Below are positions 1-64,000 of a DNA stretch of 64,000 nucleotides, piece by piece (the stretch's first letter is position 1; each line of letters opens with the position of its first letter). The position numbers and the translations under genes were made by a program. The stretch spans positions 62,001 through 126,000 of the forward strand of contig JAITSS010000046.1 of the NCBI GenBank assembly GCA_031287565.1. The letters run 5' to 3'. The notes under the pieces were generated by a model that worked only from the letters and a program-made list of their open reading frames with translations, had not been told where the DNA came from and searched no databases. Source of the DNA: Desulfobulbaceae bacterium (GTDB taxonomy: Bacteria; Desulfobacterota; Desulfobulbia; Desulfobulbales; Desulfocapsaceae).

Positions 1-197
1 CCATAGCGTGAGGTCGCGTTGCTGTCAATGATCGGGGTTTCGATAACCGTCAGGTCTGTGAGGCGCGTCGTCGTCAGAGGCGTTTCCGTGGCGTCTGCGG
101 GCGAAACGAAGAACAGGCCGATGCTAAGGAATGCCGGAATCGCTGACGAAATGCATTTTTTTATGACGAATGTTTTGCTATATAATTGCTTTAACAT
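1..197 (-). CDS. N-terminal fragment of TonB-dependent receptor-like outer membrane protein (runs off window start)
   Basis: Manual minus-strand translation from ATG at 197: MLKQLYSKTFVIKKCISSAIPAFLSIGLFFVSPADATETPLTTTRLTDLTVIETPIIDSNATSRY; signal peptide then a plug-like 'TVIETPIIDSNATSRY' segment; not in the ORF track because it is truncated. Confidence 0.5.
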   Translation of the reverse strand, partial: MLKQLYSKTFVIKKCISSAIPAFLSIGLFFVSPADATETPLTTTRLTDLTVIETPIIDSNATSRY

Positions 198-309
198 TGT
201 TTTTTCTTTACCTCGTGTCTTTTCCCGTTTTTTTCTGATTGCGATTCGTTGTTGCCGCCATGTCCTTTCGCCCGGCGGCAAGCGTTATTTTTTTGAAAAT
301 GTGTTACCG

Positions 310-338
310 CTAATACCGGAAAAGCCCCAGGGTGTCAA
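310..338 (-). promoter_or_regulatory. sigma70-like promoter for the TonB-receptor-like gene
   Basis: Minus strand TTGACA - 17 nt - TATTAG. Confidence 0.4.
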
Positions 339-346
339 GGAGAACA

Positions 347-499
347 ATGCTACCTTTAATCGAGAAGTATTACGCATCCCGCATCGAGAACGCCCGTATC
401 ATGAACGTGTATCGCAACTCCGCATTGGTTGAGGCGCGCGTTCGCCGCTTCATGCAACAAAAAAAGGCCGCTCCCGAAAAAAGAGCGGCCCTGGTTTAG
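347..499 (+). CDS. Putative 50-aa small protein
   Basis: ATG preceded by AAGGAG-type Shine-Dalgarno ('caaggagaacaatg'); MLPLIEKYYASRIENARIMNVYRNSALVEARVRRFMQQKKAAPEKRAALV; below ORF-track size cutoff. Confidence 0.4.
   Translation: MLPLIEKYYASRIENARIMNVYRNSALVEARVRRFMQQKKAAPEKRAALV
459..490 (-). terminator. Rho-independent terminator of glutamine synthetase gene
   Basis: GGCCGCTC/GAGCGGCC stem followed on minus strand by T-run. Confidence 0.7.
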
Positions 500-519
500 T
501 TTCTTGGTTTTTCAGGGTA

Positions 520-2700
520 TCAGCGGATGAACAGCATTTCCTGATACGAGGGCAACGGCCACAGATCGTCGGCGACGACCATTTCCAGGGCGTCGGCGTA
601 TTTGCGGACTTTGTCCATCGCTGGCAACACCTTCTCGCACATGTATTTGGCGTGCTTCAAGGCATCGCCGTCTTCGTGCTGCATCAGTTTTTCCAGCTTG
701 TCCACCTCTTCCTGCATCGAGCGCAGTTTGGCGGTGACATCTTCCAGCGCTCCCATCTTGACATCGTGGCCAATGGCCTTGAGGCTGGCGCAGGTCGCGG
801 CCAGTTTGCCCTGATAATTGACCGCCGCCGGGAAGATCACTGTCCGCGCCATACGGATGACCAGATGCGCTTCGGTATTGATGGTTTTCACGTACTGTTC
901 CAGATAGATTTCCTGACGCGCTTTCAGCTCGGCTTCGCTCAGAATGTCGTATTTGGCGTATAGCTCGACCACCTCTTTCGAGGTGAGAACCGGCAGGGCA
1001 TCGGGCGTGGTTTTCAGGTTGGGCAGACCGCGCTTTTCGGCCTCTTTGTGCCATTCGTCGGAATAGCCGTTGCCGTTGAAGATAACCGCGTCGTGCTCTT
1101 TCAGGATGGTCTGCAACAGATCCTGCACGCCTTTGTTGAACTCGCCTTTGTTGACCCGGCCCAGTTTCTCCAACTCGGTCGCGACATAATCAAGCGATTC
1201 GGTCATCATCACGTTCAAAGCCACCTGGGCGTCGGCGATTGAGTGCGACGAGCCGACGGCGCGGAACTCAAAGCGATTGCCGGTGAAGGCAAAGGGGCTG
1301 GTGCGGTTGCGGTCGCCCGGATCAATCGGCAAAGGCGGCAGGGTATCGACGCCGATATTCATCACGCCTTTTTGCTTCGAGCTTTCGACTTTGCCTTTTT
1401 TGATCTGGTCAAACACGTCGGAGAGCTGCTCGCCGAGATAGGCGCTCATGATGGCCGGCGGCGCTTCATTGGCGCCCAGACGATGGTCGTTTGAGGCCGA
1501 AGCGACAGTGGCCCGCAACAGCGAGCCGTATTTGTGCAGGGCGCGGATGGCGGCGGCGCAGATAACCAGAAATTGGGCGTTTTCATGCGGCGTGTCGCCC
1601 GGATCGAACAGACTGCCCAGCTCGGCGTTGCCGATGGAATAATTCAGATGTTTGCCGCTGCCGTTGATGCCGGCGAAGGGTTTTTCATGCAGAAGGCAGA
1701 TCATGCCGTAGCGTTTGGCCACGGAACGCAGCGTGGTCATGACCAGTTGATTGTGGTCGGTGGCCAGGTTGCCCTGCTCGAAAATTGGCGCGATCTCAAA
1801 CTGGCTGGGCGCGACTTCGTTGTGGCGGGTCTTCACCGGCACGCCCAATTTATAGAGTTCGCGCTCGACTTCCATCATGTAAGCCAAAACCCGGCGCGGG
1901 ATGACGCCAAAATACTGATCCTCAAATTCCTGGCCTTTGGCGGATGGCGCGCCGAAGAGCGAGCGTCCGGCTAAGAGCAGGTCGGGACGGGAAAAAACGA
2001 AGTTGCGGTCAACGAGAAAATATTCCTGCTCCGGCCCGGCGAAGCTGGTGACGGGCATGGTGGTGCTGGCGCCGAACAGTTTCAGCACCCGTTTGGCCTG
2101 TTTGTTCAGAGCCTGCAACGAGCGCAGAAGCGGCGTTTTTTTGTCGAGGGCTTCGCCAGTCCAGGAAACGAAGGCGGTCGGGATGCACAGAAAGGTGCCG
2201 TTCGGATTTTCAAGGATATAGGCCGGGCTGGTGACATCCCAAGCGGTATAACCGCGGGCCTCGAAGGTGGCGCGCAGACCGCCGGACGGGAACGACGAGG
2301 CGTCCGGTTCGCCCTGAATCAGCATTTTGCCGGAAAACTCGGCCACCGCGCCGCCATTGCCGTCAGGCACCAGAAAAGAATCGTGTTTTTCGGCGGTCAG
2401 GCCGGTCAGCGGATAGAAAACATGGGTGAAATGGGTGGCGCCTTTTTCGATCGCCCAATCTTTCATGGCGTTGGCCACCACGTCGGCGACGCTCGGATCC
2501 AGCTTCTCTCCGAAGGCGATGGTTTTTTTCAGGGATTTGTAGGCATGTTTTGGCAGACGTTCCTGCATCACTTTGTCGTTGAAGACATGGCAACCGAAGA
2601 CATCTGTTGGTTTGGTTTCGCTGAAATTCAGCGGCGCGCTGGATGGTTTGTAGTTGATGATTGCCGAAATGGCGTTTGACCGGGCCTGAATCCCACTCAT
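520..2700 (-). CDS. glnN: Glutamine synthetase type III (GlnN family)
   Basis: ~726 aa; [42 protein letters not shown]..., [44 protein letters not shown]; start chosen at internal Met. Confidence 0.9.
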
Positions 2701-3095
2701 AGCGTTTCTCCGTTGGTGTAGTTGGTTAAGAGGTGCGACAAATCCGTGCACCGAGATTCCTTCTTTAAGACAAAAATGTAATCAGCATGATGCGCGAAAA
2801 CGCCGGAAGAAAAGTCGCGCCGCCGATGTTCTGACGGGTACAAGGTGTTTTCAACCGACGCCGGGCGCTGCCAGTGGCGTATTTCACGCCGAAAAATTGG
2901 TTCGGAAGGGGAAAAGACAGTGCTTTAAGGCCAATTTTCCCCAAAAAACCTGCGCGAGTGTAAAATAGGGCGCTCTAAATGTAAAGGCGGAAAAAAGTCG
3001 TCGGCGCGACATTTCCCGGCTGGGCGACGCCCTGTGCTTTTTCACTGGCGGAAGCGGGAAATTTTCGTATTATCGGCCCACTTTATTCAACCTGA

Positions 3096-4154
3096 TTGGT
3101 CGCCATGCTGCTTTATACCGTAAAACGCCTTGCTTTGATGATTCCCACCCTTTTGGGTGTGATGGTTGTCACCTTCGTTGTCACGCAGTTTGTGCCCGGC
3201 GGCCCAGTCGAGCAATTGATCGCTGAAATGGAAGGCAAAGGCGCGGGTGGCGAAGTGGCCGCTGGCGCTTCGCTGTATCGCGGCGATTCCGGTCTCGACC
3301 CGGAGCGGCTCTCGCAATTGCGCGCCCTGTATGGCTTCGACCAGCCGCCGCTTCAGCGGTTTTTCGTCATGATGAACAATTATCTGCGTTTCGATTTCGG
3401 CGAATCCTATTATCACCACACCGGCGTGGCCGCCCTGGTCGTCTCGCGGATGCCGGTTTCCATGTCGTTGGGATTATGGACGTTTCTGCTCGTATACGGC
3501 CTGTGCGTGCCGCTCGGCATCGCCAAGGCGGTGCGGCACGGCTCTCAGTTTGATCTCTTTACTTCCAGCGTTTTACTGCTTGGCTACGCCATACCCGGTT
3601 TTGTTTTGGGGATTGTGTTGGTCGTGCTGTTTGGCGGCGGCAGTTTTTGGTCGGTGTTTCCGATTCGCGGCCTGGTTTCCGACAATTGGCGTGAATTGGG
3701 CTTTGCGGCGAAAATTCTCGACTATCTCTGGCACTGCGTTTTGCCGGTGACGGCCAGCGCCGTCGGGAGCCTGGCGGTCATGACCATGCTGACGAAAAAC
3801 TCGTTTTTGGAAGAAATCCGCAAAAAATATGTCCTGACCGCCCGCGCCAAGGGTTTGGGCGAGGGCGCGGTTCTCTATCGCCACGTTTTCCGCAACGCGA
3901 TTATCCCGATTATCACCGGTTTTCCCGGTTATTTCCTCGCTTCGTTTTTCACCGGAAGTTTACTCATCGAAACGATTTTTTCCCTCGACGGCATGGGGCT
4001 GCTGGCCTACCAATCGGTGATGAATCGCGATTATCCGGTGGTGCTCGGCACCCTGTATTTTTTCACCTTGCTGGGTCTTTTCGGTCGTCTGCTCACCGAT
4101 CTGAGCTATGTCTGGGCCGACCCGCGCATCAGTTTTCGGCGTCTTGATGAATAA
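3096..4154 (+). CDS. yejB: ABC transporter permease, YejB-like (microcin C/oligopeptide type)
   Basis: BPD_transp_1 permease; DPP-type N-terminus, EEIRKKYVLTARAKGLGEGAVLYRHVFRNAI. Confidence 0.85.
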   Translation: MVAMLLYTVKRLALMIPTLLGVMVVTFVVTQFVPGGPVEQLIAEMEGKGAGGEVAAGASLYRGDSGLDPERLSQLRALYGFDQPPLQRFFVMMNNYLRFDFGESYYHHTGVAALVVSRMPVSMSLGLWTFLLVYGLCVPLGIAKAVRHGSQFDLFTSSVLLLGYAIPGFVLGIVLVVLFGGGSFWSVFPIRGLVSDNWRELGFAAKILDYLWHCVLPVTASAVGSLAVMTMLTKNSFLEEIRKKYVLTARAKGLGEGAVLYRHVFRNAIIPIITGFPGYFLASFFTGSLLIETIFSLDGMGLLAYQSVMNRDYPVVLGTLYFFTLLGLFGRLLTDLSYVWADPRISFRRLDE

Positions 4155-5187
4155 TTCAGGCAAACCCGCGTTGCAAACACCGGCCGCCAGGCGCTGGCGT
4201 CGTTTTCGCCGCGACCGTCGCGGCATGATCAGCCTGGTGATTTTTCTGCTCCTGTTCGGCTTAAGTTTGGGCGCGGAAATTCTCAGTAACGACAAACCTT
4301 TTTTGGCGCGCTACCAGGATCGTTTCTTTTTCCCGATGTTCTTCACCTATCCAGAGACGGATTTTGGCGGCGATTTCGCCACCGAGACTGATTATCGCGA
4401 TCCGTTTTTCCTGGAGCAAATGCGAAAACCTGGCAATTTCGCCATCTATCCGCCGAACCCGCATGATTATCAAAGTATCGACCAGGAGCTTTCCGGGCCG
4501 TTTCCGTCGCCGCCCAGCCGTGAGAACTGGCTTGGCACCGATGATCGCGGCCGCGACGTGCTGGCGCGGCTGCTCTACGGCTTCAGGCTTTCCGTTTTGT
4601 TTGGTTTGGCGTTGACGGTGGTCGGTACTCTGTTCGGCATGTTCATGGGCGCGACGCAGGGCTATTTCGGCGGCAGGCTTGACCTGCTTTTGCAGCGGGC
4701 TTCGGAAATTTGGGGATCGATGCCCGAATTGTATCTGCTGATCATTTTTTCTTCGATTTTTCAGCCCGGCGCGTTGCTGCTTCTGTTGGTGCTATCGCTG
4801 TTCAGTTGGATGGGCTTGGCCGATTATGTTCGCGCCGAATTCCTGCGTGGCAGAAATCTGGAATATGTCACCGCCGCCAAGGCTTTGGGCGTTGGCAACT
4901 GGACCATTATGTATCGGCATCTGCTGCCCAACGGACTGACGCCGGTCATCACTTTTTTGCCCTTTCGCATTTCATCGTCGATTCTCGCCTTGACCAGCCT
5001 TGACTTTTTAGGTCTCGGCGTGCCGCCCACCGCCCCCAGTTTGGGTGAATTGCTGGCCCAGGGCAAGGCCAATCTTGACGCCTGGTGGCTGTCGCTTTCT
5101 TCTTTTCTGGTGGTCACGGTCACGTTGATTCTGTTGATTTTCATCGGCGAGGCCCTGCGCGAAGCCTTTGACCCGCGTTTGGATTGA
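4147..5187 (+). CDS. yejE: ABC transporter permease, YejE-like
   Basis: LGTDDRGRDVLARLLYGFR, AAKALGVGNWTIMYRHLLPNGLTPVI; ATG overlaps yejB stop. Confidence 0.85.
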   Translation: MNNSGKPALQTPAARRWRRFRRDRRGMISLVIFLLLFGLSLGAEILSNDKPFLARYQDRFFFPMFFTYPETDFGGDFATETDYRDPFFLEQMRKPGNFAIYPPNPHDYQSIDQELSGPFPSPPSRENWLGTDDRGRDVLARLLYGFRLSVLFGLALTVVGTLFGMFMGATQGYFGGRLDLLLQRASEIWGSMPELYLLIIFSSIFQPGALLLLLVLSLFSWMGLADYVRAEFLRGRNLEYVTAAKALGVGNWTIMYRHLLPNGLTPVITFLPFRISSSILALTSLDFLGLGVPPTAPSLGELLAQGKANLDAWWLSLSSFLVVTVTLILLIFIGEALREAFDPRLD

Positions 5188-5303
5188 GGGCTGCGCGTTG
5201 CTGTCCGGGGCTTTCTTGACAGATTTTCAGGTGGGATGTAGGGTGCCGCCTCGGCGTTTGGCTGGTCGGCGAACCTGAAGAGAGAAACGTAAAGCGGGTC
5301 GAT

Positions 5304-6095
5304 ATGCTGCTTGAAAAAGTAAGAATCCTCGGAAACACCGCCATATATCTGCTGCGCGATCTCGGCGGCATGGGCGTTTATCTGTTGCATATTCTTGGCG
5401 GCTGCGGCAAGCGTCCCTTCCGGTTTCGCGAGACCTTGCGCCAGACCTCGTTCATCGGTTTTGGCTCTCTTTTCGTCATTTGCTGCACCGCCCTGACCAC
5501 TGGCATGGTGCTGGGTTTGCAGGGGTATTATTCGTTGCATAAATTCGGCGCCGAAGGGATGCTGGGTTCGGCGGTGGCTCTGTCGCTGATTCTCGAACTC
5601 GGCCCGGTGCTCACCGCTTTGATGGTCACGGGCCGCGCCGGTTCGTCGATGTGCGCCGAGCTGGGCATCATGCGCAACACCGAGCAAATCGACGCCCTTG
5701 AGTGCATGGCCGTCGATCCCTTTCGCTATCTGATCAGCCCCAAATTCATCGCCACCCTTATTTCCGTGCCACTTTTGACCGCGATTTTCGATGTGGTCGG
5801 CATCTTCGGCGGCTATCTGGCCGGTGTCGTCTTAATGGGCGTCGATCCGGGCAGTTATGTCGAAGGAATGCGCAATAGCGTCACCAATCACGATGTCAAT
5901 CTGGGTATCATCAAATCCTTTGTCTTCGCGGTTCTCGTGGTGTGGATTTGCACCGGGCGCGGCTATTTCGTCCAGCAGATTCGCGGTGCCGGTTTTGGAG
6001 CCGAAAGCGTCAGCCGCATGACCACCCAGGCCGTGGTTTTATCCTCAATTTCGGTCTTGGTTTTTGATTATCTTCTGACGGCGGTGCTGTTGTGA
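5304..6095 (+). CDS. mlaE: MlaE-family lipid ABC transporter permease
   Basis: ELGPVLTALMVTGRAGSSMCAELGIMRNTEQIDALECMAVDP typical of MlaE. Confidence 0.92.
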   Translation: MLLEKVRILGNTAIYLLRDLGGMGVYLLHILGGCGKRPFRFRETLRQTSFIGFGSLFVICCTALTTGMVLGLQGYYSLHKFGAEGMLGSAVALSLILELGPVLTALMVTGRAGSSMCAELGIMRNTEQIDALECMAVDPFRYLISPKFIATLISVPLLTAIFDVVGIFGGYLAGVVLMGVDPGSYVEGMRNSVTNHDVNLGIIKSFVFAVLVVWICTGRGYFVQQIRGAGFGAESVSRMTTQAVVLSSISVLVFDYLLTAVLL

Positions 6096-6874
6096 ATGAA
6101 GCTCTGATCGAATTTAACGATGTCGTAAAAATTTTCCCGAAAAAAGACGGCGGCGAACAGCGGGTGCTCGACCGGGTGAATTTCGCTATTCCGGAGGGAA
6201 AAACCACGGTGATCGCCGGGCGTTCCGGCCAGGGGAAAAGCGTCACCTTAAAGCTCATTTTAGGATTGATGCGCGCCGATGGCGGCCAGGTTGTGGTCGG
6301 CGGCGAAAATGTCGCCGCTTTGGGTAAACAGGGTTTGAACGCCATGCGCACCCGTTTCGGCGTTTTGTTCCAGGGGTCGGCGCTTTTTGATTCGCTGACC
6401 GTCTACGAAAACGTCGCTCTGCCGCTGCGCGAGCGCACCGGCAAGAAAGAGGATGAAATTCGCGCCATTGTCGAGGCGACGCTGGCTGAGCTTGAGCTTT
6501 CCGGCCACGAAAGCAAATTCCCGGCGCAATTGAGCGGCGGGATGCGCCGCCGCGTTGGCTTGGCCCGCGCCCTGCAACTCAATCCGGAAATCCTGCTTTT
6601 CGACGAGCCGACCACTGGCCTTGACCCGGTGATGACCCAGGAAATTTACCAGCTTTTCGCCCGCACCCAGGCGAAGTCCGGTTTTACCTCAATCATCGTC
6701 AGCCACGACATTCCCAGGGTGTTTAGCCTGGCCGATCAGATTATCGTCCTCGATCGCGGCGTGATGGATGTTTTTCCCTCGACTGAGGCGATTCAGCGCT
6801 CGGAAAAGGCGCATATACAGGAATTTGTCAGCACGACGATGGGCGCTCTCTATCAAAGCTGGTTGGTTGAATAA
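6092..6874 (+). CDS. mlaF: MlaF-family ABC transporter ATP-binding protein
   Basis: Walker A GRSGQGKS, LSGGMRRRVGLARAL, LLFDEPTTGLDPV. Confidence 0.92.
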   Translation: MNEALIEFNDVVKIFPKKDGGEQRVLDRVNFAIPEGKTTVIAGRSGQGKSVTLKLILGLMRADGGQVVVGGENVAALGKQGLNAMRTRFGVLFQGSALFDSLTVYENVALPLRERTGKKEDEIRAIVEATLAELELSGHESKFPAQLSGGMRRRVGLARALQLNPEILLFDEPTTGLDPVMTQEIYQLFARTQAKSGFTSIIVSHDIPRVFSLADQIIVLDRGVMDVFPSTEAIQRSEKAHIQEFVSTTMGALYQSWLVE

Positions 6875-6886
6875 TTTGGTGAAACC

Positions 6887-7348
6887 ATGAAACAGTCAAA
6901 TATCGAACTCTGGGTTGGCCTGTTCATCCTGGCCGGTTGTTTCGCCTTCTGCTATCTGGCCTTCAATTTGGGCGAAGTCAATATTCTTAATAATTCCAAG
7001 ATGATGACGATAAAGGCCGAATTTGATAACATCTCCGGCGTCAAAAAAGGCTCATCGGTGCAGATCGCCGGCGTACCGGTGGGAACGGTGACGCGGGTAA
7101 TTCTCGATGCGTCGAATCTGGCCGAGGTGTCGATGGAGATTGATAAAACTCTGAAAATCCCCACTGATTCCGTGGCTTCGGTCAAGTCGCAGGGCATTAT
7201 CGGCGACAAATACATCAAAATCACCCTGGGCGGCGAGACTGAATTGCTCCAGGAGGGCGGCGAACTGGTCGAAACCGAATCGGCGGTTGATATTGAGTCT
7301 CTGATCAGTAAATTCGCCTTCGGCAGTGTTCAGAAGGAGGGAAAGTGA
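6887..7348 (+). CDS. mlaD: MlaD/MCE-domain protein
   Basis: IELWVGLFILAGCFAFCYLAF...GVKKGSSVQIAGVPVGTVTRV. Confidence 0.9.
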   Translation: MKQSNIELWVGLFILAGCFAFCYLAFNLGEVNILNNSKMMTIKAEFDNISGVKKGSSVQIAGVPVGTVTRVILDASNLAEVSMEIDKTLKIPTDSVASVKSQGIIGDKYIKITLGGETELLQEGGELVETESAVDIESLISKFAFGSVQKEGK

Positions 7349-7349
7349 G

Positions 7350-8201
7350 ATGCGACTCCCGGCATTCTTACTGTTGTGTTTGTTGGCGTCGCCCGCCGTT
7401 GTCTGGGGTGTCGATGTTGATGTCGATTCCTTAAAAGACAGTTTTCACGACAATTACGGCGGCGTGGTCATTCCGAATGATCGCTTTGGCTCGTCCGGAA
7501 AATCGACTGTCCCCGATTTGCTGGATGACGAGGATTTTGATGACGGCGCCGACGCTCCACGCGCCGAGGTCGCCGACCCGTTGGAAGGTTGGAACCGCCT
7601 GATGTTTCGCCTGAACGATAAGCTGTATGTCTGGGCGCTGCGCCCGACGGCCGATTTTTATGCTGAAATCCTGCCCGGCGATATTCGTGGCTGCATCGAC
7701 AATTTCTTCACCAATTTGGGCGCGCCGGTGCGTTTGCTTAATTCGTTCCTTCAGGGGCGTTTCAAAGACGCCGGAACGGAATTGTCACGTTTCGCCATCA
7801 ATTCGACGATAGGCGTCGCTGGTTTGGCCGATGTCGCCGCCGCCGATTTCGGCATCAGCCGTCGTCGCGCCGATTTCGGTCAGACGCTGGGACGTTATGG
7901 CCTGGGCAATGGTTTTTTTATCTGCTGGCCGATTCTGGGGCCATCGACCCTGCGTGAGACGGTTGGCACGGTGGTGGACTCGCTGGTCAATCCGACCACC
8001 TATATCGAGAAAAGCGCCAGTGAAACCATCACGGTGAACGCCGTCCAGATAGTCAATAAACTTTCAGTATCGCCGGATATTTACACCGAGCTGAAGAAAA
8101 ATTCCCTCGACCCTTACGTCGCTATGCGCCAGGGTTATGTCGATTATCGCCGCGCTTTGATTCAGGGCGGCAAACAAAATGCGGAGAAAAAAACGCCATG
8201 A
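7350..8201 (+). CDS. mlaA: MlaA/VacJ family lipoprotein-like protein
   Basis: DPLEGWNRLMFRLNDKLYVWALRPTADFY, FAINSTIGVAGLADVAA, LGRYGLGNGFFICWPILGPSTLRETVG. Confidence 0.9.
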   Translation: MRLPAFLLLCLLASPAVVWGVDVDVDSLKDSFHDNYGGVVIPNDRFGSSGKSTVPDLLDDEDFDDGADAPRAEVADPLEGWNRLMFRLNDKLYVWALRPTADFYAEILPGDIRGCIDNFFTNLGAPVRLLNSFLQGRFKDAGTELSRFAINSTIGVAGLADVAAADFGISRRRADFGQTLGRYGLGNGFFICWPILGPSTLRETVGTVVDSLVNPTTYIEKSASETITVNAVQIVNKLSVSPDIYTELKKNSLDPYVAMRQGYVDYRRALIQGGKQNAEKKTP

Positions 8202-8809
8202 AAAATCTTTTTCTGTCGCTTTTCATGCTGGCTTGTCTGATGTCGGCCCCGGTTTTGGCCGCCCTTAGCCCGACCGACACCCTGAAACCGACGCTGAATC
8301 ATCTGACCAGCGTATTAAGCGATACCGCTCTGAAAGGTGATGCCCACAAGACCGAGCGGCGGGCGAAAATCATGGACACGATTAAAGAAGTATTCAATTT
8401 TCGCGAGATGAGCCACCGCGTTCTGGGGCCAACCTGGAACGAAATCGACGCGGCGGAGCAGGATAATTTCACCAGCCAGATGACCAAATTACTCGAAAAT
8501 ATTTATATCGGGCGTTTGGAGGAATATTCCGGCGAAGAAATTCACTTTGTTGGCGAGCGAATCAAGGGCAATATCGCCCAGGTTTCAACCGAGATCGCCT
8601 ATCAGGGCAAACCGATTTCTTTGAGTTACATCATGGATCAATCCAGCGGCCACTGGATGGTCTACGACATCAGCATCGAAGGCGTTCGTTTGGTGCGCAA
8701 CTACATGGAGCAGTTCCGTTCGATTTTGCACAAGGATAAATATCCCGGCCTTATCAAAATGATAGAAGAGAAAAACCGCGAGTACGCCGCTGGAGATGGG
8801 ACGAAATGA
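8198..8809 (+). CDS. mlaC: MlaC/Ttg2D family phospholipid-binding protein
   Basis: Signal peptide plus MlaC fold signature; 4-nt overlap with mlaA. Confidence 0.85.
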   Translation: MKNLFLSLFMLACLMSAPVLAALSPTDTLKPTLNHLTSVLSDTALKGDAHKTERRAKIMDTIKEVFNFREMSHRVLGPTWNEIDAAEQDNFTSQMTKLLENIYIGRLEEYSGEEIHFVGERIKGNIAQVSTEIAYQGKPISLSYIMDQSSGHWMVYDISIEGVRLVRNYMEQFRSILHKDKYPGLIKMIEEKNREYAAGDGTK

Positions 8810-9258
8810 CCAGGGACGGCGAAAATAAGGGCGCCTCCGCTGATTTCGCCGCTCTGCCGGAAAGCGATTGGCGGGCGCTGGCCGCCTATGTCGAGCCAGT
8901 TGAATGCCGGGCGGGCGAACCGCTGTTTTCTGAGGGTGAGGCGGCAAGTGGCCTGTATTTTTTCCTCGATGGCCGCTTCGCTGTGCAAAAAAAAGGCGAA
9001 TTACCTGGCAAAATGCAAACGGTGGCTTTGCTGGCCGGTGGTTCGGTGGCGGGCGAAGGCGCGTTGGTCGGCATTGCCCGCCACCGCGCCTCGTTGCTCT
9101 GTCTTGAATCCGGACGAGCGCTATGCTTAACGACTGCGGCCCATGTCCGCCTGCGTGAAGAAAACCCGCGTCTTTGTCTGACCCTTCTGCACTATCTTCT
9201 ACGCATCAGCGCCCTGCGGCTTAGCGGCGCTTCTGAGCGTTTGGCTGTGCTGCTGTGA
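8806..9258 (+). CDS. Cyclic-nucleotide-binding domain protein without recognisable HTH
   Basis: PVECRAGEPLFSEGEAASGLYFFLDGRFAV...GEGALVGIARHRASL cNMP-type beta-roll; 4-nt overlap with mlaC. Confidence 0.75.
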   Translation: MTRDGENKGASADFAALPESDWRALAAYVEPVECRAGEPLFSEGEAASGLYFFLDGRFAVQKKGELPGKMQTVALLAGGSVAGEGALVGIARHRASLLCLESGRALCLTTAAHVRLREENPRLCLTLLHYLLRISALRLSGASERLAVLL

Positions 9259-11424
9259 TGGCCGGACCTCACTCGCCTCATCGGTTTTTTCCATTTGCTT
9301 TTCTTTGCTGATAGCTGCGGCTGGTCGCGCTTCCTTTTTATTGCCGGTACCGCTCGGTCGCGCCGTTGTCGCGTAGAGCGCCACCACCGATAGCGGCGCG
9401 ACCGAAACCGCCTCTGGCCGTAGCAATACCGGCGGCATTTCCCGGAAGTCGTTTGGCGCGGGCGACGATGTATCGATCAGCAATCGCCAATTTTGCCCGG
9501 CCAGCGGCTGCGGCGTGGTGAAGACCTGAAAATTTTTGCTATCGCCGTTGATCGCCAGGAAAAAAAACATCTCGCCGGATGTGGTTTTCCCCCTGAGGGT
9601 CACGCCGAGGACGCGGCAATCTTCGTCCCAGTTTTCCTCACCGGGGCGCAGTGATTGCCACTCAATTTCCGACGTTGCGCCGACGTTTGGCGGCGGGAAG
9701 AAATCGGGGCGCGAGAAAATACCGAATTTGCGCCGCAGGGCCAGACACAATCTGAAAAAACGTCGTAGTTCCTCATGGCGTCGCAAAAGACTCCAGTCGA
9801 GCCAGCCGATGGCGTTATCCTGACACCAGGCGTTGTTGTTGCCCTTCTGGCTGCGGCCGAATTCGTCACCAGCGGCCAGCATCGGCACGCCCTGCGACAA
9901 GAGCAACAAGCAGATCATGCTTTTGATGCGCCTGACCCGCAACGCCGATATCGCCTCCGGACAGGGGTCGCCCTCAATGCCGCTGTTCCAGCTGAGATTG
10001 TTATTGTCGCCGTCACGGTTATCCTCGCCGTTTTCCACGTTATGTTTCTGGTTGTAGCTGACCAAATCGTAGAGAGTGAACCCGTCGTGGCAGGTCAGGA
10101 AATTGATCGAATTCAGCGGCCCGCGTCGGCTTGACTGATACAGATCCGAACTACCGGCCAGGCGTGTGGCAAGGCTGGCCACCGAGCCGCCGCCGCTGAA
10201 GAAACGGCGCAGGTCGTCGCGGTAGCGACCGTTCCATTCCGACCAGCGTCGGTCGGAAGAAAAATTTCCCACCTGATACAGGCCGGTGGCGTCCCAGGCT
10301 TCGGCGATCAGGGCGCTACCGCGCACCACCGGGTCTTCGGCGATGCGTTCGACCAAGGGAGGGTTGGGCACCACTCGTCCCTGGGCGTCGCGCCCGAATA
10401 CCGAGGCCAGGTCGAAGCGGAATCCGTCGATGTGCATCGCCACCACAAAATAGCGCAAAGCCTCGCGCACCAAATCGCGCATCACCACGTGATTGCAATT
10501 CAGGGTATTGCCGCAGCCGGAATGATTGAGGTAGGCGCCGTTTTTCGGGTCGAGCAGGTAATACACCTGGTTGTCGAGACCGCGAAAACTTGTGGTGCGG
10601 CCATTGTAACCGCCTTCGCCGGAGTGGTTGAAGACCATGTCGAGGAAAACCTCGATGCCCGCCAGGTGCAGTTGTCGCACCATCTCTTTGAATTCGTTCA
10701 GATGATTCTCTGGCTGAAAGGCATAGCCCGATTTCAGCGCGAAAAAGGATAAGGGGTTGTAACCCCAGAAATTTTTCAGCGGCGCGCCGCTTTCCGGATG
10801 GATGAACGGACAGTCATTTTCATCAAATTCCGTGACCGGCATCAGTTCGACGGCGGTGACGCCCAAATCTTTCAGATAGGGGATTTTTTCGATGATGCCG
10901 CGATAGGTTCCAGGCGCGCTGACGCCGGAGGTGGCGCTGGCCGTGAATCCCCTTGGATGCAGTTCATAGATGACGCGCTTTTCGCCAGACGGGCGCAATG
11001 GCTGGTCGCCCCGCCAGTCAAAATCATGGCGGGCGACGCGGCAGCAAGTTGTTTGGCCGTAGACGGCTTTTTCGCCCCAGCGGCGCGGCGACAATTCCTG
11101 ACAATAGGGATCGATGAGGATGATGTCCGGATCGAAGGCGGCGCCATTGGCCGGGTCATGGTCGCCGTCCATGCGAAATCCGTAGCTGAGGTTTTCCGCC
11201 TGCAATTCGCCTATCATCACATGCCAGATGTCGCCGGTGCGGTTTTCCGGACGATTCAGCGGAATTTCGTGGCGTTGTACATCGCCCGCTTCAGAAACAT
11301 CCAGAACCAGCCAAACCGCCTTGGCGTGGCGGGAAAAGACGGAAAAATTGATTCCCTGCGGGCGAAGACGCGGCCCCAGCGGCAGCGGCGTGCCAGCCAG
11401 GATGGGCAAATGAGCGGTGGACAT
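9199..11424 (-). CDS. glgX: Glycogen debranching enzyme / isoamylase GlgX
   Basis: LPLGPRLRPQGINFSVFSRHA, FLDMVFNHSGEG, DGFRFDLASVFGRD, FLTCHDGFTLYDLVSYNQKHN, GDEFGRSQKGNNNAWCQD. Confidence 0.92.
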   Translation of the reverse strand: MSTAHLPILAGTPLPLGPRLRPQGINFSVFSRHAKAVWLVLDVSEAGDVQRHEIPLNRPENRTGDIWHVMIGELQAENLSYGFRMDGDHDPANGAAFDPDIILIDPYCQELSPRRWGEKAVYGQTTCCRVARHDFDWRGDQPLRPSGEKRVIYELHPRGFTASATSGVSAPGTYRGIIEKIPYLKDLGVTAVELMPVTEFDENDCPFIHPESGAPLKNFWGYNPLSFFALKSGYAFQPENHLNEFKEMVRQLHLAGIEVFLDMVFNHSGEGGYNGRTTSFRGLDNQVYYLLDPKNGAYLNHSGCGNTLNCNHVVMRDLVREALRYFVVAMHIDGFRFDLASVFGRDAQGRVVPNPPLVERIAEDPVVRGSALIAEAWDATGLYQVGNFSSDRRWSEWNGRYRDDLRRFFSGGGSVASLATRLAGSSDLYQSSRRGPLNSINFLTCHDGFTLYDLVSYNQKHNVENGEDNRDGDNNNLSWNSGIEGDPCPEAISALRVRRIKSMICLLLLSQGVPMLAAGDEFGRSQKGNNNAWCQDNAIGWLDWSLLRRHEELRRFFRLCLALRRKFGIFSRPDFFPPPNVGATSEIEWQSLRPGEENWDEDCRVLGVTLRGKTTSGEMFFFLAINGDSKNFQVFTTPQPLAGQNWRLLIDTSSPAPNDFREMPPVLLRPEAVSVAPLSVVALYATTARPSGTGNKKEARPAAAISKEKQMEKTDEASEVRPSQQHSQTLRSAAKPQGADA

Positions 11425-11504
11425 GGGGGCATTCCTTTTTATAGTGTGTGGATTTAAGGCGCGGGCGACCGCCGCATGACTATACACCAACAGGAGAGGG
11501 GAAC

Positions 11505-12437
11505 ATGGACGAATTTCATTCGATTCAGGTGGGTGACCAACACATCGGCGCGATTGATTGGGAGATGACTCCAGACCTGACGTTTGGCACATTTGAGTCG
11601 TGGGGCGGGCGCGAGCGGGTGCGCAACAATAACGAGCGTTTGTATTATTTTTTCGTCGATGGCTGGGACGAGACGCCGAAACTTTGCTTGATGGAGCGCG
11701 GCGTCAAACACGCGAAAGTCGTGGCCGAAATCGCCGCGCCCGTCGAGATGCTGGCCCGTTGCGTCGCCAGTGGTGGCAAGGTGGCCCGTTTTGAGCAGAG
11801 CTTTGCCATCAGCGACGAAATCTGCGACTGGCTGGTCGCAAACATTCTCGACAAAGGCGCGTCGCCTCTGGTGCGCCCGGTCTCCCCGCGCATTGAAACA
11901 GAGAACATGGGCGAACCCTTGCCCAGCCGGGATTCAGTGGTCGTGGCCGATGGCGTGCGTCTGCCCGCGACTGCGGCGATTATTCAGGAAGAGGAACTGC
12001 CGACCTTGATTCGCGCCCATGTTTTTTTTGAGGCTGAGCACAATCCGCATGGCGGGTTCGCCAAGCAATTGGCGGCGGTTGATGACGATACGGTCATCGA
12101 TCTGCGTTGCGGCCTGATGTGGCAGCGCGGCGGCCTTGATATTGCCTCGCACCGGGTGATGAACCGCCGCATTGAAGAGCTGAACGCCGCCGGTTTCGCT
12201 GGCTATCACGATTGGCGTTTGCCGACGATGGAAGAGGCGCTGTCGCTTTTAGAGCCGACACGAAACGCCAAAGGTCTGCATCTGCCGCTCTGCTTTTCCA
12301 AGGAGCAGCCTTTTGTCTTCGTGGCGGCGCAGCGCAAACCCGGCGGTTACTGGTTCGTCGATTTCAAACAGGGACGCGCCTTCTGGTCGTCGGGCACCAT
12401 CCCCGGCGGTTTCGCCCGGCTGACGCGCGGCGTCTGA
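11505..12437 (+). CDS. DUF1566 (Lcl C-terminal) domain protein
   Basis: VIDLRCGLMWQRGG...GYHDWRLPTMEEALSLLE. Confidence 0.7.
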   Translation: MDEFHSIQVGDQHIGAIDWEMTPDLTFGTFESWGGRERVRNNNERLYYFFVDGWDETPKLCLMERGVKHAKVVAEIAAPVEMLARCVASGGKVARFEQSFAISDEICDWLVANILDKGASPLVRPVSPRIETENMGEPLPSRDSVVVADGVRLPATAAIIQEEELPTLIRAHVFFEAEHNPHGGFAKQLAAVDDDTVIDLRCGLMWQRGGLDIASHRVMNRRIEELNAAGFAGYHDWRLPTMEEALSLLEPTRNAKGLHLPLCFSKEQPFVFVAAQRKPGGYWFVDFKQGRAFWSSGTIPGGFARLTRGV

Positions 12438-12462
12438 CGTGAACGAGCAGTGGGCGAGAACT

Positions 12463-13206
12463 TTATCCCTTTTTTTTCGTCCACAGCCCGCACAAAAAAA
12501 CGCCGGTTTCGTAGAGCATGGCCAGGGGCAGGGTGAGCAGCAGCGTGGCCATCAGGTCGCCACTGGTGAGCATAAAGGCGAGAACGGCCAGCGCCAGCCA
12601 GAATTTCAGGCGGTGTCGGCGAAAATAGTCACGCTCAACCAGGCCGAAACGGGCGGCCATCACCTGTAAAAAGGGTATTTGAAAAGCCAGGCCAAAGGTG
12701 ATGATGGCGCGGGCGACAAAGGTCAGGTAAAGGGCGAATTTCGGTAGCGGTTCGAGGTTTGGTTGGGCGTAGCTGAGCAGATAGGTCAGAAGCCTGGGCA
12801 AGGCAATGAAAAAGGCGAAGCTCGCTCCGGCGGCGAAGAGCAGACTGCCGACCAGCGCCACCAAGAGGGCCAGGCTTCTTTCGTGGCGGTGCAGGCCCGG
12901 CGAGATGAAAGCCCAGAACTGGTACAGCGCGAATGGGTAACTGACGCCGAGTCCGATCAGAAGCGCCAGTTTCAGATAGGTGATGAAGGCTTCTGGCAGA
13001 TTGGTGTAGACCAGCGCCCGGATGTGCGGGCTGGCGACAAACAGCGGGCGGACGCACAACTGGGCTATTGGTTCGATGAACAGATAAGCGGCGATGCTCG
13101 CGACCACAATCATGACAAGAGTTGCGCCGAGTCGTCGGCGCAACTCTTTATAATGCGGGGCGAGCAGGGTGAAAAAACGCTCCAGCGCGGGAAGACCGGC
13201 GTTCAT
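12463..13206 (-). CDS. tatC: Twin-arginine translocase subunit TatC
   Basis: HYKELRRRLGATLVMIVV...FALYQFWAFISPGLHRHERS. Confidence 0.92.
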   Translation of the reverse strand: MNAGLPALERFFTLLAPHYKELRRRLGATLVMIVVASIAAYLFIEPIAQLCVRPLFVASPHIRALVYTNLPEAFITYLKLALLIGLGVSYPFALYQFWAFISPGLHRHERSLALLVALVGSLLFAAGASFAFFIALPRLLTYLLSYAQPNLEPLPKFALYLTFVARAIITFGLAFQIPFLQVMAARFGLVERDYFRRHRLKFWLALAVLAFMLTSGDLMATLLLTLPLAMLYETGVFLCGLWTKKKG

Positions 13207-13631
13207 GGTCGAACGCTTGGCTCTTCAGGCGGGCTTTGAGGTTTTTCGGCGTCGGCGGTTGCCGCCATTTCCGCCTCCGCCGCCGTTTCCACTGGCGTGT
13301 TAAGCGCCGATTGTTCCGGTGGCGTTTCGACCACTTCAGGCTTGACTTCAAGAATCTCTTCCTGAAAGCGCCGCGCCGCGCCGTGTAAATCCGGCAGTTT
13401 GGGCAGTTCGGGGAGACTGGCTTTGAGACCGGCAAGGTCGGGCGAATTGGCTTTCAAGTCAGCCAGGGGGTTTTCGTCAATCAGGTCGCTTTTCACGCTT
13501 TCGGCGGTTTTCCTCAGCTCCAGGACGCCCTTGGCCAGCGACCGCGCCAGTTCAGGCAATTTGTCCGGCCCGACGACAATGAGCGCCACCGCGAGAATCA
13601 CCAACATTTCCGGAAGGCCAATGCCAAACAT
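13203..13631 (-). CDS. tatB: Twin-arginine translocase subunit TatB
   Basis: MFGIGLPEMLVILAVALIVVGPDKLPELARSLAKGVLELRKTAES; overlaps tatC start. Confidence 0.88.
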   Translation of the reverse strand: MFGIGLPEMLVILAVALIVVGPDKLPELARSLAKGVLELRKTAESVKSDLIDENPLADLKANSPDLAGLKASLPELPKLPDLHGAARRFQEEILEVKPEVVETPPEQSALNTPVETAAEAEMAATADAEKPQSPPEEPSVRP

Positions 13632-13887
13632 AAAAAATACCGCCGAAAAAGAGAAAATGCCCAAGCCCGCGCCGGGCGCTGATTGTGCCGACGGTTGGCG
13701 AAATTGATCTCGGCCAGGCAATCGACGAACAGTACGGTATTCTCCGGAGGCTGTCAATTCGGCGGGCGCTTTGCGGCATTTCTCTCTTGCTGAATCGCGG
13801 CAAAGACCATAAAAAGAGCCAGCTTGCTTTGGTGGGGGGGTGGCGAAAAAATGTGTGCGATTGAAGGATATTACGGGGTGGGCGGCG

Positions 13888-14271
13888 ATGAAACGAATTT
13901 TAGTTATTGATGATGAAGCGGGGGCGCGGCAGTTGGTGCGGCGTCTTTTGGAGAGGGAAGGCTATGGCGTCGTGGAAGCCAAAGACGGGGAAGAAGGGAT
14001 CAATATGTTTCGCGCCGACCCCTGCGACATGATCATCACCGATCTGGTGATGCCGGTCAAAGATGGATTGAAGACAATTTTGGATGTGCGGGAGTTCGCG
14101 CCGACCGTGCCGGTTCTGGCCATTTCCGGCGGCGGCACCATTGCTAAAGAACGGTATTTGTCGGCGGCGGGCTTTATCGAGCGGGTGGAAACGCTGGCTA
14201 AACCGTTTACCCGTGATGAACTGGTCAATATGGTGCGACAGATGCTGAACGACGATTTCGTCACCGAATGA
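13888..14271 (+). CDS. Stand-alone response regulator receiver domain protein
   Basis: RILVIDDEAGARQLVRRLLE...DMIITDLVMPVKDGL. Confidence 0.85.
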   Translation: MKRILVIDDEAGARQLVRRLLEREGYGVVEAKDGEEGINMFRADPCDMIITDLVMPVKDGLKTILDVREFAPTVPVLAISGGGTIAKERYLSAAGFIERVETLAKPFTRDELVNMVRQMLNDDFVTE

Positions 14272-14302
14272 TTTTCCCTCGTCCTTTTACGCGGAATCGC
14301 CC

Positions 14303-15994
14303 ATGAAATTGCTTGCCGATGTCGGCATGACCCTCAACTACATCCTGGATGCCAGCGCCGACAAGTTCGCTGACCGTCCGGCGATTGGCATGGCTATGGA
14401 AACGCCGATGAGCTATGCCACGATGCGTCACCGCGTGCTACTTGTGGCTGAGCGCTTGCTGCATGATGGTGTCGAAAAGGGCGACCGGGTGGCGATTCTC
14501 GCGGAAAATTCGGAAAAGTGGGGCATCGCCTATTTGGCGATTGTCAGGATCGGCGCGGTGGCGGTGCCGATCCTGCCGGAAATGCCGGAAGGCGATGTCC
14601 ATCATATCCTGTCGGAAATGCGGGTGAAGGTGTTGTTCACCAGCTCGCGACAGCTTGAAAAAATCGAAGAAGCGCGGCAGCCGTTCGCCGAGAAATTGGT
14701 CACGCTGGATGATTACCAGGGCCGGGCCGAGGCGATGCCGATTGTCACCTACGCCGATTATCTGCGTGAGGCGCGGGAGTTGCACGCCGAAGACGCGCCG
14801 CTCGTTTTCCCCGAAGTCGGCGAGGACGACTTGGCGGCCATTCTCTACACCTCCGGCTCCTCCGGCTATTCCAAGGCGGTGATGCTGACCCATAAAAATC
14901 TGACCGCCAATGCCTACGCCGCTTCTGGCTTGATGAAAATCTCGCCGGATTGGACCTTCCTGTCCATCCTGACCATGGCCCACGCCTATGAGTTCACCTG
15001 CGGTTTTGTGCTGCCGTTGCTCAACGGTTGCCGCATCGTTTACGCTGGCAAAGCCCCGACCCCGGCCATTTTGCAGCGCATCTGTCGGCATGAAAAACCG
15101 CAGGTCATCTTCGCGGTGCCCTTGGTGATGGAAAAAATTTACAAAAAACGGGTGCGGCCCAGCATTGAACAAAGCGGCGTCCTGTCTTTTTGTTGCCGTT
15201 ATCGCCTGGGTCGCGCCTTGATCTATCGCAGAATCTGCGCCCGGCTGTTGGAATTTTTTGGCGGCAGACTGCAACTGATGGGGATTGGCGGCGCAGCCTT
15301 GAATCCGGAAGTCGAACAGTTCCTGGCCGAAGCTCGCTTTCCGTACCTGATCGGCTACGGCCTGACAGAAGGCGCGCCACTTTTGGCCGGCGGGCCGTTC
15401 GGCGACCAGAGCATCACTGTTGGTTCGACCGGCAAACCCATGCCCGGTGTTGAAATACGCATCGCCAACGCCAATGCCAACGGTATCGGCGAGATTCAGG
15501 CCGCCGGGCCGAATATCATGGCTGGCTACCACGGCAACCCGGAGGCCACCGCTCAAGTCCTGTCGCCGGGCGGCTGGCTATCGACCGGCGATTTGGGCCG
15601 CTTTGATGATGCGGGTAATCTTTGCGTCAGGGGACGTTTGAAAAACGTCATCGTTCTCTCCAACGGTGAAAATGTTTATATCGAACCGATAGAGCATAAA
15701 ATCAACGCCTTTCCCTGGGTCGCCGAAAGTCTGGTGTTGGAAAGCGCTGGCAAACTGGAAGCCTGGGTGTACCCCGACTACGAACAGATTGACGAGCAGA
15801 CCGCCGGGCAATCGCCTGGGGAGCGACATCAGCGCATGGCCCAGCTCATGGAGGAACTGCGTCAGCGAATCAACGAGCAGGTCGCGCCATCGTCGCGCCT
15901 GTCGCGGATTCTTGAGCGCCGCGAACCCTTTGTCAAGACCGCCACCCACAAAATCAAGCGCTACCTCTACGACCCGAACGCCGCCAATCTGTAG
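14303..15994 (+). CDS. AMP-dependent synthetase / long-chain acyl-CoA ligase
   Basis: AILYTSGSSGYSKAVMLTHKNL, GYGLTEGAPLL, GWLSTGDLGRFDDAGNLCVRGR. Confidence 0.88.
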   Translation: MKLLADVGMTLNYILDASADKFADRPAIGMAMETPMSYATMRHRVLLVAERLLHDGVEKGDRVAILAENSEKWGIAYLAIVRIGAVAVPILPEMPEGDVHHILSEMRVKVLFTSSRQLEKIEEARQPFAEKLVTLDDYQGRAEAMPIVTYADYLREARELHAEDAPLVFPEVGEDDLAAILYTSGSSGYSKAVMLTHKNLTANAYAASGLMKISPDWTFLSILTMAHAYEFTCGFVLPLLNGCRIVYAGKAPTPAILQRICRHEKPQVIFAVPLVMEKIYKKRVRPSIEQSGVLSFCCRYRLGRALIYRRICARLLEFFGGRLQLMGIGGAALNPEVEQFLAEARFPYLIGYGLTEGAPLLAGGPFGDQSITVGSTGKPMPGVEIRIANANANGIGEIQAAGPNIMAGYHGNPEATAQVLSPGGWLSTGDLGRFDDAGNLCVRGRLKNVIVLSNGENVYIEPIEHKINAFPWVAESLVLESAGKLEAWVYPDYEQIDEQTAGQSPGERHQRMAQLMEELRQRINEQVAPSSRLSRILERREPFVKTATHKIKRYLYDPNAANL

Positions 15995-16009
15995 CGAACG
16001 GCGGCTCCA

Positions 16010-16651
16010 TCACAGGAGCAGGTTATTGGCGGCCCGCACCACCGGGCCGATGACGCCGCCCAGAACTCCGGTCAGTGACAGAACCAGAATCAGCACGATG
16101 CCGAACTGCTCGTAGCGTTGTAGCGAGTAAGATAATCGGTCAGGTAAAAAACCTGCGAGAATGCGTCCGCCATCCAGCGGCGGCACCGGTATCAGATTAA
16201 AAATACAGAGCAGAAGATTGATCCACACACTGTTGACCAGCATGATTAAAAGCGGCAGTGTCACCGCGTTGGCCATGCTGTTGCCGGCTATTTGGACAGC
16301 CAAAGGCGCGAGCAGTTTAACTGCCATGGCGCTCGCCACCGCAAGCAGAAAATTGCTTAATGGCCCAGCCAGGGCGACCCACAGCATTCCCCGTTTCGGG
16401 TCGCGAAAATGTGAAGCATCGACCGGCACCGGCTTCGCCCAGCCGAATTTGATCAGGAAAAAGGCCAGAGTGCCCAGGGGATCGAGGTGGCGCAGCGGGT
16501 TCATCGACAGACGTCCCAGACGGGCCGCTGTCGGATCGCCGAGTCGCCAGGCGATGTAGCCGTGAGCGAATTCATGGAAGGTCAGCGCCAGCAACAGCGG
16601 TGGGGCCAGCAGAATCAGTTGGCTGAGCCAGGCTTGTATCGGTGGATTCAT
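16010..16651 (-). CDS. Site-2 protease (M50) family zinc metalloprotease
   Basis: LTFHEFAHGYIAWRLGD, NLIPVPPLDGGRIL. Confidence 0.9.
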   Translation of the reverse strand: MNPPIQAWLSQLILLAPPLLLALTFHEFAHGYIAWRLGDPTAARLGRLSMNPLRHLDPLGTLAFFLIKFGWAKPVPVDASHFRDPKRGMLWVALAGPLSNFLLAVASAMAVKLLAPLAVQIAGNSMANAVTLPLLIMLVNSVWINLLLCIFNLIPVPPLDGGRILAGFLPDRLSYSLQRYEQFGIVLILVLSLTGVLGGVIGPVVRAANNLLL

Positions 16652-16696
16652 TGAGAGACCAGGTTGAACGGCGTATTCGCCGCAGTTTTTCCGACA

Positions 16697-16731
16697 CTAA
16701 AACCCCGCGCGACGTGATTGTCACGCGGGGT
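16697..16731 (-). terminator. Rho-independent terminator of ZraP-like gene
   Basis: ACCCCGCG(T/C)GAC...GTCACGCGGGGT hairpin followed by TTTT on minus strand. Confidence 0.65.
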
Positions 16732-16806
16732 CGAGGAGGAGAACACGCTACAGGTTCCGCCGGATTATCGCTCCCCAGCGGCGGAGTTTTTTCTTTTTTT
16801 ACGGCA

Positions 16807-17208
16807 TCAGTTGTTGAAACCGCCGTGGTGGCGGCCGCCATGCCCGAAACCATGCCCGCCGCCCAAGCCGCAGCCGGGGCCGAATTGGCCAAGACCGGCG
16901 GCCTGCGCCTGCGCCTGCAGACTGGCCCGCAAATCGTACAATTCACCGGCCATTCTCGCCGCCGCCACCGTGTCAGGTTGCGCGGCGTTGGTCACAGCGT
17001 CCAGTTCGGCGCGTTTCATGGCGATTTGCTTTCGTAAGTCTGAAGTATCCTTATAGAATTTGTCCATTTTTTCCCGCATGGCCGGGTCGGTCTGCGCAGT
17101 CATCTTGGGGCAGTTCATCGTCGGTTGGTCGGCTGGGGTGGCGGCCATAGCCATGCCGCCTGCGGTCAGAGCGGCGAGGACAAGCAGGGTGGTGAGTTGC
17201 TTTTTCAT
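16807..17208 (-). CDS. ZraP/Spy-like periplasmic metal-binding protein
   Basis: Signal peptide, DTSDLRKQIAMKRAELDAV helix, His/Gly-rich C-terminus GGHGFGHGGRHHGGFNN. Confidence 0.7.
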   Translation of the reverse strand: MKKQLTTLLVLAALTAGGMAMAATPADQPTMNCPKMTAQTDPAMREKMDKFYKDTSDLRKQIAMKRAELDAVTNAAQPDTVAAARMAGELYDLRASLQAQAQAAGLGQFGPGCGLGGGHGFGHGGRHHGGFNN

Positions 17209-17438
17209 GCTGGATTCTCCCTGTGAAAAAAGAATTGTTCCCGTAATGGGCGTCCGGGCGTTTTCGTGTGCGCCCGCTTGTACGCTGTAACAAAGCAGAA
17301 AGCGTGCCGGATGCCGATGGCTTTTCCCTTGTTCTGTATTTTCCATATGTTACCACATTTCACGCTTGCGAGCCGTCGGACGCGCCTCGCGTCGTCTGGA
17401 TATTTTTTCCCCGGCTTGCGCGGCGCGGTGGATAATTT

Positions 17439-19121
17439 TTACCGTGGCGGCGTCGCCTTTGGCATCAGAGCCGCCGCGTCCAGTATATACACAGTTCCCG
17501 CTTCGTTGGTCATGGGCCGCCAGATTTTGCCGTAGCGTTCATGCAGATTGCCACTGGCCTCTTTCTGGAACACGGCGAAACCGGCATCGCGCTCCAAGGA
17601 TGCGCCTTGCAGGGCGTCAGCCATGATGAACACCCGCTGGCCTGCCGCCAGACGTTCGCTGATGGCGGCGAGCAGGCGCTCTGACGCCCGCTCGCGCTTC
17701 TGTTCATAAAAGGTGGTCATGCCGATATAGTCACTCTTCGTAAAATAGCCAATATACCCGTCGAAAATCCAGGTATCACGGACAATGGTAAGGTCGCCTG
17801 GTTTGGCCTGGTCGATTATCGGCGCGATTTTGACGCGGTAGTAATCGTTTTCCGGCTGGGTCAACCAGCGGATGCTACCGCCGTAGTTCACCGCCGCCAG
17901 GCAGATGGCGATGGCCAGGCTGGTTAGGGCGACGGCCCGCCGCCGCGATGCGGACTTGCCGTCGCCATGCCAGAAGATCGCCATAAGCAGCCAGAACAGC
18001 ATTGCCGGGATGATCCAAAATTCAGCATCCGACGGATTCCAGATGATGGCGAAGATGACAAAGACGGTCAGAAAGATCAGTCCGCTCCGCCAGACCGGCG
18101 GATTGCGCCCCAGCGAACCGCGCCGCCGGGTCATGGCCAGAATCGAGGCCGCGAGGACGAGCGCAAAGGCGGCGGCGGTTAGGAAGACCAGCGTATATAT
18201 GGTCTGAATCGGCAAATGGCGGGCGAGGAAGGCGTTGTCGATCAGTTCTTTTCCAGCCAGGTTCAGTTCAAGCACATGCTTTATCGGCGGCAGGTTGAAG
18301 AGGAAATGTCCGCCGATAAACGAGTGGGTCGCGCCGATGCAACTACTGGCCAGCGTCGCCAAGCTGAAACCTTGCCAGTATTTATCGGTTTCCGTCGCGT
18401 AGTTCAAAAGCCAGATCAGCGCTTCTTGCCACGATTGAAACGAGTGGCCGATAAGCATCACCGCCGCGTAGGGCACAATGACCAGTAGGGTCAGCGGCGT
18501 CAGATATAGGCGCAGGGCGCGTAAGTGGCTGATCTCTAATCTGTTTTTCTGTAGCAACAAAACGTCGAGCGCCACCAGCAGAAAGAAAGCGTTCATCTGG
18601 TGGAACAGGACGGCCAGCCCGTGCAGAATGCCGATTCCGAAACAGGCGGCGGCGCTTACACGCGGCGCGGTCAGCAGATACAAAGCGGTCAGCAGAAAGA
18701 AAAGTGGCGTGACGATCACTTCAAGCGTGGTGCTGTACAGCCACAGGCCATAGGAAAAAGCCGGTAAACAGGCGGCGGAGAAGGCGGCGAAAAACGACAG
18801 ACCGACTCGCTTGCGGACAATCACGAAAAAGGCCGTCACGACCAGAGCGCCGACTAAGGCGTGCAGGCGCTCAATGCACCGGGCGCGGTCGGCGGCGAAA
18901 CCGCACATCTGCCAAAACGCCGCCCACATGGCGTTCAGCCAGTTGTAGAGCAGATGCGCTGGGTGAAAAGAAGCCCCGGACATGCTGTCTAGAATATAGA
19001 TGATGGCGTCGTGCGCTTCGCTGTAGTTGCCGCTCAGGGTCAGGAGATAGAGGGTGCTGAAAAGGGCGGCGACGCCGCCGATTTCGACGGGGAAAAAACG
19101 GGGGTTTTGCTGATTGTCCAT
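17439..19121 (-). CDS. Predicted polytopic membrane protein (possible GT39-type glycosyltransferase)
   Basis: ~560 aa, multiple hydrophobic segments, N-terminal extracytoplasmic acidic loop. Confidence 0.5.
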   Translation of the reverse strand: MDNQQNPRFFPVEIGGVAALFSTLYLLTLSGNYSEAHDAIIYILDSMSGASFHPAHLLYNWLNAMWAAFWQMCGFAADRARCIERLHALVGALVVTAFFVIVRKRVGLSFFAAFSAACLPAFSYGLWLYSTTLEVIVTPLFFLLTALYLLTAPRVSAAACFGIGILHGLAVLFHQMNAFFLLVALDVLLLQKNRLEISHLRALRLYLTPLTLLVIVPYAAVMLIGHSFQSWQEALIWLLNYATETDKYWQGFSLATLASSCIGATHSFIGGHFLFNLPPIKHVLELNLAGKELIDNAFLARHLPIQTIYTLVFLTAAAFALVLAASILAMTRRRGSLGRNPPVWRSGLIFLTVFVIFAIIWNPSDAEFWIIPAMLFWLLMAIFWHGDGKSASRRRAVALTSLAIAICLAAVNYGGSIRWLTQPENDYYRVKIAPIIDQAKPGDLTIVRDTWIFDGYIGYFTKSDYIGMTTFYEQKRERASERLLAAISERLAAGQRVFIMADALQGASLERDAGFAVFQKEASGNLHERYGKIWRPMTNEAGTVYILDAAALMPKATPPR

Positions 19122-19207
19122 GGCGAATGAAGAATAATTACGCTTCACCGCCATGCTTGGCGGCGCGCGATTGAAATGCAAAGCGCCGCGAAATGTGTGG
19201 CGTTCGT

Positions 19208-20947
19208 TTATGGCTGGCCTTCCAGGACGGCCAACTCACGGCGGGCAAAATCGAGATCAGCGTCCAAGGTCAAGGCCAAACGCAGATAATCCCGCGCCTC
19301 GTCGCCATGGCCGAGCCGGGCGTGGTTGACGCCGAGATTGGCGTAGTCGATGGCCGATGCCGGATTGAGTTCGACGGCCCGCGCGAAATGCTCAATCGCC
19401 TGCTGGAAACGCCCCAGTTTATACCATGAAACTCCCAGGCTGTTGTGAATATCCGGGCGCTCCTCGTCGGCGGTCAGACCTTTCGTCAGTATGGCGATTG
19501 CTTCCTGGTGGCGGCCCACCGCGTTCAGACAGCTTCCGGCGTAGGAACAGATGGTGGCTGTTTGCTCATCCGCCGCGTTCGCATTCAAAGCCCTGGTAAA
19601 CAAGTCGATGGCCTCGTTGGTGTCGCCCGCGTTCATCGCCAGTTGCCCGCGATAAAATGGCAGATAGGCGTTTTCCGGCAAGAGGCGTTCCATCGCGCTG
19701 AGCTTTTCTTCGAGAACGGTCGTGTCGTCAAGTAAATCCATGGCAAGTTTCGCCGCGAACAGCCCAGCCGCCCCCTGGTCGGCTCGTTCGCGAAACTGCG
19801 CGCCGGGAATCACCGCGTAGACAGCGGGAATCGCCAGGACTGGATTGGTGGCGTCGATAAGATAGGCTTTGAGGTCGATTTTGGTCAACGCGGCGACAAC
19901 CCGCTGTATTTCTAGCAAAATATCGTTGTCGGTCAGATTGGGCATATCGCCGACCGATGTTTTTCCCTGACCGCCAAGATAGGCGATTTCGGCAAGCCTT
20001 GCCGGTTTCGGCAGGCCGGAAGCGACATAATTGGCGCTGGTATTAAAATCTCCGGCCAACTGCGCCACCTCGGTGATGGCGCGAATCGCCGCCTTCTGCG
20101 GGTCGGGACTGGTGCCGGCGGTGTACACGATTTCACTCTTGTCTGGGAAGGTGGCGGCGTCGAAGCCGACCGCCGCCACGGTGGCGATGCCGGTATTCAG
20201 GCTGAAATCGTAGAGCTTCAAATCAACCCCGGCCACCGCGAATTTCCGCGCCAGCTCCCGCGCCACCGGATCGGTGAAGCTGTCGGCGTCGATTTCCGGC
20301 ACGGCCAGACGCCCGCGACTGATCAGAGACGAAACATGGCGCTCGACCAGCTCGCAGACGGCCTGTAAGGCGGCTTCTTCCATGGTGTTGCCGGCTGAAG
20401 AACCGTTGAATTCATTGATCGCGAAAAACCAGGAAAACGGCAGCAATACCGATTCGCCACTGGATAATTCGGTCGCCCAGGCCCAGCGCATGGGAATGCC
20501 CGCCAACAGCTGTCGCAGCTCCGCGCCGTCGAGCGCCTGATCGCCGACCGATTTCAGCAATTCTTCCGGCGGCAAAAGCGGATAATCGGCCAGGCTGTCG
20601 TAATCGCCGACGAGAAAATTTCCCGGCTGATTCCGAAACGAAAACAGAGAAAAGCGTTCGGCCAATTCCATGCAGGCGGACGCCTCGGCCTGTGTCGGCG
20701 ACGCGCCTTTGCCCATCTGCTTTTTGGTGCCGGTGAGGGCGCTCGCGTCTTCGCCGCACACGCTGAAATAGACTGGAATGTCGAGCCGTCGGTTGTCGAT
20801 GCGGCGGACTTCGTTGACTATTTTTATCGGCAAGTCTCTGATTTGTTTATAAAAATTTTCAAGCGTCTCTTCTGGACGCCTCGCTTTGTCCTGATCGAGG
20901 GTAAAGATTTTTCGGCAGGATTTCAGGGAAATCGGCTGGCGGTTCAT
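19208..20947 (-). CDS. YcaO-domain protein with C-terminal TPR repeats
   Basis: GKGASPTQAEASACMELAERFS, NTMEEAALQAVCELVERH, AITEVAQLAGD; C-terminal TPRs (LGVSWYKLGRFQQAIEHFARAVELNP). Confidence 0.88.
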   Translation of the reverse strand: MNRQPISLKSCRKIFTLDQDKARRPEETLENFYKQIRDLPIKIVNEVRRIDNRRLDIPVYFSVCGEDASALTGTKKQMGKGASPTQAEASACMELAERFSLFSFRNQPGNFLVGDYDSLADYPLLPPEELLKSVGDQALDGAELRQLLAGIPMRWAWATELSSGESVLLPFSWFFAINEFNGSSAGNTMEEAALQAVCELVERHVSSLISRGRLAVPEIDADSFTDPVARELARKFAVAGVDLKLYDFSLNTGIATVAAVGFDAATFPDKSEIVYTAGTSPDPQKAAIRAITEVAQLAGDFNTSANYVASGLPKPARLAEIAYLGGQGKTSVGDMPNLTDNDILLEIQRVVAALTKIDLKAYLIDATNPVLAIPAVYAVIPGAQFRERADQGAAGLFAAKLAMDLLDDTTVLEEKLSAMERLLPENAYLPFYRGQLAMNAGDTNEAIDLFTRALNANAADEQTATICSYAGSCLNAVGRHQEAIAILTKGLTADEERPDIHNSLGVSWYKLGRFQQAIEHFARAVELNPASAIDYANLGVNHARLGHGDEARDYLRLALTLDADLDFARRELAVLEGQP

Positions 20948-20963
20948 CGTGTTCCTTGGCGTG

Positions 20964-20998
20964 AAAAAAAGCCGAAAAGACGCAGGCGTCCTTCGGCT
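20964..20998 (-). terminator. Rho-independent terminator downstream of EAL/HDOD gene
   Basis: AGCCGAA..GACGC/GCGTC..TTCGGCT hairpin followed by T-run on minus strand. Confidence 0.75.
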
Positions 20999-21029
20999 GA
21001 ATAATGCGACGGCGCATATATACTACAGA

Positions 21030-22229
21030 TTACACATTGTTCGCCATATTCACGGCGTCCATGTACAGCTCCGGCACCTTGTCCGGCGCGACGCGGACGC
21101 CGTCGAGCAGCGCATCGACCGCCGCCCATTGGCCGCGTTCGTACAACTCAACCAAATTGATATACGAAAAGAGCTGCCCCCGACGTTCGACCAGCGCGGT
21201 TTTGATCGCGTCATTGATCGGCAGGCGGCTGAGTATTCGCTCCATTGAATTGTCAAGCATGGCGTCGAGCAGGGAAAATAATCCCAAGAGAAAAGAATCT
21301 CCGCCATCTTCGCCCGCCGTTTCGGCCAGGCTTTGCAGAAAGCGGGCGCGGATGATCGACAAACGTAGCAGTTCGTCCGGTTTTCCGGCGGCCAGTTTGC
21401 TGGTGGCGATCAGCGAGACGAAGAGACGGATGCCGCGCTCGCCTAAAAATGTGATCGCCTGCTGGAGCGAGGAAATCGGCGACAGCCGGGAAAAATAGGC
21501 GGAATTGAGGTAATTCAGTAACTTATAGGAGATGGAAACATCGGAATTGATCAGCTCGACCAATCGCCCGATGTTAAATTCCATGCCGTTGACCTGCTCA
21601 ATGAGTTGCAGAATTGTTATCTGCGAGGCGGCGATGTCTTTGTTTTTCAATACTTCTGGGCGGGCGAAGAAATACCCCTGAAAATAACTGAAACCCATGG
21701 CCAAAGCCTGGTTGAATTCTTCATAGGTTTCGACTTTTTCGGCGAGAAATTCGCAACCCTTGACGCCCATGTCGGCGACCATCCGCTCGATTTCCTGAAT
21801 CGGCGTGGCCCGGAAATCAATTTTGATGATTCTCGCCATTTCAATCAGCGCTTCCTGCTCCTTTCCCTGATAAACAAAATCATCGAGAGCCAGCGTGTAC
21901 CCGGCGTTGTACAGGGCGCGACAGGCCGAGATGAGCGGCGTTGTCACCTGAATATTTTCCAGGATTTCAATGACCGTGTTGTCCTGCGGAAACATCCGCG
22001 CCGCGCCGCTTAAGAGTAGCTCTTCGGTGAAGTTGATGAACACCGGTTTGCCGCCGGAAATCATGTCGATGCCGACGGTGAAAAAGGATGATGATAACAA
22101 GCTTGAGGTGGCGGTTTCGCCATCGACCGAGGGAAAGGCGTTGGACATGCCGGAGCGAAAAAGCAACTCATAGGCGTGGATATTTTTATTCCGATCGAAA
22201 ATAGGTTGACGGGCAACAAAAACGTCCAT
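21030..22229 (-). CDS. EAL-HDOD domain signalling protein
   Basis: VARQPIFDRNKNIHAYELLFR, LALDDFVYQ; HDOD segment ISYKLLNYLNSAYFSRLSPISSLQQAITFLGERGIR. Confidence 0.85.
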   Translation of the reverse strand: MDVFVARQPIFDRNKNIHAYELLFRSGMSNAFPSVDGETATSSLLSSSFFTVGIDMISGGKPVFINFTEELLLSGAARMFPQDNTVIEILENIQVTTPLISACRALYNAGYTLALDDFVYQGKEQEALIEMARIIKIDFRATPIQEIERMVADMGVKGCEFLAEKVETYEEFNQALAMGFSYFQGYFFARPEVLKNKDIAASQITILQLIEQVNGMEFNIGRLVELINSDVSISYKLLNYLNSAYFSRLSPISSLQQAITFLGERGIRLFVSLIATSKLAAGKPDELLRLSIIRARFLQSLAETAGEDGGDSFLLGLFSLLDAMLDNSMERILSRLPINDAIKTALVERRGQLFSYINLVELYERGQWAAVDALLDGVRVAPDKVPELYMDAVNMANNV

Positions 22230-22235
22230 GAATTT

Positions 22236-22733
22236 TTACCTGGATAGAGCGAATTTTTCAGTCAGGCTTCGCCAGCGCGCCGCCCAGCGTTGTCTATGAT
22301 AGCGGCAGAAAACTTGCCGCGCTTCCGCCGCCAAAACCCGTAATTCCAAACATAAATATTCCGCCGGTAGCAGACCAGCGGCGCGTCTGGGCCATTCTAT
22401 CACAGCGCATCCGGAAAGATAAAAATATTCATCCAAACCTAAACCCGACACATCGTCGGGACCAAAGAGGCGGTAGAAATCAAAATGATAGAGCGGGATA
22501 CGCCCTTGATATTCCTGAAAAATCGCGAAACTTGGGCTGGTTACGGGCGGGTTGTCCGGCACCTCCAAACCTTTGGCGATGGCTTGGGTCAGCGTGGTTT
22601 TCCCGGCGCCCAGGTCGCCGTCCAGACAAATAACGTCGCCGGGCAGGGCGGTTTGGCCCAACAGCAGGCCGAATTTGGCGGTTTCGTCGGGACTTGGCAG
22701 CGTTAGCGTATCGGTTTGGTATTCATTGATCAT
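22236..22733 (-). CDS. tsaE: tRNA threonylcarbamoyladenosine biosynthesis ATPase TsaE
   Basis: DLGAGKTTLTQAIAKGL, TSPSFAIFQEY, LYHFDFYRL. Confidence 0.92.
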   Translation of the reverse strand: MINEYQTDTLTLPSPDETAKFGLLLGQTALPGDVICLDGDLGAGKTTLTQAIAKGLEVPDNPPVTSPSFAIFQEYQGRIPLYHFDFYRLFGPDDVSGLGLDEYFYLSGCAVIEWPRRAAGLLPAEYLCLELRVLAAEARQVFCRYHRQRWAARWRSLTEKFALSR

Positions 22734-22806
22734 GGCGAATCGAAATAAAAAAACCCGCGCATCGACGAACGACGCGGCGGGTGGAAGGAGAGCGGCTGAA
22801 ATCGGG

Positions 22807-23025
22807 TTATTTGGTCAGTCTGACCACATTTTCGGCTTGAAAACCCTTGTCGCCTTTGGTGACGGTGAATTCCACCGCTTCATTTTCCTCCAGCGTCTTA
22901 AAACCGTCGCTCTGAATGGCGCTGAAATGCACGAAGACATCGGCGCCGCCGTCACCGCGTTCGAGAAAACCATAGCCCTTGCCAGCGTTGAACCATTTGA
23001 CTTTTCCTTGCACCCGATCCGCCAT
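22807..23025 (-). CDS. Cold-shock domain protein
   Basis: [17 protein letters not shown]...[10 protein letters not shown]. Confidence 0.95.
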
Positions 23026-23168
23026 TACCGCCTCCTGATTGAATCTTCGCCGTCGCGCCGGGCGATGCGCATGTCGCCTGGCATTGTTGCCTGATGGGAA
23101 AATTTGTAGCAGGCTTTTCCAGGAAGCGTCAAGGAAATTCCCGGAAAATCGCCCTTTCTCGCGGGGTC

Positions 23169-24008
23169 TTACTGGTGGATAGCGCGGACGGTAAGCGGCA
23201 GCGAGTCGAGGAATCGCCTGGCCATTTTCAGGTCTTCCCAGGCGGCTTTTTTCATCTCAGTCTGGGTCAGGAGAAAACCGGGATGGTAGCTGACTAAAAC
23301 CGGTATCGGCAGGTCTTCGGTGACAAAGAAATTGTGCAGTCTGCTCCTCAAAGCCGACAGCGAGGCCTTTCGTCCCACAAGGATGCGGGCGGGCGTTGCG
23401 CCCAGGGCCAGAATCAGGCGTGGCCGCGTCGCAAGCAATTGGCGGCGTAAATGCGCGAGGCAATGGCGGGCGCAGGCGTCGTCCGGTTCGTTATGCGCAT
23501 CCGTTGGCAGGCATTTGACGATGTTGGTGATCGCCGCGTCGGCCATGTCGATGGTGATTGCGGCCAGCATTTTTTGCAGCAGGTCGTCTTCTTCCCGGCC
23601 AAAGATGAAGGGGCCATCGGCGTCAGTGTCGTGGCGGTAATCGCCGATGACAAAAAGCTTGGGCGGTTTGCCGGTTTCTTCCAACCGGCCCAGGTGTCCG
23701 GCCCGCGCCGTGCGCGGTTGAATGGCGTCGCCTTGGCACAGGCGGCAGTTTTGTAGCTCGCTTGGCGCGACGGTGGCGGGCGTGGCGATTACCGACTCGG
23801 CGCGGCGCGGCGCGGCTGGCGTTTGCGGCGGCGGCGCTTGCTTGACTGCGGGTGGTCGGGATATGTCCGGCGCGGCGGCGCTTGGTTTGGCCGTGTCCAA
23901 AAACGATAATCGCGCCGCCACCGGATAACGGTCGATGCCCAAGGCTTGATGATAGCGCATCAGGCTTCGCGCCGATTGCAGAAAATACTGGGTTTCTAGC
24001 GGTGTCAT
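23169..24008 (-). CDS. Uracil-DNA glycosylase superfamily (family 4/5-like), divergent
   Basis: [58 protein letters not shown]; usual GEAPG motif replaced by GDYRH. Confidence 0.75.
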
Positions 24009-24991
24009 GGCTTTTTGCCTCTGTCTTGCGGTCGCATCCGCCGCCAGAATTCTTCAAGCGCCGGGCGTCCGCCAAAGGGCAGAATCAAACGCAGGGCGTC
24101 GCTTTCAAAGGCTGGGCTGTGCTCGACGCGCGCGCCGACGGGTAAGGCCAGGCCGCTTTGCCATTTGGCGAACTGGCGTTCGGCCGCGCATAAATCCGGC
24201 GAGGCCAAAGCCGCCAAGGCATCAAGCAGGCGCTGCGCCTTTTGTGGCCCATTCATCGCCTGGTCAGAAACAATCGCGGCTATTTCCGGCATATCCAGGA
24301 TGCGCGCCTGGCTTTGCTGTCGCAGCTCAGCCGCTGCCGCCAGCAGTTGCATAAAGCGGTTTTGTTTGTTATCTCCCATCTGTGTTTGTGTCAGGATAAT
24401 GGCGATTGCCTGGCGGTCGTCCGCAGCTAAAGCGGTCATAGCGAAGGCTGTGGCTATGGAAAGGCGGCCGTTATGGGCGTCACGCAGGATTTCCGGCGGC
24501 AGTTCGAGCAGTTTTAGCAGATCCATCACCTGCCGCCCGTGCCGTGGCAGCGCCAGCCGCTGGATAAATTCGTCGGCCAGGCTTTGCGACGGCGAACAAC
24601 GCGCGGCCAGGGCCAGGAAAAAGACCTTTTCCACCATGGTCAGTGGCGAATGCCATTGGTGTTCGTCGAGAAGCAGAAGAAGAATGGCGCGTTGATCGAT
24701 GTCTTGGGGCGCGACTCGACATACTGTTTCCTGGCCGCCCAGAAGCCGCAAGGCCCGCAACCGCCGCGCGCCTGAAAGGACGACAAAACCAGCTTCATTC
24801 TCTGATAAAAGCAGCGGCGGATGCAGAATGCCGCGCTCGCGCACCGAAGCCATGAGGTTGGCGGCAGGTTCTTCCTGGTCAAGGAAGGGATGAAGACTCC
24901 AGGGAGATGCGGCGGCGATTCGCCTAAGAGGACAAACGTGCCAGGCGCACCGAGGGGCGCATGGCACCTCGGTGGTGGAAACGGGCGGCAT
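24005..24991 (-). CDS. Orphan ParB-like nuclease-domain protein
   Basis: NLMASVRERGILHPPLLLSENEAGFVVLSGARRLRALRLLG; 4-nt overlap with UDG gene. Confidence 0.7.
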   Translation of the reverse strand: MPPVSTTEVPCAPRCAWHVCPLRRIAAASPWSLHPFLDQEEPAANLMASVRERGILHPPLLLSENEAGFVVLSGARRLRALRLLGGQETVCRVAPQDIDQRAILLLLLDEHQWHSPLTMVEKVFFLALAARCSPSQSLADEFIQRLALPRHGRQVMDLLKLLELPPEILRDAHNGRLSIATAFAMTALAADDRQAIAIILTQTQMGDNKQNRFMQLLAAAAELRQQSQARILDMPEIAAIVSDQAMNGPQKAQRLLDALAALASPDLCAAERQFAKWQSGLALPVGARVEHSPAFESDALRLILPFGGRPALEEFWRRMRPQDRGKKP

Positions 24992-25281
24992 TATTCTCCC
25001 TGGTTGATACGGTCGCGCAGGATGCCGGATGGTTTGAAGGTGACGACGCGGCGGGCGCCCAGATCAAGTTGTTCACCGGTTTGCGGGTTGCGGCCGCGCC
25101 GCTCTTTTTTGTCTTTGACATTGAATTTGCCGAATCCGCTCAAAAGCAGGTCGGAGCCTTCGATCAACGTGTCTTTTGAGAGGCGCAACAGCGTTTCGAC
25201 CGATGCGGTCGCCTGCGACTTAGTTAAACCCTCGTGTTTTTTGTAGACCTGTTGCACCAGGTCGGCTTTGGTCAGGGTCAT
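24991..25281 (-). CDS. HU/IHF family DNA-binding protein
   Basis: LTKADLVQQVYKKHEGLTKSQA...LSGFGKFNVKDKKERRGRNPQTGE. Confidence 0.92.
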   Translation of the reverse strand: MTLTKADLVQQVYKKHEGLTKSQATASVETLLRLSKDTLIEGSDLLLSGFGKFNVKDKKERRGRNPQTGEQLDLGARRVVTFKPSGILRDRINQGE

Positions 25282-25325
25282 GACATCCTCCGCGTCAGAA
25301 GAGTGATTTTTTGTCTGGTCGCGAT

Positions 25326-26531
25326 TCAGACGAGGGAGGCGATCTGGAAAATCGGCAGATACATGGCGATGACCACGCCGCCAATCATGCCGCCCAGCAC
25401 CACCATCATCAGCGGTTCAATGGCCGATGTGATGTTTTCTACCGCCTGGTCAACCTCTTCGTCGTAAAAATCGGCGATCTTATCAAGCATGGTGTCGAGG
25501 GCGCCCACCGATTCGCCGACGCTGATCATCTGCACGACCATGTTGGGGAACACGCCGCTCTCTTCCAGTGGTTCGGCGATGGGGCGGCCCTCGGCGATGG
25601 AGTCGCCGACACGAAATACGGCGCGCTCGATGACCTTATTGTTGGCGGTGCGGGCGACGACTTGTAGGGCTTCGAGAATCGGCACGCCGCTGTGCAGCAT
25701 GGTGCCCAGGGTGCGGGTGAATTTTGAGACCGCCACTTTGCGTAGCAGTTCGCCAACCAGCGGGCAAATCAAGAGGCCCCGATCGACCGCGAGCCGCCCC
25801 GTTTCGGTGCTGTAGAACTTTTTGAAGGCATAAACAAAGATGATCAGGGCGATAATGATATAGACAATATAGCCTTTAACGAAGTTGCTCAGGTTGATGA
25901 CGATCTGGGTGGGCAACGGCAACGCCTTGCCGAATGATGTGAACATCTCGGCGAAAACCGGGATGACGAAGATCAAGATGACGGCCAGGATGATGATAGA
26001 GAGCGACAAACAGATGGTCGGATAGGTCATCGCGCCTTTGATCTTCTTGCTGAGCGCCATGGCCTTTTCCATGAAGACGGCCAGTCGCGACAGGATGGTG
26101 TCGAGGATACCACCGGTTTCTCCGGCTTCAATCATGTTGGTGAAGAGGTTGTCGAAAACCTTCGGGTGCTTGCGCATGGCGTCGGCCAGGGTCGCGCCGG
26201 CCTCGACATCGGTGCGAATGCTGTTCAGTACTTTTCTGAAGGTGGCGTTGGCCTGCTGTTTTTCGAGAATTTCCAGGGCCTGCACCAGCGGCAGACCGGC
26301 GTCGATCATCGTCGAGAGCTGTCGCGTGAAGATAACGACATCCTTACCGGTGACTTTCGGTTGGAAAAAGGACACGCCCGCCAGCAGGTCTTTAGGCTTC
26401 TCTTTGATGGTCGGGTCGATGATGCGCAGTCGTTTGACCTGGGCCAGCGCCGCCGCCTTATCCGGGGCCTCGACCTCGCCTTTTCTTCGTTCGCCAAGGG
26501 AGTTTTTCCCCTTCCATACATAAACCGGCAT
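25326..26531 (-). CDS. pilC: Type II secretion / type IV pilus inner-membrane protein PilC/GspF
   Basis: VIFTRQLSTMIDAGLPLVQALEIL, FTRTLGTMLHSGVPILEALQVVA, ALDTMLDKIADFYDEEVDQAVENIT. Confidence 0.93.
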   Translation of the reverse strand: MPVYVWKGKNSLGERRKGEVEAPDKAAALAQVKRLRIIDPTIKEKPKDLLAGVSFFQPKVTGKDVVIFTRQLSTMIDAGLPLVQALEILEKQQANATFRKVLNSIRTDVEAGATLADAMRKHPKVFDNLFTNMIEAGETGGILDTILSRLAVFMEKAMALSKKIKGAMTYPTICLSLSIIILAVILIFVIPVFAEMFTSFGKALPLPTQIVINLSNFVKGYIVYIIIALIIFVYAFKKFYSTETGRLAVDRGLLICPLVGELLRKVAVSKFTRTLGTMLHSGVPILEALQVVARTANNKVIERAVFRVGDSIAEGRPIAEPLEESGVFPNMVVQMISVGESVGALDTMLDKIADFYDEEVDQAVENITSAIEPLMMVVLGGMIGGVVIAMYLPIFQIASLV

Positions 26532-26767
26532 AAACGGACCTCATGGGGAGAACTGCGCCGGGACAGGCCCCGGCGGGTAAAACAATTTTGCCATGAAAAA
26601 TCAATGGATTGTCATGTAGTCGGCATTGTATCGCAGTCCAAAAGCAGGAAGCAAGGCAAAAAAGCGCTCGCAGAACGAATCTGCTGGGGAGTGGCAGAAG
26701 AGGGGCTAGTCGCTCGGTTCGCATGTTCCGTCGCGCATGGACAGGGCCGGGCGAATCCGGTAGATTC

Positions 26768-26810
26768 GGCGGCTTGGGGCGGAGAGCGCCGCCGGGCTTT
26801 TTCTTTTTTT
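26768..26810 (+). terminator. Rho-independent terminator (plus strand, upstream transcript unknown)
   Basis: GGCGGC...GCCGCC stem then CTTTTTCTTTTTTT. Confidence 0.6.
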
Positions 26811-26846
26811 CAGCGTGTTCATGGCCCATTTCCCCAACTTTTCCGG

Positions 26847-27422
26847 ATGACCTCCTTGAAACGACTGATTGCCGTTTTTTTCCTGGTCCTTTTCGCCCCG
26901 GCTTTGGCGGCGGCGCGGGCCGATGCGCCGATATTTGACGAACTTGCGGTCAACAATTCCGAGACCGAGCTATTTATATACGCCTCGTTGCGCTACACCT
27001 TCAGCGAAGAAATGGTCGGTGGTCTGCAAAGCGGCATTCCGCTGCGATTTCGCTTTCATGTCGAACTGAATGAGCGAGATTCGGGCTGGGTGGTTGGCGC
27101 CTGGGAATTTACTCATCGTTTGCGCTACGACACCTTGCAGGACAAATACCGTTTTGAAGACAGCGGCGCGCGGAATTTTCGCGAGTTTTCCGATCTCGCC
27201 CAGGCCGAGAAGGCGATGATGGCCTTAAACGGCGCGCCGCTTGTGCCGCTGAGCGCCTTAAAACCGAATATCGTCTACACCCTGCGTCTGCGCGCCGATC
27301 TCTACCAGCGCGAATTCCCCGGCGGCCTGCCTGGCGGACAGACAGGCGCGGTGGCGCGGATGGTGATGAAATTGTGGGATGTGAAAACCGACTGGCAAGA
27401 CTTTTCCTTTACCCTGCGTTGA
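26847..27422 (+). CDS. DUF4390-like protein
   Basis: Signal peptide; FDELAVNNSETELFIYASLRYTFSEEMVGGLQSGIPLRFRFHVEL; immediately upstream of ntrY. Confidence 0.75.
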   Translation: MTSLKRLIAVFFLVLFAPALAAARADAPIFDELAVNNSETELFIYASLRYTFSEEMVGGLQSGIPLRFRFHVELNERDSGWVVGAWEFTHRLRYDTLQDKYRFEDSGARNFREFSDLAQAEKAMMALNGAPLVPLSALKPNIVYTLRLRADLYQREFPGGLPGGQTGAVARMVMKLWDVKTDWQDFSFTLR

Positions 27423-27427
27423 CCACC

Positions 27428-29668
27428 ATGCCGCATCCCGAAAATCCGCCGACTGACGGCGACCCTGAGCGGGAAACCGCCCACATCCGGCAAAGAAAAA
27501 GAAAGGCGCTGGCCTTGGCGTTTTCCGCCTGCTTGCTCCTGGCGCCTTTTCTTATCTGGGCGCAGGTCTGGGTTTACGACCATGATTCCGACCTGCCGGT
27601 GGGCAACGATATTGTCGTGTTCGCCCTGATTTCCCTCAATCAGGCGCTGATTCTCGCGATGCTCTATGTGGTGCTGCGGTATCTGGGCGAAATGTTCTTC
27701 GCCAGGAATACCGCTCGCTCCGGCCTGCGTTTGCAAACCCGCCTGGTCGCCTCCTTTCTCACTTTGAGTTTTCTGCCGGTTCTGGCTTTGTTTTTCGTGT
27801 CCTGGCAGTTCATTGCCACGAGTATCGACTACTGGTTCAGCGCGACCATCGACCAATCTCTGCGCCAGTCGCTGTCATTGGCCCAATCGATTCTCGACGA
27901 TGGGAAAACCAAGGCGCGCCTGATGAATGAGCGCCTGCTTGGCGAAATACGCGGCCATGGCCAGGCCGCCGCCGGAGAAATCCTCAAACGCGCCTTGTCC
28001 TTGCGGGCGCTCGACGCGCCGGTGGCCGTCAGGCTGATTGCCGCCGCCGACAGCGAAATCGCCGTCACCATCAATGGCCTGAACCAGGAAGATTTGCCGG
28101 AGATTCCCTTCGAGGTGCGGCAGCGGGCCAAACGCGGCCAGGAAAACGACCTGGTTCAGGATACGCCCCTGGGCAAATTCGTGTCGAATCTGGCCGTGGC
28201 CGACCAGGGCTTGCTGGTTACGTCGTTTCTCATCAAAGGCGAGCGCCTGCGCTGGACCCAGGGCATCATCCAGGGGATAGAACGCTATCGCCAGCTCAAA
28301 CATTTCAAAGAGCCGCTGAAACTGTGGCTGATCTGCGTGCTGCTGCTGATCACGCTTTTAATTTTGTTTGCCGCCATCTGGACCGGCATTTACATCGCTC
28401 GTGGCATCACGCGACCAGTCGGGCGTTTGGCCTCGGCCATTCAGCGGGTCGCGGCGGGCGACCTTGATGTGGTCATTGAAAAGGACAGCGACGATGAAAT
28501 CGGCGCGTTGGTGGTCGCGTTTAACCAGATGACTGGCGATTTGAAGGCTGGCGACCGCAAACTGGCCGAGGCCCGCGCCGCTCTGGAGGAAAGCTCGAAG
28601 GAATCGGAGCGGCGCAGGCGGTATATCGAAATCATCCTGCAAAGCGTTTCCACCGGCGTCATTTCGATGGATAACGACCAGCGCATTTCCACGGTCAACC
28701 GCTCGGCGGAAAAACTTCTGAAAATCAACGGGCTTTTGCTCATCAACCGCAATTTCAAAGAGATACTGAATGAAATGCAGTCACGGGTCATTCAGGAGTT
28801 CATCGACGAACTGAATCATTCGCGGAAAGGTTCGATTGAAAAACCCCTGAAGCTGACCATCAGAGGCAAGCGGCATTCGCTCTTGGTTAACTTCATCCGT
28901 TTGCTGGATGAAACCGGCGCGCCGCTGGGCTATGTGCTGGTCTTTGACGATTTGTCAAAACTTGAGCAGATGCAGCGCATTGCCGCCTGGCGCGATGTCG
29001 CCCAGCGTATCGCCCACGAAATCAAAAATCCCTTAACGCCGATCCAACTGTCGGCGCAGCGCCTGCGCAAGCGCTACCTCGACCGACTCGACGACGAAAG
29101 CGGCGTCTTCGACCAATGCACTTCGACGATTATTCGCCAGGTTGAGGAGATGAAAGAACTGGTCGCCGAATTTTCCCGTTTCGCCCGGATGCCGAAGATG
29201 CGCAAAACCATGGGCGACCTGAAGATGCTGGTCGCCGACACGCTGTTTATGTACCGCGAGGCGCACAAACTGATTCGCTTCACCAGCCGGGCCGACGAGG
29301 AAATTCCCGTCTTTTCCTTCGATGGCGAGCAGATTCGCCGCTGTCTGATTAACCTGCTGGATAACGCCGTTGCGGTTTTGCCTTCCGGCGGTACAATTTC
29401 CGTCGCCCTGAGCTGGGAGAAGGAACACGACGCCGTATCGCTCGCGGTGGCCGACGACGGTCCCGGCGTTTCCAGGGAAGACAAGCAAAGGCTTTTTGAA
29501 CCGCATTTTTCCACGAAAAAATCCGGCACCGGCTTGGGCCTGGCCATTGTTTCGACGATCATGGCTGACCACGGCGGCGGCGCGCGGGTGGAAGACAACC
29601 ACCCGCGAGGGACGGTGTTGATCCTGGATTTGCCACTGCATCCCAGCGATGACGCGCCGGGCGAATAG
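27428..29668 (+). CDS. ntrY: Nitrogen-regulation-type sensor histidine kinase NtrY
   Basis: HAMP, PAS, AWRDVAQRIAHEIKNPLTPIQLSAQRLRKRY, GTGLGLAIVSTIMADHGG. Confidence 0.9.
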   Translation: MPHPENPPTDGDPERETAHIRQRKRKALALAFSACLLLAPFLIWAQVWVYDHDSDLPVGNDIVVFALISLNQALILAMLYVVLRYLGEMFFARNTARSGLRLQTRLVASFLTLSFLPVLALFFVSWQFIATSIDYWFSATIDQSLRQSLSLAQSILDDGKTKARLMNERLLGEIRGHGQAAAGEILKRALSLRALDAPVAVRLIAAADSEIAVTINGLNQEDLPEIPFEVRQRAKRGQENDLVQDTPLGKFVSNLAVADQGLLVTSFLIKGERLRWTQGIIQGIERYRQLKHFKEPLKLWLICVLLLITLLILFAAIWTGIYIARGITRPVGRLASAIQRVAAGDLDVVIEKDSDDEIGALVVAFNQMTGDLKAGDRKLAEARAALEESSKESERRRRYIEIILQSVSTGVISMDNDQRISTVNRSAEKLLKINGLLLINRNFKEILNEMQSRVIQEFIDELNHSRKGSIEKPLKLTIRGKRHSLLVNFIRLLDETGAPLGYVLVFDDLSKLEQMQRIAAWRDVAQRIAHEIKNPLTPIQLSAQRLRKRYLDRLDDESGVFDQCTSTIIRQVEEMKELVAEFSRFARMPKMRKTMGDLKMLVADTLFMYREAHKLIRFTSRADEEIPVFSFDGEQIRRCLINLLDNAVAVLPSGGTISVALSWEKEHDAVSLAVADDGPGVSREDKQRLFEPHFSTKKSGTGLGLAIVSTIMADHGGGARVEDNHPRGTVLILDLPLHPSDDAPGE

Positions 29669-29677
29669 GGGCGGATA

Positions 29678-31063
29678 ATGGAGAAACATATTCTGATCAT
29701 CGACGACGAAGCCAGCATCCGCGATACCCTGGCCGGGGTGCTCGAAGACGAGGGCCTCATCGCCGTCACCGCCGCGTCCGCCGAAGAAGGCTTGGCGCTT
29801 CTGGCCGAACGCAAGATCGACTTGGCCCTGCTCGACATTTGGCTGGGCGACGGCATGGACGGTCTGACCGCCCTGGATGAAATCCGCGCTCGTTGGCCTT
29901 TGCCGGTGATCATGATTTCCGGGCATGGCACCATCGAAACCGCGGTGCAGGCGACGCGCAAAGGGGCCTTCGATTTCATCGAAAAGCCGCTTTCCTACGA
30001 CAAGCTGATTCTCTCGATCACCAACGGCCTGCGCTTTTCCCAGCTCGAACAAGAAAATCGCCTGCTGCGCGAAACCGCGCCGCCGCCGGTCGAGTTGGCC
30101 GGAACCAGCGAGGCGATCGCGCGGGTGCGGGAAGAAATCGCCAGGGTCGCGCCGACCAATTCCTGGGTCTTGATTCTTGGCGAACACGGCACCGGCAAAG
30201 AATTGGTGGCCCGTAACATCCATCGTCTGTCGCAGACCAGCCATTTGCCGTTGGTTGATGTCAACTGCGCGGCCATCCCCGATGATTTGATCGAATCCGA
30301 GCTGTTCGGCCACGAAAAAGGCTCGTTCACCGGCGCGGTATCCAGCCGCCAGGGACGCTTCGACCAGGCCGATGGCGGCATTCTCTTCCTTGACGAAATC
30401 GGCGACATGAGCCTGAAGGCGCAGGCCAAGATATTGCGTGTCTTGCAGGAGCAGAAATTTGAGCGGGTCGGCGGCGCCAAGACGATCAAAGTCAGCGTGC
30501 GCATTCTCGCCGCGACCAATAAAAACCTGGAAGAGGAAATTGAAGGCGGTCGCTTCCGCGCTGACCTCTTGCATCGCTTAAGCGTCGTGCCGATTCGCGT
30601 GCCGCCCTTGCGCGAACGGCGACAGGACATCGCCGCGCTGGTCATCTCGCTGTCGGCCAGCCTTTTTCGGCGCGGCGTCAAAGCGCCGACTTTCAGCGAC
30701 GACGCCCTGCGGTTGATGGCTGAGCACGATTGGCCGGGCAATGTGCGCGAGCTACGCAATTTCATTGAGCGCATGGCTATCATGTGCCCGGTGGGACTGG
30801 TCGATGCGGCGGAGGCGCGGCGTTTTCTCGGCCCGGCCGCCGCTCGGCCGCTCGGCGAAACCGCGTCCGAATTGGAATTGTATGCGCTTGGTTACAAAGA
30901 GGCGAAGACGGTCTTCGAGCGCCAATATCTGCGGCGAAAATTGACGGAACACGACGGTAACATCACGTCCGTCGCTAAAGTCATCGGCCTTGACCGCAGC
31001 CATCTCTCGAAAAAATTGAAGGAGTTGGGCCTTTCGGGCCAGGATGAAGGCGGCGAAGAATAG
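29678..31063 (+). CDS. ntrX: Sigma54-interacting response regulator NtrX
   Basis: Receiver domain, AAA+ with [14 protein letters not shown]-terminal Fis-type HTH. Confidence 0.9.
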
Positions 31064-31125
31064 CGACACGCCGTTCTTTTTCACTGGCCCGTTCAGAATC
31101 ATCTTCACCATTGCAAGGAGTTCCC

Positions 31126-32100
31126 ATGGTTTTCCCCGAATACCGTCCCCGCCGCCTGCGGCGAAATGAAGCCTTCCGCTCTTTAATCCGTGAAACCCGG
31201 CTTGACGCCAGCCAACTGATCTATCCCCTTTTTGTTATGCCTGGCAAAAACAAGCGCGATGAAATCGCTTCGATGCCGGGCGTTTTTCGGCTTTCGGTCG
31301 ATCAACTGGCCAAAGAGGCCAAAGATTGCCTGGCTTTAGGCGTCAACCATCTGTTGCTCTTTGGTCTGCCGGAAAAAAAGGACGCCATGGGCACGGGCGC
31401 GCACGCCAGAGACGGCATCGTGCAGCGGGCGATCAAAGAGCTGAAGAACGCCGCGCCGGAGATGATGCTGACCACCGATGTCTGCCTGTGCGAATACACC
31501 GACCACGGCCATTGCGGCTGCATCATCGGAAATCAGGTCGATAACGACGCCACTTTGGAAATTCTGGCCAAAACCGCCTTGTCGCACGCCGAAGCCGGGG
31601 CCGATATGGTCGCGCCTTCCGACATGATGGATGGCCGGGTCGGCGAAATCCGCGCCGCTTTGGACGAAAACAATTTTGACCAGGTGCCGATCATGGCCTA
31701 TTCGGTGAAATACGCTTCGGCCTTTTACGGGCCGTTTCGCGAGGCCGCCGACTGCGCGCCGAAATCCGGCGACCGCAAAGCCTATCAGATGGACCCGGCT
31801 AATGCCCGCGAGGCCCTGCGCGAGGCGACGTTGGATGTCGATGAGGGCGCCGATATTCTCATGGTCAAGCCAGCCATGGCCTATCTCGACATTATCAAAT
31901 CGTTGCGGGATGAATTTGATCTGCCGATTGCCGCCTATCACGTGAGCGGCGAATACGCGATGATCAAGGCGGCGGCGGCCAACGGCTGGATCGACGAGGA
32001 GCGAGTGATGGCCGAAAGTTTACTCGCGATAAAACGGGCCGGCGCTGACATCATCATCACCTACTACGCCAAAGACATGGCGCGGCGGCTCAAGGGCTGA
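31126..32100 (+). CDS. hemB: Delta-aminolevulinic acid dehydratase
   Basis: [56 protein letters not shown]. Confidence 0.96.
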
Positions 32101-32113
32101 AGGAGGCGGCGCT

Positions 32114-32824
32114 ATGGACGGAACGCTTCCCGGCGCAAAGCGGCCCAGCCCCGGTTTATCGCTGGGGAAAATGCTGGCGATTGTCGCCATGGCCATGCTC
32201 CTCACCATGGCCGCCACCCTGTGGCTGATTAAACTGTGGCTCTTTCCCGCGCCGATTGCGCCGGTGGCGCTTTCCCCGGTGGAAGAACAGCATCTGCAAA
32301 CCAAGCTGGACCGCCTGGCCGCCTGGCAACTGGATGAGCGTGGCGGCGAAATCGCCTCGACGAGCCGTGATAAAGCAAAAGCAAAAGCAATTGCCGCGCC
32401 GACGCCCTATAGCGAAGACGCGGCGGCGCGGCGGCTTGTTTTTTCGGAAAGGGAACTGAACGCCATCATCGGGAACAATCCCAGGCTGTCCGGCAAAGCG
32501 GCGGTTGATCTGTCCCAGGATTTGGTGAGTGTGACGCTTCTGATTCCCACCAAGGCCGACGCGCCGATCATCGGCGGTCAGGCCATGCGGGTTAAGGTCG
32601 GATTGACTTTGGCCAGCCGCGATGGTCGTCCGGTGGTGGCCTTGCGCGGCGTTTCGATGTTGGGCGTGCCGATGCCGAATGCCTGGCTCGGCACGCTGAA
32701 AAAGAAAAACATCGACCTGGTGAAGGAATACGGCGCTGACGGTGGATTCTGGCGCGCTTTTGCCGACGGCGTTGAACGCATCAATATAGAAGACGGTCAG
32801 GCAGAAATCATTCTCAAGCCGTAA
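32114..32824 (+). CDS. Membrane-anchored hypothetical protein
   Basis: Single N-terminal TM segment plus soluble domain; clear spacing downstream of hemB. Confidence 0.55.
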   Translation: MDGTLPGAKRPSPGLSLGKMLAIVAMAMLLTMAATLWLIKLWLFPAPIAPVALSPVEEQHLQTKLDRLAAWQLDERGGEIASTSRDKAKAKAIAAPTPYSEDAAARRLVFSERELNAIIGNNPRLSGKAAVDLSQDLVSVTLLIPTKADAPIIGGQAMRVKVGLTLASRDGRPVVALRGVSMLGVPMPNAWLGTLKKKNIDLVKEYGADGGFWRAFADGVERINIEDGQAEIILKP

Positions 32825-33745
32825 TCACAAATCGCGCAGGGTGATCGCCGCCGCTTCTTCGTTTGCCGCATTCGCCTCGTCCGCTTCGGCGTCTGCTTGG
32901 CGGCCAGCCAGGTCGCTCGCGTCCTGGGCCGGTTCCGCGCCGCGTCGCCCGGCGAAGAATTTCTCGCGGATTTCCTGATAGGATACCATCTCTTCATCCC
33001 GCGCCGACGGCGTGAGAAACGATTCAAGCCGGGTTTTCAGAATCACCGGGTTCATCTCCGATTCGATGGCGATCACCCCTTCCATGATGATTTTCTGCAT
33101 CAGCAATTCCTGGTTGGTGCGTTCGCGTAGGCGGGCGGCGAATGGCAGAAAGAAAAAGTTGGCGATGACCAGGCCGTAGAGGGTCGAGGTCAGCGCCACG
33201 GGAATCGAGCGCAGGATGACTTCGGTTTCACCGATGCCGCCGACCATGGCCACCAGACCAATCACCGAACCAATCAAACCAAAAGCCGGGGCGAATCCGG
33301 CGACGGCGCGAAAAATCCGTTCAAGCTCTTCGCGGCGCAGGCGGAAAAAGTACATTTCGGCGTTGAGAATGTCGCGCATCTGGTCGGCCTTGAAGCCGTC
33401 AACCAGGCAGCTCAAGGCGCGGCGCAGAAACAGCACCGTGGTTTCTTGCTCCTGCCGTTGCAGGGCCAGAATGCCGTCCATGCGCGAGCGAATCGACAGG
33501 TCAATGAGCAGGTTGATGATTTCCGTCTCGCGCATGGCGCGGCGGCGGTACGACGACAGCAATACCCGCGCCGCGATCAGCAATTGTCCCCAGCCAAAAC
33601 TTAAAAAGGTGGCGGCGGCGGTACCGCCGACCACGACTGCGAACCCGGATAGGTTGAGGTAGAGACCGAGATTGTCATTTATGATAAAACCGGTCAGGAA
33701 AATAGCTGTAGCCAGTACGACGCCCAGAAAATTTTGTTTTTGCAT
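32825..33745 (-). CDS. MotA/TolQ/ExbB-type proton channel protein, MotA-like
   Basis: NLSGFAVVVGGTAAATFLSF, AGFAPAFGLIGSVIGLVAMV, IPVALTSTLYGLVIANFFFLP. Confidence 0.82.
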   Translation of the reverse strand: MQKQNFLGVVLATAIFLTGFIINDNLGLYLNLSGFAVVVGGTAAATFLSFGWGQLLIAARVLLSSYRRRAMRETEIINLLIDLSIRSRMDGILALQRQEQETTVLFLRRALSCLVDGFKADQMRDILNAEMYFFRLRREELERIFRAVAGFAPAFGLIGSVIGLVAMVGGIGETEVILRSIPVALTSTLYGLVIANFFFLPFAARLRERTNQELLMQKIIMEGVIAIESEMNPVILKTRLESFLTPSARDEEMVSYQEIREKFFAGRRGAEPAQDASDLAGRQADAEADEANAANEEAAAITLRDL

Positions 33746-33790
33746 GGAGTACCCTTCTCCCGTCGCGACGGGCGGCTTTTTTACTTCGGT

Positions 33791-34660
33791 TTACGGCCCG
33801 ACGATGACTTCCAAACGGCGGTTCGCGGCCTGCGACCCGGCGTCTTTGTCACGACTGAGCGGCTGCGAATCGGCGCGACCGCCCGCCGTGATCCGGCCCG
33901 CCGCCACTCCTTGTTCTTCACTTAAAAAGCGGGCGAATGCCCCGGCCCGCGCCGCTGACAATTCCCAATTATCGGCAAACGGCCCGGCAATGAGCGGGCG
34001 GCTGTCGGTGTGGACGAAAACAGTCACCGGCGCGGGAAAGGCGCGCAGGCCGTCGAGCAATCGCCGCAACAAGTCCGGTTTGTCCGGGGTCAGAGCCGCC
34101 TGACCGGGTTGAAAGAGCCAATCAGCGGCCAGGCGCAGGCGAATCGCGCCGGTTTCCAGCCGGTCGATGGCGGCGCGATTATACAGTCGCTCGCGAAAAA
34201 CCAGGTCGTGAATCAGACGATACCACAGGACTTCCGGCGGGCTGTCGGGCGCGGCCTTATCGGCGACGGCGGCGGGCGGCGGCGGCGCTGGAGCGATTGT
34301 TTTCGCCTGGCCGTCGTCGCGCTCGATTTCTCGCACCTGGCCTGCCGTCACCAGCGGCGCGCCGTCGGTGATTTTTGGAAATGCGGCTGTCGCCTGGCTT
34401 TCGGCCAGGCTGGTGTCACCGGCGATGATCTCGCCGCGCTCCGGCCCAAGAAACTGCCGTTTTTCACCCTGATGGACATACAAAACCAGGAACAGCACGA
34501 ACATGGTCATCATCAGATCGGCCCAACCGACCGACCAGTGCGCGGTGGCTGGCATGGCGCTGGAGGCCAGGCTGTTTTCCACTGGGAACACGCTTTCGGC
34601 CATGCCGCGCCGGTCAACATAGGGATAACCGCTCTTCACGGCGGCGTTTTGTTCAGACAT
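33791..34660 (-). CDS. OmpA/MotB domain protein
   Basis: WSVGWADLMMTMFVLFLVLYVHQ TM with Asp; C-terminal OmpA (HTDSRPL...NWELSAARAGAFARFL). Confidence 0.82.
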   Translation of the reverse strand: MSEQNAAVKSGYPYVDRRGMAESVFPVENSLASSAMPATAHWSVGWADLMMTMFVLFLVLYVHQGEKRQFLGPERGEIIAGDTSLAESQATAAFPKITDGAPLVTAGQVREIERDDGQAKTIAPAPPPPAAVADKAAPDSPPEVLWYRLIHDLVFRERLYNRAAIDRLETGAIRLRLAADWLFQPGQAALTPDKPDLLRRLLDGLRAFPAPVTVFVHTDSRPLIAGPFADNWELSAARAGAFARFLSEEQGVAAGRITAGGRADSQPLSRDKDAGSQAANRRLEVIVGP

Positions 34661-34752
34661 AAGGGCAAAATCCGGGGCTGAGTTTTTTTCTTTTCCAGCA
34701 TATCGGCGCGGGCCGGGAAATGGAAAGGGCTTTCGCGGAAATATCGGCAAAA

Positions 34753-34783
34753 AAAAGCCCCTGCCGCGCGAGGCGACAGGGGG
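34753..34783 (-). terminator. Terminator of PEP-CTERM gene
   Basis: CCCCTGTCGCC...GGCAGGGGC then TTTTTTTT on minus strand. Confidence 0.6.
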
Positions 34784-34815
34784 GTGAGAGAGGGGGAAGT
34801 TGTTGGGGGGATTCG

Positions 34816-35580
34816 TTATTTTTTCGTGTGGCGCGCTCGATAACCGGCCAAGGCGGCGATGCCGGCGCCAAACAGAATCATGGTCGCCGGTTCGGGCACC
34901 GCCGGAGCGCCGCCCTTGGTGCCGACGCTAGAGCCGTCGGCATACGCCAGCATGACATCGTTGGCGCAGTAGGGCGTGTAGCCGATGATGAAATTATCAC
35001 CCAGGGCGATTTTTGTGCTCAGCGAGGTGAAGTCGTAGGTCAGGACGTAAACGCCGCTGGCGGGCGTAGTGACGACGCCGACGATTCCGGCATTGACTAG
35101 GCTCAGGTCGTTGACATCAATGCCGTTGACGTGACCGGCGCGTCCTGTTGAATGCGTGTAGTCGTAGTTGTCGCTGACCGAATACAGACCAGGGGAGGGG
35201 ATGAGCGAAACGCTTTCCTGGGTGCCGTAAGCGCCGTTGCCCGTATGCACCAGGTAATCCCAACCGTCCCATGCGCCGTCGCCGCTGCCGGTGGCCGCGT
35301 AATTGGGGTTGTAATCGGTGTTGATGAATAGGCTGTCCCACTGATAATAGCTGCTGCTGGAATTCAGGACGATGCTGGTCAGATTGCCGTCGTTGTCCCA
35401 GTTTACCGTCATGCTGTTCAGACGCGGGCCGACGATGGTGTCGGTCAGGTTGTTTCCCGTGTAGTTCGGGAATACCAGGGTGGTGTCATCAAAGGTTTGA
35501 GAACCGGCCAACGCCTGCGCGGACTGAAGCAAGCAGCAACCGGCGACCAAGGCCACAACCAAACGCGAATACTCTTTCAT
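34816..35580 (-). CDS. PEP-CTERM sorting-domain protein (exosortase substrate)
   Basis: Signal peptide; C-terminus AVPEPATMILFGAGIAALAGYRARHTKK; GGAGG Shine-Dalgarno. Confidence 0.88.
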   Translation of the reverse strand: MKEYSRLVVALVAGCCLLQSAQALAGSQTFDDTTLVFPNYTGNNLTDTIVGPRLNSMTVNWDNDGNLTSIVLNSSSSYYQWDSLFINTDYNPNYAATGSGDGAWDGWDYLVHTGNGAYGTQESVSLIPSPGLYSVSDNYDYTHSTGRAGHVNGIDVNDLSLVNAGIVGVVTTPASGVYVLTYDFTSLSTKIALGDNFIIGYTPYCANDVMLAYADGSSVGTKGGAPAVPEPATMILFGAGIAALAGYRARHTKK

Positions 35581-35660
35581 TGCCATTCCTCCGTGAATAT
35601 CTGTCGTCCTGAATTGTTGGCCACTTTGCCAGCGGCCATTTTGTCATGTGCCGTACATTA

Positions 35661-35676
35661 AGCAAAGGCCATGCCA
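35661..35676 (-). promoter_or_regulatory. Sigma54-type -24/-12 promoter upstream of PEP-CTERM gene
   Basis: Minus strand TGGCATGgcctTTGCT (GG-N10-GC). Confidence 0.6.
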
Positions 35677-35967
35677 GACGATGATGATGGAAGAATTTTT
35701 TGCTGTGGATTTTGAATTATATTGAATATTTACAGATGTTTATTCGATATACGGATTTCGATTGACTGGCCTTGTTTCCGGCTTGTCACGGTTTCTATCG
35801 CGTTCATTTCCGAAATATAGGAATTTTTTGCGGTGGAAAGCGGGAATATTTCGTGTTTTCGGAATAGCGTGTTCCGTAAATACGGAGACGTTTGAGCGCT
35901 GGCCTGTGGATACACCGGCGTCGTGGAAAACGCTGATGAACATTTCATTTGCATGTCATTTGCATGT

Positions 35968-36050
35968 GTCATTGCCGCGTGCGCAAGCGGCAATCCAGGC
36001 CGTCGCATTTGCCATATCCTGCCTGGATGTCCGTCTGCGCGGGCATGACG
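35968..36050. repeat. MITE/REP-like palindromic element copy 1
   Basis: GTCATTGCCGCG...CGCGGGCATGACG ends, ATTGCCGC/GCGGCAAT hairpin, CCAGGC/GCCTGG stem. Confidence 0.6.
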
Positions 36051-36094
36051 GCTGTAGACCGCATTTTCTTCTGTCATTGCCGCGCTTTCTTCCC

Positions 36095-36174
36095 CGTCAT
36101 CCCCGCGCCAGCGGCAATCCATGCTGTTGCATTTGCAATATCCTGCCTGGATGTCCGTCTGCGCGGGCATGACG
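36095..36174. repeat. MITE/REP-like palindromic element copy 2
   Basis: gtcatccccgcgccagcggcaatcca...tcctgcctggatgtccgtctgcgcgggcatgacg; 3' half identical to copy 1; partial ends at 36073 and 36183. Confidence 0.6.
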
Positions 36175-36382
36175 AATTTTGTGTCATTGCCGCGCAAGTA
36201 GGGACACGGCGCGGCGTGTTCCTCGTCTGTACAACCCATAGATGGAGCTGAATAAAGCGCCTGTTCATGGTGAAGTTCTGTCGAAGCGCGAAGGGTTTCA
36301 CCCTTCGGCAGTTTTGGCGAACGGGAAAATAGCTTGTGTAGAGACTTCTGCGCTTGTGGGAGAGGGCGGCGCGAAGCGACGG

Positions 36383-36412
36383 GTGAGGGCTTTTGTTATA
36401 AAGCGCCCTCAC
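36383..36412. repeat. Imperfectly nested intergenic palindrome
   Basis: GTGAGGGC ... GCCCTCAC perfect 8-bp stem; adjacent CCCCTCTgCCGC/GCGGgAGAGGGG. Confidence 0.55.
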
Positions 36413-36453
36413 TCCCGCCCCTCTGCCGCAAGCGGGAGAGGGGAGAACAGCGT

Positions 36454-36823
36454 GTCACAATCGGAACCGGTTCCGTTCCCATCTCTGGGTTTTCCACTCC
36501 ATAGTTTTGCCGATGCAACAGTCACAATCGGAACCGGTTCCGTTCCCATCTCTGGGAAGTGTGTGGTTATAAACCCAGCAGTGGAAGTCACAATCGGAAC
36601 CGGTTCCGTTCCCATCTCTGGGAGTACCAGAAACAGTGAAGTTGGAAAAACCAAAAGTCACAATCGGAACCGGTTCCGTTCCCATCTCTGGGAATCCAAA
36701 CCCGCCACCCCAGGAGGTGACATGTCACAATCGGAACCGGTTCCGTTCCCATCTCTGGGGGAAAAAGTATGTATGGGAATCATGATGGTCACAATCGGAA
36801 CCGGTTCCGTTCCCATCTCTGGG
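36454..36823 (-). CRISPR. Orphan CRISPR-like array: 6 identical 36-nt repeats, 5 spacers (31, 30, 34, 31, 28 nt in + order)
   Basis: Repeat + strand GTCACAATCGGAACCGGTTCCGTTCCCATCTCTGGG at 36454, 36521, 36587, 36657, 36724, 36788; minus orientation ends ATTGTGAC, resembling ATTGAAAC-type crRNA handles; internal CGGAACCGGTTCCG palindrome. Confidence 0.75.
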
Positions 36824-36833
36824 ACTGGGCCGC

Positions 36834-36863
36834 ATCATAGCCAACAACGGCGCGGCTTTGCAA
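36834..36863 (-). promoter_or_regulatory. Possible sigma70 promoter directed into the repeat array
   Basis: Minus strand TTGCAA - 18 nt - TATGAT, ending 11 nt from first repeat. Confidence 0.3.
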
Positions 36864-36937
36864 CTGCCACATTGTAGTATGTGTCGCTGCCTATCGCATA
36901 ATATGTTTAGTTTCCAGGACATCCTACAATGTGGTAG
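36864..36937. repeat. Long inverted repeat, 14-nt arms
   Basis: CTGCCACATTGTAG (36864-36877) / CTACAATGTGGTAG (36924-36937), 13/14 complementary. Confidence 0.6.
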
Positions 36938-36949
36938 CTATTCCAGGTC

Positions 36950-36965
36950 TGGCATAGTTTTTGCT
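36950..36965 (+). promoter_or_regulatory. Sigma54-type -24/-12 promoter
   Basis: TGGCATAgtttTTGCT (GG-N10-GC), closely similar to the PEP-CTERM gene promoter. Confidence 0.5.
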
Positions 36966-37161
36966 TAACATAATATTTTCACGGTATTTCAATATGATAT
37001 TTGGTTTCTGTTTTCTTGGTTTTCCTGTCAATTATTCGCCCTTAAATCAAGGCGGCCGCTTGGAAAACCTGGCGCATCATTTTGGTGCTCAATGTTTGAA
37101 ATTTCGTAACACCGGGATAGCGCCAGACCTTGTTCCTCGCATCTGTTTTCCTCCGCCCGCC

Positions 37162-38976
37162 TCAATCCGTCGCTTCGCCGCGCAGATGCGTAAATATCCG
37201 CGCCGCCAGTTTCGCGCCGACGCCGGGCGCTTGTTGTAGTTCGGCAAGGCTCGCCGCCTGTAGCGCCCGGACGCTGCCGAAATGCCGCAGGAGCATAGCG
37301 CGCCGGTCGTCGCCGATGCCGTCGATGGCCGCCAGTTGCGAGCTTAGACTGCTTTTATTGCGCAGGCGACGATGAAAACTGACGCCGAAGCGGTGCGCTT
37401 CGTCGCGGATGCGCATTAAATACAAGAGCGCCGGATCGTGGCGCGGCAGGATAATCGGATTTTTCTGCCCTGGCTTATAGAGTTTTTCCCCTTCCTCGGC
37501 CCGTTCTTTGGCGATGCCCAGCCAATCGAGGCGGTCAGTCAGCCCCAGTTCCGCCGCTATCTCCATGGCGACGCCGAGTTGGCCGCGGCCGCCATCGACC
37601 ATGAACAAATCGGGCAGATTGTCTTCCTGAAGGCCACGGCTCAACCTGCGCCGCAACACCTCGGCCATCATTTTGTAATCGTCTGGGCCATCGACGGTTT
37701 TGATGCGGTAGTGGCGAAAACGCCGGTTATCCGCCTCGCCCTCACGAAAGCACACCAGCGAGCCGACGGCCAACTGGCCGCTGATATTGGAAATATCCAG
37801 GCATTCGATGACGAGAGGCGGGCGGCTTAGGCGTAATTTTTGCGTTAGTGAATCGGCCAGACCGCGCCAGGATTTCAGGCGATGTTCCCGCTCGGCGAAG
37901 ATTTGCCGGGCGTTGGTTTCGGCGATGCGCAGCAGCGCCTTTTTGTCGCCGACTTTGGGTTGGCTCAGCTTGACGGCGAAACCGGCCAGTTCGCCCAGGC
38001 GTTCGGCGAGAAGCGCCTCATCATCAAGCTGCATCGGCAAAAGAATTTCCTTTGGGAAACCGCCGTCTTCCTCGTAGAGCTGGATGATTCCCTGGCTTAA
38101 AATAGCCTTGTCGTCGCCATAGGGGTCGTGCAGGAAAAAATGGCGGCTGCCGCTGATTGCGCCGTCCCGGACATAGACAATCACCAAGGCCACCGCCGTC
38201 GCCTGGCGGGCCAGGCCGAAAACATCCTGGTCGTGCCGCTGTCCGCCCTGGACTACCTGCTTTTCCAGGGTGCGCGACAGGGAATTGATGGCGTCGCGCA
38301 GCGTCGCCGCCTCTTCGAACCGTAAATCCGCCGCCGCCGCCCGCATTCGGTTTTCCAGCTCCGAGGTCAAGGCGCGGCTGTGTCCTTCGAGGATCATCGT
38401 TATCGAAGTGACCATATTTTGATAGGCTTGATGGTCGGCCAGACCGGCGCAGGGCGCCAGGCATTGGCCCATTTGGTGGTTAAGGCAGGGGCGGCTGCGC
38501 GTCGGCGGCGTTTCGCCATGGCAACGCCTGAGCGGGAAGAGGCGGTGAATCAGTTTCAAAGTGGCCCACATCGCGCCGACATCGGCGTAGGGGCCGAAAT
38601 ATTTGGCGCCGTCTTTTTTCCGGCGGCGGGCCATGAACACGCGCGGCCATTCTTCGCCCGCAGTCAGCTTGATCAGCGGATAATTTTTATCGTCGCGCAG
38701 GATGATGTTGTAGCGCGGTCGGTGTCGTTTGATCAGCGAGGCTTCAAGAATCAGCGCCTCTTTTTCAGTGTGGGTGATGAGAATATCGACCTTTTCCACC
38801 CGCTTCAGCATGGCCGTGGTTTTGCTGTGCGCCGCCCCTTTGTCGTGGGCGTAGGAGGCCAGGCGTTTGCGCAGGTCTTTGGCCTTGCCGACGTAGATGA
38901 CCGTTGATTTCTGGTCGAGCATCAGATAGACGCCCGGCGCGTGCGGCGTATTCTCTAGTTGGTCAGGCGGAAACAT
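37162..38976 (-). CDS. uvrC: Excinuclease ABC subunit C
   Basis: GVYLMLDQKSTVIYVGKAKDLRKRL, PPLVIECLDISNISG, MVDGGRGQL, DGIGDDRRAMLLRHFGSV. Confidence 0.95.
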   Translation of the reverse strand: MFPPDQLENTPHAPGVYLMLDQKSTVIYVGKAKDLRKRLASYAHDKGAAHSKTTAMLKRVEKVDILITHTEKEALILEASLIKRHRPRYNIILRDDKNYPLIKLTAGEEWPRVFMARRRKKDGAKYFGPYADVGAMWATLKLIHRLFPLRRCHGETPPTRSRPCLNHQMGQCLAPCAGLADHQAYQNMVTSITMILEGHSRALTSELENRMRAAAADLRFEEAATLRDAINSLSRTLEKQVVQGGQRHDQDVFGLARQATAVALVIVYVRDGAISGSRHFFLHDPYGDDKAILSQGIIQLYEEDGGFPKEILLPMQLDDEALLAERLGELAGFAVKLSQPKVGDKKALLRIAETNARQIFAEREHRLKSWRGLADSLTQKLRLSRPPLVIECLDISNISGQLAVGSLVCFREGEADNRRFRHYRIKTVDGPDDYKMMAEVLRRRLSRGLQEDNLPDLFMVDGGRGQLGVAMEIAAELGLTDRLDWLGIAKERAEEGEKLYKPGQKNPIILPRHDPALLYLMRIRDEAHRFGVSFHRRLRNKSSLSSQLAAIDGIGDDRRAMLLRHFGSVRALQAASLAELQQAPGVGAKLAARIFTHLRGEATD

Positions 38977-38986
38977 GGGGAAATGA

Positions 38987-39700
38987 TTAGGGCTTAGCCA
39001 TTTTCCGTTGCAGCTTGTCGATGAACTGGCCGTTCAGGTCGGCTTTGCCCGGCGTCGCCATAGCCAGATTGATTTTTTCCCAGGCGGTGGCGTAATCCCC
39101 CAGGAAATACAGGAGGATCGCCCAATTTTGCAGGTTCATCGTGTGGTTGGGCGCGCGGTCGTAAATGTAGGAAAAACGCGACAGGGCGGTGTCGATGAGT
39201 GATGTGTCCTTTTGCCGGAGACCGGCGAAGCCGACCGTTTTGGCATAGTCGGCGAGGAAATCCATGTTGTCTTCGATCAGCGGCGCGGCCTCGCCGAAGA
39301 GCTTCAGCGCCTCTTCAAATTTTCCAGCCTGACCTTCAAGAGCTGCCATTCCCCACAGGGCCGAGCCGTTTTCGTTATCCAGTAACCATGCCTGATTGAA
39401 GCGTTTCATCGCCAAAGCGTTGTCGCCGCGATGCATCAGATACCAGCCGCGTTCGCAGACGCTTATGGCGGCTTTTTTGCGGTCGCCCAGATACTGCCGG
39501 TCGTTTTCGGCGAGGAAGTCGGCGTCCTCCTTTTGTTGCGCGGCGTTTTTCGGCGACATGCCGTATTTCGGCAGCAGGCGGATGTCCGTTGTTTCGGCGG
39601 GCGGGGTGTTGGCCCCGGCGCAGGCGGTCAGGAAAAAACAGAAAATCAGCGCGAAAACCAGGCGAGTGGCGGTCATAGTGCTATGGATGTTTGTGCGCAT
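38987..39700 (-). CDS. TPR-containing lipoprotein (TadD-like)
   Basis: Lipobox FFLTACAG; TPR pattern RFNQAWLLDNENGSALWGMAALEGQAGKFEEALKLF. Confidence 0.7.
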   Translation of the reverse strand: MRTNIHSTMTATRLVFALIFCFFLTACAGANTPPAETTDIRLLPKYGMSPKNAAQQKEDADFLAENDRQYLGDRKKAAISVCERGWYLMHRGDNALAMKRFNQAWLLDNENGSALWGMAALEGQAGKFEEALKLFGEAAPLIEDNMDFLADYAKTVGFAGLRQKDTSLIDTALSRFSYIYDRAPNHTMNLQNWAILLYFLGDYATAWEKINLAMATPGKADLNGQFIDKLQRKMAKP

Positions 39701-39714
39701 GGGTGATCTCTTAG

Positions 39715-40344
39715 TCAATGAGCATTGATCTTCTTTTGTAAAGCGCCAATAAAACGCTTTGCCCAAGGTGACGCGGCTGTGACCCTATCCGATGAAATAT
39801 GAGCCAGAAGCCGAAAAGAATGCTCTCCTTTCCCGTATTTCGCTTTGGTCTTACAGTGCTCGGTCGTCTTAGAAAGAATCTGAAAAATCCGCTTCTTGGG
39901 GAGCGATTCGATTGGGCTTTCATGGGGTAGAGAGGCCGGATTGAAACCTTGGCCAAAGAAATTCTGAAGATTTTCACTGTCAGCGAGGAACCAAGCCTCC
40001 ATACATTGCACCATCAAATGACAATCTTCCTCGGCGGCGTTTGCTGGCCGTTCCCACTGATCGCTTGTACGATTTCCAAGATGGTTCCATGGTCGCCAGT
40101 TTTCGGGTTCGCCCTGTTGATCATCGGCGACCACGGTGGATTCGCTGTCCACCAACAGTAAAGCGTCTTCACCGCTTCTGATTGCCGTGCAAAAAGAATC
40201 GTAGGCGTTTTGTCTGCTTCCACAGGCCACAATCCTCGGCATTTTCCCCTGGAATCCAGCTTTGTTCAAAAACTTCGAGAAACCGGCGCGACAAGCCGTT
40301 CTGAGCGCCGACGAGTCACCGCCGCCTTCAACATACAATTTCAC
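39715..40344 (-). CDS. DUF4276-like putative TOPRIM-fold protein
   Basis: MKLYVEGGGDSSALR, DALLLVDSES acidic motifs; 4-nt overlap with upstream AAA ATPase gene. Confidence 0.65.
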   Translation of the reverse strand: MKLYVEGGGDSSALRTACRAGFSKFLNKAGFQGKMPRIVACGSRQNAYDSFCTAIRSGEDALLLVDSESTVVADDQQGEPENWRPWNHLGNRTSDQWERPANAAEEDCHLMVQCMEAWFLADSENLQNFFGQGFNPASLPHESPIESLPKKRIFQILSKTTEHCKTKAKYGKGEHSFRLLAHISSDRVTAASPWAKRFIGALQKKINAH

Positions 40345-41504
40345 CAGCGCGTCCCTCCTATTTCACCACGTGTCCAAAGCTGCCCCAAACGATACTGCGC
40401 TAACCACGGATGGAGCTTTTCGGCGTCCAGCCTTTTCAAAGTGGTGCCCGAATCGGTTTTTTCCGCCACGAGTACCGATTCAGGCTGGTCGGTCATGGCA
40501 TCGACCAAGACATCCGAATGGGTGGTGACGATCAATTGTCCGCGTTCCGCCGCGTCCTTCATCAAGTCGGCCAAGGTTGGCAGGACATCGGGATGCAATC
40601 CGAGTTCCGGTTCTTCAATACAGATGAGGGGCGGCGGCGAGGGGTGACACAGAACAGCGAGCAAGCAGAGATAGCGGAGTGTTCCATCCGACAAACGGGT
40701 TGCCGGGATGGTAAATCTTCCCTCTTGAAGAAACACCTGAACGGTGCCGCTTTCAATATGGACATCATAGTCGTCTATGCCATCATAAAGCGCCCTTAAT
40801 GCCTGTAGCAGGCGTTGTTTTACAGCGGGTTCCCTGCGAAGATGATTGAGAACCAGGCCCAAATTGCTGCCGTCTGGTTCAAGCATGTCGTTGGGAAGGT
40901 CGGCTTTTTGCGGCAGTCTGGGCGCGGTGTAGCGGCCAAAACTCCACTCACGATACAATTTTATGTCACTGAGTTTCCGTGCCAGGTACGTTATTTCGGG
41001 ATACTGATCTGGATCGCGACGTTGCGAAAGAATGGATTTTACCGGATCGACATCTTGATGCCGCAAAGCGCGTTTCTTGCCTTGCACATTGAGTGTCGGA
41101 TGACCGTCGTTGAAGCGATAATAAAAATCTGGCGCATCATGACCATCATCCGGATTTTCACATTCTATGGATTCATCGACAATATCGAAGCGTTGGTTTC
41201 TAGCCGTGAAGGACAACTGATAGCGAAGATTCTGCCGACCGTTCGGATTATGAACAACGACATGTAAAGAAGCGGTCGGCGTGCCTTCCATGCCTTTCCA
41301 GAGCCAATCGCGGACGCCGCCGCCTTCGCGAATTGGTCGCAGTAACTGTTCAGGCGCGTTTCTCAGTAACTCTATGGCCGCCAATAAATTAGATTTTCCG
41401 GAACCGTTCGGCCCGATAACGATGTTCAATGGATCCAAGGGAATGGGCGGCGCGTTGTCGCCGAAACTGAGAAAATTGTTCAATTTGATCGAATGTATGA
41501 GCAT
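40341..41504 (-). CDS. AAA_21/SMC-like ATPase
   Basis: NIVIGPNGSGKSNLLAAIELL, ATRLSDGTLRYLCLLAVL, ICIEEPELGLHPDVL, VTTHSDVLVDAM. Confidence 0.88.
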   Translation of the reverse strand: MLIHSIKLNNFLSFGDNAPPIPLDPLNIVIGPNGSGKSNLLAAIELLRNAPEQLLRPIREGGGVRDWLWKGMEGTPTASLHVVVHNPNGRQNLRYQLSFTARNQRFDIVDESIECENPDDGHDAPDFYYRFNDGHPTLNVQGKKRALRHQDVDPVKSILSQRRDPDQYPEITYLARKLSDIKLYREWSFGRYTAPRLPQKADLPNDMLEPDGSNLGLVLNHLRREPAVKQRLLQALRALYDGIDDYDVHIESGTVQVFLQEGRFTIPATRLSDGTLRYLCLLAVLCHPSPPPLICIEEPELGLHPDVLPTLADLMKDAAERGQLIVTTHSDVLVDAMTDQPESVLVAEKTDSGTTLKRLDAEKLHPWLAQYRLGQLWTRGEIGGTRW

Positions 41505-41517
41505 GGTGTTTCCTTCT

Positions 41518-43155
41518 TTACGAAAGCGAGACCGCGTATTGGCCCGCTTCTTGCCTATGGTGTTCCTCTGCCAGCGCCGCCCGCAGCAGATTTCGCGTAT
41601 ATTCCTGTTCTGGCCGGGCGAATATCCGGTCGGCCCGCCCCTGCTCGACGATGCGGCCATCACGCATGACGATGAGATAATCGGCCAGGCTGCGCACCAC
41701 CCGCAGGTCGTGCGAGATGAACAGATAGGTGATGCCGTGGCGGTTTTGCAGATTCTTCAGCAATTCAATGATCTGCGCTTGAATAGTCACATCGAGGGAT
41801 GAAGTCGGCTCGTCGAAAATAACCAGGCGCGGCTGCAAAATGATGGCGCGGGCGATGGCGATGCGCTGTCGTTGGCCACCGGAAAATTCATGCGGGTAGC
41901 GTCCGGCCGCCTCCGTGTCCAGGCCGACTTCTTCGAGGCTTTGCGCCACCCGCCGCGCCAATTCCTCCGTCTTGAGCCGTGGCTCATGCACGCGCAGCCC
42001 TTCGGCGACGATTTCCGCCACGGTCATGCGCGGCGACAGCGATGAAAAGGGGTCTTGAAAGACAATCTGCAATTGCCGCCGCAACGGCCTGAGCGCTTTG
42101 GCGCTCAACTCGCGCAGCGCTTGGCCGCGATAAAAAACCTTGCCCTGGCTCTCTGTAAGCCGCAGCATGGCCATGGCCAAAGTCGTTTTGCCGGAGCCGG
42201 ATTCGCCGACGATGCCGTAGGTCAGGCCCTGGCGAAAGGCCAGGCTGGTTTCATCGAGGGCGATGAAGCTGTCGCGCCGAAAGAGATTTTTTAGTGAAGC
42301 GGGCCGTGGAAAATGGCAAGTGAGCCGCCGTGTCCAGAGAAGGGCTTCGCCACCCTGGCGCGGCTGCATTTGTTCTTTCGGAATGGCTGCCAGCAGATGC
42401 CTTGTATATTCTTCTTTCGGCGCATTGAAAATGGTGTCGGTTTCGCCCTGTTCGACAATGCGTCCGCGTCGCATGATGACGATGCGGGGGGCGAGCCTTC
42501 TTAGTAGCGTCAGGTCGTGGCTGATCAAGAGCACGGCCATGCGATATTCCCGGCGCAGGTCAGCCAAAAGCGCCAGTATCTGCTCCTGAATCGTCACATC
42601 CAAAGCGGTGGTCGGCTCGTCGGCAATCAGCAGGTCGGGCCGACACGCCAGGGCCATAGCGATGATCACTCGCTGCCGCTGGCCGCCGGAAAGTTGGTGC
42701 GGGTACGAAGCCAGGCGTGTTTCCGGATCGTTGATGCCGGTGCGGCCCAACAGCCGCGCCGCTTCCCGCTCGGCCTCGCGCCTGGTCATGCTGCGGTGCA
42801 GCAAAAGCGGCTCGACCAGCTGCCGCCCGATGGAGAAGACCGGGTTTAAGGCGCTCATCGGCTCTTGAAAAATCATGGCGATGCGGTTGCCGCGCAGGCC
42901 GCGCAAGAGCCGGTCCGAAAAGGAAAAAATATCCTGGCCGCGCCACAGAATACGCCCTTCATGGCGGACGCGGCTGGTCTCTTCCATCAGGCGCAGCATG
43001 GACAGCGCCGTCACCGATTTGCCGGAGCCGGATTCACCGGCCAGGGCCAGGCATTCGCCCTCGTTTATAGTCAGGGAAATATCTTCGAGCAGCGCTTTGT
43101 CGCCAGAGGCGGCGTCGCCTCTGAGCCAGAGGGAAAAATTTTCTACTTCAAGCAT
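41518..43155 (-). CDS. yejF: Duplicated ABC transporter ATPase, YejF-like
   Basis: Two ABC domains: [64 protein letters not shown]; start ambiguous (43155-43185). Confidence 0.85.
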
Positions 43156-43200
43156 CGGTCGCATCCGTCTCCGCGCCGCCGCCAAAGGAATCGGGACGGT

Positions 43201-44373
43201 TCATAGATGGGCCGAATCGCCCGCGTCGCTCTGGCGTAACAGGTCGCCGATGCGTCTCGACGCCGATTTTTCCATCTCTTTGAAGGAAACTGACATGCCG
43301 ATGTCGAAATTGTCGGCGCCGAAAGCCTCGACGCGCACCACAGTGCCGATGAGGAGCAGCGGCGGTTCGCCGGTCATCGACACGTTGACCTTGATTTGCG
43401 CGTCGATCGGCAGACTGACCGGGTTTTCAAAGAGAATGCCGCCAATGCTGATGTCTTTGCCGACGCCGGGAAAAATTTCCGCCGCCTGAAAACCCAATTC
43501 CTGGACTAAAACTGGTTGGTTCAGCTTAACCCGCAGATAACGGCGCTTTTCGTGTTTGTACAAAGAAATGGTGTTTTTTCCCGCGCCCTTGGCCAGATAA
43601 ACGGCGTCGTCAGCCATGCGCAAAAGGTCGCGGGGATTCTGCGAGTTGAGCGGGAAAGAAGCCAGACCGCCACTGATGGTCAGGGCGATGCGCAGGTGTT
43701 TGTGGCGGAGGACCTTCTTTTCGATGGCGCGGCGGATGCGTTCGGCCAGCACATAGCCGCTGATTGATGAGGTATGCGGCATCATAACGACGAATTCCTC
43801 TCCGCCATAACGAGCGGAAATGTCGCTGTCGCGTTTTTCTTTATTGATGATCGTGGCCACCGCTTTCAAGGCGATGTCGCCCGCGATGTGGCCGTAGTTG
43901 TCGTTGATGTCTTTGAAGTTGTCGATGTCGAGGAAGAGAATCGACAAATCCGAGTTGTAGCGCCTGGCTAAGGCAATCTGTTGTTCGTACAGGGATGCGA
44001 AGTGCGAGCGATTGGCCAGGCCGGTCAAGCTGTCGTGGATGCTTTCGTTGACGATGCGCTCGTATGAACCGATTTCCACCAGGCGGCTATGACCGATCAG
44101 CCCGGTGGCGGCGTGCAGGTAATCGCTTATTACTGTAGTTAGGTCGAGTTCGCGGCCCAGGCGCTCGCGCAACTCTCTGCCGTGCTCCTGCGCCGCGTTC
44201 CAGTGGATGCGGGCGGTTTCGACCGGCAGGTCGATGCCGGTTAAGACGATGAACAGCGCGGTGCAGACCTCCGGCCCGTATTCGGCGATTAAAGAGTTGA
44301 TTTCCTTAATGAATTCCTCGTTACCGGCAATTTTGCCACGTAACTCTAAAATAAGGGCGTTCAGATTTTCCAT
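43201..44373 (-). CDS. Diguanylate cyclase (GGEEF) fused to C-terminal PilZ domain
   Basis: SLTGLANRSHF, ARYGGEEFVVMMP; PilZ-like KRRYLRVKLNQPVLVQEL...GKDISIGGILFE. Confidence 0.85.
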   Translation of the reverse strand: MENLNALILELRGKIAGNEEFIKEINSLIAEYGPEVCTALFIVLTGIDLPVETARIHWNAAQEHGRELRERLGRELDLTTVISDYLHAATGLIGHSRLVEIGSYERIVNESIHDSLTGLANRSHFASLYEQQIALARRYNSDLSILFLDIDNFKDINDNYGHIAGDIALKAVATIINKEKRDSDISARYGGEEFVVMMPHTSSISGYVLAERIRRAIEKKVLRHKHLRIALTISGGLASFPLNSQNPRDLLRMADDAVYLAKGAGKNTISLYKHEKRRYLRVKLNQPVLVQELGFQAAEIFPGVGKDISIGGILFENPVSLPIDAQIKVNVSMTGEPPLLLIGTVVRVEAFGADNFDIGMSVSFKEMEKSASRRIGDLLRQSDAGDSAHL

Positions 44374-44574
44374 GGCGCTTGTTAGTGGTTATGGGGAGCG
44401 GAGCGGATTGTCGGTTTTCGTTGACGATGCCTGAGGAATGGGGCGCGGCTCCGTGGTCCGAACCTAACGGCAGAATAAACGAAAAGCCGGGAGCGGGCCA
44501 CGGAAAAGCGGCAGGCGGTGGCGGCGCGAGCAAAGATGATTGGCCTGGTTGTGGGTGAAAAGGCGGAACGGTCT

Positions 44575-45687
44575 TCAGCCGTTGTGATGGAAAAAATCTT
44601 CGAGAAAGGTCATGCGCCAACCGGAAAGCGGCCGCAGGTGTTCCGGCGGCGATGCGCCTTCGGCGAGGAAACGGGCGACGGCGCGCAACTCGTCGCTATT
44701 GCCGATGAGCACCGGGTCGATGCCCAGAATGTCGCTTTTCAGACGGATCATTTCCTGCAAGCGTCCCAACATCTCCTTTTCCGTGGCCGAAAGCCGCCAG
44801 GTTTTTTCCGTCGCCGTTGCCACCTTTTCTGGCGCGGCCAGAGTTTCCGTGCACAGGGTGATGATCGCGCCGCCATAGCGGGAAATCGCCTGACTGGACA
44901 GGCCCAGATCGCGCAAGGCCGGGATGTCGGCGGGCGGTTGATGGGCAATGGCCAGAAGCCCGGCGTCAGGGATGATGTGGCCGCGCGGTTTGTCGTCGGC
45001 GCGGGCGGTTTCTTCCCGCCAATCGAACAGCCGTCTGAGGATCGCCGCGCCTGACGGCGGCAGTGTCGAAGCGCCGCGCAAACGCTGATAGCGGCCGGAA
45101 CCGTCGCTGATATAGCAATGCGGATTGTTGTAGAGGGCCAAATCTTCTTGCAGCCAGGCTTTGACCTTCGGGCCGATAATGCGGTTCAGAAGCAAGAGAC
45201 GCAGCGCGTGCAGATAGCGCACGTCGTCCTTGGCGTATTCAAGCTGTTCGGCGCTCAAAGGGCGGCGCAGCCAGTCCGAGCGGGTTTCGGTTTTCGCCAG
45301 GTCAATATCGAGCAACTCGCGGATCAGCGCGGCGAGCGACAGGGTGGAGGGTAGACTGGCGAATCCGGCGGCCAGACGGGTATCGAAGACATTGTGGGCG
45401 GCGACGCCGGTGGCGCGGTATAAAATAGCCAGGTCTTGCGCGGCGTCATGGAAAATTTTCACCACGCCACGGTTGGCCAAAAGCGCTCCCAAGGGCCGTA
45501 AATCACCTACGGCCAGCGGGTCGATGAGGTGGCACTCGTCGCCGGAAACCGCCAGTTGGATCAGGCCCAGTCGTGGATAATAGGTGCGTTCCCAGAAAAA
45601 TTCGGTGTCCAGGGCGATGGCTTCGGCGCTTTTGGCCTGAGCGACAAGTTCCAGCAGATGCGCGGTTTTCGTGATCATGGTGAACAT
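44575..45687 (-). CDS. rnd: Ribonuclease D
   Basis: AIALDTEFFWERTYYPRLGLIQLA, IFHDAAQDLAIL, FDTRLAAGFA, HRDC region. Confidence 0.92.
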   Translation of the reverse strand: MFTMITKTAHLLELVAQAKSAEAIALDTEFFWERTYYPRLGLIQLAVSGDECHLIDPLAVGDLRPLGALLANRGVVKIFHDAAQDLAILYRATGVAAHNVFDTRLAAGFASLPSTLSLAALIRELLDIDLAKTETRSDWLRRPLSAEQLEYAKDDVRYLHALRLLLLNRIIGPKVKAWLQEDLALYNNPHCYISDGSGRYQRLRGASTLPPSGAAILRRLFDWREETARADDKPRGHIIPDAGLLAIAHQPPADIPALRDLGLSSQAISRYGGAIITLCTETLAAPEKVATATEKTWRLSATEKEMLGRLQEMIRLKSDILGIDPVLIGNSDELRAVARFLAEGASPPEHLRPLSGWRMTFLEDFFHHNG

Positions 45688-45863
45688 GCAGCGGGGAATC
45701 GTTCCCCATTGGTGGTGGATGGAGATAAGGCGGTCAGCATTGTTTCACCATCCATATTTCCCTTCCCTGTCACAGGCAGGGGCGGCGTGTCGGAACATGG
45801 TCGTTCTCTCCAACCGCCGCGATGAATGGTGAAATTGTCCTCGCCGTGTCGGCGATGGGCGCA

Positions 45864-46259
45864 TCAATATTCGATATAGGCCGATCTTGAGCCGCACGAA
45901 GCCGCCACATGCAGAGCCATGCCGCGTCCCGATACATCGGATTGTTTGAATAAAATGCCGCCTACCTCATAACGCTTGCCGTTGTGTGTGACTGACACAT
46001 GGTCGTAGCCGCAACCTGGCACGGTCAGATAAATGGTGCTCGGATAGCTTGCCATCTTTTTGCTAAAATACCAGAGTGGGCGATTGCCGTTGCCTCGCCC
46101 ATGGTAGGCGCCGTCCTCTCTGGTCGCGCCGCCGCTTGGCGCGGTCGCTGTGGCCCCGGTTGAGGTGGTGATTTCGTCATCATCATCGTCGTCGTCGCAC
46201 GCGCACAGGGTCAGCGGGAAGAGGGCGAGGAGCAGGTAAGTGACTAACTTTTTCTTCAT
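45864..46259 (-). CDS. Small lipoprotein with Asp7 run
   Basis: Lipobox PLTLCACDDDDDDDEITT; 4-nt overlap with upstream AlgJ-like gene. Confidence 0.6.
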   Translation of the reverse strand: MKKKLVTYLLLALFPLTLCACDDDDDDDEITTSTGATATAPSGGATREDGAYHGRGNGNRPLWYFSKKMASYPSTIYLTVPGCGYDHVSVTHNGKRYEVGGILFKQSDVSGRGMALHVAASCGSRSAYIEY

Positions 46260-48133
46260 GGCGGGTCTCCTATTTTCGGTGAAAGCGAATCGTCCGCATT
46301 GGTTGCGGCCGTGTTGTCCTCCGTTTTCGCCACTGCGCTTTGCCGTGGCTTCAGGTCGGAGCGAAATTCAAGGGAATGAAAAAAAGGCGCGCCGCCGTTT
46401 TCGCGATGAAAGCGCAGCGCGGCGGCCTGGTCAATGGGCGCGGCAAAAAATATGGCGCTGTCGCCCGGTTCAACCTCAATGGTCATGCTGTGCCGGGGTT
46501 TGCCGTCCTCGCCGATAAGCGTCGCCACGATCCGCTCGCCTGCTTGCGCCGCCTCTGTTATGCGCAGACAGGCCACGCGCACTTCTCCTTCGCGCTGCGG
46601 TGGCATCCCGCGCAACGAAAAGACAGCGGCAGTCTGATTTTCCTGGCCTATTTTTTCGGCGACAAAAACGCTTTTATCGGCATGATCGCGAAATTTCCGC
46701 GCAAAATACCCGGCCGCCACAGGCGGCGGATTGTCCGGTGGACGGCGTAGCAGATACATGGCCAAGGCTTCCTGGGCTACCAGACTGGGTTTTTCAGTTT
46801 CGAGCAGCGCCGCCGGGAAGTGGGCCACCGCCCGGTGGTAGATCAGACGTTTGGCGTCGGCGGCGAAAAAGTACAGGCATTTTTCCAGGAAAGAATCACC
46901 GAGAAGGACGATTTCGTCAAGCGCCGCCGCCGGATTTTCCAGCAGATTCACCGTGATTTCGCCGTTTTTCGTGGCGACGCTTTTGGCGCGCGCCTGGATG
47001 CCATCGTAGATAAAGGGCGATGGACGGCCAATGATATGTCCGTATATCGTGCCGCAGCGTGGTCGCAGCATATATCCGTTTTCGCGGATATACAGCGATT
47101 TCGGCAGTTGCAACATGTCCATAAACCTTGATGAAGACCAGTCGCGCCGTGGAACCAGGATGAAATCGCTTGGCCTGGGTCGGTGTTGGATATGGCCGGG
47201 AAACATGGCCGCAAGCGTTTCGTTCATGTGCAAATAGGCGATGAACGCGCCGTAGGTGTTCCAGTGAAAATCTGTCTTATAAAAAAGCGGCGGTTCAGGC
47301 TGTTGTTTCTTCGTCGCGGCCAGCGGTGGCAGCAGGTCGATAAAATGCACGTCAGCGTATCGCCTGAGATACGACGCCAATTGCTGATAGCGACGGACAG
47401 GAAAATGCTGCGGGCGCAGGCGTTTTGGCAGATATTCTGGGTAGACCAGCGCTTTGTCCGGCGCGAGGATAAACACATAGTCGCAGCCGAGACGGCGCAG
47501 CCACCAAGCGCGTTGTTCCAGGGCGATTTTCCACTGCCGCAGTTCAGCTGTGGTAAAGGGCCGCTGGCCAAGGTAATCCGCCACCACATCGAGGTATTCA
47601 GATTGGCCACGGTCCGTCATTCGCTGGCCCGCGCCCTCGTAGAAAAAGCCGTTTTCGCCGACGATTACCCGTTCGTCCGGGGAAATACCGAAGAGGTGAA
47701 CTTTGATGAAGCCATTCAGCGGTAGATACCAGGATGGTGGCGGACATGCGTTTTGCCAGTAGGTCTCGAAAAGGCCGCGAGCGTTTTTGATGGCGGCGAT
47801 TATGCCGTCTTGTCGGTTGAAGGCCAAGGCGGTCATTTTCAGGGTTGACGGCGCGGTATACACATGGCTTACGAGCGGCCAGGCAATGATCAGCATAAAG
47901 CCAAACGACAGCGCCAAATCACGGAAAAGTCCGGTGTTTGTGTTTCCCAGGCGTATGCTTGGGGCTAAACGATGGGCGAGGAGCGCCGCGCTCAGAATGA
48001 CCAGCGTCAACCCGGCGAAAAACGACAGCCAGCGTCGTTCGCGCAGACTGTGCGCCAAAGCCGGATGAAGGCAGACGGCAAGCGTCAGCGCGATAAACGC
48101 AAAGAGGAGCGGGCGGCGGAATTGTCGCGTCAT
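46256..48133 (-). CDS. AlgJ/AlgX-like SGNH O-acetyltransferase-associated protein
   Basis: VIVGENGFFYEGAG, FILAPDKALVYPEYLP, YKTDFHWNTYGAF, VLLGDSFLEKC. Confidence 0.82.
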   Translation of the reverse strand: MTRQFRRPLLFAFIALTLAVCLHPALAHSLRERRWLSFFAGLTLVILSAALLAHRLAPSIRLGNTNTGLFRDLALSFGFMLIIAWPLVSHVYTAPSTLKMTALAFNRQDGIIAAIKNARGLFETYWQNACPPPSWYLPLNGFIKVHLFGISPDERVIVGENGFFYEGAGQRMTDRGQSEYLDVVADYLGQRPFTTAELRQWKIALEQRAWWLRRLGCDYVFILAPDKALVYPEYLPKRLRPQHFPVRRYQQLASYLRRYADVHFIDLLPPLAATKKQQPEPPLFYKTDFHWNTYGAFIAYLHMNETLAAMFPGHIQHRPRPSDFILVPRRDWSSSRFMDMLQLPKSLYIRENGYMLRPRCGTIYGHIIGRPSPFIYDGIQARAKSVATKNGEITVNLLENPAAALDEIVLLGDSFLEKCLYFFAADAKRLIYHRAVAHFPAALLETEKPSLVAQEALAMYLLRRPPDNPPPVAAGYFARKFRDHADKSVFVAEKIGQENQTAAVFSLRGMPPQREGEVRVACLRITEAAQAGERIVATLIGEDGKPRHSMTIEVEPGDSAIFFAAPIDQAAALRFHRENGGAPFFHSLEFRSDLKPRQSAVAKTEDNTAATNADDSLSPKIGDPP

Positions 48134-48155
48134 CTCGGCAACCAGGCCTTTCAGT

Positions 48156-49571
48156 TCAGAAGCGGCTATAAAGGAAAGGATGATGGGTCATCCCGGACAG
48201 ACTAGCCAACGAATAAAGAAACACAAAGGCGAAAAAACAGAAAGATAATCCTTGCGCTACCAGCCCTTGGCGGCGGACGAGAACATGCGCCAGCGAGCGA
48301 CTGAGCGGCGAGGCGACTAAAAGCGCCAGCGCGAACGTTAGCCACAATTCATTGTTCATCACCAGAAATATTTGTGTATTCCAGGGATTTGGCGTGGACA
48401 AGCGCGTGAACGCGCCGAGATAGTCACCGGCCTGGCTCAGACTGTCGGCGCGGAACAGAACCCAGCCCACCGTCACTACGGTCATGGCGTACAAATGTCG
48501 GAAAAGCTGTGGCGTCCGCGCAAACCACCGGCGGATTGCCGCCGGGCGCTCCAGAATGAGGAACAGCCCGTGCCAGAGACCCCAGCAGACAAACGTCCAG
48601 TTCGCGCCGTGCCACAGGCCGCAGAGCAAAAACACCGCCAGTAGATTGCGTCCGGTGGCGAAGGCGCCGCTACGGTTGCCGCCCAGGGGAATATACAGAT
48701 AGTCGCGGAACCAGGACGAAAGAGTCATATGCCAGCGCTGCCAGAATTCGCGGATGGATAAGGCGTGATAAGGATGATCGAAGTTTTCCGGAAAGCGAAA
48801 GCCGAACATCCGTCCCAGCCCGATGGCCATATCGGAATAACCAGAGAAATCGTAATAAATCTGCAAGGTGAAGGCGATCGCGCCGAAGATGGCCATGGCG
48901 GCGGAAAGCTGGGCTGCGGGCAAGCCGAAGCATATATCCACAGCTTTCGCCAAAACATCGGCGATGAGGATTTTTTTGCCCAGGCCGATGACGAACCGCC
49001 GCGCTCCAGCGGCGAAATCGGCCAGGCTTATCGGTCGGTGTTCAATGTCCCGGATGATCTGCTGATAGCGCGCAATCGGCCCAGCGACCATTTTGGGGAA
49101 CAAGGCCACATAGAGGCTGAAATTGAGCGGATTGTTCTGAGGAACGATCTGGCGGCGGTATATATCAATCAGGTACGACATGACCTGAAAGGTGAAAAAA
49201 GAAATACCGAGCGGTAGGTGGGTATGCGGCGGCGGCTGGGTGGGAAGGTTAAAAAAATCGAGCAGGTGATTGAAATTTTCAACCGCGAAATCGGCGTATT
49301 TGAACCAGGCCAAAAGGGCGATGTCAGCGGACAAGGCGACGGCCAGAATCGCTTTGTCCCAGTCGCGCCACCGGACGAGGGCCAGGCCAAAGGCGTAATT
49401 CATGATGATGGACGCCAATATGACCAGGAGCGAGACGCCGTCGTCCCAAGCGCAAAAGGCGAGACTGGCGGCCAGCAGCAGGACGTTTTTGCAACGCTTG
49501 CCCAGCGCCGCGTACAAGAGCAAGACGAGAGGCAGAAAGAAAAACAAAAATATCGGCTGGTTGAAGTTCAT
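48156..49571 (-). CDS. MBOAT family O-acyltransferase, AlgI-like
   Basis: PLGISFFTFQVMSYLIDIYR, FPKMVAGPIARYQQI, REFWQRWHMTLSSWFRDYLYIPLGGNR, LCGLWHGANWTFVCWGLWHGL. Confidence 0.93.
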   Translation of the reverse strand: MNFNQPIFLFFFLPLVLLLYAALGKRCKNVLLLAASLAFCAWDDGVSLLVILASIIMNYAFGLALVRWRDWDKAILAVALSADIALLAWFKYADFAVENFNHLLDFFNLPTQPPPHTHLPLGISFFTFQVMSYLIDIYRRQIVPQNNPLNFSLYVALFPKMVAGPIARYQQIIRDIEHRPISLADFAAGARRFVIGLGKKILIADVLAKAVDICFGLPAAQLSAAMAIFGAIAFTLQIYYDFSGYSDMAIGLGRMFGFRFPENFDHPYHALSIREFWQRWHMTLSSWFRDYLYIPLGGNRSGAFATGRNLLAVFLLCGLWHGANWTFVCWGLWHGLFLILERPAAIRRWFARTPQLFRHLYAMTVVTVGWVLFRADSLSQAGDYLGAFTRLSTPNPWNTQIFLVMNNELWLTFALALLVASPLSRSLAHVLVRRQGLVAQGLSFCFFAFVFLYSLASLSGMTHHPFLYSRF

Positions 49572-49600
49572 TGCGCGGCGCGGGCCGGGTAAGTGACTGT

Positions 49601-50311
49601 TTATTCAAAACTCTCGTCGTCTTCGGCTTTGGCGCGGGCGATTAGCTCGTCGTTTTTGCGGATGAGCCGCGCCACGCCGACGGCCAGGCTGTTTGATTTC
49701 AGACAGCACTGGACGGCTTCCCTTTTTTTGCCCTGGCGGAAACGGATTTCAGCCATGGTGTGCCAGTAGTCAGGGTTGCGCGGCTCGATGCGCAGGGCGC
49801 GCTCAAGGGACATCTCCGCCTTATCAAGCCTGCCGTCGCGCAGGTAGCTCTCCCCCTGGTTGTAGAGGCTGGCCGCCGGGCCTAATTTAGGCTGATAAGA
49901 AGAATCCTGCCCGGCTTCCTCGTCCTCATCCCACTGCTCTTCATCTGTTTGCGAAAAGGGTTCGCTTTGCTGTTCCGCCTGATCGTTTTTTTGATCATCA
50001 GTTTGCTCGCCCGTCCGCTTATCCGGCTGGCCGTCGTCCCGTGACGGCGGCGCGGGTTTCGTCGGATGTTCGTCGGTTTTGCCCTCGGTCCGTCCGCTTG
50101 CCTGCTCGTCCGGCCGCGTCACCGGCGGCGCGCCTTCCACGGGCGGCGTCAGCACAACTTTTCCGGCGCAACCAGACAAAATCAGCATGGCGCAGACCAG
50201 CAGCAAGGGCGCAAAACAGCGGCGATGCGAGAAAAAAGGAAAGAAGCACTGTCGCGGCATGGCGGTATCCCTGGAAAGCAGAATATTCATCGGAACAATT
50301 TCGTTATTCAT
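49601..50311 (-). CDS. TPR-containing lipoprotein
   Basis: Lipobox LILSGCAG; TPR YLRDGRLDKAEMSLERALRIEPRNPDYWHTMAEIRFRQGKK. Confidence 0.65.
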   Translation of the reverse strand: MNNEIVPMNILLSRDTAMPRQCFFPFFSHRRCFAPLLLVCAMLILSGCAGKVVLTPPVEGAPPVTRPDEQASGRTEGKTDEHPTKPAPPSRDDGQPDKRTGEQTDDQKNDQAEQQSEPFSQTDEEQWDEDEEAGQDSSYQPKLGPAASLYNQGESYLRDGRLDKAEMSLERALRIEPRNPDYWHTMAEIRFRQGKKREAVQCCLKSNSLAVGVARLIRKNDELIARAKAEDDESFE

Positions 50312-50396
50312 TTGTGTTCGCGGGGAAGAAAGTCGCGCGCTTATTGTTTATCTCAGAGCATGTATTCATGACTTATAAATGGCGCTTGACTGGTTT

Positions 50397-50474
50397 GTCA
50401 TTCCCGCGCAAGCGGGAATCCAGATTGCCCGTCTCTCTGTATTTTCCGGATGCCCGCTTTTCGCGGCCATGACG
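50397..50474. repeat. MITE/REP-like palindromic element copy 3
   Basis: gtcattcccgcgcaagcgggaatccag...ggatgcccgcttttcgcggccatgacg. Confidence 0.6.
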
Positions 50475-50546
50475 GATTTTCATTATTTTATCCGGTGAAA
50501 ATATGTTGGGAAAAGCGCGCAAAATTCATGAACACATCTTCTCCGT

Positions 50547-50771
50547 TCAGCGGCCATGCCGGTTCCGCGCTTCCTCTCGCACATCTTCCCAGGACAGCCC
50601 TGAGGCGGGATTTTCCATCAGCTTGCTTCTGCGCCGATGCAGCTCGGTCTTCTGCCAACCGTGGATGGGCACGTTCTCTGGCCTGGCTGTCAGATCATCC
50701 CACAGGTCTGTAATCAGTCGCAGTTTTTCAGCTGGGCTGAGACTGAAGAGGGAAGCGGTGTCTGGATTCAT
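50547..50771 (-). CDS. Addiction-module antitoxin-like protein (PF09720-type), solitary
   Basis: LSPAEKLRLITDLWDDLTARPENVPIHGWQKTELHRRRSKLMENPASGLSWEDVREEARNRHGR. Confidence 0.75.
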   Translation of the reverse strand: MNPDTASLFSLSPAEKLRLITDLWDDLTARPENVPIHGWQKTELHRRRSKLMENPASGLSWEDVREEARNRHGR

Positions 50772-50942
50772 GATTGCTCCGGTTGATGTGGAAATGGATG
50801 GGGTGTGTCCAGAACCACCCGGATTGCAGAATTTCCTTCCACATATTTCCCTCTTATTGAGTACAAATAGCGAACTTTTAGACTCATTTTTCTGCCTGCG
50901 CTGCCTCCGGGAACACCAAATTTTTCCTATTGCATACCGAGC

Positions 50943-53309
50943 TTACTGAAACCAGCCGCGCATGGTATCAAAGAATCCTTTTTTTTGCTGTATCGCTGGT
51001 GGCTGTGGCTTCCTTTCCGGCGTCGCTGCCGGTTGCGCCACATCGTTTTTATCGGCGGGTATTGGCGTCGTGGCGGCCTGTGTCTCCGGCGGCGCGACGG
51101 CTTCTTCGATGCGCGGCTCGGTGCCGACCCGAAACGGTAGCAGCGCCGATTGGCCGTTATCGGCGCCTATCGCCGCCAGCGTTTCCGTGTCGATGCGCCG
51201 CCAGATGACATGTTCAGGCGCGGTGAGAATCAAAGGGCTTGCGCCAATATCGGTCATGATTCGCTCCCAGACCGGCAAAGCGCCGCTGGAACCGGTCAGC
51301 CCGACCGATTTGTTGTCGTCGCGGCCAAGCCAAACCACCAGCAGATGGTCGCCGCTGAACCCGGCGAACCAGGCGTCGCGCAGGTCGTTGGTGGTGCCGG
51401 TTTTTCCGGCCAGGTGTTGATCGGCGAGTTTGCCGCGCAGCAAAGAAGAGGCCGTTCCCTCGGCGACCACCCGTTGCAGCGCAAAATCAATGAGAAAAAT
51501 TGTTGCCGGATCAAAACGTTGCTCGACAGTTAAACCATATTGGCTCAACAAGGAATGGTCGGCGGCCATAACGGTGTTGATCGCTCTGAGCGGTGTATAA
51601 AAACCGTCGGCGGCCATGGTCTGGTACATTTGCGCCACCTCAAAAGGCGTCATCTCGACCGCGCCGAGCAGGATTGATGGCAAGGGCGCGATCTGTCGCG
51701 GAAATCCCAGCCGTTCCGCCACGGCGATGATCTTTTTCAGGCCAATATCCATGCCGAGATTGATGGTCGCCAGATTCCACGAATTGGCCATGGCTCGATA
51801 CAGGGCGACGCGGCCATGTTCGCGGTGGTCAAAATTCTCCGGCGACCAGACGCCCTGACTCGTAGGCAGATTGACCGCCAGGTCATCGACCGGACTGCCC
51901 AGGGTGCGGTCGTTTTCCAAGGCGGTCAGATAAACCACCGGCTTGAATAAAGAACCGATCTGCCGCCTGGCGCTGAGAACGCGGTTAAAGCCCTGACGCA
52001 CCGGCTCTTTGCCGCCGGCAATCGCCAGCACTTCGCCGTTGTCACGGTTGGTGATGATAGCCGCCGCCTCGATTTCCGGGCGCTTGCCGCGTTTTTCCAG
52101 TCGCGTCACCGCATCATGGACGTTTGTTTCCAACTTGAATTGCAGCCGCGGGTCGAGGGTGGTCATGATTTGCAGGCCATTCGTTTTCAGGTCTTCTTCC
52201 TGAAACTGGCTGGGCAACTGCCGCCGCACCAGATCGAGGAAGGCCGGGAAACGGTTAAATCCGTCGCGTTGCAGGTCTGTGTCAAGGAGCGGCTCTTGAT
52301 GAGCCGCGACCAATTCATCCTGACTGATAAGACCAGCTTCCGCCATTTGCGCCAGCACCACACGCCGACGCTCCAGGCTCTTTTCCGGATGCCTGAGCGG
52401 GTCATAAAGGCTTGGCCCTTTGACCAGGCCAACCAGGGTGGCGATTTGCGCCGACGATAAATCGGCTAGGACGCGGTGGAAGAAATATTGTCCGGCCAAG
52501 GCGAAACCGTGAATCGCCCGATTGCCGTCCTGGCCAAGAAAAACCTCGTTAACGTAGGTGGCGAGAATGTCCTGTTTGCTGTATTTGGCGTCGAGTAGCA
52601 CGGCCATAATCGCTTCGCGAAATTTGCGCGAGGCCGTGCGTTCATTGCTTAAAAACAGATTTTTTACCAATTGCTGCGTGATGGTGCTGCCGCCCTGCAC
52701 CGTGGATCCGGCGCGGATGTTCGCGAGAAAGGCGCGAAGAATGGCCAGAGGAGACACGCCGGGGTGGCTGAAAAATTTTTTATCTTCGACGGCCAGAAGC
52801 GTTTTGATGAACAGCGGCGGGATTTCTTTATAGGTGACGACGATCCGATCTTCGTGGGCGGTTGGATGAAAACTGCCGATGCGGGCTGGATCAAGACGGA
52901 ACAGGTCGAGCGGGTCGCCGCCTTCGCTGGCGATGATGGCTGCGACGCCCTCCGACGAGAAGGTCAGGTTGACGCTTTTTGATGGTTCAAAACCGGATGG
53001 GAAATGAAAGCCGCGACTGACCACCTGAACCGTCATGCCCCGACGTTGATAGCTGCCTTCGCTTTTCGGCGGATTTTCCTGGCGATAGCCGGAAAGCAAC
53101 AGTTCATCTTCGAGCATTTGCGGCGTCATTGGCTGCCCGACATAGAGTTCCAGTGGACGGGCGTAGACCACGGCGGGCAAAGACCAGCGCTGTCCCTCAA
53201 AACGCGCCTCAATTTCCGGACGTAACCCCAAGCCATAAAAGGTGAGGGCGACGATGAGCAAGGCCAGAGAAAGCAGGCCGATGAAAAAAAACAGCAAAAA
53301 TCGCTTCAT
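50943..53309 (-). CDS. mrcB: Penicillin-binding protein 1B-type bifunctional transglycosylase/transpeptidase
   Basis: LLAVEDKKFFSHPGVSPLAILRAFLANIRAGSTVQGGSTITQQLVKN, RQIGSLFKPVVYL, AGKTGTTNDLRDAWFAGF. Confidence 0.93.
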   Translation of the reverse strand: MKRFLLFFFIGLLSLALLIVALTFYGLGLRPEIEARFEGQRWSLPAVVYARPLELYVGQPMTPQMLEDELLLSGYRQENPPKSEGSYQRRGMTVQVVSRGFHFPSGFEPSKSVNLTFSSEGVAAIIASEGGDPLDLFRLDPARIGSFHPTAHEDRIVVTYKEIPPLFIKTLLAVEDKKFFSHPGVSPLAILRAFLANIRAGSTVQGGSTITQQLVKNLFLSNERTASRKFREAIMAVLLDAKYSKQDILATYVNEVFLGQDGNRAIHGFALAGQYFFHRVLADLSSAQIATLVGLVKGPSLYDPLRHPEKSLERRRVVLAQMAEAGLISQDELVAAHQEPLLDTDLQRDGFNRFPAFLDLVRRQLPSQFQEEDLKTNGLQIMTTLDPRLQFKLETNVHDAVTRLEKRGKRPEIEAAAIITNRDNGEVLAIAGGKEPVRQGFNRVLSARRQIGSLFKPVVYLTALENDRTLGSPVDDLAVNLPTSQGVWSPENFDHREHGRVALYRAMANSWNLATINLGMDIGLKKIIAVAERLGFPRQIAPLPSILLGAVEMTPFEVAQMYQTMAADGFYTPLRAINTVMAADHSLLSQYGLTVEQRFDPATIFLIDFALQRVVAEGTASSLLRGKLADQHLAGKTGTTNDLRDAWFAGFSGDHLLVVWLGRDDNKSVGLTGSSGALPVWERIMTDIGASPLILTAPEHVIWRRIDTETLAAIGADNGQSALLPFRVGTEPRIEEAVAPPETQAATTPIPADKNDVAQPAATPERKPQPPAIQQKKGFFDTMRGWFQ

Positions 53310-53520
53310 CTTTTACGAAAACGAAGAGTTTTTCCCGCGCCGCTTTTGGGCGGGGCATTCATGAGAAGGGTCGTCGGAAACACCAACAGCATAGCGCCGC
53401 CCTGTGGCAAGGAAAAGGATTTTTCAGGCAAATCATTGACCATGACCAGAAAACATGTTTGCCTTACGTTGCGCTTGTATCATGTTCGCGTAACTCATGC
53501 CCTTTCAAGGAGGAATATCC

Positions 53521-53871
53521 ATGTCGCAACGATGCCTTGTTTTTCTTTTGGCCGCCGGTCTGCTCGTTTCCTGCGCGCCGTCGGTGGAACATGGTGATGA
53601 TCAGGCCCAGGCCGTCGATGCCATGATTTCGTACCAATGCGAAAGTGGCAGACGCATTGTCGCGAGCTATCCCGAAGGCGGCGACCGGGCCACCGTTTTT
53701 TACCAGGGGAAGACGTTGCGCCTGACGCGGGCCGTCGCCGCCAGCGGCGCTCGCTATGTCGGCGATGGCCACGAATGGTGGGGTAAGGGTGACGACGCCT
53801 CGCTGTTTCAGGGCGAGGAAGGCGATGTGCTGTTGGAATCCTGCCGCGTTGCCGAAAAAGCTGACCGCTGA
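53521..53871 (+). CDS. MliC-like C-type lysozyme inhibitor lipoprotein
   Basis: Lipobox LLVSCAPS; YQCESGRRIVASYPEGGDRATVFYQGKTLRL...YVGDGHEWWGKGDDASLF. Confidence 0.8.
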   Translation: MSQRCLVFLLAAGLLVSCAPSVEHGDDQAQAVDAMISYQCESGRRIVASYPEGGDRATVFYQGKTLRLTRAVAASGARYVGDGHEWWGKGDDASLFQGEEGDVLLESCRVAEKADR

Positions 53872-53884
53872 CTCGCCGCGCCGA

Positions 53885-54967
53885 CTATTTTGAGCGCGCG
53901 AGCAGGGCGCTGATTTCTTCTTCGCCGACATCGGCGTGCATCTCGGCCTGGCCAATGCCGCGCAGCAACACGAAGACCGGTTGCCCGCCGACATTTTTTT
54001 TATCGGTTTTCAGATAGAAGCGGATGCGGTCACGGTCAAGTTCCGCCGGAATTTCCGTTGGCAACTGGTAGGCGGTGAGCGCTTCATGAATTTTTTCGCG
54101 CTCGGCCGCGCTTAATAATCTGCGGTGCTCCGAAAGGCGGGCGGCGGCCATCATGCCGATGCTGACCGCGAAACCGTGCGACAGACTGTATCGCGAGGCG
54201 ATTTCCACGGCGTGGCCCAGGGTGTGGCCGAAATTTAAGATGCGCCGCAGATCGCCTTCGCGTTCGTCGGCCATGACCACTTCGGCTTTGATGCGGCAGC
54301 AGGCGGCGATGCTGTCGGTCAAAGCGGCGGCGTCCTGGTGGATGATGTCTTCTCTTCTCGCAATGAGATAGTCAAAAAAAACACTGTCCCGAATCAGGCC
54401 GTATTTCAGCACTTCGGCGAGACCGGACTGCATTTCCTCTGTAGGCAGACTCTGCAAGGTTGTAGGGTCGATGAAGACTGCCTTAGGCTGATTAAAGGTG
54501 CCAATCAGGTTTTTTCCCGCCTCAATATCGACGCCGGTTTTGCCGCCAATCGAGCTGTCCACCTGCGCCAACAATGTGGTAGGCACTTGCACAAAGGGAA
54601 TGCCTCGCATATAGATAGATGCTAGAAAGCCGGTGATGTCGCCGACCACGCCGCCGCCCAGCGCGATCAGGGCGTCGTGGCGGTCGAATCCGGCTAAAGC
54701 GAGACGCTCGGCCAAAGCGCCGATGGTGGCGAGATTTTTCCTCGTTTCCCCCGGTTGAATGGGAAACATGTGCGCGGTCAGTCCGGCTTGGTCCAGGGCG
54801 GCCAGAAGTCGCGAGGCGTACAATTTCGCCACCGTGCTGTCGGTAATGACCGCGTACTTAGCCGCTGGGCAGAGGAGGGCGATTTTTTCGGCGCAGTCGC
54901 GCAGACAACCGTGATTGATTTCTATCGGATAGGCATCGGACGCCAGTTGTACCTTCAGTTCAGCCAT
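53885..54967 (-). CDS. aroB: 3-dehydroquinate synthase
   Basis: GGGVVGDITGFLASIYMRGIPFVQVPTTLLAQVDSSIGGKTGVD, LNFGHTLGHAVE, GFAVSIGM. Confidence 0.96.
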   Translation of the reverse strand: MAELKVQLASDAYPIEINHGCLRDCAEKIALLCPAAKYAVITDSTVAKLYASRLLAALDQAGLTAHMFPIQPGETRKNLATIGALAERLALAGFDRHDALIALGGGVVGDITGFLASIYMRGIPFVQVPTTLLAQVDSSIGGKTGVDIEAGKNLIGTFNQPKAVFIDPTTLQSLPTEEMQSGLAEVLKYGLIRDSVFFDYLIARREDIIHQDAAALTDSIAACCRIKAEVVMADEREGDLRRILNFGHTLGHAVEIASRYSLSHGFAVSIGMMAAARLSEHRRLLSAAEREKIHEALTAYQLPTEIPAELDRDRIRFYLKTDKKNVGGQPVFVLLRGIGQAEMHADVGEEEISALLARSK

Positions 54968-55001
54968 TTCATTCACGTTTTCAGAAAATTTCCACGGCAA
55001 C

Positions 55002-55033
55002 AAAAAAAGGGACGCCCCGGAACGAGGCATCCC
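55002..55033 (-). terminator. Terminator between sat and aroB
   Basis: GGGATGCC...GGCGTCCC followed by TTTTTTT on minus strand. Confidence 0.7.
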
Positions 55034-55060
55034 TTGTCGATCTTCAGAGCGAAGTAACGA

Positions 55061-56329
55061 TTACATCTTCGAGCCGGAAGCCGCAGCCTGCATTTTGACC
55101 TCGACCTTCTCGGTCAGGCTGGCGTAGTATTTACGCAGCATGTCGAGAACTTCCTCGCGGCCAAAATGATCCGGAATATCGCTGCCATCGGAGAGCATTT
55201 TGCGCAGTTTGGTGCCGGAGAGGATGACGCGGTCTTCTTTGCCGTGCGGGCAGGTGCGCAGAGAGGCCATGCCGTCGCATTTCTTGCAATAGAATGTCCA
55301 ATCAATTTTCAGCGGCTGGGTCAGCAAATCTTTGGCCGGATTGCCAGTAACCGGAATCTGGTCAAAAATATCCTGGGCTTCAAACATTCCGTAGAAGTCA
55401 CCAACACCGGCATGGTCACGGCCAACGATCAGGCGGTTCATGCCAAAGTTCTGACGGAACAGGGCGTGCAACAACGCTTCGCGCGGACCGGCGTAACGCA
55501 TATCCAGCGGATAACCGGCCTGGATGATGTTGTCTTTAACGAAGTACAGCTCAACCAGTTTGTCGATGCAGGGAACGCGAACCTCGGCTGGGATGTCGCC
55601 GGGTTTCAGGTTGCCGATCAGCGAATGAATGACCACACCGTCGCAAACCTCAACGGCGATTTTGGCCAGGTACTCGTGTGAGCGGTGCATCGGATTGCGG
55701 AGTTGCAACGCGGCGACGGTACCCCAGCCTTTCTCATCCAGTTTGGCGCGCAAGTCGGCGGGACGCATATACACGCCGGGATAACGCTCCGGATAGCCGC
55801 CTTCGGAAAGCACTTTGACCGGGCCGGCCAGGTTGAATTTGCCCTGGGCCATAACCATTTTCACGCCAGGATGATCTTCCAGCGCGACTTTCCAGAACTT
55901 ATCGTCGGCAGAATCCTCACCGACACCTTTGAAGATTTTTTCGCACTCCCATTTTTTCTCGTCGTCCGTGAGCGCGTATTTTTCCGTCACCTTCATGGTG
56001 GCGTAGGTTTCATCTTTGAAAACCAAGGCGATTTCGTCGCCGACTTTGACGCTGTCGTCGTTGGTGTCGAGGACAACCGGAACCGGCCAGAAGGTGCCGT
56101 CGGCCAATGTGAATTTATCGCAGACGCTTTTCCAATCGGCTTTGGTCATGAAGCTGTCCAGCGGTGAAAAACCGCCGATGCCCATCATGATCAGGTCGCC
56201 GCGAACGCGGGCGCTGATCTCAACCTTTTTCAGACCAGCGGCTTTTTTCAGCTCGGCTTCGCGGGCGGCGCCTTCAAGCAGGCTGCAAACGAGACCTTTT
56301 CCACCGTGGGGAGCAACTAACTTCGACAT
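55061..56329 (-). CDS. sat: Sulfate adenylyltransferase (ATP sulfurylase, homo-oligomeric type)
   Basis: [54 protein letters not shown]...CPHG zinc-type cysteines. Confidence 0.95.
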
Positions 56330-56494
56330 AAGCCAACCTCCTATTTATGTAGATATAAAGGCGCGGCGAACCCGCGCATTTCTTTCACTGCGCTCTGTCA
56401 AGAAAACCGCATGAGTTAGAATTGATTTCCAAAAAAATGTCAAGCGCAAAGCTTACGGCCACATACCGGAGAAAAACTGGCCGCAACCGTCGAT

Positions 56495-58948
56495 TCAGAC
56501 GAAAAAGCGCAGGCGCAAAGCATTGGTTACCACCATGACCGAACTCATGGCCATGGCCGCGCCGGCCAGCATTGGATTGAGCGGCGGACCGCCGAGAAGA
56601 ACCAGCGCGCCCGCCGCCACCGGAATGCCCAAGCTGTTAAACGCGAAGGCCCAGAACAGGTTTTGTCGGATATTGGTCATGGCCGCCCGCGCCAGCCGCA
56701 GGGCGGTGATGAGGATTCGCAGGTCGTCGCGCACCAACACAATGTCGCCGCTTTCCATGGCGATATCGACGCCGCCGCCCATGGCGACGCCCAGGTCGGC
56801 CTGGGTCAGGGCCGGGGCGTCGTTGACGCCATCGCCAATCATCGCCACTTTCAGACCGCTTTTTTGTAAGGTTTGGATTGTCGCAGCTTTCCTATCTGGC
56901 GGAATTTCTGCATACACTTCGTCAATACCCACTTCGGCGGCCATCGCTTGCGCGGTGGGTCGCCCGTCGCCGCTGAGCATGATCAGACGCAAACCCATCT
57001 TTTTCAGGGTGGCCACCACTTCTTTCGCCTCCGGACGCGGCGCATCGGCCAGCGCCAGGGACGCCGTCGGCTGTTGGTCGATTGCCATGTACAGCACCGT
57101 GCGGCCACCTCGATTTTCCAAGTCCGCGCCAAGAATGTCAATGGCCACGCCGTTTTCAGCCAGCCAGGCGAGGTTTCCCAGCAAAACGCGCCGCGTCCCG
57201 ACAAAGGCGGCGACCCCGCGCCCTGCCACGGTGACGAAGGAGCTGGCGGTGGCGAGTGGCAGGTTGCGGAGCGCCGCCGCCGCGACAATCGCTTTCGCCA
57301 GCGGATGCTCGGAAAGCTGTTCAACCCCGGCGGCGACCGTCAGAATTTCTTCCTCGGCGTATGCTGGATTATAGCGTTTGACCGCGATCAGCTGCGGACG
57401 GCCTTCGGTCAGCGTGCCGGTTTTGTCGAACAGAATAGCATCGATTTTTTCCGCCCGTTGCAACGCCGCGCCGCTTTTCACCAAGACGCCCAACTGCGCC
57501 CCGCGTCCGGTGGCGACCATGATCGACATTGGCGTCGCCAGGCCCATAGCGCACGGACAGGCTATCACCAAGACGGAAATGGCGTATTTCAGCGCGGCGG
57601 CGAACCCAACGTCGCCCAGGAAAAACCAGGCAAGGCCGGTCAGCGCGGCGATCGCCATGACTGCCGGGACAAAATACAAGCTGATTGTATCGGCCAGATT
57701 CGCAATCGGCGCTTTTGAACCTTGGGCGTCCCGCACCAGACGGACAATTCGCGCCAGCACCGTTTCATCGGGGAATCTGAGCGCTTCAATCCATAAGATG
57801 CCCTGGTGATTGACCGAGCCGCCGGTGACGGTATCGCCGACTTTTTTCGCGACAGGCATACTTTCACCGGTCAGCATCGATTCATCGACTTCCGACTCGC
57901 CGTTTTCGACACGACCGTCAATCGGCACGCGCTCACCGGGCCTGACCAGAAGATGGTCGCCAGGCTCAATGTCGGCGCAGGCGATAGTTTTTTGCTGATC
58001 GTCGATGATAAGCGTCGCTTCCTCCGGCGCCAGCGACATGAGTTTTTCAATCGCCGCCGTGGTTCGGGTTTTGGCGCGGGCCTCAAAAAATTTGCCGAGA
58101 GAAACCAAAGCCAGCAACACGCCGACCGATTCAAAATACAATTCGGCATGGACGACGTGGCCGATGTGGCGCGGCGTCGCCAAAAGATTCCACAATGAAT
58201 ACACAAAAGCCGCGCCGGTGCCGACCGCTATCAGCGAATCCATGGTCGGCGTTCGTCGCCACAGGGCTGGCAGACCATCCAGATAAAAAGCGCGCGACCA
58301 GAACATGATCGGCAGCGTCAAGGCCAGTTGGACGAGGGCCAATAACAGAATATTTTTGGATAGGCTCTGAGGCGGTGGCAGACCAATCATCGTCCCCATG
58401 GATAACCAGAACAAGGGGATGGCAAAGAGAAAAATCAGGATGAGGCGACGGCGCATGGCCGCGAGTTCGGCCCGCTTTTCTACGTGTCTGATGGCATAGG
58501 AGTCGGCGCCGCCGGAGCGTTTTCGCGCCGCGAATCCGGCTTTTTCCACCGCCAGCAGTAATTCGCGTGGATTGGCGTCCGCGCCCAAGCGTAGACTGGC
58601 GCTTTCATCGGCCAGGCTGACTTCAGCCTGTAACACGCCGGGTTGCGCGGATAAAATTTTTTCCAGACGGCTGGAGCAGGCGGCGCAGCGCATCCCGGAA
58701 ATTTCCAAATCAAGACGCCGCTCGTCGTCGATTGGCTCGACGCTGAATCCTAATTGGGCGATTTTTTTCTGTAATTCCGGTATGGGTAACAGGTCTTCAT
58801 CCCAGCGTACAAACATGGTTTCACTTGCCAGGTTCACGCCGACGTCGGCCACGCCGGGCAGTGAGGAAACCACCCGCTCGATGCGGCTAGAGCAGGCGGC
58901 GCAGTGCATTCCTGATACGATAAATTTGCGTGATTGCTTGGAATTCAT
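56495..58948 (-). CDS. copA: Copper-translocating P-type ATPase with two N-terminal HMA domains
   Basis: [55 protein letters not shown]. Confidence 0.94.
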
Positions 58949-59048
58949 ATTTTGTTCCCCGGAACATGTAAGGCTTGCTTGATAATATTCATCATCCAGC
59001 ATACCTTGTCGTCGCTGGATTCACCACCACAACCAATTCAAAGGAGGA

Positions 59049-59255
59049 ATGAGTATGCACACAGTAACGATTCAGGGGATGAGCTGCCAGCATTGCGCGG
59101 CTTCCGTTACCAAAACGCTACAGGAAATTCCGGGTATTTCGACGGTCAGTGTTAATTTGGCCAAAGGACAGGCGAATTACGCGGGTGAAATCGGTCGCGA
59201 TGTGGTGAAAAAGGCGATAACCGCCATCGGTTTCACCGTGCCGGATGAGCCATAA
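59049..59255 (+). CDS. copZ: HMA-domain copper chaperone (CopZ-like)
   Basis: VTIQGMSCQHCAASVTKTLQEIPGISTVSVNLAKGQANY; strong GGAGG RBS; divergent from copA. Confidence 0.88.
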   Translation: MSMHTVTIQGMSCQHCAASVTKTLQEIPGISTVSVNLAKGQANYAGEIGRDVVKKAITAIGFTVPDEP

Positions 59256-59348
59256 CAAAATGGGATGCGCAATAATTGCGCGCAGTGGAAAACGGGATGG
59301 AGGCCAAGCCCCGTTGTGATAGGTGGAAAATGGCTGGCCGCTGTCTTT

Positions 59349-59867
59349 TTATTTCCAGGCGGCCAGCCATTTTTTGATGCGGCGCGTCAATTGCGCCATA
59401 TCTTTGTATTGGTGGTCTTTTCCCGCGATTTCATTGATGGTGAATACTGGATTTGCCGCCACCAGACGCCGCAGTTCGCCGCACGAGCCAGTTATGTCGT
59501 CGGTTTGCTGGATACACAAAGTCGGAATGGTGATTTTCTGGGCTAATCCGGCCAAATCGATACCGCGTTCATGGAGAATATTCGCCGGAACACCAATCAG
59601 AATGAGCCGCGCCGGGCTGACCAGGTGTTGCGCAACCGCCATCAGAGCCAGAAGCGCTCCCATTGATTTACCAAACAACAAATCGACTTGTTCGCCGCGC
59701 AGATGCTCAAGCTCGGCGGAGACATCAATATTTTCTTCGTTTTCGCCGCGCCAATGACCATAATGCCGCGTCTGCGCCTGCCAATCGGCTTCCCCCGCCG
59801 CCGTCAGCAATTTTTCGGCCCAGGGTACAGTCTTTGAGAAAATGCCCGGCAAAAAGAGAACGCGCAT
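59349..59867 (-). CDS. Small alpha/beta hydrolase
   Basis: VLFLPGIFS, DLLFGKSMGALLAL, TLCIQQTDDITG, AGKDHQYKDM. Confidence 0.7.
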   Translation of the reverse strand: MRVLFLPGIFSKTVPWAEKLLTAAGEADWQAQTRHYGHWRGENEENIDVSAELEHLRGEQVDLLFGKSMGALLALMAVAQHLVSPARLILIGVPANILHERGIDLAGLAQKITIPTLCIQQTDDITGSCGELRRLVAANPVFTINEIAGKDHQYKDMAQLTRRIKKWLAAWK

Positions 59868-59890
59868 GATAATCCCCGCCGTTTATTCGG

Positions 59891-60487
59891 TTATTCCCAA
59901 TCGGAATTGGTGTCTTCCGTGGAGGACGCGCCGGTTTCGTCCTGTTCTTCGTCCGTCGGCGGCGTGGCCGGGCAGAATGTTTTCAACATCGCGGTCATCG
60001 CGTCCACAGAGGCGCGCACCCGCGCCAGTTCGCTAACAAGCTGTTTTTGCTCGCGTTCTCTGGCCATGGCTATGGTCAGAGCTTGAACTTGCGCCTCAAG
60101 GATGGCTTTGCCTTCGCCGCCTTCTTGGATAATTTCGATAAATTGCGAGAGCAAAGTGGGTAAATCGCCTTTCTGAGCATGTTCTTTTTCGGCGACGGTT
60201 TCGGGGGATTCGACGACTTCCGGGACGATGGCGGGTTCGATTTCCAGCGTTTGCGGCGCTCGGCGACGCCGACGTCCAGCTCTGTCGGCGAGCATCGGGC
60301 CTTTACCAGTGGCGACCCAGTCTTCACTTAATTCTGGATTGCGTGAGAGAATCAATGCGGGATTAGCGATGCGACCCTTTTTCGTCCAGGAATAAATGCG
60401 CGATTCGGGCACGCCGTAATAATGCGCGACGCCGCGCAGCCCTTTCACTCCAAGATACTTAGATAGTTCCATCAATACTTTCTTCAT
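59891..60487 (-). CDS. Phage CI-repressor-type HTH protein lacking S24 peptidase domain
   Basis: GLRGVAHYYGVPESRIYSWTKKGRIANPALILSRNPELSEDWVATGKGPM; C-terminal predicted coiled coil. Confidence 0.65.
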   Translation of the reverse strand: MKKVLMELSKYLGVKGLRGVAHYYGVPESRIYSWTKKGRIANPALILSRNPELSEDWVATGKGPMLADRAGRRRRRAPQTLEIEPAIVPEVVESPETVAEKEHAQKGDLPTLLSQFIEIIQEGGEGKAILEAQVQALTIAMAREREQKQLVSELARVRASVDAMTAMLKTFCPATPPTDEEQDETGASSTEDTNSDWE

Positions 60488-60713
60488 ACTTCGCTCCTTT
60501 TTCGCGGGTTACGACCACTTATTTCCGGTGGTGATTCAATACCAAAAAATAGAACAACCTCATTTCTTCTAGCAACGGAAAACCCAAAATGCAAACTTTT
60601 TCGTGTCCAGCGGCCAAAAAAACGAAAAAATGTGGTGGCCGTATCGACATGTCTGAAGCTTGTTTTTCGTCATTAGACGGACGCGCCGTCTCTGGGAATG
60701 ATGAGTTTCTCCC

Positions 60714-60742
60714 TTGACACCATGGCATGGCTGTGATTAAAT
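60714..60742 (+). promoter_or_regulatory. Sigma70 promoter for rimP leader RNA
   Basis: TTGACA - 17 nt - TTAAAT. Confidence 0.6.
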
Positions 60743-60748
60743 CGCTGG

Positions 60749-60909
60749 CCGTTCCTTCTTTTTTCCGCCATGGATATTGCCGCGTTTCTTCGCGCTTCCT
60801 CGGCGGTTTTGCCGGGTCGGCGAGCGCGAATTGTTGTTTTCCGCCGCGCCCGTCCCTTTCACGCTGGATGAAAGGATTGCAAAAGTGGGCTTTGCCCGCT
60901 TTTTTTTTT
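60749..60909 (+). ncRNA. Candidate structured leader RNA / small RNA upstream of rimP
   Basis: TTCGCGCT/AGCGCGAA (60789/60823), CCTTTCA/TGAAAGG (60855/60869), terminator AAGTGGGC-TTT-GCCCGCTT then T10 (60883-60909). Confidence 0.45.
60883..60909 (+). terminator. Intrinsic terminator/attenuator ahead of rimP
   Basis: AAGTGGGCTTTGCCCGCTT followed by T-run. Confidence 0.75.
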
Positions 60910-60943
60910 GCATGATTCAAAGTCTTACCGAACTGACAGACAA

Positions 60944-61402
60944 ATGAGTCGCCAGATGCTTGATGCGGTCACGGATTTCGCCCATTCGCTCTTGCCGGAA
61001 ATGGGTCTGGAATTATTTGATGTCCAGTTCCGCAAGGAAGGTCATGGCTGGGTGTTGCGCCTGTTCATCGACCATCCCGAAGGCGTCTCGCTTGAGCATT
61101 GCGAAAAAGTCAGCCGCGAATTAAGCGCCTTTCTTGACGTCGAAGACCTGATTGGTCATCCTTATCATCTTGAAGTTTCGTCGCCGGGCATGGATCGACC
61201 ATTGCGCTCTCCGGCGGAATTCGCCCATTTTCTTGGGCGACAGGCTAAAATAAAATTGCATGAGGCCGCCGCAGATGGGCGGAAGGTCTTCATTGGCGAA
61301 ATCGTGGCGGTCGATGATGAGGCCGCAACGCTGAAACTGGAAAACGGCCTTACGGCTCGTTGTCCGCATAAGCAGATCAATAAAGCGCGGCTGTATATAT
61401 AA
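60944..61402 (+). CDS. rimP: Ribosome maturation factor RimP
   Basis: LPEMGLELFDVQFRKEGHGWVLRLFIDHPEGVSLEHCEKVSRELSAFLDVED, YHLEVSSPGMDRPLRS. Confidence 0.94.
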   Translation: MSRQMLDAVTDFAHSLLPEMGLELFDVQFRKEGHGWVLRLFIDHPEGVSLEHCEKVSRELSAFLDVEDLIGHPYHLEVSSPGMDRPLRSPAEFAHFLGRQAKIKLHEAAADGRKVFIGEIVAVDDEAATLKLENGLTARCPHKQINKARLYI

Positions 61403-61449
61403 TTAAGCAAATGGGTTTTACTGTGCTTGGCAGAGATATGGAGTAAAAG

Positions 61450-62721
61450 ATGCACTCGGAACTGAAACGGATGATTGAAACGATCTGCAAGGATCGCGGC
61501 TTTGACCGGCGCTTTCTCGTCGAAGCCATCGAAGAGGCCGTGTTGTCCGCCGCCCGAAAAAAATTCGGTAGCCGCCGGGAATTGGAAGTGCGTTACAACG
61601 ACGAATATGGCGACATTGAGGTTTTCCAGTTCAGAAAGGTAGTTGAGGAGGTCGAGGACGAGCAAACCCAGATTTCCCTGGAAGAGGCCCGCTTGCTCGA
61701 CCCAGATGCGCAAATCGGACTCGAATTGGGCGAGCGGATGGAAAAAGTATCTGAATTAGGCCGCATCGCCGCCCAATCGGCCAGGCAAGTCATCGTCCAC
61801 AAAATGCGCGAGGCCGAACGCGAAGTCGTCTATGACATGTTCAAAGGACGGATTGGCGAAGTGGTCAGCGGCTTGGTGCAGCGCTTTGATCGCGGCGACA
61901 TGATCGTCAATCTGGGACGTACCGAGGCTGTTTTGCCGAAAGATCAGCAGATTCCCAAACGTTCATTTAAGCAAGGGGATCGCATCCGGGCGCTTTTGTT
62001 GGAAGTGCGCCAGACCAGCCACGATTCGCAATTGATTTTGTCGCGCACCAGCAACGAATTTCTTGCCAAGCTTTTCAAAATGGAGGTGCCGGAGATCGCC
62101 GAAGGCATCGTCAAGATTATGGGTGTGAGCCGTGACCCCGGTTTTCGGGCGAAGATCGCGGTCAGCTCGACGGAAATGGATGTTGATCCGGTCGGCGCCT
62201 GTGTCGGTATGAAGGGGTCGCGGGTGCAGAACGTCGTGCAGGAATTGCAAGGTGAACGCATCGATATTGTCCCCTGGAGTCCCGATCCGGCCAAATATGT
62301 TTGTAATGCCATGGCTCCGGCTCAGGTCGCCATTGTCCGGGTCGATGAGGAAAACAAATCGCTTCTGGTGGTGGTGCCGGGCGACCAACTTTCTCTGGCC
62401 ATCGGCAAGCAGGGGCAAAATGTTCGGCTGGCTTCGCGGCTCCTTGGCTGGCGCATCGACGTGAAGAGCGAGCAACGCTACGCTAATCTGGAAAACCCCG
62501 GTTATCGGTCGATTCTGGCGCTCGACGGTGTGGATGAAGCGCTCGCTGACCAGATTTTCGCAAGCGGCATCGTGTCGGCGGAGGATTTCGCCGGTCGCGA
62601 CGTGGAAGAAATCGCCTCGCTGCGTTCGGTTGATCGCGAATTCGCTGAAATGCTTCTCGCCTCGGCCAAGGTCGCGGTGGGAATGGAACAAACGCCGATG
62701 CCCGAATCCGGGCCGGCCTGA
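61450..62721 (+). CDS. nusA: Transcription termination/antitermination factor NusA
   Basis: S1/KH domain signatures; [39 protein letters not shown]. Confidence 0.96.
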
Positions 62722-62729
62722 GGAGAATT

Positions 62730-63029
62730 GTGCGGATACCGCTGATCAGAACCTGTGTGGTGTGCGGCTGTCGGACGGAAAAGCGGCAGCTGTTGCGTTT
62801 TACCTGGCGGGACGGCCGGGCGGTGGCCGACGACGGGCGCGTGGCTGATGGCCGTGGCGCTTATGTGTGTCGGCGTGACGAGTGCCTGGAGACGTTTGAC
62901 CGGCGGCCCGAACGATGGCCGCGCTGGTTCAAAGCGCGTCGGACGAAAGGCGGAAAAGGTGTGGATGCCGGCATGAATAAAAAGGATGCGGCGGAAAGAA
63001 GAGACGGGAGCGCGGCATGGCAACAGTAA
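62730..63029 (+). CDS. ylxR: YlxR family RNA-binding protein (GTG start)
   Basis: RTCVVCGCRTEKRQLLRFTW...GRGAYVCRRDECLE. Confidence 0.85.
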   Translation: MRIPLIRTCVVCGCRTEKRQLLRFTWRDGRAVADDGRVADGRGAYVCRRDECLETFDRRPERWPRWFKARRTKGGKGVDAGMNKKDAAERRDGSAAWQQ

Positions 63030-64000
63030 GAATATATGATCTGGCCAAAGAAATCGGGGTGGGGAATAAAGAACTGGTTGAAAAGCTGAAAGCCCTTGGT
63101 CATGAGGTCAAAAGCCCCAGCTCGACTGTTCCGGACGATGTGGCGGCCAAAGTGCGAAGCATGACCGGCAAAGTCGAAAAGAAAGGCGTCGCCGCGAAAA
63201 AAGATCAGGCTGTGGCCGACAATGCTGAGGCCCAGACCGCGCGACGGCCTACAGTTATCCTGCGACGGGCGCGCCCGGAACCGGTGGCTGAAGAAACTGT
63301 CGAAGCCGTCGCTCAGTCGGAGCGGGATGTCGTCGAAGCTGAAGCCAAGAACGGGTCAGAAGAAAGAACAGACGATGTCGCCGAGCCGCCCCGTCGCGAC
63401 GCACGTGGCGACTTCGCCCGTGTTATCCGCACGCCGGTCAGCCCGATTCTTACCGAGACACCAGAAGAGCTGCCGGAGGCTCCAACTCAAGAAGAGCAAC
63501 CGCCGGAGGCGCGAGAGGATGTGATGCGGGATGTGGATGCGCCGCCGCCTGCGGATGCGCCGAGCGCCGACGGCGTCGCGCCACCGCCGCGCAAGCCCGC
63601 GCCAAAACGGCCGGATCGTATTTTTGTGCCGCCAACCCAGAAAAAAAATGTCGCGCGTGTGGTTGGCAGCATCATCTTGCCGAGCACGGAAACGGATGCG
63701 GGCGGACGACGCCATGCCGGCGGCAAACCGGCGAATACTCGCGGCGCTGGCTCGGAGCGTCCCGTTGCTGGTGGCGAACGGCCCCCGGCGCGAAGCGGCG
63801 AAGCGGCGGTCGCCACGACGACCACTGAAGAAGCCGGACGCGCCCGTAGCAGCAAAGGCGGTAAGGGAAGGCGCGGTCAGGAGGGCGACGAGATGCAGGA
63901 ACGTCGTTCCGCTGGGAAAGGCGGCCTGAAAAAAAGCGGCCAGGGCGGTAAATTCCACACCTTTAACGACGAATTTCAACACGGCGGCAAACGCGGCAAA
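63017..64000 (+). CDS. infB: Translation initiation factor IF-2, N-terminal part (truncated by window end)
   Basis: MATVRIYDLAKEIGVGNKELVEKLKALGHEVKSPSSTVPDDVAAKV; open frame to 64000; canonical rimP-nusA-ylxR-infB order. Confidence 0.93.
   Translation, partial: MATVRIYDLAKEIGVGNKELVEKLKALGHEVKSPSSTVPDDVAAKVRSMTGKVEKKGVAAKKDQAVADNAEAQTARRPTVILRRARPEPVAEETVEAVAQSERDVVEAEAKNGSEERTDDVAEPPRRDARGDFARVIRTPVSPILTETPEELPEAPTQEEQPPEAREDVMRDVDAPPPADAPSADGVAPPPRKPAPKRPDRIFVPPTQKKNVARVVGSIILPSTETDAGGRRHAGGKPANTRGAGSERPVAGGERPPARSGEAAVATTTTEEAGRARSSKGGKGRRGQEGDEMQERRSAGKGGLKKSGQGGKFHTFNDEFQHGGKRGK

What the first reader, a model, noticed from the sequence alone, without database searches (positions are those of the whole stretch)
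36454..36823. Orphan CRISPR-like array with perfect 36-nt repeats and short, variable spacers
Seen: six identical copies of GTCACAATCGGAACCGGTTCCGTTCCCATCTCTGGG separated by five unrelated spacers of 31, 30, 34, 31 and 28 nt. Unit lengths (67, 66, 70, 67, 64) are not in frame, so this is not a coding repeat. On the minus strand the repeat can form CGGAA-CCGG-TTCCG and CCCA-GAGA-TGGG hairpins and ends in ATTGTGAC, close to the ATTGAAAC-type 3' ends of type I/III repeats (established knowledge). The unusual points are spacers shorter and more variable than usual for type I/III arrays and the absence of any cas gene in at least 27 kb either side. It could be a trans-served array, a solo array of an unrecognised effector, or a set of protein-binding iterons.
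Basis: partly seen in the sequence, partly recalled or inferred. Interest (0 to 1): 0.78.

Follow-up and report, generated by a model that had tools for sequence, protein, structure and literature searches.

The report
Satellite CRISPR array, type III-B system
This is a real CRISPR memory array that looks orphaned only because its Cas genes lie on another contig: it is one of eight small arrays with the same repeat and leader in one bacterial genome, most likely all used by a single known kind of RNA-sensing CRISPR system (type III-B with a CorA membrane effector).

Summary
In detail: six identical 36-nt repeats and five unrelated spacers of 28-34 nt lie at 36454-36823. It is not a solo array. 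The genome (2.7 Mb, 83 contigs, a congener of a Desulfobulbaceae MAG) holds eight arrays with this repeat. All carry a related leader of about 290 nt on the same side, with a sigma-70-like promoter pointing into the array. One, on contig C51, sits beside cas2-corA-cmr6-cmr5-cmr4-cmr3-cas10-cmr1, a type III-B locus with the CorA effector. A congener has the same repeat (1 mismatch) beside the same operon. The window array is best read as a satellite served in trans. No spacer is shared between arrays, but several overlap or are homologous, nearly all on the same strand (12 pairs to 1). This fits repeated sampling of related invaders and crRNAs kept in the orientation that pairs with invader mRNA. 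Multi-array genomes and III-B/CorA systems are known, so this is a new member of a known kind. An unusual by-product is the genome's only detected Cas1, a SWIM-zinc-finger-Cas4-Cas1 fusion, seen otherwise only in the congener among genomes sampled. Protospacers and Cas6 were not found; crRNAs were not testable.

The parts
36454..36823 (-). CRISPR array: six identical 36-nt repeats and five spacers (31, 30, 34, 31, 28 nt); inferred crRNA strand is minus
   Evidence: orientation from leader, promoter and cas-adjacent homologues
36490..36520 (-). spacer C34w_1
36557..36586 (-). spacer C34w_2
36623..36656 (-). spacer C34w_3; shares TGAAGTTGGAAAAACCAA with a C16 spacer and is similar to C53 and C77 spacers, same strand
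36693..36723 (-). spacer C34w_4
36760..36787 (-). spacer C34w_5; homologous to a C34a spacer, same strand
36824..37118 (-). leader of about 290 nt, related in all eight arrays (70-97% identity); similarity ends near GTAACACC
36834..36863 (-). sigma-70-like promoter TTGCAA-18-TATGAT pointing into the array; comparable hexamers at the same place in all eight leaders
36864..36937 (.). 19-nt inverted repeat inside the leader (CTGCCACATTGTAGTATGT / ACATCCTACAATGTGGTAG), largely kept in the other leaders; role unknown

Best explanation
The feature is a satellite CRISPR array of a type III-B (Cmr) CRISPR-Cas system with a CorA effector, encoded on contig C51 of the same genome. Shown: the array, its leader and promoter-like site, seven further arrays with the same repeat and related leader, one of them beside a cmr1-6/cas10/corA/cas2 operon, and strand-concordant homologous spacers. 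Inferred: the minus strand is transcribed from the leader promoter, cut in the repeat to crRNAs with an ATTGTGAC 5' tag, and loaded into the Cmr complex made from C51. On pairing with invader mRNA, Cas10 (GGDD intact) would make a nucleotide signal, by analogy SAM-AMP, that opens CorA. New spacers would be added at the leader end by Cas1-Cas2, perhaps using the SWIM-Cas4-Cas1 fusion found on C49. The dispersal of arrays probably came from duplication of a leader-plus-array module, followed by independent spacer turnover.
For: Eight arrays with the same repeat (C34a and C62 are joined by a 119-nt identical overlap). Leaders average 80% pairwise identity over 290 nt against 48% beyond it. On C51 the array and leader adjoin Cas2, CorA (3e-68), Cmr6, Cmr5, Cmr4, Cmr3, Cas10b (4e-53) and Cmr1 (6e-73). 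The congener G002 (Desulfobulbaceae UBA8130) has a 1-mismatch repeat beside Cas2 and the Cmr operon. Similar spacer pairs at score 20 or above: 12 same-strand against 1 opposite-strand, with 1.6 and 1.0 expected in shuffles; G exceeds C on the + strand in 32 of 40 informative spacers, p = 0.0002. Spacers are AT-rich (39% GC) in a window of 57% GC, as for foreign DNA.
Against: No protospacer was found in phages, plasmids or the viral-contig patterns tried, so viral origin is inferred. No Cas6 was found in this genome, although it is 86% complete and the search may miss divergent forms. No SAM-AMP-degrading partner was recognised on the C51 contig. There are no expression data.
Confidence: 0.9

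Rival explanations
1. A decayed, inactive relic: a dispersed copy of the array that is no longer transcribed or extended.
For: Solitary degenerate repeats exist elsewhere between palindromic dispersed repeats, so repeats do get stranded; no Cas6 found.
Against: All six repeats here are perfect, the leader and promoter hexamers are kept, and the spacers differ from those of every other array.
Confidence: 0.08
2. A solo array serving an unrecognised, non-Cas effector.
For: No cas gene near the window array.
Against: Identical repeat and related leader beside a full type III-B operon in the same genome, and the repeat with one mismatch beside the same operon in a congener.
Confidence: 0.01
3. A set of protein-binding iterons or a regulatory repeat.
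For: The repeat contains a 14-nt perfect palindrome CGGAACCGGTTCCG.
Against: Spacers are unrelated within an array, of narrow length range, AT-rich, and homologous on one strand across arrays; array with leader lies beside cas genes on C51.
Confidence: 0.01

Closest known systems
Type III-B (Cmr) CRISPR-Cas with CorA effector, as in Bacteroides fragilis (PMC10600005)
   Same: cmr1-6 with Cas10/Cmr2, adjacent corA, cas2 and an array; GGDD motif kept in Cas10.
   Different: Here most arrays are dispersed away from the operon; no NrN, DEDD or SAM-AMP lyase was recognised on the contig; cas1 is not in the operon; no Cas6 found.
Genomes with multiple CRISPR arrays of identical repeat (PMC12814883)
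   Same: One cas locus and several distant arrays with the same repeat and independent spacers; that survey reports that 25% of arrays share a genome with another of identical consensus repeat, and that larger numbers, up to around 10 arrays per locus, are rare but occur.
   Different: Eight arrays for one detected III-B locus is at the high end; a related leader of about 290 nt could be aligned for all eight.
Cas4/Cas1 fusion of type I-G (NCBIfam NF049935; PMC10504553)
   Same: The C49 protein matches the Cas4g/Cas1g model over residues 161-717.
   Different: Below the model's cut-off (500 against 560 bits), carries an extra N-terminal SWIM zinc finger, and in the congener lies beside a second type III-B locus.

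Membership tests
CRISPR array | identical direct repeats separated by unique spacers of similar length | tested here: met
CRISPR array | conserved leader with promoter at one end | tested here: met
   conserved leader and promoter-like site in all eight arrays
CRISPR array | spacers match mobile elements | tested here: inconclusive
   no hits in phages, plasmids or IMG/VR patterns
CRISPR array | transcribed and processed to crRNA | not testable with these tools
   needs RNA sequencing
Type III-B CRISPR-Cas | cas10/cmr2 with cmr1, cmr3-cmr6 | tested here: met
   all six on C51; not in the window itself
Type III-B CRISPR-Cas | array linked to the operon physically or by identical repeat | tested here: met
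   C51 array adjoins the operon; its repeat is identical to the window's
Type III-B CRISPR-Cas | Cas6 somewhere in the genome for repeat processing (common, not universal) | tested here: inconclusive
   no PF10040 match and no match to the congener's Cas6; genome 86% complete, and type III-B loci without their own Cas6 are known (own knowledge)
SAM-AMP/CorA signalling branch | CorA effector in the operon | tested here: met
SAM-AMP/CorA signalling branch | NrN, DEDD or SAM-AMP lyase partner | tested here: inconclusive
   none recognised among the ORFs of the 11.6-kb contig; no dedicated search of the rest of the genome

The most novel reading that the evidence does not exclude
The type III-B arrays of this genus are maintained by an unreported adaptation enzyme, a SWIM-zinc-finger-Cas4-Cas1 fusion, and the leader-plus-array module itself spreads to new chromosomal sites, giving a distributed immune memory whose parts sample the same invader genes independently.
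Probability: 0.2. Interest if true: 0.5.

Novelty: new member of a known kind. Interest (0 to 1): 0.3.

Why it matters
It shows that an array that looks orphaned within a 64-kb window can belong to a distant cas locus. Eight leader-bearing arrays with strand-concordant overlapping spacers would be a useful natural case for asking how type III systems distribute acquisition among arrays. The SWIM-Cas4-Cas1 fusion is a testable lead on how adaptation proteins gain extra nucleic-acid- or protein-binding parts.

Tried and rejected
Rfam on the array and leader gave only chance microRNA-like hits. Spacers (36 of the 44 recovered) against 50,697 phage records gave two 24-nt matches in 16S rRNA at E = 5, taken as chance; plasmids gave nothing. 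A 17-nt shared spacer core hit 14 viral contigs, but extension gave at best 26 of 34 or 24 of 31 matching bases, so they are not taken as protospacers. A 20-nt core from overlapping spacers and two codon-degenerate patterns gave no viral hits. The repeat itself is in no viral contig. The idea that the shared GTTGGAAAAACC encodes a Walker A motif was dropped, because another frame (LEK/LEKP) is open in all four spacers and the Walker A frame is not. An empty-site comparison at uvrC was uninformative: one congener has a transposase gene there and a different neighbour, the other contig ends in uvrC.

Full report
Observation. Six perfect 36-nt repeats and five spacers of 31, 30, 34, 31 and 28 nt are present at 36454-36823 exactly as described, and shuffles give no match. 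The repeat on the minus strand folds into two short stems followed by the single-stranded tail ATTGTGAC.

Genome context. The window is contig C34:62001-126000 of a 2.7-Mb, 83-contig genome estimated 86% complete. The repeat occurs 61 times with up to 3 mismatches, on contigs C4, C5, C16, C34, C35, C51, C53, C67, C74, C77 and C78. Extracted, these form eight arrays (C4, C16, C34a, C51, C53, C77, C78 and the window) plus solitary degenerate copies. A ninth leader copy at the end of C62 overlaps the C34a leader by 119 identical bases, so C34a and C62 are read as one array broken by the assembly.

Leader. Downstream of the last + strand repeat, all eight arrays share about 290 nt at 70-97% pairwise identity (mean 80%); the next 280 nt fall to 45-52%, which is background for this alignment. 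Read on the minus strand, TTGC(C/A)A and a TAT-starting hexamer 18 nt further on sit just before the first repeat in each leader. The scan finds the window's copy at 36863-36834, though about one such match per region is also expected by chance. The conservation at one position in eight leaders, rather than the scan alone, is the argument. Repeats are almost all identical while leaders have diverged by up to 30%, which suggests selection on the repeat (inference).

Cas genes. On C51 the array and leader adjoin, in order, cas2, corA, cmr6, cmr5, cmr4, cmr3, cas10 and cmr1. Cas10 keeps GGDD; no HD motif was recognised by eye in its N-terminal part. In the congener G002, whose record is titled Desulfobulbaceae bacterium UBA8130, contig C232 carries the homologous operon and a repeat differing by one base after cas2. 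That link between repeat and operon in two species is the main evidence that the window array belongs to the type III-B system. The CorA-associated III-B system of B. fragilis signals by SAM-AMP (PMC10600005; see also PMC11229360); applying that here is inference.

Cas1. The only Cas1 found is on the 3.9-kb contig C49: 717 aa with a SWIM zinc finger (residues 82-116), a Cas4-like part and Cas1. A 68%-identical homologue in G002 (C144) lies beside a different type III-B locus with its own cas2 and a Cas6. The other matches printed among 58 relatives, and at a strict threshold among 396 genomes of the phylum, cover the Cas4-Cas1 or Cas1 part, or the N-terminal part alone, not all three. No paper held here was found to join SWIM to Cas4-Cas1. 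Whether this enzyme serves the window's array family is unknown.

Spacers. Forty-three spacers of this genome were compared. None is identical to another. Twelve pairs score 20 or more on the same strand and one on opposite strands; shuffles average 1.6 and 1.0. The stronger groups are C51_5/C77_1/C34a_x4 (overlapping tiles of one sequence), C16_4/C34w_3/C53_1/C77_5 (in one open frame each reads LEK or LEKP), C34w_5/C34a_x1, and C51_8/C77_7 (LYV(E/Q)LAEAR). Pairs within a group are not independent. G exceeds C on the + strand in 32 of 40 informative spacers. The simplest reading is that different arrays sampled homologous genes of related invaders, and that the kept spacers give crRNAs antisense to mRNA. 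[quoted passage not shown] Because no protospacer was found, the sense strand here is inferred from skew and from the aligned open frames only; every spacer also has an open frame on the other strand.

How it spread. The module shared by the loci is leader plus array. At the far end several arrays abut short palindromic dispersed repeats, and solitary repeats lie between such elements. I found no transposase tied to the module and no clean empty site, so the route of dispersal is open; duplication by recombination is the default.

Verdict. A real, probably functional satellite array of a type III-B/CorA system. Multiple arrays with one repeat are common (PMC12814883), so it is ordinary in kind and at the high end in array number, with the SWIM-Cas4-Cas1 fusion as the one feature a specialist might not expect.

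Noticed in passing
L034:562-2715 (contig C49, minus strand): A 717-aa SWIM-zinc-finger-Cas4-Cas1 fusion, the only Cas1 found in the genome; 68% identical homologue in the congener (L073:139-2157) beside a second type III-B locus.
   Followed up: partly
L016, L017, L018, L019, L020 (contigs C5, C35, C74, C67, C34:138017): Solitary, slightly degenerate copies of the 36-mer lying between palindromic dispersed repeats; three (C5, C35, C74) share the same variant and the same 3' flank, as if copied together.
   Followed up: partly
window 35981-36174 and 36350-36450: Short palindromic dispersed repeats next to the trailer end of the array (two 70-nt copies 93% alike, and a GGGAGAGGG...GGGGAGAA element); similar elements flank the trailer ends of other arrays.
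   Followed up: no
L073 and L074 (congener G002, contigs C144 and C119): The congener carries a second type III-B-like locus (a Cas10 start with an HD motif, Cas6, a RAMP gene and its own cas2) besides the CorA-type locus; C119 has further RAMP genes.
   Followed up: partly
L087:3638-4537 (congener G001): A transposase gene that looks like the IS30 family lies near uvrC where the window has the array.
   Followed up: no
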